From NCBI GenBank assembly GCA_030651765.1, contig JAUSBY010000010.1, positions 1-56,461 on the forward strand: a stretch of 56,461 bases of DNA, written 5' to 3'. The notes under the pieces are model-generated. The model had not been told where the DNA came from, did no database searches, and was given only the letters and a program-made list of their open reading frames with translations. This document shows positions 1 through 56,461 of the stretch, in pieces. Made by a program: the position numbers and the translations under genes. The DNA is from Coriobacteriia bacterium. GTDB taxonomy: Bacteria > Actinomycetota > Coriobacteriia > Anaerosomatales > Anaerosomataceae. Each line of letters starts with the position of its first letter. Position 1 is the stretch's first letter.

Positions 1-1
1 C

Positions 2-598
2 GTCGACCGCTTCGAGACCGCAACGCTCATCGCCGAGGAAGCCATAGACTACATGGGTGAGGGCTGGGACGGTACCGCGTTCCTGGCCACCGGCTACGAC
101 TGGCCGGACGCGCTTTCGGCAGGTCCGCTTTCCGCAGCCACCGGCTGGCCGATCTTCCTGGGCGGTCCTGCAGGTGACCCGATCACCGACTACACGGCAG
201 ACGCCATGGACGATCTGGGCGTCGGTGAGGTCTACGTGCTCGGCGGCCCGGCGGTCATCTCCCTTGGCGCCGATTCCGGCATGAGTGTGCAGGCACTCGC
301 GGGTGAGAACCGCTACGAGACCGCTGTTGCCATCGCCGAGTTTGGCGTGGATGAGATAGGTCTGTCGATGGGCTCGCTTGCCATCGCGACGGGCGAGCGG
401 TATCCGGATGCGCTGGCCGCTGGTCCGGCACAGGGCATCATCGGCGGCTCGCTGCTCATCACACCGGCGACCTCCACCTCGCCTGCCATCATGGATGCGG
501 TCGAGGCCAACGCCGGCACGATCGCCATGGTCAAGTTCATCGGTGGCCTCCAGGCCATCAACCAGAGCGTGCGCGACGCGATCATGGCGCTGCTCTAG
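2..598 (+). CDS. CWB2-repeat cell-wall protein, C-terminal part (5' end outside window)
   Basis: The reading frame is open from base 2, so the gene begins upstream of the window. The visible 198 residues are two cell wall-binding repeat 2 (CWB2) units. Each has the characteristic DRFET/NRYET start, then an ATGYDWPDAL or ATGERYPDAL core, then a VLGG or IGG strand. CWB2 repeats are known to hold surface proteins non-covalently to the Gram-positive wall, usually in groups of three. The functional N-terminal domain is not visible, so only anchoring can be assigned. The same repeats end the subtilase at 4121-7663, so both are likely surface proteins of the same cell. The gene ends at a strong hairpin. 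Confidence 0.9.
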   Translation, partial: VDRFETATLIAEEAIDYMGEGWDGTAFLATGYDWPDALSAGPLSAATGWPIFLGGPAGDPITDYTADAMDDLGVGEVYVLGGPAVISLGADSGMSVQALAGENRYETAVAIAEFGVDEIGLSMGSLAIATGERYPDALAAGPAQGIIGGSLLITPATSTSPAIMDAVEANAGTIAMVKFIGGLQAINQSVRDAIMALL

Positions 599-627
599 GC
601 CTCAAGACGCGTCACACCTGCACCACC

Positions 628-657
628 AGGAAGGCCCCGCCCCAGCGGGGCCTTCCT
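628..657. terminator. terminator hairpin, probably bidirectional
   Basis: A 13-bp perfect stem (AGGAAGGCCCCGC paired with GCGGGGCCTTCCT) closes on a CCCA loop between two converging genes. There is no long T-tract, which is usual in GC-rich genomes. It probably serves both the CWB2 protein and the methyltransferase. Confidence 0.75.
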
Positions 658-669
658 TGCGTCTGCGGT

Positions 670-1266
670 TCAGGCGGCCGGCCACTCCTTCTCGACCGTG
701 CCGAGGAACCGGTAGCTCGCGCCCTGCTCGGCCACGCACTCGCCCGGGATGCCGTGCGCGGCCATGAACGTGCACATCTGCTCCGGCGTCATGAATGCGC
801 CGGGCTCTCCGGCGATCCGCTCGGCCAGTGCGATGACGCGCATGGCGAGCGGGCGCGGGTCGAGGTCGAGCACGAGCACGGCACCGCCCGGGCGGACGAC
901 GCGCGCGAACTCGGATACTGCGGCGTCCTGGTTGCGGAAGTGGTGGAACGCGTCGGTCACCACGATCGCGTCGTAGGCCGAGTCTTCGAGCGGCATGTCC
1001 TCGGCGCTTCCCGCCACCGCAGTGATCCGATCGCCGGTGGGCACGTGCTCGAGCATCTTGGCGGTCGGGTCGAGCACGGTGACATGTGCGTCAAGCGCGT
1101 CGGCAAGCAACGCAGCGAGTTGACCGGCCCCGCCGCCCACGTCGAGCACGGCGCCTCCTGGCGCGGTGGCTGCCCGCAGCCAATCGGCGATGGCGGCGGC
1201 GTCTGCGGCGGTGAAGCGATCGCCGTAGCGGCGAACGAGCGGTGCGGCCCAGTCGAAGAAGCCCAC
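670..1266 (-). CDS. class I SAM-dependent methyltransferase
   Basis: This 198-residue protein has the Methyltransf_11-type Rossmann fold. Motif I is VLDVGGGAGQ (about residues 40-49), an acidic residue follows in VTVLDP, and the later strands are DAIVVTDAFHHF and VVRPGGAVLVLDLD. These bind S-adenosylmethionine. The substrate cannot be told; UbiE-like and small-molecule methyltransferases share this layout. The GTG start at 1266 is preceded by GAGGGGAGTGAC, a good ribosome site. It is divergent from polA with only about 59 bp between the starts, so the promoters must overlap. Confidence 0.85.
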   Translation of the reverse strand: MGFFDWAAPLVRRYGDRFTAADAAAIADWLRAATAPGGAVLDVGGGAGQLAALLADALDAHVTVLDPTAKMLEHVPTGDRITAVAGSAEDMPLEDSAYDAIVVTDAFHHFRNQDAAVSEFARVVRPGGAVLVLDLDPRPLAMRVIALAERIAGEPGAFMTPEQMCTFMAAHGIPGECVAEQGASYRFLGTVEKEWPAA

Positions 1267-1325
1267 GTCACTCCCCTCGGGTAGAATCGAGACACTTACG
1301 CGAGTTCGTACCCGAAAGGCTCCCT

Positions 1326-3965
1326 ATGCCCGAGCGTACCCTGGCCGTCATCGACGGCAACAGCCTTCTGCACCGGGCGTTCCACGGGCTGCCGCCCACA
1401 ATGACCGCACCCGACGGACGGCCCACCAACGCTGTGTTCGGCTTCATGTCGATGCTCTTCAAGATGGTGGCGGACCTCGGACCCGATGGCGTGGTGGTTG
1501 CGTTCGACCTCGGCAAGCCGGCGTTTCGCACCGAGGCGCTTGCCGCGTATAAGATTCACCGTCCGCCCACAGATCCCGACCTCAAGGTGCAGTTCCCGAT
1601 GATCAAGGAGCTGCTCGGCGCGCTGGCGATCCCGATCGTGGAGTGCGAGGGTTGGGAGGGCGACGACGTGCTCGGCACCATCGCACGGCAGGGTGCCGCT
1701 GACGGCGCGCGGGTGTTGCTCGTGACCGGCGACAAAGACGCGCTGCAGCTCGTCAACGACCGCGTGCAGGTCGTGAGTACGAAGAAGGGCATCACCGATA
1801 TCGTCGTCTACGACCGCGACGCCGTCATCGAGCGCTACGGCGTGTCGCCGGAACAAGTGGCGGACTTCCTCGGCCTCAAGGGCGACACGTCGGACAACAT
1901 CCCCGGCGTGCCGGGCGTGGGCGAGAAGACCGCGGCCAAGTTGCTGCAGCAGTACGGTACGCTCGATGCCGTGCTCGAAAACGCGGGGGAGATCAAGGGC
2001 AAGCTCGGCGAGAACCTGCGCGAACACGCTGACGCGGCGCGCGCGAGCCGCGTCGTCGCCACTATCCGTACCGACGTGCCGATGGACATCGACCTGACGT
2101 GCATCGAATGGGGTGCGTGGGACGAGGCCGAGGCGCTCGCCGCGCTCACCGCGCTATCGTTCACCTCGCTCGTCCCGCGGATGCGTGCGGTCTCACGGGC
2201 GGGAGAGGCCGCGCAGATGGCGGCGAAGACGCAGGAGGCGGAGCAGGCCGAATGGCGGGTGCTCGAAGGCACCGACGCGACGGCCTGGATCGCGCGGTTG
2301 GTGGCGGACCCCCCCGGCGTGGCTCTCGGCGTGGCGCTCGGCACCGGCGATGCCGCGTGTCTGTTTCCCGAGGAGCGCGCGCTTGCCATCGCACACGATG
2401 GGACGGTCGCGGTCGTGCGTGGAGACGAGGCGGCCGCGGTGTGGACCGACGTGCTGTCGGCATGTCGGGTGAGCGCCGGAGACACGAAGGCGCTTATCGA
2501 AGGGTTCTGTCCGCCGGGGACGACCACCGGCCCGGACAGCGCGACAGAGAGGGTCGACCCCGCTCGGCTGTTCGACTGCGGTGTGGCCGCGTACCTTATC
2601 GCGTCCAACCGCTCGGACTACTCGATGCCGTCGCTGACCGCGGCGCATCTCGGCCGCACCATCGAGGCCGGTGATGCGGTTTCGGAGGCGCGTGCGGCCG
2701 CGGAACTCGCCCCCGTGCTGGGCAGCGCGCTCGATGAGTGGGGCGCCACGCGCTGCTTTGAGACCATCGAGATGCCGCTGATTCCGGTTCTCGTGCGTAT
2801 GGAGGAGGTGGGGGTCGGGATCGACCGCGATGTTCTCGGGGCTCTTTCGGCCGAGACGCATCGCGACATCGAGGCGCTCGTGGACGAGATACACGGGCTT
2901 GCGGGCTGCGAGTTCACTATCGACTCGCCCAAGCAGCTCGCCGAGGTGCTCTTCGACAAGCTCGATCTACCCACCGGAAAGCGCACCAAGACCGGCTACT
3001 CCACTGACGCGAGCGTGCTCGCTGACCTTGCACCCTTGCACCCCATCGCTGCCAAGGTCGTGGCGTACCGCGAGCTCACGAAGCTGACGAGCACCTACAT
3101 CGACGTGCTGCCTCGCCTCGTGGGGGAGGATGGCCGCCTGCACACGACCTTCAACCAGACCGTCGCGGCCACCGGGCGCCTGTCGAGCAGCAGTCCCAAC
3201 CTCCAGAACATCCCGGTGCGCACCGATCTCGGCCGCCGCATCCGCGCCGCGTTCGTACCTGCGCGCGCAGGCGACCTCATACTCGGCGCCGACTACTCGC
3301 AGATCGAGCTGCGCATTCTCGCGCACCTCTCCGACGACGCGGGCCTCGTGGAGGCGTTCACGTCAGGCGCGGACTTTCACGCGGCCACGGCCTCGCGCGT
3401 GTTCGGTGTGGAGCCCGGCGCGGTCGATGCCGAGATGCGCCGCAAGGCGAAGGCAGTGAACTTCGGCATCGTGTACGGCATCTCCGCGCACGGGCTTGGC
3501 GACTCGCTCGGCATCGGGTATGCCGAGGCGCAGGCCACGATCGACCGGTACTTCGCGGCGTATCCGCGCGTGCGGGCCTATCTTGACGAGACCGTCGCCG
3601 AGGCGCACAAGACCGGCTACGCGGAGACGCTCTTCGGACGCCGCCGGCCCATCCCTGAGCTGAACAGCTCCAACTTCAACCTGCGGTCGTTTGGCGAGCG
3701 AACGGCGATGAACCACCCGATGCAGGGGACGGCAGCCGATCTCATGAAGCTCGCGATGATCGAGGTGGACCGTCTCCTGCGTGCCGAGGGGCTCGGTTCG
3801 CGCATGCTCCTGCAGGTGCACGACGAGCTCGTCTTCGAGGCGTCGCCTGCAGAGTTCGATCGCCTGACCGCGCTGGTGCTCGAAGCGATGACCGGAGTGG
3901 CAGAGCTCCGCGTGCCACTCGAGGTGAGTGTCGGCTCGGGACCGGACTGGGCGAGCGCCAAGTAG
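1326..3965 (+). CDS. polA: DNA polymerase I
   Basis: This 879-residue protein fills repair patches and removes RNA primers. Residues 1 to about 290 form the 5'-3' exonuclease (DGNSLLHRAFHG, GDKDALQLV, helix-hairpin-helix GDTSDNIPGVPGVGEKTA). The central region (about 340-470) has the 3'-5' exonuclease position, but the metal-binding D-x-E is replaced by VALGVALGTGDAA, so proofreading is probably lost as in Taq and several Gram-positive PolAs. The polymerase domain has motif A (DYSQIELRILAH), motif B (RRKAKAVNFGIVYG) and motif C (QVHDELVFE). An upstream in-frame start exists at 1242, but ATG 1326 follows a GAAAGG site and matches the usual N-terminus MPERTLAVIDGNS. Confidence 0.97.
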   Translation: MPERTLAVIDGNSLLHRAFHGLPPTMTAPDGRPTNAVFGFMSMLFKMVADLGPDGVVVAFDLGKPAFRTEALAAYKIHRPPTDPDLKVQFPMIKELLGALAIPIVECEGWEGDDVLGTIARQGAADGARVLLVTGDKDALQLVNDRVQVVSTKKGITDIVVYDRDAVIERYGVSPEQVADFLGLKGDTSDNIPGVPGVGEKTAAKLLQQYGTLDAVLENAGEIKGKLGENLREHADAARASRVVATIRTDVPMDIDLTCIEWGAWDEAEALAALTALSFTSLVPRMRAVSRAGEAAQMAAKTQEAEQAEWRVLEGTDATAWIARLVADPPGVALGVALGTGDAACLFPEERALAIAHDGTVAVVRGDEAAAVWTDVLSACRVSAGDTKALIEGFCPPGTTTGPDSATERVDPARLFDCGVAAYLIASNRSDYSMPSLTAAHLGRTIEAGDAVSEARAAAELAPVLGSALDEWGATRCFETIEMPLIPVLVRMEEVGVGIDRDVLGALSAETHRDIEALVDEIHGLAGCEFTIDSPKQLAEVLFDKLDLPTGKRTKTGYSTDASVLADLAPLHPIAAKVVAYRELTKLTSTYIDVLPRLVGEDGRLHTTFNQTVAATGRLSSSSPNLQNIPVRTDLGRRIRAAFVPARAGDLILGADYSQIELRILAHLSDDAGLVEAFTSGADFHAATASRVFGVEPGAVDAEMRRKAKAVNFGIVYGISAHGLGDSLGIGYAEAQATIDRYFAAYPRVRAYLDETVAEAHKTGYAETLFGRRRPIPELNSSNFNLRSFGERTAMNHPMQGTAADLMKLAMIEVDRLLRAEGLGSRMLLQVHDELVFEASPAEFDRLTALVLEAMTGVAELRVPLEVSVGSGPDWASAK

Positions 3966-3981
3966 CTGCGCGGAAGAAACC

Positions 3982-4024
3982 TGAACGGGCCTGTGCCGTT
4001 CACCGATTCGTGCCGGTCTCCGGC
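3982..4024 (+). terminator. possible terminator region after polA
   Basis: Two short hairpins follow the polA stop: TGAACGG/CCGTTCA with a 7-base loop (3982-4002) and GCCGG-TCT-CCGGC (about 4012-4024). Neither has a T-tract. They are weak candidates for transcription termination. Confidence 0.35.
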
Positions 4025-4120
4025 CTATCGCAGCGCTTCGTCACGGGCATATGATTAGCTTCGTGCCGAACGCGCGGACGTTCGCCACCCAGGGGTTCTT
4101 GATTGTGCAAGGGGGAGATC

Positions 4121-7100
4121 ATGTCACGTGGTCGTTCATTACGTATGCGGGCGTTCCGTCTGCTATTGGTAGGGGTCCTATGCCTCGCCATGGTGCCGGC
4201 CGTTGCCATCGGCCAGGACGGTGAGGCCGCCGGATCGGCTCAGGCCCTGAAGGCACCTCCAGGTGCGGCGGTCGACGCTCAGGGGCATCCGTACGTTGCC
4301 GACGAGCTGATCGTCAAGTTCAAGTCGGGCGCGAGCGCGAGCACGGTAGCCGCGATTAACGCCGAACTCGGCGGGCGCGTAATCGCCGAGGCCAAGGGCG
4401 TGCGCGGCATGCAGAAGGTGAAGCTTCCGAAGGGCGTCACCGCGGAGAAGGCGGCCCGTCGCTACCGTGCGACGTCGGGCGTGTCCTACGCTCAGCCCAA
4501 CTACCTCCACCGTGTCTCTGCGATGCCCGACGACCCGCGCCTGCCTGATCTTTGGGGCATGCACAACGAGGGGCAGACCGGCGGTACTGAGGACGCCGAC
4601 ATCGATGCGCCGGAGGCGTGGGACATCCAGACCGGCACCGGCGATGTTGTGGTTGCGGTCATCGACACCGGCGTGGACTACCGTCATCCGGACCTCGCGG
4701 ACAACATGTGGGTCAACGAGGGTGAGATCCCCGGGAACGGCATCGATGATGACGACAACGGCTACGTTGACGACGTCTACGGCTACGACTTCTTCAACTA
4801 CGACGGTGATCCGGTAGACGACCATAGCCACGGCACCCACTGCTCGGGCACCATCGGCGCGGTCGCGGACAACGGCATCGGCGTGGCTGGTGTTGCGTGG
4901 GACGTGAAGATCATGGCGGTCAAGTTCCTCTCCGCCGAAGGCTGGGGAGACACGTGGGGCGCCGTCGACTCCATCTACTACGCCGACATGATGGGTGCCG
5001 ACATCATGTCCAACTCATGGGGTGGCGGCCCGTGGGAGCAGGTACTCTACGACGCGATCGCCAGCACCGACGCGCTGTTCGTCGCAGCAGCGGGCAACTG
5101 GAGCGAGAACACGGACCAGTTCCCCAACTACCCGTCGTGCTACGACCTGCCAAACGTGCTGGCAGTCGGCGCGACCGATCACAACGATCAGATCGCCTGG
5201 TTCTCCAACTGGGGCGCTGAGACGGTGGATGTCTTCGCTCCCGGCGAGGAGGTGCTGAGCACGGTCGCCGGCGGTGTGCCGACCTTCGAGCCCGTGGTGG
5301 TGGACTCGTTCTCCGTCAGCGCATGCGACGACTTGGCAGACTGGAACGTGAGCAGCTACAACACCAAGCCGTGGGCGCTGAGCACGGATTGGTTCGCCTC
5401 GGAGCCCGCGGCGCTCGCTCACCTGCAGTACGTCGATAGCGAGAACTCGTGGGCATACTTGAACGACCCAGTCGATCTCTCGGGGATGTCAGCACCCTGG
5501 CTGCGTTTCCAGGCGTTCTACGAGATCGAACACGGCTATGACTTCCTCAACGCATGGGCCTCGGCCGACGGCAACAACTGGTTCAAGGTTGCTTCACTTA
5601 CGGGCTACTCGGGCGGGTGGGACTATGCGAATGGGTTCACCACGGTCGACTGCGACCTGTCGGACTTCGCAGGCGATTCCGACGTGTACCTCGCGTTCAG
5701 CTTCGAGGCGGACTACTCGATGGACTCCAAGTGGGGCTACATCGGCGCGGTCATCGACGACATCGAGATCGTTGAGCTGGCAACGTACTTCGCAGACGAC
5801 TTCAGCGACCTCGCCGCATGGGACGCATCCGAATATGTGAACCAGCCCTGGGCGCTGACCTCGGAGTTCATGGTCTCCAGCCCGAGCGCGGTGGGCGTCA
5901 TCGGCTACGGTGACAACGAGGACGCATGGCTCAAGTTGACGAGCCCCCTCGACCTGTCCGGCGCGTCTGCCGAGCTGGCGCTCACGTTCGACGCGTTTTA
6001 CTACACCGATCCCGGTCTGGACGTCATGACGGCGTACGCCTCCACAGATGGGTCCACGTGGAGCGAGCTGGCGAGCTACTCGGGATTCAGCGGCATGTGG
6101 GAGCCCGGATTCGAGTCGGAGGTCGTCGACCTCTCGGCATATGCGGGAGAGTCTCAGGTCTACCTCGCGTTCGGGTTTGCAAGCGATGGGGAGTTCTCCT
6201 CGGCCGATGGTCTGCTCGGCGTTGCCATCGATGACCTGATGGTTCTCGAGGGAGGCTGGACCGAGGCCGACTACACCGATGCGTACGAGTGGTTCAGTGG
6301 CACGTCGATGGCAACGCCGCACGTCTCCGGCATCGCCGCGCTCGTGCTGTCCGAGTGGCCGAACGCCACCGGTCTGGATCTCAAGAACGCGGTCATGGCC
6401 GGCGCGGACTACCTCCCGCAGCTCGACGGCATGTGCGTGACCGGCGGCCGAGCGAACGCGTCGCGCTCGCTCAGCGACGTCTTCGGCCCCTTGATCACCG
6501 ACGACAACACGGGCTCGTACGTGGGACGCGCCGAGATCACGCTGACGGCCACCGACGATGCCGGTGTTGCGTCTATCTCCTACGCCTTCGGCGATGATGA
6601 GCCGACAACCGTGTTCGATGACGTGGCGGTGGCCATCAGCTCCGTGCCTACGCGCGAGCAGTCGCTTACTTACTGGGGCGAGGACCAGCTCGGCAACGTG
6701 AGCGAGCCGGTCACCGTGTACTTCGAGCTCCTGCGCGGTGAGCCCGCCGCGCTTCGTGTTGCGGGTTCCGATCGCTGGTCGACCGCCGTGGCCGCCTCCG
6801 AGAACGCCTTCCCCGATGGGGCCGATACGGTGGTCATCGCCACGGGGCGCAACTGGCCCGACGCGCTCGGCGGCACCGCGCTTGCGGGTGTGGTTGACGG
6901 TCCGGTCCTGCTCACCGACACCATGGCAGCACCCGGGAGCGTCATCGACGAGGTGGAGCGACTTGGCGCTTCCAGCGCGTACGTCCTCGGCGGTACGAGC
7001 GCCGTGAGCGCGAACGTGGTCTCGCAGCTCGTTGCAGTCATGGGCCCCGGTAGCGTCAAGCGTCTGTCGGGTGACGATCGCTACGAGACCGCCGCCACAA

Positions 7101-7663
7101 TCGCCGATGAGGTCATAGCGCTTCATCCCTCCTACGACGGAACGGTGCTTGTGGCCACTGGCGCCAACTATCCGGACGCGCTTGCTGCAGCCCCGATTGC
7201 CACGCATCGCGGGTGGCCGATAGCGCTGGCGGATCCCGCTGGGACGCTTGCGTTGCCCGATGAGGCGGCGTCGGCGGTCATCCTTGGCGGCGAGAGCGTG
7301 GTGTCTTCAGGTATGGAAGCGGCACTCACCGGGTTGCTTGGTGAGGGGAGCGTCGTCCGCAAAGGCGGCGCGGACCGCTACGCCACCGCGGCGCTCATCG
7401 CCTCCTACGGCGTGAACAACGGTCTGCACTGGGAAGGCGTGGGCGTAGCCACGGGCACGTCGTTTGCCGATGCGCTCGCTGGTGGTGCGATGCTCGGGCA
7501 ACTGCGCTCGCCGCTGCTGCTCACCCCTGGTGACATGCTGTCGGCATCCACACGCGCGCCACTGTATGTGAACAAGCGTTTCATCCAGACCGTCCACATC
7601 ATTGGCGGGCCCTCCGCGGTCAGCGAGACGGTTCGCAGCCACGTTCTGCGCGCGATCGAGTAG
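4121..7663 (+). CDS. secreted subtilisin-family (S8) protease with two inserted beta-sandwich domains and three CWB2 anchors
   Basis: This 1180-residue exported protease is probably displayed on the cell wall. A signal peptide (RLLLVGVLCLAMVPAVAIG) leads into a fervidolysin-type propeptide starting ADELIVKFKSG. The catalytic triad is visible: Asp182 (VIDTGVDYRHPDL), His237 (DHSHGTHCSG), Ser729 (FSGTSMATPHVSG); the oxyanion Asn326 is in AAAGNWSEN. About 400 residues separate Asn and Ser, where about 70 is usual, because two related beta-sandwich domains of the MAM/immune-inhibitor-A type sit near residues 388-555 and 556-710 (both have W-A-L-S/T, LSG and VYLAF, and end IDDIEI or IDDLMV). An Ig-like segment (about 790-870) and three CWB2 repeats (DRWSTA, DRYETA, DRYATA) follow. 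ATG 4121 is chosen over TTG 4103 because GGGGGAG at 4111-4117 is its ribosome site. Confidence 0.93.
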   Translation: MSRGRSLRMRAFRLLLVGVLCLAMVPAVAIGQDGEAAGSAQALKAPPGAAVDAQGHPYVADELIVKFKSGASASTVAAINAELGGRVIAEAKGVRGMQKVKLPKGVTAEKAARRYRATSGVSYAQPNYLHRVSAMPDDPRLPDLWGMHNEGQTGGTEDADIDAPEAWDIQTGTGDVVVAVIDTGVDYRHPDLADNMWVNEGEIPGNGIDDDDNGYVDDVYGYDFFNYDGDPVDDHSHGTHCSGTIGAVADNGIGVAGVAWDVKIMAVKFLSAEGWGDTWGAVDSIYYADMMGADIMSNSWGGGPWEQVLYDAIASTDALFVAAAGNWSENTDQFPNYPSCYDLPNVLAVGATDHNDQIAWFSNWGAETVDVFAPGEEVLSTVAGGVPTFEPVVVDSFSVSACDDLADWNVSSYNTKPWALSTDWFASEPAALAHLQYVDSENSWAYLNDPVDLSGMSAPWLRFQAFYEIEHGYDFLNAWASADGNNWFKVASLTGYSGGWDYANGFTTVDCDLSDFAGDSDVYLAFSFEADYSMDSKWGYIGAVIDDIEIVELATYFADDFSDLAAWDASEYVNQPWALTSEFMVSSPSAVGVIGYGDNEDAWLKLTSPLDLSGASAELALTFDAFYYTDPGLDVMTAYASTDGSTWSELASYSGFSGMWEPGFESEVVDLSAYAGESQVYLAFGFASDGEFSSADGLLGVAIDDLMVLEGGWTEADYTDAYEWFSGTSMATPHVSGIAALVLSEWPNATGLDLKNAVMAGADYLPQLDGMCVTGGRANASRSLSDVFGPLITDDNTGSYVGRAEITLTATDDAGVASISYAFGDDEPTTVFDDVAVAISSVPTREQSLTYWGEDQLGNVSEPVTVYFELLRGEPAALRVAGSDRWSTAVAASENAFPDGADTVVIATGRNWPDALGGTALAGVVDGPVLLTDTMAAPGSVIDEVERLGASSAYVLGGTSAVSANVVSQLVAVMGPGSVKRLSGDDRYETAATIADEVIALHPSYDGTVLVATGANYPDALAAAPIATHRGWPIALADPAGTLALPDEAASAVILGGESVVSSGMEAALTGLLGEGSVVRKGGADRYATAALIASYGVNNGLHWEGVGVATGTSFADALAGGAMLGQLRSPLLLTPGDMLSASTRAPLYVNKRFIQTVHIIGGPSAVSETVRSHVLRAIE

Positions 7664-7691
7664 GCTGGCGCGCTTCTTTGAGTGACCTATA

Positions 7692-7718
7692 GGCCGGGGC
7701 GGCACGTCCGCTCCGGCC
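7692..7718 (+). terminator. terminator-like hairpin after the subtilase
   Basis: GGCCGGGGCGG pairs with CCGCTCCGGCC (11 bp, one G-U) around a CACGT loop, 29 bases after the stop. No T-tract follows. It likely separates the protease gene from rpsA. Confidence 0.6.
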
Positions 7719-7906
7719 CGTACACGTCGTACCGCCGCCGTCACGCCGTTCTCGCGCAGGGCGGGGGCGTCTGCTATCATATCGGGGCTTGCGCGCACTC
7801 GCGCGGGCAGACAGTCCTATAGGCCCCCGAGAGCATGACCGACCGGAAAGCGAGCGACCGAGACGTTGGCACCCGGGGCCCCCGAAGTACGAAAGGGGCC
7901 ACCACA

Positions 7907-9256
7907 GTGGTAGACGAGTACGAAAGCTACATAGTGCAGGACGAGCACGAGTACACCGATGAGGAGATGCACGCTCTCATCGACGACACCATCACCGATT
8001 TCGATGACGGTGATCTGGTGACCGGTACCGTGGTCCAGGTCGAGCGGGACGAGGTCCTTCTCGATATCGGCTACAAGTCCGAAGGCGTCATCCCGGCGCG
8101 CGAGCTCTCGATCCGCAAGGACGCGAACCCCGCGGACATCGTTGCCATCGGCGACGAGATCGAGGCTCTGGTCCTCCAGAAGGAGGACAAGGACGGCCGA
8201 CTCATCCTCTCCAAGAAGCGCGCCGCGTACGAGCGCGCCTGGAACGACATCGAGAAGAAGTTCGAGGATGGCGAGAACGTCGAAGGCGAGGTCATCGAGG
8301 TCGTCAAGGGCGGTCTCATCCTGGACATCGGCCTGCGCGGCTTCCTGCCTGCCTCACTCGTGGATCTCCGCCGCGTGAAGGACCTCCACATGTTCCTCGG
8401 CGACCGTCTTGAGGCCCGTGTCATCGAGATGGATCGCAACCGCAACAACGTCGTGCTCTCCCGCCGCGTGGTGCTCGAAGAGGACCGCAAGCAGGAGCGC
8501 CAGGAGATCCTCAACAAGCTCGTCAAGGGCATGATCCTTCCCGGCACCGTCTCCTCGATCGTCGACTTCGGCGCGTTCGTGGACCTCGGCGGCATCGACG
8601 GACTCGTGCACATCTCCGAGCTTTCCTGGAGCCACGTCAATCACCCGTCCGAGGTCGTCTCGGTGGGCGACAAGGTCGAGGTCCAGGTGCTGGACGTGGA
8701 CCTCTCCCGCGAGCGTATCTCCCTCGGCCTCAAGCAGACCCAGGACGATCCGTGGAAGCAGCTCGTCAAGGAGTTCGAGATCGGCAACATCACCGACGGC
8801 CGCGTGACCAAGCTCGTGCCGTTCGGCGCGTTCGTGGAGATCGGCAACAACGTCGAGGGCCTCGTCCACATCTCGGAAATGGCTCGCGGCCACGTTGAGA
8901 AGCCGGAAGATGTCGTCGCTGTCGGCGATGAGATCAAGGTCAAGATCATGGACGTCGACCTCGAGCGCCGCCGCATCTCGCTTTCGATCCGCAGCGCCAA
9001 CGAGGAGCTCGGTCTGCCTGACGCCGTGCCGGCCGACGACGAGGACGACGAGGGTGTCGAAGCCGTTGAGACTGACGCCGTCGAGGCCGAAGACGCCACC
9101 GACGAGGTAGCCGACGAAGCCACAGACGAGGTAGCCGACGAAGCCACCGAAGAGGTAGCCGAAGACGCCACCGACGAGGATGTCGAAGCCGTTGAGACTG
9201 ACGCCGTCGAAGCCGAGGAAGCCACCGACGAGGTAGCCGAAGGCGACGACGCCTAA
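7907..9256 (+). CDS. rpsA: 30S ribosomal protein S1
   Basis: This 449-residue protein has four S1 OB-fold domains in a row, beginning GDLVTGTVVQVERDEVLLDIG, GENVEGEVIEVVKGGLILDIG, GMILPGTVSSIVDFGAFVDLG and GNITDGRVTKLVPFGAFVEIG. S1 helps the 30S subunit hold mRNA; actinobacterial S1 usually has four domains, as here. The tail (about residues 380-449) is extremely acidic and built of repeats such as EAVETDAVEAE and DEVADEATDEVADEAT. The start GTG 7907 (MVDEYESYIVQ) follows GAAAGGGG at 7891-7898. ATG 7835 would add 24 residues of poor character. coaE and uvrB follow on the same strand. Confidence 0.95.
   Translation: MVDEYESYIVQDEHEYTDEEMHALIDDTITDFDDGDLVTGTVVQVERDEVLLDIGYKSEGVIPARELSIRKDANPADIVAIGDEIEALVLQKEDKDGRLILSKKRAAYERAWNDIEKKFEDGENVEGEVIEVVKGGLILDIGLRGFLPASLVDLRRVKDLHMFLGDRLEARVIEMDRNRNNVVLSRRVVLEEDRKQERQEILNKLVKGMILPGTVSSIVDFGAFVDLGGIDGLVHISELSWSHVNHPSEVVSVGDKVEVQVLDVDLSRERISLGLKQTQDDPWKQLVKEFEIGNITDGRVTKLVPFGAFVEIGNNVEGLVHISEMARGHVEKPEDVVAVGDEIKVKIMDVDLERRRISLSIRSANEELGLPDAVPADDEDDEGVEAVETDAVEAEDATDEVADEATDEVADEATEEVAEDATDEDVEAVETDAVEAEEATDEVAEGDDA
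9055..9255 (+). repeat. imperfect repeats encoding the acidic tail of S1
   Basis: The segment repeats GAAGCCGTTGAGACTGACGC-type units (about 9058 and 9187) and short GACGAGGTAGCCGACGAAGC units (about 9104-9145). It translates only to Glu, Asp, Ala, Val and Thr. Such repeats can change length by slippage. Confidence 0.8.
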
Positions 9257-9339
9257 GCGTCGGCACCATCACTGGTAACCGCAGGGGGTCGGGCCGACGC
9301 GCGAGCGTGGTCCGGCCCCTGTTCCATCAGGAGGTCAGC

Positions 9340-9951
9340 ATGTACATCCTTGCTGTCACGGGGGGCCTTGGAGCCGGCAAGTCCACCGCCGCCGAGGTGT
9401 TTGCCGAGCGCGGCGCTATCGTGATCGACCTCGACGATGTGGCCAAGACCCTTCTCGACGAGTCGTCGGCCGTGCGCGAGCGCGTTCTTGCGGCCTTCGG
9501 CGAGCAGATCCTCGGCCCGGACGGTCGTCTCGACCGTTCCGCGCTGGCGTCGCTGGCCTTCGCCTCGACAGAATCGGCGGCGCGCCTTGACGCCATCGTG
9601 CACCCCGCCGTGCTTGCCGCAGTGGCAGGCGCGCTGGATACGCTGGCGCTTCAGGGCGACCAGCCGCCGATAGTCGTGCTCGTGATCCCGCTGCTGGCCG
9701 AATCACCGCTGTTCCTCGAGCCCGTGGACGCGGTGCTGGCGATCTCGGCAACCGAAGAGGACCGGCTCGACCGTGCTGTCGTCCGCGGGATGGCCCGCGA
9801 CGATGCCGAGCGCCGGATCGCCTGTCAGGCCGGCGATGGCGAGCGGCGCGATATCGCCGACTATGTCATCGAGAACGATGGCGATCTCGAGACGTTCCGC
9901 CACGACCTCATCAGCTTCTGGGAGACTGAGATCGCGCATCGCCTCGGCTAG
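9340..9951 (+). CDS. coaE: dephospho-CoA kinase
   Basis: This 203-residue kinase makes coenzyme A by phosphorylating dephospho-CoA, the last step of the pathway. The P-loop is GGLGAGKST at residues 8-16, followed by the conserved IDLDDVAK and the IVHPAV segment, with LVIPLLAE further on. ATG 9340 is preceded by AGGAGG (9329-9334). It lies between rpsA and uvrB, a gene order common in Actinobacteria, and its stop is 10 bases before uvrB. A GGGCCG/CGGCCC hairpin with a long loop (9291-9318) lies between rpsA and coaE and might partly attenuate transcription. Confidence 0.95.
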
Positions 9952-9961
9952 GGAGTCCGCC

Positions 9962-12028
9962 ATGAAGCGCCTCGAGGTCATATCCGAGTACGAACCGGCC
10001 GGCGATCAGCCGAAGGCCATCGCGGGGCTGGCCGAGGGCGTGCGCGAAGGTCTCACGGACCAGACGCTTCTCGGCGTGACCGGCTCGGGCAAGACCTTCA
10101 CGATGGCCAAGCTCGTCGAGGCCGTCCAGAAGCCGACGCTCATCCTGGCGCCCAACAAGACCCTCGCGGCCCAGCTTGCCAGCGAGATTCGCGACGTCAT
10201 GCCGGACAACGCGGTCATGTACTTCGTCTCCTACTACGACTACTACCAGCCCGAGGCGTACGTGCCCTCCACCGACACGTTCATCGAGAAGGACGCGTCC
10301 ATCAACGCCGAGGTGGAGAAACTCCGCCACGCGGCCACCGCCGCGCTTCTCTCGCGCAAGGACGTCGTGGTCGTTGCGAGCGTGAGCTGCATCTACGGCA
10401 TCGGCTCGCCCGAGGACTACGCGGGTATGGCGGTCTTCCTGGCCGAGTCGGCGCCGTACGACCGCGACAAGCTCATCTACGACCTCATCGACATCAACTA
10501 CGACCGCAACGACTACGAGCTCTCACGCGGCAGCTTCCGCGTGCGCGGTGACGTGCTCGACATCTTTCCGCCCTATGCCGACCAGCCGTTGCGCGTGGCG
10601 TTCTTCGGCGATGAGATCGAGTCCATCACCGAGGTGGACCACGTCACCGGAGAGATCATCAACCGGTACACCGCCACGCCGGTGTGGCCCGCCACGCACT
10701 ACGTCACGCCCAAGGACAAGCTTGCCGGCGCTGTCGCCACCATCCGCGACGAGCTCCACGGGCGACTCGTGCAGCTCAATGCCGAGGGCAAGCTCCTCGA
10801 AGCGCAGCGCCTCGAGATGCGCACCAACTACGACCTCGAGATGCTTGAGGAGATGGGCTACTGCAACGGCATCGAGAACTACTCGCGGCATCTGGATGGC
10901 CGCAACCCTGGCGAGCCGCCTCACACGCTCATCGACTACTTCGGCGACGACTTCCTGTGCATCATCGACGAGAGTCACGTGACCGTGCCGCAGCTCCACG
11001 GCATGTACGAGGGTGACCGCTCGCGCAAGCTCACGCTCGTGGAGCATGGGTTCCGCCTGCCGAGCGCGCTTGACAACCGGCCGCTCAAGTTCGACGAGTT
11101 CCGCGCCCGCGTATCGCAGACGATCTTCGTCTCGGCGACGCCGGGCGACTACGAGATCCGCACGTCCAAGCGGATCGTGGAGCAGATCATCCGGCCAACC
11201 GGTCTCGTCGACCCGGCGATCGAGGTCCGGCCGACGAAGGGTCAGATCGACGACTTGATGGCCGAGGTGCGTGAGCGTACCGAGCGCGACGAGCGCACGC
11301 TGATCACGACGCTCACCAAGAAGATGGCCGAGGACCTCGCGGACTACCTGTTCGAGCACGGCATCAAAGTCCGCTACATGCACAGCGACATCGGTACGCT
11401 GGAGCGCGTGGAGATCCTGCGCGACCTGCGCGCGGGTGTGATCGACTGCCTCGTGGGCATCAACCTGCTCCGCGAGGGTCTGGACCTGCCCGAGGTCTCG
11501 CTCGTCGCGATCCTCGACGCGGACAAGGAAGGCTTCCTGCGCAACCACCGGTCGCTCATCCAGACCATCGGCCGCGCGGCCCGTAACGTGTCAGGCGAGG
11601 TGATCCTGTACGCGGACAAGGTAACGGACTCGATGCGCACCGCCATCGAGGAGACCGACCGCCGTCGCACGCGACAGGTGGCGTTCAACCTCGAGCACGG
11701 CATCGAGCCGCAGACGATCCGCAAGGCCATTCACGACATCGCGCAGTACGTGCGTGAAGCCGAGGCGGGCCTCGAGCCGAGCGTGGACGTGGCTGCCGAA
11801 CTCGGACAGCTGCCGCGCGAGGAACTCGCGCGCATCATGGCGGCGATGGAGGAGGACATGCACATGGCCGCCGAGGCGCTCGATTTCGAGACCGCGGCGC
11901 GTCTGCGCGACCAGGTCGTGAAGATCAAGGCCGAGGCGGAGTCCACGACCGCCGACGAAGTACTCTCGCGTCTCAAGCAGGGCGCACGCAAGGGTTCCGC
12001 GCACGGCGTGCGCAAGCGCAAGCGGTAG
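9962..12028 (+). CDS. uvrB: excinuclease ABC subunit B
   Basis: UvrB is the 688-residue damage-verifying helicase of nucleotide excision repair, loaded by UvrA and cut-coupled by UvrC. Walker A is GVTGSGKT; the damage-probing beta-hairpin is in [21 protein letters not shown] (broken here: [11 protein letters not shown], then PSTDTF). Helicase motifs include [38 protein letters not shown] and QTIGRAARN. The C-terminal UVR domain ([18 protein letters not shown]) contacts UvrC. ATG 9962 follows GGGAG and starts [17 protein letters not shown] as in the family. uvrA and uvrC are 17-21 kb further on. Confidence 0.97.
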
Positions 12029-12033
12029 CCAGG

Positions 12034-13320
12034 CTACCCCGCGACGACGCGGTCGCGGCCCGCTTCCTTTGCGGCGTACATAGCAGCGTCGGCACGGGCG
12101 ACAAGCGCATCCGTGGACTCGACCGGGTCCCCCGGGCGAACGTGCGCGGTCCCGATGCTGACGGTGAGCCGCTCTCCCGCCAGCACGTCGATCACCGCCG
12201 ATGCCACCATCGTTCGGATGCGCTCAGCGAGCACCGCGAGTTCGTCGGGCTCGATGTCGGGGGCTACGATGAGAAGTTCCTCTCCGCCGAACCGACCGAC
12301 GACATCGTACGTTCGCACGGCGCTTCGCAGTGCGGATGCGACCTGGCGCAGCGCTTCGTCGCCCGCGGCGTGGCCGTATGCATCGTTCACGTGTTTGAAG
12401 TGGTCGATGTCGACGAGAGCGACACCGATGCTATGCTCGTGGCGTCGTACGCGGTCGAGTTCCTGACCGAGACGCGCGATCACGTAGCCCCGATTTCGCA
12501 GGCCGGTGAGCGCATCGGTCGTGGCAGCGTGCTCGAGTCTCCGGTTGGCCTCCGTTAAGCGCGACGCGAAGATGCGCGATGCGAGCCACACGAACAGCCA
12601 CGATACGGCGAGGATCACCGCGGCGATCGCGACCAGCCGGATCCGGGTCTCCTCAAGTGCGGCGGCGGTCGCTTGGTGGGGGAGTCGGATGCTGATCGCG
12701 CCGCGGACGTCGCCCACCTCGTAGCCGGACTCCCCGTGGCAGCTGAGGCAACTCTCGTCGACGATGAGCGGTCTCATGTAGCGGAAGAGTCGCGTGTCGT
12801 TCTCCTCGGCGACAGCCCAGTACTCCTCGGCCCCGCGATCGAACTCGACGAGTCCGCTTCGCTCCCACTCGTCGGGAGCGTTGTCCGGATTGACGGGCTC
12901 GAGGCTGGTGAGCTTGAATTCGGAGCCCGCTTCGGCCAACGGGAGTTGCTCGGCGATCTCGCGGGTCATGGCCGCCGGGTTCCGAAGCGTCAGCACGGAG
13001 CCGTCAGGCAGCGTAAGGTCCGGATCGACGCCGAGTAGGATCAGGTACGGATTGGACTGCACCGTGTCCGTCTTGCGAACGTACACGCCGCCTGCCTGCG
13101 AGTTCCAGGCGCGGGCGGCGATGATGAGGTCGGTGTAGGAGCGCGCCTGCGTGAGCGCCTGCTGGTCGACGAGGCGGACGACGGCGGTGCCGAGCCACGC
13201 GAACGTCACGATCGTGACCGCCGTGAGAGCGACGAGGATGGCCGCACGGAAGCGCCTGAGGGGTGCGCGTATCGGCTGTCGTACCTGTGCTGCTTCGTCC
13301 GCCTGCGGATAGGTGTCCAT
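12034..13320 (-). CDS. diguanylate cyclase with Tll0287-like (DUF3365) heme sensor domain
   Basis: This 428-residue membrane protein probably makes cyclic di-GMP. It has a transmembrane helix near residues 28-50, then an extracytoplasmic DUF3365/Tll0287-like domain with the c-type heme motif C191-L-S-C194-H195, a second transmembrane helix (RLVAIAAVILAVSWLFVWLA) and a GGDEF domain. The GGDEF signature reads GGEEL in GRFGGEELLIVAP, and the metal-binding DIDHFKHVND and GHAAGDEAL are intact, so it should be active. The heme suggests control by redox state or a gas. The start is uncertain: ATG 13320 is used; GTG 13356 would add 12 residues; neither has a strong ribosome site. It is divergent from the ABC transporter genes. 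Confidence 0.88.
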   Translation of the reverse strand: MDTYPQADEAAQVRQPIRAPLRRFRAAILVALTAVTIVTFAWLGTAVVRLVDQQALTQARSYTDLIIAARAWNSQAGGVYVRKTDTVQSNPYLILLGVDPDLTLPDGSVLTLRNPAAMTREIAEQLPLAEAGSEFKLTSLEPVNPDNAPDEWERSGLVEFDRGAEEYWAVAEENDTRLFRYMRPLIVDESCLSCHGESGYEVGDVRGAISIRLPHQATAAALEETRIRLVAIAAVILAVSWLFVWLASRIFASRLTEANRRLEHAATTDALTGLRNRGYVIARLGQELDRVRRHEHSIGVALVDIDHFKHVNDAYGHAAGDEALRQVASALRSAVRTYDVVGRFGGEELLIVAPDIEPDELAVLAERIRTMVASAVIDVLAGERLTVSIGTAHVRPGDPVESTDALVARADAAMYAAKEAGRDRVVAG

Positions 13321-13469
13321 GGTGTTGGCTCGGATTCGTCGGATCGGTTCGGGCACAACGACGTGTCGGGGATTCCGGGACGCCGCTGGTAGTATGTTCT
13401 CGTGTGCGTGTACGTATGTCTACGGCGGCGCAGAGCCTCAGTGGTCGGACGAGAGAGGTGCACGAAGGT

Positions 13470-14402
13470 ATGGACGTCATCACCACGCGCGGCCTCACCA
13501 AGTTCTACGGGAAGACGCGCGGTGTCGAGAGTCTCTCGATGAGCGTGCCGGCCGGATCAGTGTACGGCTTCCTCGGCCCCAACGGGGCAGGCAAGACCAC
13601 CACCATCCGCTGCCTGCTCGGCATGCTGAAGCCGACGGCGGGGGAAGCCGAGGTGCTCGGCGAGCATGTCAGTCTCGATGGGGCCGCGCTCCGCAGGCGC
13701 ATCGGGTACGTCGCCGGCGAGGTCAACCTCTACGAGCGCCAGACCGGCCGCTGGCACCTCGACTACGTCGCGGGCTTCCGCGGCGGGCGCGGCGTGCTCG
13801 AGGCAGAGCTGCTGGAGCGCTTCGACTTCGATCCCGGCCGCAAGGTCAAGGAGCTCTCCAAAGGTAACAAGCAGAAGCTCGCCCTCATCCTCGGGATGGC
13901 GCACGACCCCGAGCTGCTCATCTTAGACGAGCCGACGAGCGGTCTTGACCCGCTCAACCAGGAGGCCGTCTACGCGGTGATCGACGAGCGTGTGGCGGCA
14001 GGCCGCACGGTGTTCCTCTCGAGCCACGTGCTCTCGGAGGTCGAGCGCGTGTGCAGCCGCGTCGGCATCATCCGCTCGGGCCGTCTCGTGGCCGAGGAGG
14101 ACGTCCGCTCGCTGCTCGGCAAGCGGCTTCGCGATCTCACGGTCACCTTTGCCCGCCCGGTGGGACCGACGCTGCTCGACGATGTCACCGGCGTGGATAG
14201 CGTCATGGTGCTCGGCGAGACGCAGCTCACGGCCCGGGTCAAGGGCGATGCGATCGACGCGGTCATCAAGCGGCTCGCATCGGTTGAGATATCCGACCTG
14301 CGCATCAGCCACGCGAGTCTCGAGGACGTCTTCCTCGAGTTCTACCGGCACACGGACGCTGACGACGCACCGCGTGCCGTCGCCGGGGGAGGGGAGGCGT
14401 GA
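13470..14402 (+). CDS. ABC transporter ATP-binding protein
   Basis: The 310-residue ATPase powers the membrane protein encoded immediately downstream. Walker A is GPNGAGKTTT, the signature is the variant LSKGNKQKL, Walker B is LLILDEPTSGLDP, and the H-loop lies in FLSSHVLSE. The C-terminal extension resembles DUF4162-type exporters of the CcmA/NatA class. The start ATG 13470 gives MDVITTRGLTKFYG; GAGAGAGG lies about 12 bases upstream. The gene overlaps the permease start. The substrate is unknown; antibiotic or lipid-like efflux is common for this class. Confidence 0.9.
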   Translation: MDVITTRGLTKFYGKTRGVESLSMSVPAGSVYGFLGPNGAGKTTTIRCLLGMLKPTAGEAEVLGEHVSLDGAALRRRIGYVAGEVNLYERQTGRWHLDYVAGFRGGRGVLEAELLERFDFDPGRKVKELSKGNKQKLALILGMAHDPELLILDEPTSGLDPLNQEAVYAVIDERVAAGRTVFLSSHVLSEVERVCSRVGIIRSGRLVAEEDVRSLLGKRLRDLTVTFARPVGPTLLDDVTGVDSVMVLGETQLTARVKGDAIDAVIKRLASVEISDLRISHASLEDVFLEFYRHTDADDAPRAVAGGGEA

Positions 14403-15199
14403 TGAGCTGGACACTCCTGCGCGGGACGTTCACGCAGCGCCGCACCTCGATCCTCTGGTACTCGGTCAGCCTGATCGCGTACTCGTGGCTCATGACGTGG
14501 TTCTATCCGCAGATCGGCGGCGGACAGTACGCCGACCTCATCGAGAACATGCCGCCGGAGATGCTCGCGCTGTTCGGCGGCACCGAGGTCGACTTCGCCA
14601 CACTCGGCGGCTACTTCCAGACCGAGTATCTCGGCTTGATGTGGATGCTCATCACGGCCTCGGCGCTCATCATCTTCGCGGGCAAGGCCTTCTCCGGCGA
14701 GATCGGGGCCGGGACGATGGAGTTCGTGCTCGCGCAGCCGGTCTCGCGCGTGCGGTTCGCGATCACGCGCGTGGCGGCGCTCCTGCTCTACATCGTCGTC
14801 CTTGCGGCGGTGTCGTTCGTGCCGATCGCGCTGTTCGGACCGTCGTACGACATCAACCTGAGCGCCGCGATCTTCTGGGAGTTGTTCGCATTCGGCTGCA
14901 TGTTCATGCTCGCCGTCGGCGGCTTCGCGCTATTCGTGAGTTCGCTGTTCCGAGACAGCGGTCGGGCCGGCGCGATCACGGCGGGTGTGATGGGCATGTT
15001 CTGGATCGCGGACCTGGTCTCCAACGTCTCCGAGGCCGCCGAGGTGATCGACCCCATCAACATCGTCACGTACTGGCAGCCCGGCAAGATCATCAACGGC
15101 GACGCCGTGGCGCCAGAGGCATGGTGGATCTACGGCGTGATCGGTGTGGTCTCGCTTGTCGCCTCGGTGGTCGTCTTCCGCCGCCGCGACGTGGCCTGA
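14402..15199 (+). CDS. ABC-2 type transporter permease
   Basis: The 265-residue partner of the preceding ATPase has about six transmembrane segments, among them SLIAYSWLMTWFYP, YLGLMWMLITASALIIFAG, LLLYIVVLAAVSFVPIALF, CMFMLAVGGFALFVSSLF and a last one at YGVIGVVSLVASVVVF. The motif SGEIGAGTMEFVLAQPVSR is typical of ABC-2 exporters. Start may be GTG 14399 or ATG 14402; either overlaps the ATPase stop, which indicates translational coupling. GGGAGGGGAGG lies just upstream. Confidence 0.88.
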   Translation: MSWTLLRGTFTQRRTSILWYSVSLIAYSWLMTWFYPQIGGGQYADLIENMPPEMLALFGGTEVDFATLGGYFQTEYLGLMWMLITASALIIFAGKAFSGEIGAGTMEFVLAQPVSRVRFAITRVAALLLYIVVLAAVSFVPIALFGPSYDINLSAAIFWELFAFGCMFMLAVGGFALFVSSLFRDSGRAGAITAGVMGMFWIADLVSNVSEAAEVIDPINIVTYWQPGKIINGDAVAPEAWWIYGVIGVVSLVASVVVFRRRDVA

Positions 15200-15207
15200 G
15201 CCGAGAC

Positions 15208-17583
15208 GTGGTGTCCCGCGAGGCAGAGCGTGTGCTCGATCTTCGGGCGCTTCTACCCGGCGACTACTACTGCGCGGGTTGTGCCGGACGGGTCTGCGAG
15301 GCGGTGGCCGCGCTCGTTGGCGTGAGCGACGTGGGGTGCGACCTCGATGAGGGAGTGCTCACCGTCTCCTACGGGCAGAAGGCGTTTTCAGCCGCCGAGA
15401 TCGAGGCGCAGGTCGTGCGGCTTGCGCTCGAGGAGACCGGTCAGGTCGGACACGCTGTCTACCGGCTGACGGGGCTCGATTGACCCGACTGTGCGCGGAC
15501 CGTGGCTAAGTCCGTACGGCAGATACCGGGTGTGCTCTTCGCCGACGTGAACTTCGCCACCGGGATGCTGCTTCTCGAGTACGACCGGGATCACGATCCG
15601 CGCCCCCGGGCCGTGGCGACCGTCGTCGGCGCGGGTCACGGTGTCGAGCCGCTGGACGCCGATGACGTGCTGGTGACGCCTCCCTCGTGGTGGACACATC
15701 ATCGTGGAGAGGTCGCGGTCGCAGTCTCCGGCGCGCTGATCGTGCTCGGCTGGCTGATGGGACGTGCCGGCGCCGAGGTAGCGGCGGTGGCCGCGTACGG
15801 CCTCGCGATCATGGCAGGCGGGACGATCACCTGGCGCCGCGCCGTCGTGTCACTTCAGGCGCGAACGCTGGACATGAACGTGCTCATGACCATCGCGGTC
15901 TCGGGGGCCGCCGCAATCGGCGAGTGGGGCGAGGGCGCCACCGTCATGTTCCTGTTCGCCCTGGGCGGCATCCTCGAGTCGCGCTCGGTGGCGCGCACGC
16001 GGCGCTCCATCCGCGATCTCATGTCGCTCGCGCCCGAGCGAGCGCGGGTGCGCCGGGGCGGTGTCGAGTCCGAGGTGTCTCCGGCCGAGGTAGCCATTGG
16101 TGAGGCGATCATCGTTCGTCCTGGCGAGCGCGTGCCGCTTGACGGCATCATCGTGCACGGCATCTCGGCGTTCGACGAGTCGCCCATCACGGGCGAGTCG
16201 ATCCCGGCCGACCGGGGAGTGGGTGACCGGGTGTTCAGCGGCGCGCTCAACACGACCGGGCCCGTGGAGGTGCGTACCACGGCGCCCGCGTCGGCGACGA
16301 CGCTTGCACGCATCGTGCACCTCGTCGAGGCCGCGCAGGCGTCCCGCGCACCGGTGCAGCGGTTCGTGGACCGCTTCAGCCGCTGGTACACGCCGATCGT
16401 CATCGCCGGCGCGGCGTTCCTCGCCATCGGTGTCCCGCTGCTCGGCGAGCTGACCGGCGCGTGGCCGGGCATCGAGTCGTGGCAGGACTGGACGTACCGG
16501 TCGCTCGTGTTGCTCGTCGTCTCGTGCCCGTGTGCCCTCGTCGTGTCCACGCCGGTGGCTATCGTCTCGGCCATCACCCGCGCCACGCGCGACGGCGTAC
16601 TCGTCAAAGGCGGCGCCTTCCTCGAGCTTGCCGGCAAGGTGAGCGTCGTGGTGTTCGACAAGACGGGCACGCTCACCGAGGGGCGCCCGACGGTGGCCGA
16701 GGTGGTCCCGCTGGCGAGCGAGGCGGCGCAGCACGTCCTCGGCCTGGCCGCCGCGCTCGAGGCGCACTCCAACCATCCGCTTGCCCGGGCCGTGGCCGCA
16801 GCGGGCGCCGATGACGCGTCGGGTCTGACCGTCTCTGGCGTCGCCGAGACGCCGGGCCGGGGCGTGACCGGCGTCGTGGACGGCGCGGACCTCGTGGTGG
16901 GCAGCCTGGCCTTCGTCTCGGAGCATGTCGCGGCCAACGGGGACGTGAGCGCGACCGCCGCCCGGCTCGAGGACGCGGGACTCACCATACTTGCGCTCGC
17001 GCGCACGGGCGACGATGGCTCGGTCCTCGGCCTGGTCGGTCTGGCCGACGCGGTGCGTCCGGAGGCGGCCGCCACGACCGCCGCTCTTGCCGACGTCGGC
17101 ATCGAGCACGTCGTGATGCTCACGGGCGACAACGAGCGTGCGGCCGCCCGCGTGGCCGCCGCCGCCGGCGTGGCTGAGTTCCGTGCCCGGCTGCTCCCCG
17201 AGGGCAAGACCGCCGAGGTCACAGCGCTCAGGGAGCGCCACGGGGTGGTCGTGATGGTCGGCGATGGCATCAACGACGCGCCCGCGCTTGCGGCGGCAGA
17301 CATCGGCGTGGCTATGGGCGCCGCCGGCAGCGACACCGCGATCGAGACAGCCGACGTGGCGCTCATGCGCGACGACCTCTCGGCTCTGCCGCGCTTCCTT
17401 GCGCTCGGCCGCGCCACGATGGCCAACATCAGGCAGAACGTCGCGCTGTCCCTCGGCGTGAAGGCTGTCGTGCTCGTGCTCGCGATCACCGGTCACGCAA
17501 CGCTGTGGATGGCCGTGTTCGCAGACACCGGCATGGCACTGATCGTCATCGCCAACGGGCTGCGGCTGCTGCGCCGGCGGTAG
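15208..17583 (+). CDS. soft-metal P1B-type ATPase with two HMA domains and an in-frame TGA (probable selenocysteine 92)
   Basis: Read through the TGA at 15481-15483, this is a 791-residue heavy-metal pump. HMA domain 1 carries C22-A-G-C25 (YYCAGCAGRVCE). HMA domain 2 reads LTGLD-TGA-PDCARTV, so the TGA takes the place of the first cysteine of a CPDC motif; the frame is unbroken and homology continues (SVRQIPGVLFADVNF). Then follow the actuator loop (SPITGESIP), transmembrane C440-P-C442 (SCPCALVVSTPVAI, typical of Zn/Cd/Pb pumps of the ZntA/CadA group), phosphorylated D484 (FDKTGTLTE), HP (SNHPLAR) and GDGINDAPAL. Ordinary gene calling would give two genes (15208-15483 and 15502-17583). GTG 15208 lies 8 bases after the permease stop. 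A nonsense mutation or read error is the alternative. Confidence 0.78.
15491..15517 (+). other. candidate bacterial SECIS hairpin after TGA 15481-15483
   Basis: CGGAC (15496-15500) pairs with GTCCG (15510-15514) around the 9-base loop CGTGGCTAA; a G-U pair and G-C/T-A pairs with a small bulge extend the stem outward to 15491 and 15517. The loop begins 17 bases after the TGA and has G at its second position, which fits the published bacterial SECIS rule (loop about 16-37 bases after UGA, G in the first two loop bases). The structure was folded by eye. Confidence 0.55.
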
Positions 17584-17649
17584 TTGCGAGGAGCGGCGGG
17601 ACGGGGGAGTATCGTTCATGCAAGGTCTTCGGGCGGATGGGGGCGCACA

Positions 17650-17991
17650 GTGACCGACGACGTCATGCGGTTCTTCGCAGCGTGGATGCTCACGCACGAG
17701 GTTGCCGACGAGGGGCTCAAGGCCGCCGTTCTTCGCGGCGACGAGGGCGGCACCGAGGGGATGTCCGGCGGCGCGGACGCGTTCGTCGACGGACTGGCGG
17801 CGATGGTGGCCGAGGAAAAGGAGAAGCTCAAGCGCGATCTCGAGGCGCGCGCGCGCGGCGAGGAGGTCGCCATCGAGCAGCCGCGCGATCCTGCGCTCGA
17901 GGAGGTCCGCTTCGAGGTGGCCGAGCTGCGGGGACGGCTCGACAACATCGAGTCGCTGCTCGAGACACTGCTCCGCAAGCTCGACCGGTAG
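17650..17991 (+). CDS. small coiled-coil protein of unknown function
   Basis: No family was recognised. The 113-residue protein has an N-terminal helical stretch (VMRFFAAWMLTHEVADEGLKAAVL) and long charged helices, with a clear heptad pattern at the C-terminus (EEVRFEVAELRGRLDNIESLLETLLRKL) that should form a coiled coil. There is no signal peptide. GTG 17650 is taken as start; ATG 17665 is possible. It ends 9 bases before the UbiB-family kinase and is probably co-transcribed with it, so a regulatory or scaffolding role beside that kinase can be guessed but not shown. Confidence 0.65.
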   Translation: MTDDVMRFFAAWMLTHEVADEGLKAAVLRGDEGGTEGMSGGADAFVDGLAAMVAEEKEKLKRDLEARARGEEVAIEQPRDPALEEVRFEVAELRGRLDNIESLLETLLRKLDR

Positions 17992-18000
17992 GGGCGCACC

Positions 18001-19359
18001 GTGGCCTCGCGATCATCGGTCATCGTCCGAACGGTGCTGGCACATCTCGCCGCCGCGCTGCCGTCCGCCCGCTTCGGGCTCGCTTCCGCGCCCGTGCGCC
18101 GCGCCGCCTGGGCCCGCGGCCTGCGCCGCGCCTTCGAGCGCCTCGGCCCGGCGTTCATCAAACTCGGCCAGCTCATCTCGGTGCGGCCCGACGAGTTCTC
18201 CGACGAACTTGTGGCCGAGATGCGCTCCATGCAAGACGCGGTGCCGCCGCTCCCGGCCGAGGCGATCCGCTCGGTGATCGAAGCCGAGTTCGGTGCCGGA
18301 CCCGACGAGCTGTGGGCCACGTTCGACGACGAGCCGCTCGCCTCGGCCTCGATCGCGCAGGTGCATCGTGCGACGCTTGCCTCGGCGTACCGGCCCGTGT
18401 GGGGAGAGACCCTTCCCGCCGGCGCGGACGTGGTCGTGAAGGTCGTGCGCCCGGGCGCGGCGGCGTCGATCCGCGCCGACATCGCGGGCGCGCGAAGGCT
18501 TGCCGGGCTCATCGCGCGGACACGCCTGGCGCGGCGGTTCGACCCCGTGGCGCTGCTCGACGAGTTCGCGACCACCCTCGAGCGCGAGCTCGACTTGCGC
18601 GTGGAGGGCCGCTTCTCCGATCGTTTCCTGTTCGACTTCCGCGACGACCCCAAGGTGGTCGCACCGAGGGTCGTCTGGCCGAGGAGTACCGCGCGCGTCC
18701 TCACCATGGAGTTCATGCGTGGCTGGCGTCTGACCGAGATCGAGGCGGCCAAGGCTGCGGGCGTGGACTGCTTCGGTCTGGCCGTCCACGGTGCCACCGC
18801 GTTCATGCGGCAGGTGTTCGTGTACGGCCGCTACCACGCCGATCTGCATCCCGCCAACCTCTTCGTCACGCCCGAGAACACGATCGCGTACCTGGACTTC
18901 GGCATCGTCGGTTACCTGACGCCGGAGGAACGCATGAACATCACGCAGGTGATGGCCGCGCTCGTCTACCGCGATGCCGATCGCGCGATGCGCTACTCGG
19001 AACGACTCGGCGTGCACGTGCCACCCGATCGCATCGAGGCGGTTCGCGCCGGGCTCGGGACGCTGCTCGACGGCACCACTCGGCCCGACGGCACGCGCGA
19101 CTTCGCACACTTCGGCCTGGGATTCCTGTCGCTTCTCGGCGAGCACGGCGTGAGGATCCCGAGCGGGTACGGCCTGCTCATCAAGTCGCTTGCCACCGTC
19201 GAGGGCGTTGCGCGTGCCCTCTACCCCGAGATCGATATCGTCGCCACGGCCCAGCCGTTCACCACGCGAATCCTCGGTGCTGCGATGGGCGATCCGGCGC
19301 GACTGCGCGAGCGGATGCCCGAGGCGGTGCGTGCGGCGCTCAGGGTGCTGCTGGCGTAG
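18001..19359 (+). CDS. ABC1/AarF/UbiB-family atypical kinase
   Basis: The 452-residue protein has the UbiB signature motifs: the KxGQ motif in FIKLGQLISVRPDEF, the alanine-rich loop replacing the glycine loop (ASASIAQVHRA), the VVVKVVRPG lysine, the catalytic HADLHPANLFV and the metal-binding YLDFGIVGYL. Members support ubiquinone or other isoprenoid-lipid synthesis through ATPase rather than protein kinase activity. In an actinobacterium the isoprenoid partner would be menaquinone or another lipid, which is inference. It lacks the long C-terminal membrane pair of E. coli UbiB. Start GTG 18001. Confidence 0.88.
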   Translation: MASRSSVIVRTVLAHLAAALPSARFGLASAPVRRAAWARGLRRAFERLGPAFIKLGQLISVRPDEFSDELVAEMRSMQDAVPPLPAEAIRSVIEAEFGAGPDELWATFDDEPLASASIAQVHRATLASAYRPVWGETLPAGADVVVKVVRPGAAASIRADIAGARRLAGLIARTRLARRFDPVALLDEFATTLERELDLRVEGRFSDRFLFDFRDDPKVVAPRVVWPRSTARVLTMEFMRGWRLTEIEAAKAAGVDCFGLAVHGATAFMRQVFVYGRYHADLHPANLFVTPENTIAYLDFGIVGYLTPEERMNITQVMAALVYRDADRAMRYSERLGVHVPPDRIEAVRAGLGTLLDGTTRPDGTRDFAHFGLGFLSLLGEHGVRIPSGYGLLIKSLATVEGVARALYPEIDIVATAQPFTTRILGAAMGDPARLRERMPEAVRAALRVLLA

Positions 19360-19372
19360 GCGGCGCGTGTCC

Positions 19373-20206
19373 TTACGCGTCGCCATCTGATCGCGGGTGG
19401 TCTGCTTCGCCGGTCTCGTTGAGCGACCCCGCCCGGTACCCCTCGAGATCCTGCGTCACGTACAGGAAGCCCGCCTTGCGAACGGCGGCCGACAGCTGTT
19501 CGCGCAGGGCGAAGGCGCGCTCCATCTCCGACGCGTCGACCTCGATGCGGGCGACCTCCTCGTGCGCTCGCACGCGCACCTGACGCAGGCCGAGCGCGCG
19601 GCACGCGGCCTCGGCGCCCGCGATCCGCTCGAGACCGCGCTCGGTGATCGGGGTGCCGTACGGGAAGCGGGTGGCCAGACACGCGCCCTGCGGCTTATCC
19701 CACGTGGGGAGGCCGAGTTGCTCGGACAGGCGACGGATCTCGTCTTTGTGGAGGCCCACCTCGAGAAGCGGGCTGACGACGTTGAACTCCTCGGCAGCGC
19801 GTCTGCCGGGCCGGTGGTCGGACGTGTCGTCGGCGTTGGTGCCGTCGAGCACCCAGGTGATCCCCCGCGCCGAGGCGAGCGTGCGCAGCAGGCCGAACAT
19901 CTCGGACTTGCAGTAGTAGCAGCGGTCCTGTGTGTTGGCGTGAAAGCGCGGGTCGGCGAGTTCGTAGGTCTCGGCCTCCTGGAGGCGCAGGCCGAGCGTT
20001 CGCGCGGTCGCCCGCGCTTCGTCGATCTCGGCCGACGGGTGCACGTCGGAGACGGCGAGGACCGCGAGGCAGCGGTCGCCGAGTACCGCGTGCGCGGTGA
20101 CGGCGAGGAACGTGGAGTCCACGCCGCCGGAGTACGCGACAAGCGCGCTGCCGAGATTGGTGAGTCGGTTTCTGAGGTCGTCGTACTTGCGCGCAGTCGT
20201 TGGCAC
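19373..20206 (-). CDS. larE: ATP-dependent sacrificial sulfur transferase LarE
   Basis: LarE activates the pyridinium precursor of the nickel-pincer cofactor (used by lactate racemase and related enzymes) and donates sulfur. The 277-residue sequence has the PP-loop [12 protein letters not shown], the [10 protein letters not shown] motif, GTNADD, and [17 protein letters not shown] with the conserved cysteine that can be the sacrificial sulfur or bind a cluster. larA, larB and larC are not in the window, so the cofactor user must be encoded elsewhere. It is divergent from acs, with 100 bp between the starts. Confidence 0.9.
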
Positions 20207-20306
20207 CTTTGCGTCCCCTCCGGCGGATATCCCGTTATCCTACATGAGTGGCGCTCACCGCAAGGGGAATACCCTCTTGAGACACCGAGACTTTGAGGAG
20301 CAGCCG

Positions 20307-22292
20307 ATGAGTGACGAGTCGCGCGCGAGCATCGAGCACATGTCGGGTGACGCGGGAGTGATCCTTCCGCCGGAGGAGTTCGCCGCCGCCGCGGCGGTCC
20401 CGAGCGCAGAGGCGTACGAGGCGGCGTACCGCCGCTCCATCGAGGATCCGGACGGTTTCTGGGGGGATGCGGCGCGCGAGGAACTCGAGTGGATGACACC
20501 GTTTTCCACCGTGCGCTCGGGCGGGTTCGAGAATCTCGACTACCGCTGGTTCGAGGACGGTACGCTCAACGTTGCGGCCAACTGCCTCGACCGGCATCTC
20601 ACCACATGGCGCCGCAACAAGGCCGCGCTCATCTGGGAGGGTGATGACGGCACCTCGCGCACGTACACGTACCAGCAGCTTCATCACATCGTGAGCCGCT
20701 TTGCCAACGTGCTCAAGAAGAAGGGCATCGAGCGCGGCGATCGTGTGGCCATCTACCTGCCGATGATCCCGGAACTGCCGATGGCGATGCTCGCGTGCGC
20801 GCGCATCGGCGCGATCCACTCGGTCGTCTTCGGCGGCTTTTCCGCAAGTGCGCTTCGCGAACGCATCCAGGACTGTGGCGCGAAGCTGCTGATCACTGCC
20901 GACGAGGGCATCCGCGGCGGGCGCAAGGTGGCGCTCAAGGTGGCGGCCGATGAGGCGCTGTTCGAGTGCCCGAGTGTCGAGGCGTGCATCGTGGTCAAGC
21001 GCGGGAGCGGGGACGTGGACATGGAGCCGGGTCGGGACACCTGGTGGCACCAGGAGGTCACCGCGCCGGAGGTCCGCAAGCCGTGTCCGCCGGAGCCGAT
21101 GGGCGCCGAGGATCCGCTGTTCGTGCTGTACACGTCGGGTTCGACCGGCAAGCCCAAGGGCGTGCTCCACACCACCGCGGGCTATCTCCTCTACACGCTC
21201 ATGAGCTTCAAGACGGTCATGGACTACCGTGATGAGGACGTCTACTGGTGCACGGCCGACATCGGCTGGGTCACCGGCCACAGCTACATCGTCTACGGCC
21301 CGCTCGCGGCCGGCGCCACGACGCTCATGTTCGAAGGCGTGCCGACGTACCCGGACCCTGCTCGCTTCTGGGCGGTGGTGGAGAAGTACCGCGTGAACAT
21401 CTTCTACACCGCGCCAACCGCGATCCGCGCTCTGATGCGCCACGGTGCCGGCTGGCCGCAGCGCTACGACCTCTCCTCGCTCCGGCTTCTCGGCACGGTC
21501 GGCGAGCCGATCAATCCCGAGGTGTGGACGTGGTACCGGGAGACCATCGGCAGGGGAGAGGTCCCCATCGTCGACACGTACTGGCAGACCGAGACTGGCG
21601 GCTTCCTCATCACGCCGTTTCCGGGAGCCACGCCGCTCAAGCCGGGCTCGGCATCGTGGCCCTTCTACGGGGTCGTCGCCGAGGTGGTTCGCGAGGACGG
21701 CAGTCGGGCCGAGCCGGGCGATGGCGGTTACCTCACCGTCAGGGAGCCCTGGCCGGGCATCCTGCGCGGTACGTGGGGCGATCCGGACCACAGCCGGATG
21801 CGCGAGGTCTACTTCGAGCGCTTCCCGGGCCGTTACTTCACCGGCGACGGTGCGCGCGTGGATGCCGACGGGGACTTCTGGTTGCTCGGCCGCGTGGACG
21901 ACGTCATCAACGTGAGCGGGCACCGGATGGGGACCGCCGAGGTCGAGAGCGCGCTCGTGAGCCACGACGCGGTGAGCGAGGCCGCCGTGGTCGGGTTCCC
22001 GCACCCGGTGAAAGGCGAGGGGATCCACGCGTATGTCGTGCTCCGGGACGGGCAGGTGGCCTCCGACGACCTCGCTAAGATCCTCTCGGGCCACGTCCGC
22101 AAGCTCATCGGGCCGATCGCCAAGCCGGACCGTATCCAGTTCGCCCACGACCTGCCAAAGACGCGCAGCGGCAAGATCATGCGCCGAATCCTGCGCAAGA
22201 TCGCGGCGGGCGAGCGCGAGATGGAGGCGTTCGGCGACCTGTCCACGCTTGCCGACCCGAAGGTCGTGAAGGACCTGGTCGCCGGGGTGTGA
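20307..22292 (+). CDS. acs: acetyl-CoA synthetase (AMP-forming)
   Basis: This 661-residue enzyme makes acetyl-CoA from acetate, ATP and CoA. The adenylation motif is [16 protein letters not shown], the acetate-pocket region is [16 protein letters not shown], and [10 protein letters not shown] and [18 protein letters not shown] are conserved. The C-terminal [12 protein letters not shown] contains the lysine that is regulated by acetylation in the family. Length is normal. ATG 20307 follows GAGGAG at 20294-20299 and is chosen over an earlier in-frame start at 20097, which would overlap larE. It converges with glnD with 13 bp between stops. Confidence 0.96.
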
Positions 22293-22305
22293 TTCGCCAC
22301 GAGTC

Positions 22306-24591
22306 CTAGCGTGCGCGGGCGACCGCTTCGAGTGCCGGGAACGCGGTGGCCGCAAGCGTGGCGGCCTCAGGCGGCGCGCCCTCGGCGTCGGTGACCTCGA
22401 AGACGTCATCGGCCACTCCCGCGGTCGTGGCGACCACGGCGCGTCGGATGTCGAGTCCTGCGCGTTCGAGCGCGTGCGCGAGGTCGTGGAGCAGGCCCAC
22501 GCGGTCGGCGGCGCGGACATGGACCGCCGTGCTGAACGTCCCCGGTCCCTCGGCGGTCACGCGGACAGGGTCGCCGTGTGCCGGGGGCCTCGCGTAGTGC
22601 CTCTGGCGCTCGGCAAGGCGGGCCTCAAGGTCCATGCGGCCGCCGAGCGCGTCGTCGAGGTGCGTCTCGAACGTCTTCCACGTGCGATCGTCCACCTCAG
22701 CGCGCGTGGCGGCTGCAACCGCGAACGTGTCGATGGCGATGCCGCCCGAGGCCGTGTACGCCTCGGCGGAGAGCACGTCGAGTCCCGAGAGCGCGAGCAC
22801 GCCCGCGAGCGTGGCGAAGAGACCCGGCCGGTCGCGTGTGACCACATCGAGGAGCCACGCACCCGGAGCCGAGCCCGGCCGCGTGCGGAACGCGAACTCG
22901 CCGATGTGCCCGGGCCCGCCGAGCGCCTGCACGAGTCGCGCGTCGCGGGTCACTTCATCAGCGGAGCGTTTGGCGAGGTAGCGCAGCGGCGCGTGTTCGA
23001 GAAACGCGATGACCGTGCGAGATGCCCCCACCGCCGATGCCCGGCGGATCGCCTCGGCACGCGTCGCCTCGGCCGCCGCCACGATACCGGCGCCGTCGAT
23101 GTCGGGCGAGAGCGCGGCCTCCATCTTCGCGGCGAGGTCGCCCACGAGCGCTGCACGCCAGGGCGTCCAGACGTCCGGGCCGGTGGCCTGCATGTCGGCG
23201 GCGGTGAGCAGGAACAGCGGGCGCACGAGCGCCAGATCGCCGAGACGCGCCGCGGCGGTGAGCACGACGTCTTCGTCCGAGGTGTCGGTGCGCGTGGCCA
23301 CCTCGGACAGCAGCAGATGCTCGCGCACGAGCGCACAAGCCGCCTCCGCCGTCGCATCCGGTAGTCCGAGTCCCGTGGCCATCACGTACGCGTCACCGGC
23401 TCCGCGCGCGGGGTGCCCGGGGCCGGCCTCCCGTTTGCCGAGGTCGTGCGCGATCGCTGCGACCACGAGCGCGTCGGCCGTACCGCGTTCCAGTTCGACC
23501 GGCGCGGCCCCGGGGGTGGGCCGGGCGAGCAGGGTGAGCGTGCGCAGGCAGTGCGCGCCGACGGTGTAGCGGTGGGAGAGGGCGGGCCGACGAAGCGTCA
23601 TGAGCGCACCGAACCCGGGCGCCGCCGTCTCGAGTCCGCCGAGCCACGCCGCGCGCTCCAGATCGCCGAGTGCTGCCGGCCCGCGCTCGGCGGCAGCGAT
23701 CAGATCCTGCAGCCCGAGCGGTTTCACGTCCGGATCGGGCGCGCCCGCGAGTCTGCCGCGCACCGTGGCGAGCGTGTGGTGCACGGAGACGAGGGCGCAC
23801 TGCACCGCATCGGCGTCCACCCCGGCGGCCATCGCGTCCTCGACTGCGAGTGTGTTGCGCCCGCGCCCCGCATGGGCGTGGAGTTGCCAGCGCGCAGCCG
23901 TGAGCGCGTCCTGCGCTTCGACGAGCGCCTCGAACTCGGTAAGGCGCAGAAGGCCCGCGTCGAAGAGCCCGAAGGCGTCGTGCGTCGGTGCGCCGACGGC
24001 AAGGGCGGCATGCCAGACCAGCTCGTCGATGTCACGCTGCCCGCCCGCGCCCTCCTTGATGTCCGGTTCGAGCAGGTATGGAGAGCCGGGACGTTCGCGC
24101 GCCAGGATCTCGTCGCGCGCGCGGGTGGCGTGCTTGCGCAGCCGCCGGAATGTCTCGGAGAGCGTGCGCGCGGCGATATCGCGGTCGCCCGCGACGAAGC
24201 GAGCGGTGAGGAACGACGTCAGGTTCTGGATGTCCTCGCGGACGGCGCGCGCGTGATCGGCCACGGTCCGGACCTGATGACCGACGACGAAGCCCGCATC
24301 CCACAGCGGGTAGAGCAGACCCCGCACGAGCGGCTCGAGGTCCTTCGACCCGCCAGCCGAGATGACGAGCAGGTCGATATCCGAGTGGGGCAGCAGCCGC
24401 CCGGCGCCGTACCCGCCGAGGGCGAAGAGCGCGAACGGCGTGCGCGGGCGCGACGAAGCCGCCTCAGCGAGTGCTGAGACGGCTGCGTCGGTCATCTTCG
24501 CGAGCGTGCCGGCCGCGGCCGTGCCGGGCCGCGCGGAGGCGATCAACTCATCGCGCCCGGCGAGAAATCCCGCAAGCGGTCCGCGTACCAT
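22306..24591 (-). CDS. glnD: [protein-PII] uridylyltransferase / uridylyl-removing enzyme
   Basis: GlnD is the glutamine sensor that attaches and removes UMP on the PII protein. The 761 residues hold the nucleotidyltransferase motif GGYGAGRLLPHSDIDLLV near residue 60, the linker EPDIKEGAGGQRDIDEL, the HD hydrolase domain (AIAHDLGKREAG) and two C-terminal ACT domains (DVVTRDRPGLFATLAGV and VRAADRVGLLHDLAHAL) that bind glutamine. The gene is the third of an amt-glnK-glnD operon, with 13 bp after glnK, an order well known in Actinobacteria. Confidence 0.94.
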   Translation of the reverse strand: MVRGPLAGFLAGRDELIASARPGTAAAGTLAKMTDAAVSALAEAASSRPRTPFALFALGGYGAGRLLPHSDIDLLVISAGGSKDLEPLVRGLLYPLWDAGFVVGHQVRTVADHARAVREDIQNLTSFLTARFVAGDRDIAARTLSETFRRLRKHATRARDEILARERPGSPYLLEPDIKEGAGGQRDIDELVWHAALAVGAPTHDAFGLFDAGLLRLTEFEALVEAQDALTAARWQLHAHAGRGRNTLAVEDAMAAGVDADAVQCALVSVHHTLATVRGRLAGAPDPDVKPLGLQDLIAAAERGPAALGDLERAAWLGGLETAAPGFGALMTLRRPALSHRYTVGAHCLRTLTLLARPTPGAAPVELERGTADALVVAAIAHDLGKREAGPGHPARGAGDAYVMATGLGLPDATAEAACALVREHLLLSEVATRTDTSDEDVVLTAAARLGDLALVRPLFLLTAADMQATGPDVWTPWRAALVGDLAAKMEAALSPDIDGAGIVAAAEATRAEAIRRASAVGASRTVIAFLEHAPLRYLAKRSADEVTRDARLVQALGGPGHIGEFAFRTRPGSAPGAWLLDVVTRDRPGLFATLAGVLALSGLDVLSAEAYTASGGIAIDTFAVAAATRAEVDDRTWKTFETHLDDALGGRMDLEARLAERQRHYARPPAHGDPVRVTAEGPGTFSTAVHVRAADRVGLLHDLAHALERAGLDIRRAVVATTAGVADDVFEVTDAEGAPPEAATLAATAFPALEAVARAR

Positions 24592-24604
24592 GCCCCGGCC
24601 GCGC

Positions 24605-24967
<363 letters not shown>

Positions 24968-26269
24968 TTATGCCACGGTCTCGGTCTGGACGAAGTCGGG
25001 GTACGCACGGTTGCCGTGCTCGCCGATGTCGAGGCCCTCAAGCTCCTCCTCGGCGCTCACGCGCACGCCCATCGTAACCTTGATGAGCAGCCATGCAGCA
25101 AGCGAGACTGCAAAGACCGCTGCGCCTACGGCGAGCACGCCGATCGCCTGCGCGCCCAGCAGGCCCGCTCCGCCGCCAAAGAACAGGCCGTCGCCGGTGG
25201 TGCCGGGGGCGATGACGTCCTGGGCGAAGAGGCCCACGGCCAGCGTGCCGAAGATGCCGCCCATGCCGTGTACCGCAAGCGCGCCGACCGGATCGTCGAG
25301 CTTGAGCTTGTCGAGCAGCAGCACGCCGAAGACGATGAGCGCGCCGGCGATCGCGCCGATGACCAGCGAGCTTCCCACGCTCACGAACGCGCAGCCAGCG
25401 GTGATGCCCACCAGACCGCCGAGGGCTCCGTTGATCGTCATGCCGATGTCGGGCTTGCCGAGGAGCTTCCACGCAACTGCGGTGGCTACCAGCGCGCCTG
25501 CGGCTGCCGCCATGCTCGTGGTGACCACGATGTGCGAGATGGCGCCGGGGTCGGCGGCCATCGTAGAGCCGGGGTTGAAGCCGAACCAGCCGAGCCATAG
25601 GATGAACGCGCCGGTCATGGCCGACGTCATGTTGTGGCCGGGGATCGCGTTGACCTTGCCGTTCTTGCCGTACTTGCCGATGCGCGGGCCGAGCACGAGG
25701 ACACCTGCAAGCGCCGCCCACGCGCCGGTGGAGTGCACCACGGTGGAGCCTGCGAAGTCCCAGAAGCCGAGCGAAGCGAGCCACCCGCCGCCCCAGATCC
25801 AGTGGCCTACGATCGGGTAGATGAACGCCACGAGCACGAACGAGAACGCGATGAACGAGGCGTACTTGATGCGCTCGGCAACCGCACCCGAGACGATCGT
25901 GGCCGCGGTGGCGGCGAACACCAGCTGGAAGAAGAACTTGGCCATGAGCGGCACGCCGGTCCAGCTGAGCGCCGAGTAGACGCCCTGGTACGCATCACCA
26001 ACGGCGGGGCTGTTGTCGGCACCGCCCAGCATGAAGAGCCCGCTCATGCCGAGGAACCCGTTGCCGTCTCCGTACATCAGACCCCAGCCGATGACGAAGA
26101 ACGCGATCGAGGCGATCGCGAAGACCACGAAGTTCTTGGAGATGATGTTGACGGTGTTCTTGGCGCGGGCGAACCCCGATTCGACCAGGGCGAATCCGAG
26201 ATTCATGAAGAACACCAGCATGCCCGCGATGAGCACCCACAGGGTGTCCAATGTTATCTGCAGGTCCAT
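24968..26269 (-). CDS. amt: ammonium transporter
   Basis: A 433-residue Amt/Mep/Rh channel with about eleven transmembrane helices. Family marks include FMNLGFALVESGFARAKN near the N-terminus, TIVSGAVAERIKYASFI, DFAGSTVVHSTGAWAALAG and the pore-lining histidine region AVHGMGGIFGTLAVG. It imports NH4+/NH3 under nitrogen limitation and is expected to be gated by the PII protein encoded 24 bases downstream. The ribosome site GAGGAAGG lies upstream of ATG 26269. The 160 bases between this start and the stop of the CrtI-like gene (26432) must hold the operon promoter; I see no clear consensus there. Confidence 0.95.
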   Translation of the reverse strand: MDLQITLDTLWVLIAGMLVFFMNLGFALVESGFARAKNTVNIISKNFVVFAIASIAFFVIGWGLMYGDGNGFLGMSGLFMLGGADNSPAVGDAYQGVYSALSWTGVPLMAKFFFQLVFAATAATIVSGAVAERIKYASFIAFSFVLVAFIYPIVGHWIWGGGWLASLGFWDFAGSTVVHSTGAWAALAGVLVLGPRIGKYGKNGKVNAIPGHNMTSAMTGAFILWLGWFGFNPGSTMAADPGAISHIVVTTSMAAAAGALVATAVAWKLLGKPDIGMTINGALGGLVGITAGCAFVSVGSSLVIGAIAGALIVFGVLLLDKLKLDDPVGALAVHGMGGIFGTLAVGLFAQDVIAPGTTGDGLFFGGGAGLLGAQAIGVLAVGAAVFAVSLAAWLLIKVTMGVRVSAEEELEGLDIGEHGNRAYPDFVQTETVA

Positions 26270-26431
26270 GTGCGCCGTCCCTTCCTCGTGCTGTCCATTT
26301 CGCTCTGCCTCCCGCGTGTCGTGTTTCAGGCGGTTGTCGCCCGTGCACGTAGCGTGGCGGGTGCATGTTTCGAGCGCGTGACACGGGAGTGAACTCTGGG
26401 TGGCGAAGGAAGGGGCGCCAGGCGGACTAGC

Positions 26432-28003
26432 TTACGCAGCTGAGCGACGAGGCCCCCGGCCGCTCTCGGGCCGGGCATCGGTCACGAACTCGCGCCCCAG
26501 CTTCTTGCACAGGCGCTGGATCGAGTCCTTTCCGGTGACGACCGCGATCGGCAGGCCGCCCGGCGGCTGGAGCCACTGGCCCGATAAGACGAAGTTGTCG
26601 AGACCCTTGATGCGCCCGGTGTGCGCCATCATCTTGGAGCGGATGGTGGGGAAGAACGCCATGAACGCGCCGCGGTGGGCATTGCAGTAGCGGTCGTAGG
26701 TCGCCGGCGTGGCGACGTCGAGCACCGTGAGCTTGCCAGCGAAGTGCGGGAAGTGCGTCCCGATCGCTGCGCGTACCGCTTCGCCAACGCGCTCCTTCTC
26801 GCGCCGGTACGCCTCGCGGTCGCCCGCAAGCGCGAACCAGTGGTCGATCTCGGCGCTGAAGTGGTTGAGAGCCACGGTGAGTACCGTGCAGCCCCCGGGC
26901 GCGAAGTCCGCCTCGTACGCGTAGTGATTGAGGGTGATCTGCTCGATCGCGCTCTCGCCGAGCTCGATCGGCTCGCAGTCGAACCGCACCGTCCTCGGCA
27001 TGTCGCCCACCTCGGCTTCCAGGCCCAGGCCGATGTAGGTGTTCGACGCGAGCGGGTAGGTCTCGGGGTCGCTGAAGCGCTTGTCGAACGCACGGTCGCG
27101 GTAACGACCGCCGAGGAGGCGCTCGAAGACGACGGTCGCATCGCACGCGGCGATGAAGTGGTCGGCGGTGAACGTGCGGCCGTCAGCAGCAGTGACGTGC
27201 GTGACGCGCTTCCCGTCGATGGCCACGTCCGTGACCTCGCACCCGGTCTCGACCGTCCCGCCCAGCGCCAGATAGCGCTCGGCCATGCGGTCGGCGAGCG
27301 CCTTCGATCCGCCCAGGGGGATCGAGGACTGGCCCTTGACGAAGGTGGAGAGCCCGAAGAAGAGGAACGCGGACGCGTAGTCGCCGGGCGCGAAGGTGGC
27401 GAACATCGCGCGGATCGCCGGGTGGCGGAACCGCTCGGCATACTCGGCGAGCCCTACCTTGCCGTAGCGCTTCAGGATGGCGCCGGCGTCCTTCATCGAG
27501 GCCAGGTAGCGGACTTTCTCGACGAGCGACATCATGTCCATCGGCTTGGCGGTCTCCATCTCGTACGAGCCGAGCTGTTCTATGGTGGCGCAGAACTCCT
27601 CGATGGCGTCGGTGTCGGCGGGGGAGAGCTCGAGCCAGGCCTCGCGCAACCGGTCGAGATCGCGGTAGATCGGTACCGTGCCGCTCTCGTGCTCGTAGGT
27701 CAGGAAGGTGTCGGGGTGATGGATCTCCACGCCGTCGAGCGCGCCGACACTCTTCCACAGGTCGTTCATCGGCGTGCCTTCCTTGGTGCCGACGAGCCAG
27801 TGGATGCACCCGTCGATGTGGTAGCCCCTGCGATCCCACCCCGTGCACTCGCCGCCGAGGATGGTGTGCTTCTCGACGATCGTGGTCTCGAAGCCATTTG
27901 CCCGGGCAAAGATGCCCGCGGAAAGCCCGGCGATCCCGCCGCCGATGATGACCATGCTCGGTGCGGCGCTCTTTCTGGTCGTGCGCGATGCCCTGGTGCT
28001 CAC
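26432..28003 (-). CDS. CrtI-like FAD-dependent oxidoreductase (phytoene desaturase superfamily)
   Basis: The 523-residue flavoprotein begins with a dinucleotide-binding motif IIGGGIAGLSAGIFARANG (residues 18-36) followed by the second FAD motif EKHTILGGECTGW. The C-terminal NFVLSGQWLQPPGGLP matches the CrtI/RetSat/CrtISO superfamily. Members desaturate or isomerise carotenoids or reduce retinol, and many uncharacterised ones act on other polyenes. The substrate is not shown. It starts GTG 28003, sharing one base with the stop of the TetR gene, so the two are one operon and the regulator probably controls it. Confidence 0.85.
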   Translation of the reverse strand: MSTRASRTTRKSAAPSMVIIGGGIAGLSAGIFARANGFETTIVEKHTILGGECTGWDRRGYHIDGCIHWLVGTKEGTPMNDLWKSVGALDGVEIHHPDTFLTYEHESGTVPIYRDLDRLREAWLELSPADTDAIEEFCATIEQLGSYEMETAKPMDMMSLVEKVRYLASMKDAGAILKRYGKVGLAEYAERFRHPAIRAMFATFAPGDYASAFLFFGLSTFVKGQSSIPLGGSKALADRMAERYLALGGTVETGCEVTDVAIDGKRVTHVTAADGRTFTADHFIAACDATVVFERLLGGRYRDRAFDKRFSDPETYPLASNTYIGLGLEAEVGDMPRTVRFDCEPIELGESAIEQITLNHYAYEADFAPGGCTVLTVALNHFSAEIDHWFALAGDREAYRREKERVGEAVRAAIGTHFPHFAGKLTVLDVATPATYDRYCNAHRGAFMAFFPTIRSKMMAHTGRIKGLDNFVLSGQWLQPPGGLPIAVVTGKDSIQRLCKKLGREFVTDARPESGRGPRRSAA

Positions 28004-28581
28004 TACTGCTCATCCTTTCGCCTGTCGCGCATCGCGGTCGCGATCTCCTCGCCCGTCTCGAGGAGGAGTTGTTCGACCGCGCTTGGGTCCGATATCCACT
28101 GCGGCATGTGACCGTTGGCCACCATCGCCGAGAGTCCCAGCTGGAAGATGCGCATCTTGAGGAGGAGGCGCCGGCGCTCGTCATCGGTCCAGTCGGCCAG
28201 TTCCGGGTCGCTTGCCATCACGTCGAGCATCGAGTCTTCGACCTGGTCGTAGGAGGCCATGTAGGGATTGGGCTCAAGCGCCATCTCACGGAACAGCGCG
28301 GGGTAGTCGCGGGCGAACGCGAGGGAGGCCCGGCCCATGGTGTCGAAGGGGTTCGTACCGGCCTGCTCGGCCATGAGCTCGTCGGACATCGCAAAGACGC
28401 GCGCTACGACCTCGCCCACGAGCGCCTCGATGGTCGCGAAGTTCTGGTAGATTGGCGCGACCGAGCATCCCAAGCGCTTGGCGACAGCGCGGGTGGAGAT
28501 GGCCGAGAGGCCGCCCTCCTGCGCGATCTCGAAGGCGGCTTCGACTATGGCCTCGCGGTCGTATCTGGTGGTGGGTGGCAC
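28003..28581 (-). CDS. TetR/AcrR-family transcriptional regulator
   Basis: The 192-residue repressor has an N-terminal helix-turn-helix (REAIVEAAFEIAQEGGLSAIS then TRAVAKRLGCSVAPIYQNF) typical of TetR, and a variable helical ligand-binding region (FQLGLSAMVANGHM near the end). The start GTG 28581 (VPPTTRYDRE) follows GAGGAGGA; a longer frame to 28731 would run across the operator. Its stop overlaps the CrtI-like gene start. A symmetric site just upstream suggests autoregulation. Confidence 0.88.
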   Translation of the reverse strand: MPPTTRYDREAIVEAAFEIAQEGGLSAISTRAVAKRLGCSVAPIYQNFATIEALVGEVVARVFAMSDELMAEQAGTNPFDTMGRASLAFARDYPALFREMALEPNPYMASYDQVEDSMLDVMASDPELADWTDDERRRLLLKMRIFQLGLSAMVANGHMPQWISDPSAVEQLLLETGEEIATAMRDRRKDEQ

Positions 28582-28601
28582 CGGATCCTCCTCGAACAGA
28601 T

Positions 28602-28625
28602 GATAGATAACGGCTGTTAGGTATC
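28602..28625. promoter_or_regulatory. probable TetR operator (perfect half-sites)
   Basis: GATAnnTAAC and its reverse complement GTTAnnTATC flank a GGCT spacer, 21 bases upstream of the TetR start. Position and symmetry fit an autoregulatory TetR operator. Confidence 0.6.
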
Positions 28626-28681
28626 GTATGGTATGGCTCGTTTCGGTGTCAAGGGGGCCGTCGCTCGAGACTCTCGGTATA

Positions 28682-28695
28682 CGAACGTGCGTTCG
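28682..28695. promoter_or_regulatory. uvrA: LexA (SOS) box upstream of uvrA
   Basis: CGAACGTGCGTTCG matches the Gram-positive/actinobacterial LexA site CGAAC-N4-GTTCG perfectly. It lies 15 bases upstream of a TACAAT -10-like element, so LexA bound here would cover the -35 region. Confidence 0.8.
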
Positions 28696-28709
28696 CATAT
28701 CCGAGGGAG

Positions 28710-28715
28710 TACAAT
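28710..28715 (+). promoter_or_regulatory. uvrA: putative -10 element of uvrA
   Basis: TACAAT matches the sigma-A -10 consensus in five of six bases. The -35 region (about 28687-28692) is poor and overlaps the LexA box. This would give a leader of about 50 bases. Confidence 0.5.
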
Positions 28716-28770
28716 GGGTGATTGCAGACAAACACCCCTAAGAACAGCTCCCGAAAGGTCACTCCCGACT

Positions 28771-31620
<2,850 letters not shown>

Positions 31621-31659
31621 ACGCTGCAGCGAAGCGCACTGCCGCGATCGGAGTCCCAG

Positions 31660-31705
31660 CTTCATTGCAGTAATATGACGAATGTGTCATATTACTGCAA
31701 TGAAG
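31660..31705. promoter_or_regulatory. large perfect palindrome at the abiE promoter/start
   Basis: CTTCATTGCAGTAATATGAC (31660-31679) is repeated exactly in inverted form at 31686-31705 with a 6-base centre. It contains a TAATAT -10-like element (31671-31676) and both possible AbiEi start codons. It is much richer in AT than its surroundings. AbiEi antitoxins are known to repress their operon by binding inverted repeats, so an autoregulatory operator is likely; the transcript would also form a hairpin just after uvrA. Confidence 0.75.
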
Positions 31706-32332
31706 TTTGAGGAGCTGCTCGCTATCATCGATGGAAGGCCCGTGTTCAACTCGGGTCTCCTGCGCGCTGGCGACGTCGATACAGTGGACATCGCGAGTCA
31801 GCTCTCGCGCTGGGTGAACTCCGGGCGTCTGATTCAGCTTCGACGGGGCGTCTATGCGCTCCCCGAAGAGTATCGTTCGCGTGCGCCGCATCCGTTCGAG
31901 GTGGCCAACCTGCTCGTGAGGCCGTCGTACGTGAGCCTGGAGAGTGCGCTGTCGTATCACGGTGTCATCCCGGAGGCGGTGTTCACCGCTACGAGCGTGA
32001 CCTCCGCACGTGCCGACGAGTTTCTTACGCCACTGGGCGCCTACTCGTTCCGGCATATCGCTTCGCGGTTCTTCTGGGGCTACACCACCGAGACGGTCAG
32101 TGGTGCCGAGTCTTTCGTGGCACGACCGGAGAAGGCGCTGCTCGACCTCGTGTACCTGCGTCCGGGCGCCGGGGCGCGGAGCTTTCTGCACGAACTACGA
32201 CTTGCGCCGGGTAGTCTGGACCTAGACGCGCTTGCTGCGATGGCCGCGCGTTGGGGCAGGCCCAAGCTTCAGCGTGCTGCTGAGCTGACCGCAGCACTCA
32301 TGTCCGAGGCCGGGGAGTGGGAGGAGCTGTGA
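31700..32332 (+). CDS. abiEi: AbiEi-family antitoxin/transcriptional regulator (type IV TA)
   Basis: The 210-residue protein has the N-terminal winged-helix of AbiEi (MKFEELLAIIDGRPVFNSGLL ... LSRWVNSGRLIQLRRGVYAL) and the C-terminal region (PSYVSLESALSYHGVIPE, FVARPEKALLDLVYLRP) that represses the operon and neutralises AbiEii. ATG 31700 gives the family-like N-terminus; ATG 31682 would add MCHITA, and with a -10 at 31671 that start could be leaderless. No ribosome site precedes either. The stop overlaps the toxin start by 4 bases (GTGA). Confidence 0.85.
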   Translation: MKFEELLAIIDGRPVFNSGLLRAGDVDTVDIASQLSRWVNSGRLIQLRRGVYALPEEYRSRAPHPFEVANLLVRPSYVSLESALSYHGVIPEAVFTATSVTSARADEFLTPLGAYSFRHIASRFFWGYTTETVSGAESFVARPEKALLDLVYLRPGAGARSFLHELRLAPGSLDLDALAAMAARWGRPKLQRAAELTAALMSEAGEWEEL

Positions 32333-33144
32333 GGGAGCGCGCGCTTGAGATCGCGGCACAGCGTCCGCGGGCGTTGGACGGACGCAACCTCCTGCGCGAA
32401 TACCTGCAGTCGCGGATTCTCGGGGCGTTGCAGGAGGCGGGAGCGATGGTACCGCTGGCGTTCATGGGCGGGACCGCGCTTCGGTTCCTCTACCGTCAGC
32501 CGCGCTTCTCTGAGGACCTCGACTTCACGCTCGAACGTGCGGCTGACGACTTCAGCTTCTCTAGCCTTGCCGAGCGTGTCGTCAGGCAGTTGGAGCGAGA
32601 AGGCTACGAGCTGAATGCGCGGGTGGGCGACACCGGTGCGGTGGTCCGCGCTTGGTTCGCGTTCGGCGGGTTGCTGGCGGACGCAGGTCTCTCACCGCAC
32701 GCAGACGAGGTGTTGAAGGTCCTGCTCGAGGTGGACACGCGGCCACCGGCCGGAGCGGTGCTCGAAGTGAGCGTCGTGGACCGCTTCGGTCCGCTGCGCC
32801 TACAGCATCACGATCTGTCCTCGCTGTATGCGGGCAAGATCACCGCCGTACTCGCTCGTCCCTACACCAAGGGCCGTGATCTCTACGACCTCATGTGGTA
32901 CCTCACGCGCACACCGTCCATAGAGCCCAACGCCGTGCTCCTCACAAACTCGCTCACACAGGTGGCGCCCGACGTGGTCGCCGAGGCCGAGGCCGATTGG
33001 CGCACCGCGGTGCGCGCGCGGCTCGCCCGCGTGGACTGGTACGATGCCCGTCGCGATTTGGCGTCGTTCCTCGAACAGTCGCGCGACGTCGACCTCATCG
33101 AGGCGGCCACCTTTGAACAACTACTTCAGGGGAGCTCGCTATGA
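32329..33144 (+). CDS. abiEii: AbiEii-family nucleotidyltransferase toxin
   Basis: The 271-residue toxin has the nucleotidyltransferase motif AFMGGTALRFLYRQPRFSEDLDF (broken: GGTALRFLY, SEDLDF) and conserved KITAVLARPYTKGRDLYDLMWYL. AbiEii proteins are nucleotidyltransferases; characterised relatives (MenT) modify tRNA 3' ends, and AbiE systems can abort phage infection. All expected motifs are present, so the toxin looks functional. GTG 32329 overlaps the antitoxin stop, and the toxin stop overlaps uvrC by 4 bases (ATGA), so abiE and uvrC are translationally coupled. Confidence 0.87.
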   Translation: MRERALEIAAQRPRALDGRNLLREYLQSRILGALQEAGAMVPLAFMGGTALRFLYRQPRFSEDLDFTLERAADDFSFSSLAERVVRQLEREGYELNARVGDTGAVVRAWFAFGGLLADAGLSPHADEVLKVLLEVDTRPPAGAVLEVSVVDRFGPLRLQHHDLSSLYAGKITAVLARPYTKGRDLYDLMWYLTRTPSIEPNAVLLTNSLTQVAPDVVAEAEADWRTAVRARLARVDWYDARRDLASFLEQSRDVDLIEAATFEQLLQGSSL

Positions 33145-35036
33145 GCGCCGAGCGCAGCGGCGGCCTCGACACCGGAGCCGGCTGCGGCCCGATGCCACCC
33201 GACATCGCCGCGCAACTCGGCCATGTGCCGGACGCGCCGGGCGTGTACCTCTGGAAGTGCGCGGGCGAGGTCCTGTACGTCGGCAAGGCCAGGAGCCTGC
33301 GCAAGCGCATGCGGCAGTACGTGAGCGGGCACGACAGCCGCGCTCAGATCCCGCGGATGATGGAGCGCGTGGACTCGTTCGACTACGTGGTGACGGGCAA
33401 CGAGGTGGAGAGCCTCATCCTGGAGGGCAACCTCATCAAGGAACTCCGCCCGCCCTTCAACGTCGACTTCAAGGACGACAAGAGCTTCCCGTTCATCGCG
33501 CTCACGCTCGCCGACCCGTTCCCCGCGATCAAGTACACGCGCGAGCGGCATCGGCCGGGGACGCGCTACTTCGGCCCGTATACCGACGCCAAGGCCGCGC
33601 GCGAGACGGTGGAGGTGGCCCGTCGCGTCTATCCGGTGTGCCGGGCGACGTGCGCCGAGTGGAAGCGCCTGACCGCGCGGGGCGGCAAGCCCACGGGGAC
33701 GGCGTGTTTCGACTACCACGTGGGCAAGGGCCCGGGGCCGTGCGTGGGCGCGATATCCGCCGAGGAGTACCGCGCGCGTGTGGAGAAGATTGCGGCGTTT
33801 CTCGAAGGGCGCCAGCGTGAGGTGGCAGCCGAGCTCGAGCGTGCGATGCGCGCGGCCGCCGCCGACCTGGACTACGAGCGTGCGGCGCGCCTGCGCAACT
33901 CGCTCGACGCCGTGCGCGCGGTGCTCGAGCGCCAGCGTGTGGTCTCGGACCGGCCGCTCGATCTCGACGTGATCGGCATCGAGCGCGAGGAGACCATCGC
34001 CGGCGCACACGTGCTGCTGGTGCGCGAGGGGCGGATCGTGGGCGCCAACGAGTTCGTGCTCGACAAGGGGCTCGACGTGGCCGAGGCCGAGCTCATCGAG
34101 GGTTTCCTGCTCCGCTACTACGGCACCGCGTCGCACGTGCCGCGCGAGGTCGTGCTGCCGACGCTTCCCGAGTCGGCCGAAGCCGTTGAGGCGTGGCTGT
34201 CCGGGCTGCGCGGCACCAAGTCCATCCTCACCGTGCCGCAGCGCGGGGAGAAGCGGGCCTTAGCCGAGCTTGCCGCCACCAACGCGCGTCACTCGCTCGC
34301 GCGCTACCGGCACCGGACCCGCTACGACGAGGAGCGCCTCAACCGCGCGCTCCTGGAGCTCGAAAGCGCGCTCGCGCTGCCGGCGCCGCCGCTCCGGATC
34401 GAGTGCTTCGACATCTCCACGCTCCACGGTCGCTCGTCGGTGGGCTCGATGGTCGTCTTCACCGGAGGTCGTGCCGACCGCGCCGCGTACCGGCGCTTCC
34501 GCGTGCGGATGCCAGCCGAGGAAGCCAACGACGTGGCGATGATGGCCGAGGTGCTCCGGCGCCGCTTTGCCCGTGCTGCCGAGGGCGACACGCGGTTTGC
34601 CAAGCGCCCGGACCTCGTGATCGTGGACGGCGGTCCGCCGCAGCTGTCCGCCGCGCGCACGGTGCTTTCCGAATTGGGGCTCGAGAGCATCTCGCTCGCG
34701 GCACTCGCCAAGCGCGAGGAGGAGCTGTGGCTGCCGGGCTGGGACGAGCCGGTGACGCTGCCGGGCGGTTCGCCGTCGCTCTACCTGGTGAAACGTGTGC
34801 GCGACGAGGCGCACCGGTTCGCCATCGAGTACCATCGCGAGCTGCGTGGCCGGGCGATGACCGCCTCGGCGCTCGACGACGTCCCTGGCGTCGGCCCCAA
34901 GCGCAAGAAGGCGCTGCTGAAGGCGTTCGGGTCGCTCAAGAAGCTCCGGGCGGCGAGCGTGGAGGAGATCGCGGCGGTGCCTGGCGTGGGGCGCGCAGCT
35001 GCCGAGTCGGTGGCCGAGACGCTGAAGGGGGAGTAG
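33141..35036 (+). CDS. uvrC: excinuclease ABC subunit C
   Basis: UvrC makes both incisions in nucleotide excision repair. The 631 residues hold the GIY-YIG nuclease (PGVYLWKCAGEVLYVGKARSLRKR), a cysteine-containing linker (YPVCRATCAEW...CFDYHVGKGPGPCVG), an UVR domain for UvrB (DLDYERAARLRNSLDAV), the RNase H-like nuclease (ECFDISTLHGRSSVGSMVVF ... VIVDGGPPQLSA) and C-terminal helix-hairpin-helix repeats (LDDVPGVGPKRKKALL, VPGVGRAAAESVA). The ATG overlaps the AbiEii stop. No ribosome site is obvious apart from GGGGAG in the toxin end. Confidence 0.96.
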   Translation: MSAERSGGLDTGAGCGPMPPDIAAQLGHVPDAPGVYLWKCAGEVLYVGKARSLRKRMRQYVSGHDSRAQIPRMMERVDSFDYVVTGNEVESLILEGNLIKELRPPFNVDFKDDKSFPFIALTLADPFPAIKYTRERHRPGTRYFGPYTDAKAARETVEVARRVYPVCRATCAEWKRLTARGGKPTGTACFDYHVGKGPGPCVGAISAEEYRARVEKIAAFLEGRQREVAAELERAMRAAAADLDYERAARLRNSLDAVRAVLERQRVVSDRPLDLDVIGIEREETIAGAHVLLVREGRIVGANEFVLDKGLDVAEAELIEGFLLRYYGTASHVPREVVLPTLPESAEAVEAWLSGLRGTKSILTVPQRGEKRALAELAATNARHSLARYRHRTRYDEERLNRALLELESALALPAPPLRIECFDISTLHGRSSVGSMVVFTGGRADRAAYRRFRVRMPAEEANDVAMMAEVLRRRFARAAEGDTRFAKRPDLVIVDGGPPQLSAARTVLSELGLESISLAALAKREEELWLPGWDEPVTLPGGSPSLYLVKRVRDEAHRFAIEYHRELRGRAMTASALDDVPGVGPKRKKALLKAFGSLKKLRAASVEEIAAVPGVGRAAAESVAETLKGE

Positions 35037-35041
35037 GCCGA

Positions 35042-35067
35042 GGGGCGTGCCTTCACGGGCAACGCCC
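35042..35067 (+). terminator. possible terminator after uvrC
   Basis: GGGCGT-GCC pairs with GGC-A-ACGCCC (9 bp with one bulge) around TTCACG just after the uvrC stop. No T-tract follows. Confidence 0.4.
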
Positions 35068-35140
35068 ACCCCAAAACCTCCCGATATTGTGTTCGATGCG
35101 CTTGGGGTTGTACGATTGCGTTATCGAATAGGAGGGTGTC

Positions 35141-35347
35141 ATGACGACTGTGACGATTTCGCCCAAGTACCAGGTGGTCATTCCCAAGCGCATCCGGGAG
35201 CGCCTCGGGCTCAAGCCCGGTCAGAAGATCCAGGTGATTGAGTACAACGGACGGGTCGTGCTCGTTCCCGTGCGTCCCGTTCGGGAGATGCGGGGTTTTC
35301 TGTCCGGCATCGACACGACGGTGCCCCGGGAGGGCGATCGTGTATGA
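35141..35347 (+). CDS. vapB: AbrB/MazE-type antitoxin (VapB)
   Basis: The 68-residue protein is a SpoVT/AbrB swapped-hairpin DNA-binding domain (TISPKYQVVIPKRIRERLGLKPGQKIQVIEYNG, broken at KRIRE) with a short C-terminal tail that would bind the toxin. AGGAGG at 35131-35136 precedes ATG 35141. Its stop overlaps the toxin start by 4 bases (ATGA). It should neutralise the PIN toxin and repress the pair; TTCGAT (35092-35097) and ATCGAA (35123-35128) form a loose inverted repeat upstream that might be the operator. Confidence 0.85.
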   Translation: MTTVTISPKYQVVIPKRIRERLGLKPGQKIQVIEYNGRVVLVPVRPVREMRGFLSGIDTTVPREGDRV

Positions 35348-35724
35348 ACGTCGTCGATTCCTCGGCATGGCTTGAGTACTTCGCCGCCGGACCGAATGCA
35401 GAGTTCTTCGCCGCCGCAATCGAGGCGACTGACGATCTTGTCGTCCCCTCGATCACCCTCTACGAGGTCTTCAAGCGAGTAGCCCACCAGCGCGGTGAGA
35501 GCGAGGCGCTCGCGGCTGTGGCTCAGATGCAGCAGGGCAACGTCGTTGAACTGAGTAGCTCGCTCGCGCTCGACTCGGCCAGAACGAGTCTTGATCTCAA
35601 GCTACCCATGGCGGACAGCGTGATCCTGGCGACCGCCCGTGCCTTCGATGCTACGCTCTGGACTCAGGACGTCGACTTCGAGGGTGTGAGCGGCGTTATG
35701 TACGCGAGCACGGCGTCGGACTAG
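35344..35724 (+). CDS. vapC: PIN-domain ribonuclease toxin (VapC)
   Basis: The 126-residue PIN domain keeps the acidic residues that bind metal: Asp5 (NVVDSSAWLEYF), Glu41 (PSITLYEVFKR), Asp90 (LPMADSVILATAR) and Asp109 (LWTQDVDFEGV). VapC toxins cut tRNA or rRNA. Length and motifs are normal, so it looks active. It is coupled to the AbrB-type antitoxin upstream. Confidence 0.87.
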   Translation: MNVVDSSAWLEYFAAGPNAEFFAAAIEATDDLVVPSITLYEVFKRVAHQRGESEALAAVAQMQQGNVVELSSSLALDSARTSLDLKLPMADSVILATARAFDATLWTQDVDFEGVSGVMYASTASD

Positions 35725-35757
35725 CAGAGACATGCGAATGAATCGGGTGCCGCCGCT

Positions 35758-35865
35758 ATGAGGGTGCAGATTCTCAACTACCTGGATCGCGTTCGGTCCA
35801 GCTTCTGGTTCCTCCCGACGGTCATGGCCGGTGGTGCGGTGGCGCTGACGCTGAGGGCGCGGTAG
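35758..35865 (+). pseudogene. N-terminal remnant of a DUF2254 membrane protein
   Basis: This 35-codon frame reads YLDRVRSSFWFLPTVMAGG and then a few hydrophobic residues before a TAG. The LDRLRSSFWFvP segment is the start of the first transmembrane region of DUF2254 proteins, which are normally about 400 residues or more. The rest of the gene is absent; DUF2277 begins 9 bases later. It is a deletion scar rather than a working gene. Confidence 0.5.
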
Positions 35866-35874
35866 GAGGTCGTC

Positions 35875-36240
35875 ATGTGCAGGAACATTCGCGTGCTGTT
35901 CAACTTCGAGCCGCCTGCCTCGGAGGAGGAGGTTCGAGCTGCCGCGCTGCAGTACGTCCGCAAGATCAGCGGCTACGCGGGGCCTTCCGCAGCCAATGAA
36001 GCGGCGTTCAATCGGGCGGTGGACGACGTCGCCGACGTGTCGGCCCGGCTCATCGACTCGCTGGTGACCAGCGCGCCGCCTCGTGACCGCGAGAAGGAGC
36101 TGGCGAAAGCCCGGGAGCGGGCCGTGCGCAGGTTCGGCGCCGCACGTCGGGCGCCTCGCGCTCCTTGCCCGCCGCTACGGTCGCGTAGCTCGCCGAAGGA
36201 TCGCACTGGCAACGTGACCATGCACATGTCGCGAGGGTAG
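35875..36240 (+). CDS. DUF2277 family protein
   Basis: The 121-residue protein begins MCRNIRVLFNFEPPASEEEV and contains QYVRKISGYAGPSAANEAAF and LVTSAPPRDREKE, which match the small DUF2277 family. Its function is unknown. The family is usually about 85-90 residues; here about 30 residues rich in Arg, Pro and Ser extend it, suggesting that the natural stop was lost. ATG 35875 follows TAGGAGG. Confidence 0.8.
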   Translation: MCRNIRVLFNFEPPASEEEVRAAALQYVRKISGYAGPSAANEAAFNRAVDDVADVSARLIDSLVTSAPPRDREKELAKARERAVRRFGAARRAPRAPCPPLRSRSSPKDRTGNVTMHMSRG

Positions 36241-36356
36241 GGCGCGAGATTCGTCGTCAGAGAAGGGGAATAATCTGAGTTCAGTCAGTTGGTGATCAGC
36301 CTCGTCCGCGTTGCTTCAGATGACGGGGCTGACCCTTGGCAGTGGGGAACTGAGAT

Positions 36357-39300
36357 ATGGGCAAACGATCCACCCGCGATACGCATCAAGCCGAGGGTGT
36401 TCAGACGCCACCGGTCCCGATTGTGGGGATTGGCGCTTCTGCCGGGGGACTGGCAGCTTTTTCCGACCTACTGAAAGACCTTCCTCCAAACCCGGGCGTG
36501 GCGATTGCCTTCGTCCAACATCTCGAGCCGACACACGAGAGCGATCTCGTGGACATCCTCGCCCGTAGATCATCGATGCCTGTCGTTCAGGTCGCATCGG
36601 ACATGATCGCCGAGGTCGACCATGTCTACGTGATTCCGCCCAACACCCTCATGCGTATGACGGGGACCCGGTTCATCCTCGATCCCCGTCCCCCGGGTGC
36701 GCAGCCCAGCATGACCGTCGACATCTTCTTCAAGTCGCTTGCCGCCGAACACGGCCCGAGAGCCATCGGCGTCGTCCTCTCCGGCACTGCTACCGATGGA
36801 ACCCTGGGCCTTGGCGCGATCAAGGGGCAGGGCGGTATCGCGCTCGTGCAGGATCCGGAGACCGCCGAGTACACCGGAATGCCCGAGAGCGCGATTTCTG
36901 CGGGAGTGGCCGACATCATCGCCTCACCGCAGCGTCTGGCCCAGGAGATCGTGCATCTCGCGACCCACCCGTATGTCCGCGAAGAGCACGAGCCACTTTC
37001 CCCCGCGCGGCCGACAACGCTTGCTGAAGGTGACGGTCAAGCGTTTGAGGACATCGTCTCCCGGGTGCGGAAGTCGAGCGGGCTCGATCTCACTCACTAC
37101 AAGCAGCCCACGATCATCAGGCGCATCGAGCGACGCATGGCGATGAATCGGATCACCAGCATGGAGGACTACGTTGCGCTTATCGACCGCGACCCGGAGG
37201 AGCTACCCAGACTGCAAGACGATGTCCTCGTCAGGGTCACCTCCTTCTTCAGGGACCCGTTGACGTTTGAAGCGCTCAAGGCCGAGTTCGTCCCTTCGAT
37301 CGTCGAGCGTCGCCGCGGTGACTCTGCGCCCATTCGTGTGTGGGTGCCCGGTTGCGCCACGGGAGAAGAGCCGTACTCTATAGCGATCGTGCTTCTGGAG
37401 GCGCTTGGAGCGGCCGGGGTGGACTGCTCGATACAGGTCTTCGCTTCGGACTTGAGAGAACAGGATCTCGAGTTTGCGCGTCGGGGCATCTACCCTGTCC
37501 AGATCGAGAGCGACGTCTCGGAAGAGCGACTTGCGCGCTACTTCGTGCGAGTCGAAAGCGGCTACAGGATAGGCAAGGCGGTGCGCCAGACGTGCGTATT
37601 CGCCCGCCATGACGTCACGACCGATCCGCCTTTCGCACGCATGGACATGATCAGCTGCAGGAACCTTCTCATCTATCTCGACACCGAGCTGCAGTCCGAG
37701 TTGCTCAGGTTCTACCACTACTCCCTGGTGCCTGGCGGGGTCCTCATGCTTGGAAGTGCCGAGGGGGTCGGTGCGGCGCCTGCACTCTTCGAGCAGACGC
37801 CGAGCACGGGCATCTTCGATCGCGCCCAGATCGAGACGCCACCATTGCGCTTTGGGCGTCCGGGAAGGTCGTCGTCCCGGTCCAGGCAAGGCGCTCAACC
37901 GACTACGTTTGAAGAGGAGCGCAGCCGGGAGTGGGACGACGCGCAACGGCAACTCGATGACATGCTGCTCGACCGCTACGCTCCCGCTGCCGTCCTCGTC
38001 GACGAGCACTTTCGGATCACCCAGATCCGCGGCGATGCGGGCGAGTACCTGCATCTGAGCCCCGGCGAGGCGACACTCGATCTGGGAAGCATGGTGACCC
38101 CGGGGTTCGCAGCTGCTATCAGAGCGGCGATCGACGAGGTTCAGGCGACGGAGAAAATGGCGCGCAGGGAGGCCGTCAGGTCCCGGACGGAAGGGGGCCA
38201 CACCGCGGTCGACATCGTCGTGCTCCCGGTCGTCATGCCCGGGCGACCGCCGAGCTACGCCATCCTGTTCAACGAGGGGGACGCGGTGTCGCGGCCGGAG
38301 TCGGAAATCGGCGACGTGCCTGCTGAGACCGAGTACCTGAGGCAGGAACTCGAGGCCGCTCAGGAACGGTTGCGCATCATCAGGTACAGCCGGGACACCT
38401 CGATGGAGGAGTTGAGCGCAGCTAACGAAGAGGTTCAGTCGAGCAACGAAGAGTTGCAGAGCATGAACGAGGAACTGGAGACGGCCAAGGAGGAGCTTCA
38501 GTCTACCAACGAGGAGCTGGCAACTCTCAACAGCGAGCTACACGCACGCAATCAGGATCTCAGCCGACACATCGACGACCTGGACAACCTCTTGTCGAGC
38601 GCGTCGATCCCCATCATCTTGCTCGACTCGGCGTTCCGCATCCGCCGGTATACCGCGCAGGCGGCCTCCATAGTCGGCCTGACAGCTGACGACGTGGGGC
38701 GGCCGATCTCCCGTATGCGCTCACACCTCATCCGCGATGGCCTTGAGGACCAGATGCGGGAGGTGGTGGCATCAGGCAAAGTACATGAGCAAGAGCTCAC
38801 TGATGGCTCGGGCCGCTGGTATCTGATGACCATCCGCCCGTTCCGGTCCACCGCAGGAGAGGTAACCGGCACTGTCGTCACGCTCGTGGACATCGATGCA
38901 CGGACCCGGCTGCGTCTCGAGGCCGAGCGACTCGTGCGCTTCCGTGAGGCTGCCATCGCCGCGGCCACGACACTGAGCACAACCGAGAATCCTGCCGGCG
39001 CGTTGCAGCAGGCATTGTCGTCCGTTGCGAACGTGTACTGCGCTAGCGGATTCGAGCTCGAGGAGTCCGATGTGCTCGAAGGCGCCGGGCGTGAGCCGAT
39101 GGAGACTCTGTCGGACACAGGGATGCTCGTCCGGCTCTCGCTGCCGCTCTACGGGGCGACCGGCGACCCACTGGGAACCGTCCACTTCGACTTCGACGAG
39201 GGGCGAGCGCCCCTTGACGGGCCGGAACAAGACTTTGGCGCCAGGGTGGCGGAGATCATCGCGCGCGCGCTCGAGCACACCCGGCAGGTGGAGGCTCTCG

Positions 39301-40064
39301 AGGGCCTGGTGAGTGAGCGGACCGCTTCTCTCGAAAACACGCTCCTTCATCTCGAGTTGGCGCTCCACACGCGAGACGAATTCCTCGCAAGAATGAGCCA
39401 CGAACTGAGGACGCCGCTGAACTCGATCATCGGCTTCTCGGGCATGCTTCTGAGCGACATGGCCGGAAGGCTGAACGAGGAGCAAGAGCGCCAGATCCAG
39501 ATGGTGTCGGACTCGGGCAAGCATCTTCTTGCGTTGATCACGGGCCTGCTCGACATGGAGAAGATGATCGCCGGAGCCATGCCCGTCACCGTCACGACGT
39601 TCTCGTTGACCGAGGTCGTCGAAGACGTCGTCAACTCACTCAAACCTCTCGCCGAGGTCAAGGGCGTCGCCCTGGATACGAGCCCGTTGGATCCGGAACT
39701 GACAGTCATCTCCGATGAACTCAAGGTGCGGCAGATCCTGCTGAATCTCCTGAGCAACGCCGTGAAGTTCACCGATGAAGGTGCGATCACGGTTCGCGGC
39801 AATGTCTCTGCCGAGACACTCGAACTCAGCATCGAAGACACCGGATGCGGCATGTCCCCCAAACAGATCAAACAGGCGTTTCGGGAGTTCGAGCAGGTCG
39901 ATCGGGGACCCGACAAGGTCAAGGACGGCACCGGGCTCGGGCTCAGCATCGCCGTGCGGCTGGCACGTCTCCTCGGCGGGGACCTGACCGCCGAGAGCAC
40001 GCCGGGCGTCGGCTCGACATTCACGCTGACGCTCCCGGTCGAGTACCGGGAGGTCGAGCAGTAG
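36357..40064 (+). CDS. CheB-CheR-PAS-histidine kinase fusion protein
   Basis: The 1235-residue signalling protein has a CheB methylesterase (about 18-205; Ser in GIGASAGGL, His in FVQHLEP, Asp in LSGTATDGTLG), a CheR methyltransferase (about 225-490; SAM motif GCATGEEPYSIA), a long coiled coil (about 660-745; SAANEEVQSSNEELQSMNEE), a PAS domain (about 745-850), a GAF-like linker, HisKA (ARMSHELRTPLNSIIGFSG) and HATPase_c (NLLSNAVKFTDEG, GTGLGLSIAVRL). It has no transmembrane segment and no receiver domain, and no chemotaxis gene lies nearby. The CheB part lacks its usual N-terminal receiver. Such fusions are known as orphan sensors; the input and partner regulator are unknown. Confidence 0.92.
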   Translation: MGKRSTRDTHQAEGVQTPPVPIVGIGASAGGLAAFSDLLKDLPPNPGVAIAFVQHLEPTHESDLVDILARRSSMPVVQVASDMIAEVDHVYVIPPNTLMRMTGTRFILDPRPPGAQPSMTVDIFFKSLAAEHGPRAIGVVLSGTATDGTLGLGAIKGQGGIALVQDPETAEYTGMPESAISAGVADIIASPQRLAQEIVHLATHPYVREEHEPLSPARPTTLAEGDGQAFEDIVSRVRKSSGLDLTHYKQPTIIRRIERRMAMNRITSMEDYVALIDRDPEELPRLQDDVLVRVTSFFRDPLTFEALKAEFVPSIVERRRGDSAPIRVWVPGCATGEEPYSIAIVLLEALGAAGVDCSIQVFASDLREQDLEFARRGIYPVQIESDVSEERLARYFVRVESGYRIGKAVRQTCVFARHDVTTDPPFARMDMISCRNLLIYLDTELQSELLRFYHYSLVPGGVLMLGSAEGVGAAPALFEQTPSTGIFDRAQIETPPLRFGRPGRSSSRSRQGAQPTTFEEERSREWDDAQRQLDDMLLDRYAPAAVLVDEHFRITQIRGDAGEYLHLSPGEATLDLGSMVTPGFAAAIRAAIDEVQATEKMARREAVRSRTEGGHTAVDIVVLPVVMPGRPPSYAILFNEGDAVSRPESEIGDVPAETEYLRQELEAAQERLRIIRYSRDTSMEELSAANEEVQSSNEELQSMNEELETAKEELQSTNEELATLNSELHARNQDLSRHIDDLDNLLSSASIPIILLDSAFRIRRYTAQAASIVGLTADDVGRPISRMRSHLIRDGLEDQMREVVASGKVHEQELTDGSGRWYLMTIRPFRSTAGEVTGTVVTLVDIDARTRLRLEAERLVRFREAAIAAATTLSTTENPAGALQQALSSVANVYCASGFELEESDVLEGAGREPMETLSDTGMLVRLSLPLYGATGDPLGTVHFDFDEGRAPLDGPEQDFGARVAEIIARALEHTRQVEALEGLVSERTASLENTLLHLELALHTRDEFLARMSHELRTPLNSIIGFSGMLLSDMAGRLNEEQERQIQMVSDSGKHLLALITGLLDMEKMIAGAMPVTVTTFSLTEVVEDVVNSLKPLAEVKGVALDTSPLDPELTVISDELKVRQILLNLLSNAVKFTDEGAITVRGNVSAETLELSIEDTGCGMSPKQIKQAFREFEQVDRGPDKVKDGTGLGLSIAVRLARLLGGDLTAESTPGVGSTFTLTLPVEYREVEQ

Positions 40065-40151
40065 GGCTCGCGGGCGTCTTGCGCCTCGAACTGGTGTTCG
40101 GTAGACAGAAGGTAGTATAGTGGGTCGGTCTGTCAACCAGTAAGGGGCCAC

Positions 40152-41339
40152 ATGTCGCTCGGTGCTCGCTTGCGCCAGTACAGAACCGCACGCAACTACA
40201 CGCTCGACGTGCTCGTCGAGCGGATGGGCGGTCTTGTCTCCAAGCAGGCGCTCTCCAAGTACGAGCACGATCGCGCCACGCCGCGTCCGACGGTTCTGAT
40301 CGCGCTAGCCAAGGCACTGGACGTGAAGGCGTCGCAGCTGATAGCCGAGCCGCGCTACCAGTTCGAACTCGTTGCGTATCGCGCCCTTGCGTCGCTGCCG
40401 AAGAAGGAGCAGGCGACGATCGAGAGTATGGTGCAGCTTGAACTGGAGCGTCGCCTCACGCTCATGGACAAGCTGGGGATCACACCCGAGTACCCGTTCG
40501 TCGAGCCTCAGGAGATCACACGCGATGTCCGGGAGGCGGAGCACGCCGCCGGCGAGCTGCGTCACGCCTGGAACCTTGGAGGTGCTCCGATCGCGAGTGT
40601 CGTGGACGCCCTGGAGTCCAAGGGCGTGCACCTGATCGACGTTGACACTGACCGCGCATTCGACGGACTCGCCATCATCGCGCGCGACGGCGCGGGCGAG
40701 CGCATCGCATGCGGCGCAGCAGCACGGCGCGAGATGGCTCGCGCTCGCCAGAGGATGAATCACGCACACGAACTGGGACACCTAGCGATGCGGGTCGCCG
40801 AGGGCGTTGACGGGGAGGCGGCGGCGCGCCGATTCGCGGGGGCATTCCTGTACCCGGCAGAGGCCGTCGTGGTGGACTTCGGCGCACGTCGCAACCGCGT
40901 CACTGCCGACGAGCTTCTCGGCGCCAAGAAGCGATGGGGCATGAGCGTTCAGGGCGTGCTCTACCGGTTGCGTGACCTGCAGATCATCGACGAGGCAAGC
41001 TACAAGTGGTGGTGCATGTTCATCAACCGTGCTGGTTGGCGCACGGAAGAGCCGGGCGACGAGCCGCGAGAGCACTCCACATGGGTCGACACGTACGCCC
41101 ATCGTGCAGCCGCCGAAGGTCTCATCGCCCGGGAGACCCTGGCCGAGTACATCCCGGCCATCAGCAACCGAACTGCACCTGAAGACATCGACCGCCGCGC
41201 GCTTCTGAAGATGCCACTCGCCGAGCGCCGGGCGTACATGCGGGCGCAGGCCGAGGCGCACGCTGCTGAGTACAACGCCATGATCGACCACGTGTGGCTC
41301 GACGCCGACCTGGGTGAATGGGACCGCGAGCATGAATAG
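40152..41339 (+). CDS. Xre-type regulator fused to ImmA/IrrE zinc metallopeptidase
   Basis: The 395-residue protein joins an N-terminal helix-turn-helix (LGARLRQYRTARNYTLDVLV ... SKQALSKYEHDRATPRP) to an ImmA/IrrE-like peptidase with zinc motif HELGH in RMNHAHELGHLAMR. Family members cleave repressors after stress. It shares eight bases with a MazF-type toxin gene immediately downstream, so it may act as antitoxin, repressor, or a protease that controls one. TATAGT at 40116-40121 could be its -10 box and TAAGGGG its ribosome site. Confidence 0.88.
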   Translation: MSLGARLRQYRTARNYTLDVLVERMGGLVSKQALSKYEHDRATPRPTVLIALAKALDVKASQLIAEPRYQFELVAYRALASLPKKEQATIESMVQLELERRLTLMDKLGITPEYPFVEPQEITRDVREAEHAAGELRHAWNLGGAPIASVVDALESKGVHLIDVDTDRAFDGLAIIARDGAGERIACGAAARREMARARQRMNHAHELGHLAMRVAEGVDGEAAARRFAGAFLYPAEAVVVDFGARRNRVTADELLGAKKRWGMSVQGVLYRLRDLQIIDEASYKWWCMFINRAGWRTEEPGDEPREHSTWVDTYAHRAAAEGLIARETLAEYIPAISNRTAPEDIDRRALLKMPLAERRAYMRAQAEAHAAEYNAMIDHVWLDADLGEWDREHE

Positions 41340-41694
41340 CCCCGCGCGCCGTGAGATCTGGTGGGCCGACCTCGAGCCGACCCGGGGTCAAGAGATCAAC
41401 AAGAAGCGCCCCGTCGTGGTCCTGAGCTCTGATGACGTGGGAGCTCTGGCCATCAAGCTGATCGCGCCGATCACCGGCCGTCCACCGAGCAGGGCGAGCG
41501 AGCCATGGTTAGTGCAGGTGCGCCCGAGCAGCGCCAACGGCCTTACGAAGGATGGGTGCGTCGATGTCCTGCAGTTGCGCGGTATCGCGTTCGAGCGATT
41601 CTCGAAGCGCATTGGCGTACTGAGTCCCGACGATATGGCTGACGTTGTCGCGGCCGTCGCGCTTGTGATTGAGTTCGACGGCGGAGTGGGGTGA
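41332..41694 (+). CDS. mazF: MazF/PemK-family endoribonuclease toxin
   Basis: The 120-residue toxin has the family start REIWWADLEPTRGQEINKKR, the RPVVVLSSDD strand and CVDVLQLRGIAFERFSKRIG, consistent with the MazF fold that cuts mRNA. It starts within the upstream Xre-ImmA/IrrE gene (8-base overlap). No MazE-type antitoxin is visible; the upstream gene occupies that place. Confidence 0.87.
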   Translation: MNSPARREIWWADLEPTRGQEINKKRPVVVLSSDDVGALAIKLIAPITGRPPSRASEPWLVQVRPSSANGLTKDGCVDVLQLRGIAFERFSKRIGVLSPDDMADVVAAVALVIEFDGGVG

Positions 41695-41808
41695 GATCAT
41701 GTTGCATCTGGCGGCTCAGGCCATTGTTCAGCAGGCAGTCGGGGCGTGGATCGGGCCCGCAGACGCTGAAGGCCCGCACGCATCGGCCGCGTGAGCGGGG
41801 GCGGGTTC

Positions 41809-42141
41809 GTGGCTCAGCAGCGTGTCTACACCGTCTACGTGATCGAACTCGACGACGAGGTGTACAGCAACGCCAGGTTTCGCGCGGCCAACCCGGACTG
41901 GAATCCCGCCAAGTCGTGCGTGTACGTGGGGTCCACGGCACTCACTCCCGAGGAGCGCTTCGCCCAGCACCTGGCGGGTCACAAGTCGAACGCGTTCGCG
42001 CACAGGTACGGCGTGCGGCTGATGCCGAGGCTCTATCGCAGCTGGCAGGACTACCCCACGCGCGAGGAGGCCGAGCGTGCCGAGGAGCGGCGGGCGTTGA
42101 GCCTGCGAAGGCGCGGCTACGCGGTGTGGTACGGGGTGTAG
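41809..42141 (+). CDS. small GIY-YIG-like protein
   Basis: The 110-residue protein reads VYTVYVIELDD ... CVYVGSTALTPEERFAQHLAG ... RYGVRLMPRLY, a GIY-YIG-like arrangement found in a family of small uncharacterised bacterial proteins. The catalytic Arg/Glu of classical GIY-YIG nucleases is not certain, so nuclease activity is not claimed. GTG 41809 follows a purine-rich GGGGGCGGG; GTG 41791 is possible. It sits among toxin-antitoxin genes. Confidence 0.65.
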   Translation: MAQQRVYTVYVIELDDEVYSNARFRAANPDWNPAKSCVYVGSTALTPEERFAQHLAGHKSNAFAHRYGVRLMPRLYRSWQDYPTREEAERAEERRALSLRRRGYAVWYGV

Positions 42142-42201
42142 GGGAGAGGTGCTGGTGCACGCACACGTCCGGGCGATCAGCGGCAGATGGATCCGCCCCG
42201 C

Positions 42202-42489
42202 TCAGGCAATCGCTGCAAGGGGGCCGATCGACGCCGACGGCCGACTTCGGGCGAGGTCATGGGCTGCCTGCAGATTCATCCAGAACTCCGGTGTCGTGTT
42301 CAGTGCCTCCGACAGTAGCCACGCCGTCTCGGGCGTGACGCCCCGCTTGCCACGGACCAGCTCGTTGATGCGCTGAACGGGGACGCCGAGGTGCGCGGCA
42401 AGGGCGACCTGCGAGATGCCGAGCGGGGCGAGAAACTCCTGGCTGAGGACCACGCCAGGGTGGGTGGGTATGCGATTCTCCGGGATCAT
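42202..42489 (-). CDS. higA: HigA-family antitoxin
   Basis: The 95-residue protein is a typical HigA/VapI antitoxin: IPTHPGVVLSQEFLAPLGIS, a helix-turn-helix (ALAAHLGVPVQRINELVRGKRGVTPETA broken at VQRIN), and LNTTPEFWMNLQAAHDL. HigA normally follows and neutralises the HigB ribonuclease. Here only a scar of higB remains just upstream on the same strand, so the antitoxin is an orphan. Confidence 0.88.
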   Translation of the reverse strand: MIPENRIPTHPGVVLSQEFLAPLGISQVALAAHLGVPVQRINELVRGKRGVTPETAWLLSEALNTTPEFWMNLQAAHDLARSRPSASIGPLAAIA

Positions 42490-42504
42490 CGTCGCGCCTC
42501 CTGA

Positions 42505-42578
42505 TTGAAGCCCTTGAGGTCGCCCCGGAGGGGTTCGAGTCGATTGCCGGGTGGAGATGTAGAGCCTCCCCGGTCATG
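42505..42578 (-). pseudogene. higB: degenerate remnant of a HigB toxin gene
   Basis: Immediately upstream of higA, two frames together resemble the HigB core LRLHPLKGDLKGFW: GEALHLHP (about 42578-42552) and, in another frame, PLRGDLKGF (about 42533-42507). The start, the catalytic end and the rest of the about 92-residue toxin are missing, and a short out-of-frame insertion separates the halves. Confidence 0.5.
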
Positions 42579-42750
42579 AGAGCAGGATACACGCTATCAC
42601 GGATACCGTGCAAGTGTGCTTGTGAGGTGCTAGGTGCTGACGGGCCGAGTCTCCCACGCGACTCTTAGCCGTATCCCACCTCGATCCAAACCGCCGTCAC
42701 ACCCCTGGGTAGGCCGCTGCGGGTGGGGCGGCGGTGGGGCGCTCCGGGGA
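42579..42750. other. stretch without recognisable gene
   Basis: Between the higB scar and the promoter of the next gene I see no conserved coding frame. The sequence is GC-rich with a G-run (42715-42740). Together with the scar it makes the largest gap of the window (about 297 bases between intact genes). Confidence 0.5.
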
Positions 42751-42779
42751 TTGACAGATCGAACACATCAAGCGATAGT
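42751..42779 (+). promoter_or_regulatory. sigma-A-type promoter of the solo AbiEi gene
   Basis: A perfect -35 TTGACA (42751-42756) is followed after 17 bases by GATAGT (42774-42779; four of six -10 bases). Transcription would start at about 42786, on or next to the ATG at 42787, so the mRNA is probably leaderless. Confidence 0.65.
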
Positions 42780-42786
42780 GTGCAGT

Positions 42787-43416
42787 ATGTCAAATAAAAC
42801 ACGACATAGCGCACACCGATACACCGCAACGGCCAATCCTGACGCCGACGCGCTGTTCGCCGTTGCCGAGTCGCAGGCCGGCTACTTCACCACGGCGCAG
42901 GCGGGCGGAGCGGGCTATTCGCGCCAGCTCGTCGCGCACCACGCGGCGGCAGGCAACTTCGACCGCGTGAGTCGCGGCGTCTACCGCATGGTGCGATACC
43001 CTGGCACCCCGCGCGAGGACCTCTACGTCGCCTGGCTTCAGGCGGGGCCGGATGCGGTCGTGTCGCACGACAGCGCGCTCGACGTCTACGGCCTCTCCGA
43101 CATCATGCCGTCCGAGATCCATCTCACCCTACCGAGAACGAGTTCGCGGCGGCGCACAGGCATCCGCATGCACACCACGCCACTCGATCCTTCCGAGGTC
43201 ACGTCCCGCGAGGGACTGCCGATCACCACGGTGGCTCGAACGATCGTGGACGTGATTCGTGCCGGCACCTCCACAGAACACGTCGCTCGTGCGATCGACG
43301 AGGCGCTGACGAGGGGCATGGTCACCGAAGCGGACCTGCAGGCGCAAGCAGCAGCGCGCGGTGGACGGGTGGCGCACGTGATCTCAGTGGGACTGGCAGA
43401 GCGGACGAGCGGGTGA
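42787..43416 (+). CDS. AbiEi-family regulator/antitoxin without partner toxin
   Basis: The 209-residue protein shows the AbiEi pattern: LFAVAESQAGYFTTAQA, a winged-helix with NFDRVSRGVYRMVRYP, VVSHDSALDVYGLSDIMP and VARTIVDVI. No AbiEii gene follows directly; the next gene is another AbiEi-like regulator 82 bases downstream. ATG 42787 lacks a ribosome site but fits the promoter above. Its target, if not a toxin, may be its own promoter only. Confidence 0.78.
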   Translation: MSNKTRHSAHRYTATANPDADALFAVAESQAGYFTTAQAGGAGYSRQLVAHHAAAGNFDRVSRGVYRMVRYPGTPREDLYVAWLQAGPDAVVSHDSALDVYGLSDIMPSEIHLTLPRTSSRRRTGIRMHTTPLDPSEVTSREGLPITTVARTIVDVIRAGTSTEHVARAIDEALTRGMVTEADLQAQAAARGGRVAHVISVGLAERTSG

Positions 43417-43455
43417 GTGATTCCTCTGAGGTGTAAACTTGCGAGCACGAACCAA

Positions 43456-43478
43456 AAGTACTACTCTAACTAGTACTT
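43456..43478. promoter_or_regulatory. inverted repeat upstream of the third AbiEi gene
   Basis: AAGTACTA and TAGTACTT are perfect inverted 8-bp arms around CTCTAAC, 21 bases upstream of ATG 43499. TTGCGA (from 43438) and TACTCT 17 bases later could be the -35 and -10 elements, placing the repeat across the promoter, as expected of an AbiEi operator. Confidence 0.6.
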
Positions 43479-43498
43479 ATGGCACCAGGAGGCAAGTC

Positions 43499-44299
43499 AT
43501 GCGCTCGGAGGTGTTCTTCGATACCCACCCGGTGTTCACGTTCGATGAATACCGGGCATCCCGCGCAAATCCCAACGGTTCTTCGAGCACCGTGAAGAAT
43601 CTTCTGACCGGTCATGTAGCGTCCGGACGGCTGGTGCGCGTCCGGCAGGGCCTCTACGCGAGCGTTCCGCGCAGCATCAAGGCCGCCGAATTCGAGCCCG
43701 ATCCTTATCTGATAGCGTCGAGCGCTGCGCCAGGCGCCGTGGTCTGCGGGCATGCGGCACTGCAGTTCTTCGGCAAGGCGTATTCAGTGTGGAGCAGGTT
43801 CCACTTCTTCACATCGCTGCGAAGGCGCGGGTTCACGTTCAGAGGCTCGACGTTCGTCCCGCTGCTGGATCCGGCGCCGCTACACAGTTCGTCAGCGCGG
43901 GAGGCAGGCGTGCTCACGCGAGCGCACGCGGGCGGGACGGTTCGCGTGTGTTCGCTCGAGCGTACCCTGGTCGATGTGATGAGCGCCCCCGAGCGGGCCG
44001 GGGGCTGGGAAGAGGTCTGGCGCTCGCTTGAGATGGTGGAGTTCTTCGACCTCGCGGCGGTGACCGACTACGCCCGGAGCATGGAATCCGCGCTCACGGC
44101 CGCGCGCGTCGGACTCTTTCTGGATCTACACGCCGAGTCACTACTCGTGGAGCCGGCCGACTTGGACGTCCTGCGGGAGATGGCCCCGCTGCAGCCGCGC
44201 TACCTTGATGCAGCCCACAGCCCCGGCCAGCTCGATGCGAGGTGGAACGTGATTGTCCCCCACTGGCTTGAGGCACGAACCTGGGAGGAAACCGCCTGA
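43499..44299 (+). CDS. AbiEi-family antitoxin/regulator
   Basis: The 266-residue protein has the N-terminal winged-helix (VFTFDEYRASRANPNGSSS, LLTGHVASGRLVRVRQGLYASV), the VVCGHAALQFFGKAY segment and CSLERTLVDVMSAPERAGG typical of larger AbiEi antitoxins. AGGAGG at 43487-43492 sets ATG 43499. The stop shares one base with the start of a truncated AbiEii gene (TGATG), so this was a normal two-gene system that has lost its toxin. Confidence 0.8.
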   Translation: MRSEVFFDTHPVFTFDEYRASRANPNGSSSTVKNLLTGHVASGRLVRVRQGLYASVPRSIKAAEFEPDPYLIASSAAPGAVVCGHAALQFFGKAYSVWSRFHFFTSLRRRGFTFRGSTFVPLLDPAPLHSSSAREAGVLTRAHAGGTVRVCSLERTLVDVMSAPERAGGWEEVWRSLEMVEFFDLAAVTDYARSMESALTAARVGLFLDLHAESLLVEPADLDVLREMAPLQPRYLDAAHSPGQLDARWNVIVPHWLEARTWEETA

Positions 44300-44499
44300 T
44301 GCGAACTCACGAGCAGCTGCTCCGGGCGGCGAGCGCGGCCGGATTCCCGCCTGAGCCGTTCGAGGAGGTCGAGCGGCTGTTGGAGTTGCTTGCCGGTTTC
44401 GGGAGCGCATGCGGCGATGAGGTCGGCTTCGACGTCGTCCATGAACTCGCGCTTGGTGGCCTGGTACGCGAGCACGCGGCGGCCTCCGCTTCCTGCTGA
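44299..44499 (+). pseudogene. truncated AbiEii toxin gene
   Basis: The first about 34 codons (EQLLRAASAAGFPPEPFEEV, then ERLLELLAGF) match the N-terminus of AbiEii nucleotidyltransferases. The following GG-T and S-x-D-x-D catalytic region is missing. After about 44404 the frame runs through unrelated sequence (the antisense of the next remnant) and stops after 66 codons. It cannot be an active toxin. Confidence 0.65.
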
Positions 44500-44520
44500 T
44501 ACAGCGGAAATAGATGTCAT
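44412..44520 (-). pseudogene. N-terminal remnant of a DUF2075-type helicase-domain protein
   Basis: On the minus strand, ATG 44520 opens a frame reading RVLAYQATKREFMDDVEADL, which resembles the start of DUF2075 (DNA/RNA helicase domain) proteins (Y-x-ATK-x-x-F-x-x-DV). Homology ends at about 44412, where the truncated AbiEii begins on the other strand. The shared breakpoint implies one deletion that removed the ends of two convergent genes. The family call is from memory of a short motif. Confidence 0.4.
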
Positions 44521-44591
44521 CGATCGGCCTGAGTCCGTCCTTCATGTGTCCCCCCGAGCGCCGCGCTCCCCCGAGCGCTTCCGTGCAAAGA

Positions 44592-44972
44592 CTACGCTGG
44601 ACCGCCGTCGGCCACCCGTTCGAGCGCCGCGATGATCTCGTCAGCTCGTCCCTCGAGGATGAGATCGATCGGGGCCTGTCCCCGGAAGCCGCGGTTTGGG
44701 GACCGCAGCCACTGCGCCCCGTACCCGATGCCCAAGACGTCCTGGGCCAGGAACTGCAGGCGGGCGAGTTTTCGAACCTGTCGTGCCGCGTCGCCCCGAG
44801 CCTCCGCACGGTCGGCACCGTGGCTCTGCCAGCGGGCGACAGAGCGCGGGCTCCTTCCCACGGCTTGAGCAAGTTCGTCCAGAGTCAGTCCGAGGCCGGC
44901 CCTGATCTCCTCCACGTCTACTGGAGTGGATGCCAGGATATCGTCCAGGCCGGCATCGATCGCTGTCTTCAT
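44592..44972 (-). CDS. Xre/MbcA/ParS-type antitoxin (DUF2384), orphan
   Basis: The 126-residue protein has an Xre-like helix-turn-helix (GLTLDELAQAVGRSPRSVARW) and the toxin-binding C-terminal domain (WLRSPNRGFRGQAPIDLILEG) of antitoxins paired with RES-domain toxins, which degrade NAD+. No RES gene follows downstream; that position holds the deletion scar at about 44.4-44.5 kb. ATG 44972 is used because longer forms would run into the divergent promoter. It faces the Fic gene across a shared palindrome. Confidence 0.75.
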   Translation of the reverse strand: MKTAIDAGLDDILASTPVDVEEIRAGLGLTLDELAQAVGRSPRSVARWQSHGADRAEARGDAARQVRKLARLQFLAQDVLGIGYGAQWLRSPNRGFRGQAPIDLILEGRADEIIAALERVADGGPA

Positions 44973-44990
44973 CACCGCTTGTTCATATTG

Positions 44991-45009
44991 CAGTTTAGGG
45001 ACTAAACTG
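44991..45009. promoter_or_regulatory. palindromic operator between the Xre-type antitoxin and fic
   Basis: CAGTTTAGGGACTAAACTG is a perfect 8-bp inverted repeat around GGA, 16 bases before the fic start and 18 bases before the divergent antitoxin start. The antitoxin or Fic-associated regulator probably binds here and controls both directions. Confidence 0.7.
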
Positions 45010-45025
45010 AAATACAGGAGGAACC

Positions 45026-46294
45026 ATGGCACGGTTCGTGGACAAGCACTGGGCACCGGCCGTCAGCGGTCTCACTCGCCGCGACCGGGAGGGCTGCGCC
45101 TACCGTGCCTATGTCCCCGATCCGCTTGCGGACCGTGCGGTCGTGCTTGATGGAGATGTGGCTGCCGACGTCGCCGATGCCGAGGCTGCGATTCTGCAGC
45201 TGAACCTGCAGCCATCGTCCCTCGCCAGCACCGAGATGATCGCACGTATCCTGCTCAGGGCTGAGGCTGTCGCATCCTCCAGGATCGAGGGGCTCGCGGT
45301 GGGCCCCCGCCGATTGCTCCGCGCCGAGGCGGCGCGCGAGTTCCACACGGCTGGCATCCACGATGTGACCGCCCGTGAGGTGCTGGGAAGCGTGGACGCC
45401 ATGTCCCGGGCGATGGCGGTTGCTGATTCGGACGAGCCCGTCACCGTGGACACCATCCTCGGCATCCATGAGGAGCTACTCGCTGCCACGCCACTGGCGG
45501 ACCATGCGGGCCGGATGCGCGAGGTACAGAACTGGATCGGGGGGAGCGGCTACAATCCCTGCTCGGCTGCGTACGTTCCTCCGCCGCCGGAGCATGTCCC
45601 CGATCTGATGGCCGACCTGGCAGCGTTCTGCAATGCCGACACGCTGCCCGCGGTCGCGCAGGCGGCGATCGCGCACGCCCAGTTCGAGACGATCCATCCG
45701 TTCGTGGACGGCAACGGCAGAGCGGGCCGAGCCCTCATCCACCTCGTGCTCAGGCGCCGGGGCATCGCCCCCCGCATCGTGCCTCCGGTCTCCCTCGTGC
45801 TCGCCACGCTCACAACTGACTACATCGCCGGCCTGACGGCATTCCGCCACACGGGGGAGCCGTCGTCGCGCGAGGCCTCGGCCGGGCTCAATCGATGGCT
45901 GGGCTTCTTCGCAGGGTGCTGCACGCGAGCGGTGGCCGACTCGGCCGAGTACGAGCGCCGCATTCGCGAGGTTCAGCGGCGGTGGCGTGTCCGGCTCGAG
46001 ACCGTGCGGCGGAACTCGGCGGTCGACCTGCTGGTCGAGGCGCTACCCGGCATGTCGGTGGTCACCATCGCCGGGGCGATGCGCCCGCTTGGCCGCAGCT
46101 TCAATGCCATCGGTAACGCCATGCGCACCCTCGAGGAGGCGGGTGTGGTGCGGCAGATCACGGTAGGCCGGCGCAATCGCGCGTTCGAGGCCACCGAGAT
46201 CATCGATGCGTTCGTCGATCTGGAGCGTCGGCTGGCACATCGAGCGCCCGGGGGCTCGCTCACTCCATCACGCCGCCGAGCTTCCAGCCGATGA
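45026..46294 (+). CDS. Fic-family AMP-transferase with N-terminal inhibitory helix
   Basis: The 422-residue protein has the Fic core HPFVDGNGRAGR (His and Asn/Arg all present), so AMP transfer to a Ser/Thr/Tyr of a target protein is expected. The class II inhibitory motif S-x-x-x-E-G is seen as SSRIEG in AEAVASSRIEGLAVG, which normally keeps the enzyme off until displaced. A C-terminal winged-helix (VVTIAGAMRPLGRSFNAIGN ... LEEAGVVRQITVG) suggests DNA binding. AGGAGG precedes ATG 45026. The 3' end overlaps the convergent membrane-protein gene by 35 bases. Confidence 0.9.
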   Translation: MARFVDKHWAPAVSGLTRRDREGCAYRAYVPDPLADRAVVLDGDVAADVADAEAAILQLNLQPSSLASTEMIARILLRAEAVASSRIEGLAVGPRRLLRAEAAREFHTAGIHDVTAREVLGSVDAMSRAMAVADSDEPVTVDTILGIHEELLAATPLADHAGRMREVQNWIGGSGYNPCSAAYVPPPPEHVPDLMADLAAFCNADTLPAVAQAAIAHAQFETIHPFVDGNGRAGRALIHLVLRRRGIAPRIVPPVSLVLATLTTDYIAGLTAFRHTGEPSSREASAGLNRWLGFFAGCCTRAVADSAEYERRIREVQRRWRVRLETVRRNSAVDLLVEALPGMSVVTIAGAMRPLGRSFNAIGNAMRTLEEAGVVRQITVGRRNRAFEATEIIDAFVDLERRLAHRAPGGSLTPSRRRASSR

Positions 46295-48086
46295 TGCGCC
46301 AGCGTCCGTCGATCTCGCGGATCGTCCACGTCACCGTGTCGACGTCGGAGTAGCCGCCGCCGACCTCACGGACCTCCACCATGAGGTCTCCCATCAGATC
46401 GCCGGCGGTGACCACCTCGATCGAGAAGTCGGGGTCACCCCAGGTGGAGACCACCATGGGGTCAAGGTCGGACGCGTCGGCGAACGTCGCGCGGGCCGCT
46501 GCGGTGTCGCCAGCGGCCGCCGCGGCATAGAGCTCTCGGATGACGTCCTCCGGCACGCCCTCATACACGAACGGCGCCTCGGCGGTACCCGGCGAGTCGG
46601 CGGTACCCGGCGCGTCGGCCGGCTCTTCGGGGGCCAATGGTGTCTCGGCGGGCTCCCCTGGCTCGGGGCTGGTGATGTACGCGGTGCCCTGGTCGGCGAG
46701 CACCCCGCGCACGACCATGACGACGCCTACGGCAAGGCAGCACAGCACGAGCAGGGCCACGATGATGCCGCCTGCGATGAGCGCTATTCGCCGGCGCCGC
46801 GCGACGACGGCCGGGTCCGGCGGCGGTACGGGGGTCGCGACAGCCTGCGGCTGCGGTGCTGGCATCGGCGCGGCGATGGGCACTGGCGGTGGAGCGGCCT
46901 CGGCAACCGGTGCAGGACCGGGCGGTGGTGCGGCCGCGGCAACCCCCACAGGCCCGCGTAGCGGCGCGGCATGCGTGCGCCATGCGTCGAACGGCAGCCG
47001 CACGAGCGAGACGGCGACCGCGCCCACCGCGGCCGTCAAAGCGAATCCGAGTGTGTAGGGGTTCGTGAAGACGGAGACGGTGAGCGGTCCAATGGCCCGG
47101 AACAGCCGCTCGAACCCGCCCCAGAAGCCGACCATCCGTCCGATCGACATGGCCAATTCGCTGAGGCCGAATGTGAGGAAGGCGGTGATCCCGGCGATGA
47201 CGGCCACCGCTGCCGTTCGGCCACCTGCGCCCAGTGCGGTCCAGTACCCGATGATCGCGCCGAACGTGAGCGCGAGCAGGAACACGAGTACGTTGGGGCC
47301 GCCGATGAGCCCGAGAATCCCGAAGGTGCTGAACAAGATCGCGTACCAACCTGCACCCGCGGCTGCCCCCACGAGCGCTCCGGGAAGTGCGAGCCCCGTT
47401 GACGCGCGCTCTGCTCGCTCGGCTCCCTCAAGGGCGGACATCCGGAAGTCGACCTCCCGGATGTAGCGCACGGCCGCCAGGGCAGCAACGGCAAGCAGCG
47501 CCGTGCTGACCACGTTGCCGATGAGCAGTGCACGCATCCCCAGTTCGGCGCTAAGCGTCGCGGCGATGCTCGCCACGAAGTTGCCGAGCAGGAACGGGTA
47601 CCACCACAGCGCCGGTAGCGGCGAGGCAGGCGACGAGCGCCAGGTGTCGGCGCCCGCATCCGGATTCGACGCGCGCCAGAGCTCCTGCATGACCTGCGGT
47701 GGCAGTACGAGGTTGGCGAACGGGATGAGGAACCAGCCCACTGTCCATCCCGGCGAGAACTGCAGCCCCTGCCGCCCGGCGGCTCGCAGGCGCAGGTTCA
47801 CGCGACTGAGCCACACGAGTACGACGATGCCGCCGATAAGGTAGAGCATGTACTGGACGATCGACACCCAGCTCACGCTGAGCACGAGGGCTTCGGGCAC
47901 CGACCGGCCGATCGTGCGGACGAGCACCGCGAGCGAGAAGACGCCTTGCAGCAGGTACAGCAGCGCGCCGGCCATGATGAGCGCGATGGCCCAGCGCGCA
48001 TCGCCTCGCATCACGAGGCTACGGGACGGACGTGCGGACGGCGTTCCGACGGCGCCGGCCGTGGCCGTGCTTGCGGAATCGGACAC
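46260..48086 (-). CDS. DUF4328 multi-pass membrane protein
   Basis: The 608-residue protein starts with a DUF4328 domain (WAIALIMAGALLYLLQGVF, WLSRVNLRLRAAG, FSPGWTVGWFLIPFANLVLP, MQELWRASNP) with four to five transmembrane helices. Further transmembrane helices follow, then a Pro/Ala-rich linker (PPPGPAPVAEAAPPPVPIAA), one more transmembrane helix (IALIAGGIIVALLVLCCLAV) and an extracytoplasmic C-terminal domain of NTF2/DUF4878-like character (AAAAGDTAAARATFADASD ... WTIREIDGRWRIIGWKLGG). Function is unknown. GTG 48086 follows GGGGGTGGG; an earlier in-frame start at 48152 is less likely. Confidence 0.8.
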   Translation of the reverse strand: MSDSASTATAGAVGTPSARPSRSLVMRGDARWAIALIMAGALLYLLQGVFSLAVLVRTIGRSVPEALVLSVSWVSIVQYMLYLIGGIVVLVWLSRVNLRLRAAGRQGLQFSPGWTVGWFLIPFANLVLPPQVMQELWRASNPDAGADTWRSSPASPLPALWWYPFLLGNFVASIAATLSAELGMRALLIGNVVSTALLAVAALAAVRYIREVDFRMSALEGAERAERASTGLALPGALVGAAAGAGWYAILFSTFGILGLIGGPNVLVFLLALTFGAIIGYWTALGAGGRTAAVAVIAGITAFLTFGLSELAMSIGRMVGFWGGFERLFRAIGPLTVSVFTNPYTLGFALTAAVGAVAVSLVRLPFDAWRTHAAPLRGPVGVAAAAPPPGPAPVAEAAPPPVPIAAPMPAPQPQAVATPVPPPDPAVVARRRRIALIAGGIIVALLVLCCLAVGVVMVVRGVLADQGTAYITSPEPGEPAETPLAPEEPADAPGTADSPGTAEAPFVYEGVPEDVIRELYAAAAAGDTAAARATFADASDLDPMVVSTWGDPDFSIEVVTAGDLMGDLMVEVREVGGGYSDVDTVTWTIREIDGRWRIIGWKLGGVME

Positions 48087-48294
48087 GATTCCCACCCCCC
48101 GTGGGTCTAAGATGATGCGCGCCGGTCCCTCGGGATGCTGCCGGTGCGCCACCGGGGCGGATTATACCCCTCGGGCGGGTCGGGGAGTGTTTGGCGCGTC
48201 GGCGGATCGGCGCGGGCGGTGAGTACCGAGCTGCTCCCGCTTTCCGACCCGTACGACTATGCTGTCGGTGACCGGAGTGAAAGGAGACGCACCT

Positions 48295-48786
48295 ATGCCA
48301 CGCGTAGCGCTCGACGCACTCGCTCCCGAGTTCAGCCTGCCCGATCTCAACGGCGACCTGGTGAGTCTGGCGGACTTCAGGGGCTGCAGGATCGTTCTCC
48401 TGGTCTTCAACCGGACCTTCGCTTGACCGTTCTGCCGTAGGCATATGGCGCAGTTGCGCCATGACTACGCGCGGTTCGAGGAGCGGGATGTCGAAGTCGT
48501 TGTGGTCGGTCCGGAGGACGCGGCAGCGTTCTCGGAGTACTGGCAGGCCGAGTCACTGCCGTTTGTCGGCATACCAGACCCCACGCACAGTGTGTTGAAG
48601 CTGTACGGGCAGGAGATAAACCTGTTCAAGCTGGGGCGGATGCCAGCCCAGGTGCTCATAGACAAGGCGGGAGTTGCGCGCTTCGTCCACTACGGCCACA
48701 GCATGGATGATATCCCCGAAAACGACGAGATCCTGGCCCTGGTAGACGAGATGAGCACCACGAGCAGGACGGAGAGAGGAGCCTGA
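48295..48786 (+). CDS. AhpC/TSA-like peroxiredoxin with in-frame TGA (probable selenocysteine 44)
   Basis: Read through the TGA at 48424-48426 this is a 163-residue thioredoxin-fold peroxiredoxin-like protein. It starts PRVALDALAPEFSLPDLNGD, reaches the active-site strand VLLVFNRTFA, then TGA-PFC-RRH, where peroxiredoxins of this type have Cys-Pro-x-Cys, and continues in the same frame through VEVVVVGPEDAAAFSEYW, LPFVGIPDPTHSVLKLYG and AQVLIDKAGVARFVHYG. Sec at the attacking position with a resolving Cys three residues on (U44-x-x-C47) is the arrangement known from bacterial PrxU. AAGGAG precedes ATG 48295. Its stop is one base before the heliorhodopsin ATG. Standard calling would report only a headless frame from 48445. 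It should reduce peroxides or act as a thiol redox partner. Confidence 0.85.
48436..48469 (+). other. candidate bacterial SECIS hairpin in the peroxiredoxin gene
   Basis: CGTAG (48436-48440) pairs with CTACG (48465-48469); after a small internal loop ATGGCGC (48445-48451) pairs perfectly with GCGCCAT (48456-48462), closing on the loop AGTT. The loop begins 26 bases after the TGA and has G at position two, within the known bacterial SECIS limits. Twelve base pairs in a 34-base coding segment is striking. Confidence 0.72.
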
Positions 48787-48787
48787 A

Positions 48788-49549
48788 ATGGTGGAGACTG
48801 AATCGAGATTCCAGCGGCTTCGGCTCTACAACGTCGTGATGGGTCTCATCCACCTGGTGCAGGGGGCGGCGATCGTCGCGCTCTCCGAGCCGTACGCCGT
48901 AGCGGTGACTGCCTCCTGGATGAACACCCGACCGGGTCCGGGCGTGTTCAGCCCGCCGCAGCTCTACTTCGAGTACGAACTCGGATACGCCGTGGCGCTG
49001 TTCTTGTTCTTCTCGGCAGCGGCGCACTTCGTCATCGCGGGGCCGGCCTACACAGGCTACGTGGCCGGTCTGAAGAAGAACCGCAACTACTACCGCTGGA
49101 TCGAGTATGCGTTCAGCTCGTCGCTCATGGTCGTGCTCATCTCGTCGCTCGTCGGCATCACCGACGTCGCGGCCCTCACGGCGCTGTTTGGTGTGAACGC
49201 TTCGATGATCCTGTTCGGCCTGCTGATGGAGAAGTACGAGCAGCCGGGCAGGCCCGACTGGACCGCGTTCATCTTCGGCTGTCTCGTTGGCGTCGTGCCC
49301 TGGATCGCGATTGCCGACTACCTCTGGGGCCCGGGCGCGAGCGACATGACCCCCACGTTCGTGTACTGGATCTTCGTGTCGATGTTCGTGTTCTTCAACA
49401 GCTTCGCCGTCAATCAGGTGCTGCAGTACAAACGAGTAGGCAAGTGGAAGGACTACCTGTTCGGCGAGGCCGCCTACGTGTTCCTCAGCCTGTCGGCCAA
49501 GTCGCTGCTCGCGTGGCTCGTGTTCGCCAACGTGCTCATACCGCAGTAA
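48788..49549 (+). CDS. heliorhodopsin
   Basis: The 253-residue protein is a seven-helix retinal protein of the heliorhodopsin group, not type 1. The Schiff-base lysine is K238 (LSLSAKSLLAW) in the last helix, the counter-ion is E106 (YYRWIEYAFSSSLM), and the two cytoplasmic-side histidines are H22 (GLIHLVQ) and H80 (SAAAHFVIAG), matching H23, H80, E107 and K241 of the reference HeR-48C12 within one to three positions. Heliorhodopsins sit inverted in the membrane and act as light sensors or enzyme regulators rather than pumps. GAGAGGAG precedes ATG 48788. It is directly downstream of the peroxiredoxin gene, so they are co-transcribed. No retinal-synthesis gene (brp/blh) is in the window. Confidence 0.93.
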   Translation: MVETESRFQRLRLYNVVMGLIHLVQGAAIVALSEPYAVAVTASWMNTRPGPGVFSPPQLYFEYELGYAVALFLFFSAAAHFVIAGPAYTGYVAGLKKNRNYYRWIEYAFSSSLMVVLISSLVGITDVAALTALFGVNASMILFGLLMEKYEQPGRPDWTAFIFGCLVGVVPWIAIADYLWGPGASDMTPTFVYWIFVSMFVFFNSFAVNQVLQYKRVGKWKDYLFGEAAYVFLSLSAKSLLAWLVFANVLIPQ

Positions 49550-49565
49550 AGGGCGGAGCGGTTTC

Positions 49566-49937
49566 TCAGCTGGCAGCTTTGCGCACGATCGAGGAGAGCT
49601 TGGCCTCGGTCGCGTCGTCGAGCGCGGTCAAGAACCACGAGGACTCACGGAGCTGGTGCGTAGCGCCGTCCTCGAGGGTGAGGTTCGCCTTCTCGGTGAG
49701 GCCGAACGTCATGTACTCGTCCGCGCGGAAGAAGCAGATGACCTTGCCGTCCTTTGCGTACGCCGGCATGCCGTACCACGTGGTCGGCTGGAGCGCCGGT
49801 GCACTGTCCATGATGAGCGCGTGGAGCCGCTCGCCGATGGCGCGATAGGGCTCCGGCATCGCGGCGATCTTCGCGAGCGCCGCGGCCTCGCCGTCGGCCT
49901 TCTTCGCGGTCGGCTTGTCCGGCTTGTTCTCGGCCAT
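49566..49937 (-). CDS. DUF1801/YdhG-like protein
   Basis: The 123-residue protein carries a Lys/Ala-rich head (KPDKPTAKKADGEAAA) and then the small alpha/beta domain of the DUF1801 group (ALQPTTWYGMPAYAKDGKVI, FRADEYMTFGLTEKANL). The biochemical role is unknown. It is convergent with heliorhodopsin, with 16 bases between the stops, so the two do not share a transcript. Confidence 0.75.
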   Translation of the reverse strand: MAENKPDKPTAKKADGEAAALAKIAAMPEPYRAIGERLHALIMDSAPALQPTTWYGMPAYAKDGKVICFFRADEYMTFGLTEKANLTLEDGATHQLRESSWFLTALDDATEAKLSSIVRKAAS

Positions 49938-50119
49938 GAGAATCCACCTTCCGTGTCATCCGATCGTGTTTCACTCGGCCAGTGCTGAGTCTATCGCGTG
50001 CGGGCGACCGGCGGAATCGGGGAGTGCGTCAGCTTGCGTGGTGTAGGCGCTGCAGCGCTCAGCCGCCTGATGCTATCGTTAGTATTCGCAGGCAAACGAC
50101 GTGGGCAAAGGAGCCGGAA

Positions 50120-50428
50120 GTGGCCAACGTAAGGAACTCCTCGTACTCGGTGGTGGGCTCGGTCGAGTCGGACGGGACGGTGCGCAACTCCTCGTACTCC
50201 ACCGTCGGATCCGTCGATGCGAGCGGCAACGTGCGCAACTCCTCGTACTCCACCGTCGGCTCGGTGGATGCCAGCGGCAACATCAGGAACTCCTCGTACT
50301 CCACCGTCGGCTCCGTCGACGCGAGCGGCAACGTGCGGAACTCGTCGTACTCCACCGTCGGCTCCGTCGACAGTGACGTGGATCGACAGCAGGCAGGTGG
50401 CGCGGCCCTGCTGCTCCTGCTGAGCTAG
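50120..50428 (+). CDS. small protein built of five 17-residue repeats
   Basis: The 102-residue protein is five nearly identical units of the form VRNSSYSTVGSVDASGN, followed by VDRQQAGGAALLLLLS. The alternation of polar and beta-branched residues with a glycine turn suggests a small all-beta propeller or solenoid; five-bladed beta-flower proteins with NSSGSTIGRI-type repeats are similar. No catalytic motif is visible. AAAGGAG at 50107-50113 sets GTG 50120. The hydrophobic tail ALLLLLS may touch the membrane. Function is unknown. Confidence 0.8.
   Translation: MANVRNSSYSVVGSVESDGTVRNSSYSTVGSVDASGNVRNSSYSTVGSVDASGNIRNSSYSTVGSVDASGNVRNSSYSTVGSVDSDVDRQQAGGAALLLLLS
50129..50383 (+). repeat. five tandem 51-bp coding repeats
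   Basis: Units start at 50129, 50180, 50231, 50282 and 50333. The middle units differ by only a few bases, mostly silent, for example GTGCGCAAC versus ATCAGGAAC. Near-identity at DNA level indicates recent duplication or ongoing homogenisation. Confidence 0.9.
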
Positions 50429-50460
50429 GGGTCGTTCGACCTCACCGCGCGCAAGCGGCC

Positions 50461-50841
50461 CTACGGCGTGATCATCACGGGTCCGGACGAGCCTTCGTCT
50501 CCGTCCCCGTCATCGTCGCGCTTCTCGGCGGCTGCGGGCCGGTAGTTGACCGGCACCGCCCGGCCGTCGGACCACTCGACCATCTCGGCATCGCAGGTCG
50601 CGCAGAGCATGATCTCGCCGAGCCCGACGATCGAGAGTTGGGTGCCGCGCGAGTACTGCGTCAGCGCGTGGGGGCGCTTGACAAGGTCGGTGCCGCCGCA
50701 CGTGGCGCAGCGGTCGGGCTCCTCGTCGCGCAGCCAGCTGTGGCCGCACGAACCGCACTCGATCCGGATGCCGTCGGCCGTATCGGAGCCGCGCAGGTCG
50801 TCTTCCTCGCCACATCTTTGGCAGGCGATGGTTCGCGCCAT
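50461..50841 (-). CDS. zinc-ribbon protein with four CxxC pairs
   Basis: The 126-residue protein has four cysteine pairs: CQRC near residue 7, CGSC, CATC and CATC. The first two and the third (CGSCGHSWLRDEEPDRCATCGG) look like zinc ribbons. The C-terminus is acidic (EKRDDDGDGDEG). No enzyme domain is recognised; nucleic-acid or protein binding is the usual role of such ribbons. ATG 50841 follows GAGGAGA, so the longer frame to 51141 is rejected. Confidence 0.75.
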   Translation of the reverse strand: MARTIACQRCGEEDDLRGSDTADGIRIECGSCGHSWLRDEEPDRCATCGGTDLVKRPHALTQYSRGTQLSIVGLGEIMLCATCDAEMVEWSDGRAVPVNYRPAAAEKRDDDGDGDEGSSGPVMITP

Positions 50842-50980
50842 GAGATCTCCTCGCATCGTGTCCGGCCAGGATACCCGCGTCCGCTGCGGGGCGCCAGCGC
50901 CTTCAGGTCCGCCGCGTACGTGTACGATGTGCTTAGGCGTAGCGGTGTCCGACACGGGGCGTGAGGGGAGCTTGGAGTCC

Positions 50981-51163
50981 ATGGCAGACGTGACAGGACG
51001 GGCAGGAAGCCGGACGAAGACGGCGTTGCTGATCGGGCTGGGCGTGCTTGTCGCCCTGGTCGTGTGTGGTTCGGCGGCGGTCGTCTTTCTCGTGCTCACC
51101 GGTATCATCGCAGAGCCGGTGACCGTGATCGAACAGTTCATGCGAGCGCTCGGCGGCAGCTAG
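50981..51163 (+). CDS. small single-pass membrane protein
   Basis: A 60-residue protein with a basic N-terminus (GRAGSRTKTA), one long transmembrane helix (LLIGLGVLVALVVCGSAAVV, continuing FLVL) and a short tail (VTVIEQFMRALGG). GGAG lies before ATG 50981. The tail resembles the start of DUF4878-type lipid-surface domains, but the protein ends there. Function is unknown. It precedes a larger membrane-protein gene by 39 bases. Confidence 0.6.
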   Translation: MADVTGRAGSRTKTALLIGLGVLVALVVCGSAAVVFLVLTGIIAEPVTVIEQFMRALGGS

Positions 51164-51202
51164 GGCGCGCTCGTCCCTGGGCGGCACCGTGAGGGGGGCG
51201 GC

Positions 51203-52303
51203 ATGGATCTCGGCCTGTTCCTGAAGGCATCGGCGTTGGAGGCAGCAAGCCCACACGACGCGCTGCGTGTCTATGCCGAGCTGGACCGACAGAACACCGA
51301 TGACGCGCCGATGATGCTCGCGGTCGGCGCGATCGGTCCCGCGATCGCGGCGGCGATCGCCTATCTGGTGGCGCGGGCCATACCGGCGTATCAGACCGAG
51401 GTGACGCTGGTCATCCTGATCCTCGGGTACGCGCCGATCTTCATGGTGCAGAAGCGCTCACTCCTCAAGCGCGGCGTCAGTAAGCCACCCGTGTTCGTGA
51501 ACATCGTCTACTACGTCCTCATGCCGGTACTCGTCATCCTGCAAGACGTGCTGCAGCTGGCGATCATCCTGCTCGTCTCGGCCGTGACATGGATCGTACT
51601 CGCGCTCCCGATCTCGCTCGTGTACCTGCTCCTCGACGGTCCGCCGTTCGTTGCTCCCTGGGAGCTGCCCACGACGATCGGCTCGATCGGGATCGGCATC
51701 TGCATCGCCTTCTGGCTCGCATACGTGCTCGCCGATCTCAACCCGCAGATGTTCACCCGCGAGCCGGTGGCCGACCACCTCGAGATGATCCCTGTCGGCA
51801 TCCGGCTGCGCGCGTCGGACATCGTCCAGTTCTTCGGGGGGCTGCTCCTCGGCGCGATCCTCGTCGGCAGCGGACCGCTCGAGCTGCTCTTCGAGCACCA
51901 GTGGGAGGCGGTGGTCCTGAGCGGCATCACGGGGCTCATGCTCGCCTATGCGTTCCGCTCGACGCCGACCGACCTCGTGCTCGACCACCTGATCGAGATC
52001 GGCCGCGCCCGCGCCCTCATCCGTCTCGGCCGCATCGTCGAGGCGCGCTGGCGCATGGAGCAGGTGATCTTCGCGCCGGCCTCGCATCGGCCGGTCCAAC
52101 TCGGCGTGGTCGCGTCCTCTCTTCACACGATGGCTTCTAACCGAACCGCCGCCGAGGAGTTCCGTGAGATTCCCGGGTACCTGCGTGCGGCAAGTGACGT
52201 GCACGGCACGAAGCTGGAGCCGTACGGGGACCTCTGGCAGGATGTGATTGCGCGAGCGCATGCGCTTCACGACCATCGCACGGCACGTCTGGAGGACGCA
52301 TGA
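51203..52303 (+). CDS. multi-pass membrane protein of unknown function
   Basis: The 366-residue protein has about seven hydrophobic segments, for example MMLAVGAIGPAIAAAIAYLV, VTLVILILGYAPIFMV, IVYYVLMPVLVILQDVLQLA, TIGSIGIGICIAFWLAYVLA and QFFGGLLLGAILVGSG, then a soluble helical tail of about 110 residues (LVLDHLIEIGRARALIRLGR ...). No family was recognised. GAGGGGGGCGGC precedes ATG 51203. It overlaps the racemase gene by 4 bases (ATGA), so they are coupled, but no functional link is evident. Confidence 0.7.
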   Translation: MDLGLFLKASALEAASPHDALRVYAELDRQNTDDAPMMLAVGAIGPAIAAAIAYLVARAIPAYQTEVTLVILILGYAPIFMVQKRSLLKRGVSKPPVFVNIVYYVLMPVLVILQDVLQLAIILLVSAVTWIVLALPISLVYLLLDGPPFVAPWELPTTIGSIGIGICIAFWLAYVLADLNPQMFTREPVADHLEMIPVGIRLRASDIVQFFGGLLLGAILVGSGPLELLFEHQWEAVVLSGITGLMLAYAFRSTPTDLVLDHLIEIGRARALIRLGRIVEARWRMEQVIFAPASHRPVQLGVVASSLHTMASNRTAAEEFREIPGYLRAASDVHGTKLEPYGDLWQDVIARAHALHDHRTARLEDA

Positions 52304-53022
52304 GGACCATCGGCCTGATCGGCGGCATGAGCTGGGAGTCGACGCTCCCGTACTACCGGCGCCTGAACGAACTCGTCAGCGAGCGGCTCGGCGGGTTGCA
52401 CTCGGCCCGCATCGTGCTCGTGAGCCTGGACTTCAGCGACGTAGAGGTGCTGCAGACTGCGGGAGAGTGGGACGAGGCCGGCCGGTTGCTCGCCGACGCC
52501 GCACGCTCCGTCCAGGCCGCGGGTGCCGAGTGCGTGCTGGTCGCAAGCAACACGATGCACAGGGTCGCGTCGTGGGTGGAAGATGCCGTGGACATCCCCC
52601 TGCTGCACATCGCCGATGCCACGGCCGCCGCCGTCCGGGAGGCGGGCCTTAACATCGTCGGCCTTCTCGGCACACGCTTCACGATGGAGCAGGACTTCTA
52701 CCGCTCACGGCTCGAGGATCGCTTCGGACTGTCGGTGGTGGTGCCCGATGATGCAGACCGTGCGTTCGTCGACCGGGTCATCTATACGGAGCTGTGCTGC
52801 GGAATCGTGTCCGGGGCCTCGCGCGAGACGTTCCGGGAGATCATCGGCCGGCTCGTTGCGCGCGGTGCCGAGGGTGTCATCCTCGGCTGCACGGAGATCC
52901 CGATGCTCGTATCGTCGGCCGACTCTCCGGTGCCGGTATTCGACACGGGTGAGATCCACGCCGCATCCGCCGTGGGCTTCGCGCTCGGCGATACGCACGG
53001 CGCAGACGGCGGGGGAGTGTGA
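52300..53022 (+). CDS. aspartate/glutamate racemase family protein
   Basis: The 240-residue enzyme has the family start TIGLIGGMSWESTLPYYRRL and two catalytic positions: Thr in ASNTMHRVA and Cys in LGCTEIPMLV. The Thr/Cys pair, rather than Cys/Cys, is the arrangement of the E. coli YgeA type, which has broad amino-acid racemase activity. A D-amino acid for the cell wall is a plausible product, not shown here. Its stop overlaps the ABC exporter start. Confidence 0.9.
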   Translation: MRTIGLIGGMSWESTLPYYRRLNELVSERLGGLHSARIVLVSLDFSDVEVLQTAGEWDEAGRLLADAARSVQAAGAECVLVASNTMHRVASWVEDAVDIPLLHIADATAAAVREAGLNIVGLLGTRFTMEQDFYRSRLEDRFGLSVVVPDDADRAFVDRVIYTELCCGIVSGASRETFREIIGRLVARGAEGVILGCTEIPMLVSSADSPVPVFDTGEIHAASAVGFALGDTHGADGGGV

Positions 53023-54929
53023 TGGACCCGAGCGGCGGCCCACACGGTCGGGGCGCCGGTCTGCGCTCGCTGCGGCAGGATCCGTCGGTCAAAGACGCCA
53101 AGATCGCGCCGGGCACCACACGCCGCATCCTCGGTCTCATGCGACCGTACCGGGGGTTGGCAGTCGGGTTCCTCGTTCTGGTGGCGATCAACGCCGCGAT
53201 AGGCGCCGTCGATCCACTGATCTACCGGGAGATCATCAACCGCGGCATCCTCGGGGGTGACGCGGGACTCGTCGTCGCGCTCGCCGCGCTTGTGGGCGGT
53301 CTGGCTGTTCTCGACGGCGGCGTGCTGCTCGTGCAGCGGTGGCTCTCACTCCGCATCGGGGAGGGCCTCGTCTACGACCTCCGGACGAAGGTGTTCTCGC
53401 ATGTCCAGCGCATGGGGCTCTCGTTTTTCGTGCGAACGCAGACCGGCGCGCTCGTCAGCCGTCTCGACAACGACGTCCAGGGCGCGCAGGCTGCGCTCAC
53501 CAACGTGCTCGGTACCGTCATCGGCAACCTCATGCGGGTCTCGCTCGTACTCGTGGCGATGTTCGCACTCTCGTGGCGCCTGACGGTCGTCGCGCTCATC
53601 CTGCTGCCGCTCTTCGCGCTACCTGCCCGGCGGCTCGGGCAACGGATGCGTAGGATCACGCGCGAGGGCTACGACCTGAGCGCGCAGATGAACACCACGA
53701 TGGTGGAGCGCTTCAACGTCGCCGGCGCGCTGCTGGTGAAGCTCTTCGGGCGTGCCGAGGAGGAGGACCGCGAGTTCGCCGAGAAGGCGGGTCGCGTGCG
53801 CGACATCGCGATTCTGCGGGGCATCTACGGGCGCATCTTCTTCGTGGCGCTGACGTTGACGGCGGCGCTTGCCACAGCGCTCGTCTACGGATGGGGCGGG
53901 ACGATGGCCGTGAGCGGGATACTCGACGTCGGTACCGTCGTCGCGCTGACCGCCTACCTCAACAGGTTGTACGGCCCGCTGACGGCTCTTTCCAACATCA
54001 ACGTGGACATCATGACGGCGCTCGTGTCCTTCGAGCGGGTCTTCGAGGTGCTCGACCTGCCCACGCTCGTGGCCGAGAAGCCCGACGCGGTCACGATCCC
54101 GCGGGGACCGGCGCGCGTCGAGTTCGACCGGGTCGAGTTCGCATACCCCTCGGCCGGTGAGGTCTCGCTTGCATCGCTCGAGTCGGTCAGCGTGCCCGAC
54201 GCGCCGGTCGCGCAGACAGTCCTGCACGACGTCAGTTTCGTCGCCGAGCCGGGGCAACTCGTGGCGCTCGTCGGCCCGTCGGGGGCTGGTAAGACCACGA
54301 TCAGCTATCTCATCCCCCGCCTGTTCGACGTGCGGAGCGGGCGGGTGAGCATCAACGGGGTCGACGTGTGCGACGCGACGCTGAAGTCCTTGAGCGATGT
54401 GGTCAGCATGGTCACGCAGGACTCGCACATGTTCCACGACACCATCCGCGCCAACCTGCTCTACGCCAGGCCGGATGCCACGCCCGCCGAGCTGCAAGAC
54501 GCGCTCGCCGGTGCGCAGATACTGCCGCTCATCGACTCGTTGCCCGAGGGGCTGGACACGGTGGTCGGAGATCGCGGATATCGCCTGTCCGGTGGCGAGA
54601 AGCAGCGTCTCGCCATCGCACGGCTGCTGCTCAAGGCGCCCGATGTGGTCGTGCTGGACGAGGCTACCGCGCATCTCGACTCGGAGTCGGAGGTGGCAAT
54701 CCAGCGCGCGCTCAAGGTGGCGCTTGCGGGCCGGACATCGATCGTCATCGCGCATCGGCTCTCGACCATCCGCGATGCGGACCAGATCCTCGTCGTCAGT
54801 GGCGGCAGGATCGTGGAGGGCGGCCGGCACGAGGAGTTGCTCGAGGCGGGAGGCGTGTACGCCGACCTCTACCACACGCAGTTCCGTGCCCGCGCAACGG
54901 CGGACGCGGACACCGAGCGGGCCGAGTGA
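53022..54929 (+). CDS. ABC exporter (fused transmembrane and ATPase domains)
   Basis: The 635-residue half-transporter has six transmembrane helices in an ABC_membrane domain (from LMRPYRGLAVGFLVLVAIN to about residue 340) and a C-terminal ATPase: Walker A GPSGAGKTT, Q-loop VTQDSHMF, signature LSGGEKQRLAIA, Walker B VVVLDEATAHLD, H-loop IAHRLSTI. It works as a dimer, probably exporting lipids, peptides or drugs (MsbA/LmrA class). Start is ATG 53022 or GTG 53019, with GGGGGAG upstream; it overlaps the racemase stop. Confidence 0.92.
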   Translation: MDPSGGPHGRGAGLRSLRQDPSVKDAKIAPGTTRRILGLMRPYRGLAVGFLVLVAINAAIGAVDPLIYREIINRGILGGDAGLVVALAALVGGLAVLDGGVLLVQRWLSLRIGEGLVYDLRTKVFSHVQRMGLSFFVRTQTGALVSRLDNDVQGAQAALTNVLGTVIGNLMRVSLVLVAMFALSWRLTVVALILLPLFALPARRLGQRMRRITREGYDLSAQMNTTMVERFNVAGALLVKLFGRAEEEDREFAEKAGRVRDIAILRGIYGRIFFVALTLTAALATALVYGWGGTMAVSGILDVGTVVALTAYLNRLYGPLTALSNINVDIMTALVSFERVFEVLDLPTLVAEKPDAVTIPRGPARVEFDRVEFAYPSAGEVSLASLESVSVPDAPVAQTVLHDVSFVAEPGQLVALVGPSGAGKTTISYLIPRLFDVRSGRVSINGVDVCDATLKSLSDVVSMVTQDSHMFHDTIRANLLYARPDATPAELQDALAGAQILPLIDSLPEGLDTVVGDRGYRLSGGEKQRLAIARLLLKAPDVVVLDEATAHLDSESEVAIQRALKVALAGRTSIVIAHRLSTIRDADQILVVSGGRIVEGGRHEELLEAGGVYADLYHTQFRARATADADTERAE

Positions 54930-54935
54930 CCGGCC

Positions 54936-54955
54936 TTTGTAACAATCGTTGCAAA
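54936..54955. promoter_or_regulatory. imperfect palindrome upstream of the SDR gene
   Basis: TTTGTAACAATCGTTGCAAA is symmetric at 16 of 20 positions (TTTG-n-AAC-n-AT-n-GTT-n-CAAA) and AT-rich against its surroundings. It lies 68 bases before the SDR start and looks like a repressor site. Confidence 0.5.
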
Positions 54956-55023
54956 CAAACGACACGCGCGACGCCGATGTGGGCAAGTACCTCCTAACGT
55001 AAGGCTCTGAAACGGAGGTTTCC

Positions 55024-55821
55024 ATGGCGCGCACGTACGTCATCACAGGTACGGCCTCGGGTATCGCTGCCGCTACGGCGCGACTGCTCAAGGAGGCAGG
55101 GCACACGGTCATCGGCGTGGACATCCACGACGCCGACATCGTCGCCGATCTGAGCACCCCGCAGGGTCGCCTCGACGCGGCCGACAAGGCTATCGAACTC
55201 TCCGGCGGTGCGATAGACGCCGTCATCGCGTGTGCCGGACTCGCGCATCCCATCGCCAAGACCGTGTCGGTCAACTACTTCGGCATGACCGAGTTCCTGG
55301 ATGCGCTCGCGCCCACGCTCGGGAAGTCCGATGCCCCGCGCGCGGTACTCATCTCGTCCATGGCGTCGCTCATGCCCAACGACCCCGCGCTCGTCGAGGC
55401 GATGTTCACCGACGAGGATGAGACCAAGGCGGTCGCCCGCGCACAGGAACTCGTGGATGCCGGCGGTGGGATGGAACAGCTCATCTACGGCTCGACCAAG
55501 CGCGCGATAAGCCGCTGGGTACGTCGCGAGTGCATCAAGCCGCAGTGGGCAGGCGCCGGGATCCCGCTGAACGCCATCGGCCCTGGCATCGTCAAGACGC
55601 CCATGGTGGCCGACATGATAGCGACGCAGGAAGCTCGCGATGCGATCGATGAGATGGTGCCGATGCCGCTCAACTACTACCTGGAGCCCGAGGGCGTTGC
55701 CCACCTGCTCATCTGGCTGGCGAGCGTGGAGAACACGCACGTCACCGGTCAGACGATCTACATCGACGGCGGCTCGGACGCCGCGCTCAGAGGCGACAAC
55801 GTCTGGGATCTGGCGACCTGA
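55024..55821 (+). CDS. short-chain dehydrogenase/reductase
   Basis: The 265-residue oxidoreductase has the NAD(P)-binding VITGTASGIAAATARLL at the N-terminus, the acidic GVDIHDAD that favours NAD(H), the catalytic Ser in AVLISSMASL and Tyr-x-x-x-Lys in LIYGSTKRAIS, and the C-terminal VTGQTIYIDGGSDA. The layout resembles 3-alpha-hydroxysteroid dehydrogenase-like SDRs, but the substrate cannot be read from sequence. ACGGAGG precedes ATG 55024. It is a single-gene unit ended by a strong hairpin. Confidence 0.88.
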   Translation: MARTYVITGTASGIAAATARLLKEAGHTVIGVDIHDADIVADLSTPQGRLDAADKAIELSGGAIDAVIACAGLAHPIAKTVSVNYFGMTEFLDALAPTLGKSDAPRAVLISSMASLMPNDPALVEAMFTDEDETKAVARAQELVDAGGGMEQLIYGSTKRAISRWVRRECIKPQWAGAGIPLNAIGPGIVKTPMVADMIATQEARDAIDEMVPMPLNYYLEPEGVAHLLIWLASVENTHVTGQTIYIDGGSDAALRGDNVWDLAT

Positions 55822-55855
55822 TCGAGTCTGTGCTCGGATGCTGAGAACGCGGTGA

Positions 55856-55887
55856 GGGTGCCCGGCGCTTGTCTGCGCCGGGCACCC
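55856..55887. terminator. terminator hairpin, probably bidirectional
   Basis: GGGTGCCCGGCGC pairs perfectly with GCGCCGGGCACCC (13 bp) around TTGTCT between two convergent genes. No T-tract follows. Confidence 0.75.
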
Positions 55888-55914
55888 GCCGTTCTACCCG
55901 GCTTGAGGGCTTGA

Positions 55915-56262
55915 CTACTTCCCGAACCGCCACCACTTCTTGCCGCCGTCAGACGGGGCACCGGGCGCGTTGGCCAGCATGGCGATGATCTCGGCGTGAG
56001 TCGTACGCTTGGCGGCATCGAGCGGTGTCTCTCCGTCTTCGTCGCGGGTGTCGGTCTTCGCGCCTGCCACGAGCAGCATCCCGACGATCTCAGCAGACTC
56101 GTACTTCGCGGCCCAGTGTAGTGCCGTCTGCCCCCACGAGTCTCGCGCCTCCACGTCGTCTCCCGCTGCGATGCGGGCCCCTACGGCCGCGGCGTCCTGG
56201 TTCTGCACCGCGTCCATCAGCGGCGTGGGGCGCTGCCGATGAATGATGACATCCGCGCTCAT
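55915..56262 (-). CDS. small ankyrin-repeat protein
   Basis: The 115-residue protein has about three ankyrin repeats: TPLMDAVQNQDAAAVGARIA, QTALHWAAKYESAEIVGMLL and TPLDAAKRTTHAEIIAMLAN, with the GADVEARD-type turns between. It ends in a basic, aromatic tail (GGKKWWRFGK). There is no signal peptide. Ankyrin repeats bind proteins; the partner is unknown. ATG 56262 follows AAGGAG; the longer frame to 56457 has no support. Confidence 0.85.
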   Translation of the reverse strand: MSADVIIHRQRPTPLMDAVQNQDAAAVGARIAAGDDVEARDSWGQTALHWAAKYESAEIVGMLLVAGAKTDTRDEDGETPLDAAKRTTHAEIIAMLANAPGAPSDGGKKWWRFGK

Positions 56263-56413
56263 GAGCTGCTCCTTCCCCCTGGATATCACTGTATGTACCA
56301 CAGGATCGCGTGTCGGGTGCGGTAGACAGTGAAGATGGTCTGCAGCACCTGTCTCTGTGAGGATGGGTGCCGGGCCTGCGTCGATCGGGTTGACCCAGCG
56401 GTAGACTGACCGC
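56263..56413. other. intergenic region before the window end
   Basis: No conserved frame or RNA is evident. It should contain the promoter of the ankyrin gene and possibly one for a rightward gene. Confidence 0.4.
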
Positions 56414-56461
56414 GTGTCCTTGCCCGAGATCTGTCGCCCGATCGACGGGGCTCGCATCCAT
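56414..56461 (+). CDS. possible start of a gene running out of the window
   Basis: A GTG at 56414 opens a frame of 16 codons (VSLPEICRPIDGARIH) that reaches the window end without a stop. TAGACT at 56402-56407 might be a -10 element. The call rests only on the open frame and is weak. Confidence 0.2.
   Translation, partial: MSLPEICRPIDGARIH

Follow-up and report, generated by a model that had tools for sequence, protein, structure and literature searches.

Organisation of the locus

The window analysed here is a stretch of 56,461 nucleotides from an uncultured Coriobacteriia bacterium of the family Anaerosomataceae (assembly GCA_030651765.1, contig JAUSBY010000010.1), and it holds two neighbouring genes on the same strand, one for a peroxiredoxin-like (Prx-like) protein with a predicted selenocysteine (Sec) on the 5′ side and one for a heliorhodopsin (HeR) on the 3′ side. 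The features of the pair are as follows.

48281..48286, + strand: Shine-Dalgarno-like AAGGAG of the Prx-like gene, from the sequence
48295..48786, + strand: Sec Prx-like protein, 163 aa, AhpC/TSA fold with UxxC, Sec44 from read-through of the internal TGA, final stop TGA at 48784-48786
48424..48426, + strand: in-frame UGA, predicted Sec, U44 of U-P-F-C, TGA kept in 54 distinct homologues (gathered by a pattern that demands it)
48432..48474, + strand: predicted bacterial SECIS hairpin, fold z -2.5
48445-48451/48456-48462, + strand: predicted apical stem of the SECIS, loop AGUU at 48452-48455, 25 nt after the UGA
48775..48781, + strand: Shine-Dalgarno-like AGAGGAG of the heliorhodopsin gene, within the 3′ end of the Prx-like frame, from the sequence
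48788..49549, + strand: heliorhodopsin, 253 aa, PF18761 E 2e-92
49499-49501, + strand: retinal lysine K238 of HeR, found by residue check together with the counter-ion E106, H22 and H80

The coding part of the Prx-like frame (48295-48783) ends in a stop codon that is separated by a single base from the HeR ATG at 48788. The pair has a DUF4328 gene in divergent orientation as its upstream neighbour and a convergent DUF1801 gene, 16 bp beyond HeR, as its downstream one, and these orientations mark it as a two-gene unit. A promoter and terminator scan detected no site, with nothing terminator-like seen between the two genes, and no Rfam families were detected in the window. On this arrangement the two genes very probably share one transcript. 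The coordinates, the frames, the lone in-frame TGA, the gap, the two ribosome-binding sites and residues H22, H80, E106 and K238 of the initial annotation were all verified, and the operon layout that it predicted is upheld, with a good ribosome-binding site ahead of either start codon. The 1-bp gap also places the pair within the definition of HeR oxidative-stress operons used by Bulzu et al. 2021, namely a redox gene on the same strand at less than 10 bp. Further along the window, 50120-50428 encodes a short protein made up of five near-identical repeats (VRNSSYSTVGSVDASGN).

The downstream protein is predicted to be an intact heliorhodopsin. It scores 309 bits against PF18761 (cut-off 26.7), with profile positions 1-242 covered, and 319 bits against the NCBIfam HeR model (cut-off 100), and its PDB match is 48C12 (E 1e-72), with H22, H80, E106 and K238 aligned with H23, H80, E107 and K241 of that protein.

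Selenocysteine decoding of the in-frame TGA

A genome scan returned 48 loci of the Prx-like gene from Actinobacteriota, Chloroflexota and a few other phyla, mostly with a TGA at the identical place. The loop of the predicted SECIS is AGTT in 54/54 of the distinct homologues and the stem is retained, with a compensatory two-sided change in one of them (L087), while the Leu codon within the loop is TTG in 54/54, compared with 16% TTG at the other Leu codons of the same genes; relatedness inflates these counts, yet the 54 sequences span phyla and GC contents of 30 to 66%. Two homologues (L094, L096) carry Cys in place of Sec. Purifying selection is seen on both sides of the TGA, the part after it giving dN 0.034 and dS 0.26 against the sister species. 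The window genome encodes selA (605 bits) and selB (373 bits) side by side, selD (370 bits) about 10 kb from them, and a tRNA-Sec with a UCA anticodon. The homologues, the AGUU hairpin, the biased Leu codon and this set of genes uphold the earlier reading of the TGA at 48424-48426, and its decoding as Sec is well supported.

ORF finders using Table 11 return only the frame downstream of the TGA (113 aa, ATG 48445), as would fit a decayed peroxiredoxin gene cut short by the TGA, leaving that frame or HeR alone functional, but the TGA, the UPFC motif, the SECIS hairpin and two-sided purifying selection are all kept across phyla and the genome has complete Sec machinery, which makes a broken gene extremely improbable. 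A pseudogene in general, and likewise an alternative genetic code for TGA, were considered and ruled out by conservation, the constraint on the SECIS and the Sec machinery.

Two observations on the Sec machinery may be added. The same assembly has another tRNA-Sec at one end of a 12.6-kb contig (G000:C13:12178-12637), next to a selB tail that shares about 84% identity with the main selB, and this is either a second copy or a foreign contig. Four other genomes (G020, G082, G116, G136) have the TGA-containing Prx-like gene and yielded no full-length selB or selD, reflecting either incomplete assemblies or lost Sec decoding.

A UxxC peroxiredoxin-like protein

The upstream protein matches AhpC-TSA (PF00578, E 4e-22) as well as Redoxin, and its AlphaFold2 model (pLDDT 86) adopts a peroxiredoxin fold, the closest folds being Bcp1 (Z 20.7) and AhpE (Z about 20). 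Its active-site motif reads FNRxFx-U-PFC, in which U44, P45 and C47 are invariant across homologues and the Thr at -3 of Sec44 is replaced by Gly in about half of them. Published work treats proteins with a thioredoxin-like UxxC as a Prx-like family distinct from the Sec peroxiredoxins (TxxU), and the sequence assigns the protein to this Prx-like family. In profile alignments to the solved peroxiredoxins 3drn and 2ywn, the Thr of PxxxTxxC is matched by Sec44 and the peroxidatic Cys by Cys47 (the 3drn chain has Ser at this place, presumably through mutation), and in an alignment to a thioredoxin-family protein U-P-F-C falls on C-P-Y-C. The Pro and Thr that precede the peroxidatic residue of a canonical peroxiredoxin are not found together here, the loop being without Pro; an AhpC-TSA domain (pfam00578) with UxxC, the mark of Prx-like selenoproteins, is present. 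The model for SelL-related redox proteins (NF040769) is matched in its N-terminal part only, at 76 bits against a cut-off of 120.

The initial annotation had placed the TGA at the peroxidatic position of a Sec peroxiredoxin. As the protein belongs to the UxxC Prx-like family, this is probably off by three residues, the TGA preceding a peroxidatic position that is held by the conserved Cys47, and the name gives way to UxxC Prx-like protein, with Sec outside that position. The window protein shares the Prx fold and a Sec in the active-site loop with Sec peroxiredoxins of the TxxU type (PxxxTxxU, e.g. that of Eubacterium acidaminophilum), but it has no PxxxT, its Sec falls on the Thr position and Cys47 would be peroxidatic. 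What it has in common with the Prx-like family (Sargasso Sea 'Prx-like', GOS 'Prx-like 1', pfam00578) is the AhpC/TSA fold, UxxC in place of TxxU and a bacterial SECIS after the UGA, and the clade of the window is set apart from that family by a fixed FNRxFxUPFC..HM motif. Its chemistry could be that of a peroxidase, a disulfide reductase or both.

Linkage and co-occurrence in other genomes

Adjacent pairs of the two genes occur in four genomes (G000, G020, G434/L090 and G403/L059) and in both gene orders. The Prx-like gene precedes HeR by 1 bp in the window (G000), and the two lie 80 bp apart in G020. RBG_16_64_13 (L090/G434) has the reversed, HeR-first order within a head-to-tail cluster of catalase, heliorhodopsin and Sec Prx-like genes (L090:2678-5498), HeR being preceded by the catalase gene at a distance of about 80-100 bp, which varies with the choice of start, and followed by the selenoprotein gene after 10 bp. 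In the fourth genome (L059/G403) the C-terminus of HeR at the contig edge is followed after about 180 bp by the Sec Prx-like gene and then by a SOUL haem protein, beyond which lie genes resembling a histidine kinase and a response regulator. On the HeR tree a long distance separates the protein of the window from that of L090, and given this distance and the reversed gene order at least two joinings of the genes look independent. By a simple count the chance of at least two adjacent pairs among the 23 genomes with both genes is about 3e-4, the expected number being about 0.02. In G020 HeR is followed after 9 bp by the gene for a Tll0287-GGDEF diguanylate cyclase that carries a CxxCH motif (L055, from about 6331), and the Prx-like, HeR and c-di-GMP enzyme genes may share a transcript.

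The search of related genomes proposed at the outset thus found linkage that recurs in four genomes of distant actinobacteria but is not general. Adjacency is seen in 4/23 co-occurring genomes. In a sister species of the same genus (L052/G013) the pair is split by 1.5 kb with an opposite-strand DUF1295 gene in between, and a MarR gene takes the place of the Sec Prx-like gene upstream of HeR; in G116 the two genes are about 10 kb apart. A general linkage is ruled out by the 17/20 HeR genomes of the family of the window that are without the Sec Prx-like gene. Among Chloroflexota and other phyla HeR is present in 9/32 selenoprotein genomes, with none linked. The linkage is therefore rare but recurrent.

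Co-occurrence is more widespread, as HeR is present in 23/25 of the Sec Prx-like genomes from two actinobacterial classes. In the class of the window (398 genomes) HeR is found in 42, the Sec Prx-like gene in 11 and both in 10, so that HeR is present in 10/11 genomes with the selenoprotein and 32/387 without it (Fisher p 6e-10, uncorrected). The class of L090 (249 genomes) has HeR in 83, the Sec Prx-like gene in 14 and both in 13, that is HeR in 13/14 against 70/235 (Fisher p 3e-6, uncorrected). Within the order of the window the figures are 10/11 against 31/58 (p 0.019, uncorrected for ancestry), and since this excess is modest, part of the co-occurrence signal is ancestry. The capacity to decode Sec is unlikely as its sole cause, because SelB, in 51/69 genomes of the order, is far commoner than the Sec Prx-like gene, in 11.

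Where the Sec Prx-like gene does not adjoin HeR, the genes next to it encode regulators, OhrR-like in L075 (scanned) and, by eye, in L066, and a PerR-like Fur in L061, as well as rubrerythrin (L143), GPx (L080) and, as a fragment, photolyase (L058). These peroxide and light neighbours, with the catalase, HeR and selenoprotein cluster of RBG_16_64_13, favour peroxide and light stress as the setting of the pair, and the peroxide and photo-oxidative context suggested earlier is upheld by them. A Staygreen (PF12638) gene adjoins the selenoprotein gene in L082; the neighbour in L092 is similar by eye and unscanned.

Proposed role of the gene pair

We propose that the two genes form an operon in which a thiol or selenol oxidoreductase of the Sec UxxC type and a heliorhodopsin are made together against photo-oxidative stress, a reading that we consider probable. 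Co-expressed from what appears to be one transcript, the pair would provide a cell that has the light receptor with an enzyme acting rapidly on peroxides or disulfides in antioxidant defence or thiol repair. The substrates of this enzyme would be peroxides and probably also organic hydroperoxides, and the pair would serve in light stress. Sec decoding, the Prx fold, an intact HeR, the gene order and linkage that recurs in distant actinobacteria are each well supported by computation. As most HeR genomes are without the Sec Prx-like gene, the best reading is that it is an optional partner of HeR and that the pair is an optional photo-oxidative-stress module.

The rarity of the linkage could also mean that the two are incidental neighbours, accessory genes of aquatic, low-oxygen actinobacteria that were joined a few times by rearrangement or transfer without functional coupling. 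The wide variety of HeR neighbours (MarR, SOUL, SDR, DUF1295, DUF1801, GGDEF), the DUF1295 insertion within the pair of the sister species and the modest within-order association would all fit such a history; the independent, tightly spaced adjacencies in opposite gene order, at least two where chance predicts about 0.02, and the repeated presence of peroxide or light genes beside both HeR and the Sec Prx-like gene do not, and we judge it unlikely. A closer coupling would be a direct light switch, in which HeR binds the selenoprotein at its cytoplasmic face and the photocycle raises or lowers enzyme activity. HeR has been reported to bind and regulate the products of adjacent genes, namely glutamine synthetase (PMC9529153), the ABC transporter OmrDE (PMC11109279) and photolyase (PMC9769723), and by analogy direct control of the Sec Prx-like protein is possible. 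The 1-bp and 10-bp spacings in two distant lineages are in keeping with such a switch, but most genomes with both genes have them unlinked and the selenoprotein occurs mostly without HeR outside Actinobacteriota, so that it appears rather unlikely. That a light-driven change in HeR would recruit or activate the UxxC enzyme at the membrane, as a rhodopsin-controlled selenium redox switch, seems quite unlikely.

The proposed stress operon stands close to published ones, as HeR has been linked to glutaredoxin, GSHPx and catalase genes, with peroxiredoxin mentioned, and a role in photo-oxidative stress has been proposed for it (Bulzu et al. 2021, PMC8612252). As in those operons, HeR lies a few bp from an antioxidant-type gene in Actinobacteria; unlike them, its partner in the window is a selenoprotein. 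The glutamine synthetase, OmrDE and photolyase cases also have the partner beside HeR on one presumed transcript, and there physical and light regulation has been shown, which for the window pair is a hypothesis. None of the ten HeR neighbour groups of PMC11109279 has a peroxiredoxin, and no selenoprotein partner of heliorhodopsin was found in the open-access literature searched, an absence that is weak evidence. The link of HeR to redox genes is thus already published, and a selenoprotein as its partner appears to be new.

A tightly linked, small soluble selenoenzyme offers the photo-oxidative-stress hypothesis of HeR output a specific partner, and linkage in both gene orders, once clustered with catalase, hints at how HeR is used. 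Were direct redox gating of the selenoprotein true, it would be a concrete biochemical output for HeR in actinobacteria. Standard gene callers split Sec frames at the TGA, so such a partner would be missed or appear as a fragment in ordinary neighbourhood surveys, and earlier counts of HeR partners may therefore be too low.

Other neighbours of heliorhodopsin

Several further genes recur beside HeR. MarR-family regulators lie 28-55 bp upstream of it in L029 and L126 (scanned) and in L028 (by eye), an arrangement seen in two classes of Actinobacteriota. DUF1295 genes are near HeR in L052 (scanned), with look-alikes in L023 and L116, in Actinobacteriota and Chloroflexota, and DUF1801 genes adjoin it in the window (49566-49937) and, downstream of HeR, in L115. 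SOUL haem-binding proteins are encoded near HeR in two lineages (L059:816-1427, and upstream of HeR in L019), which suggests a possible link between tetrapyrroles and light.
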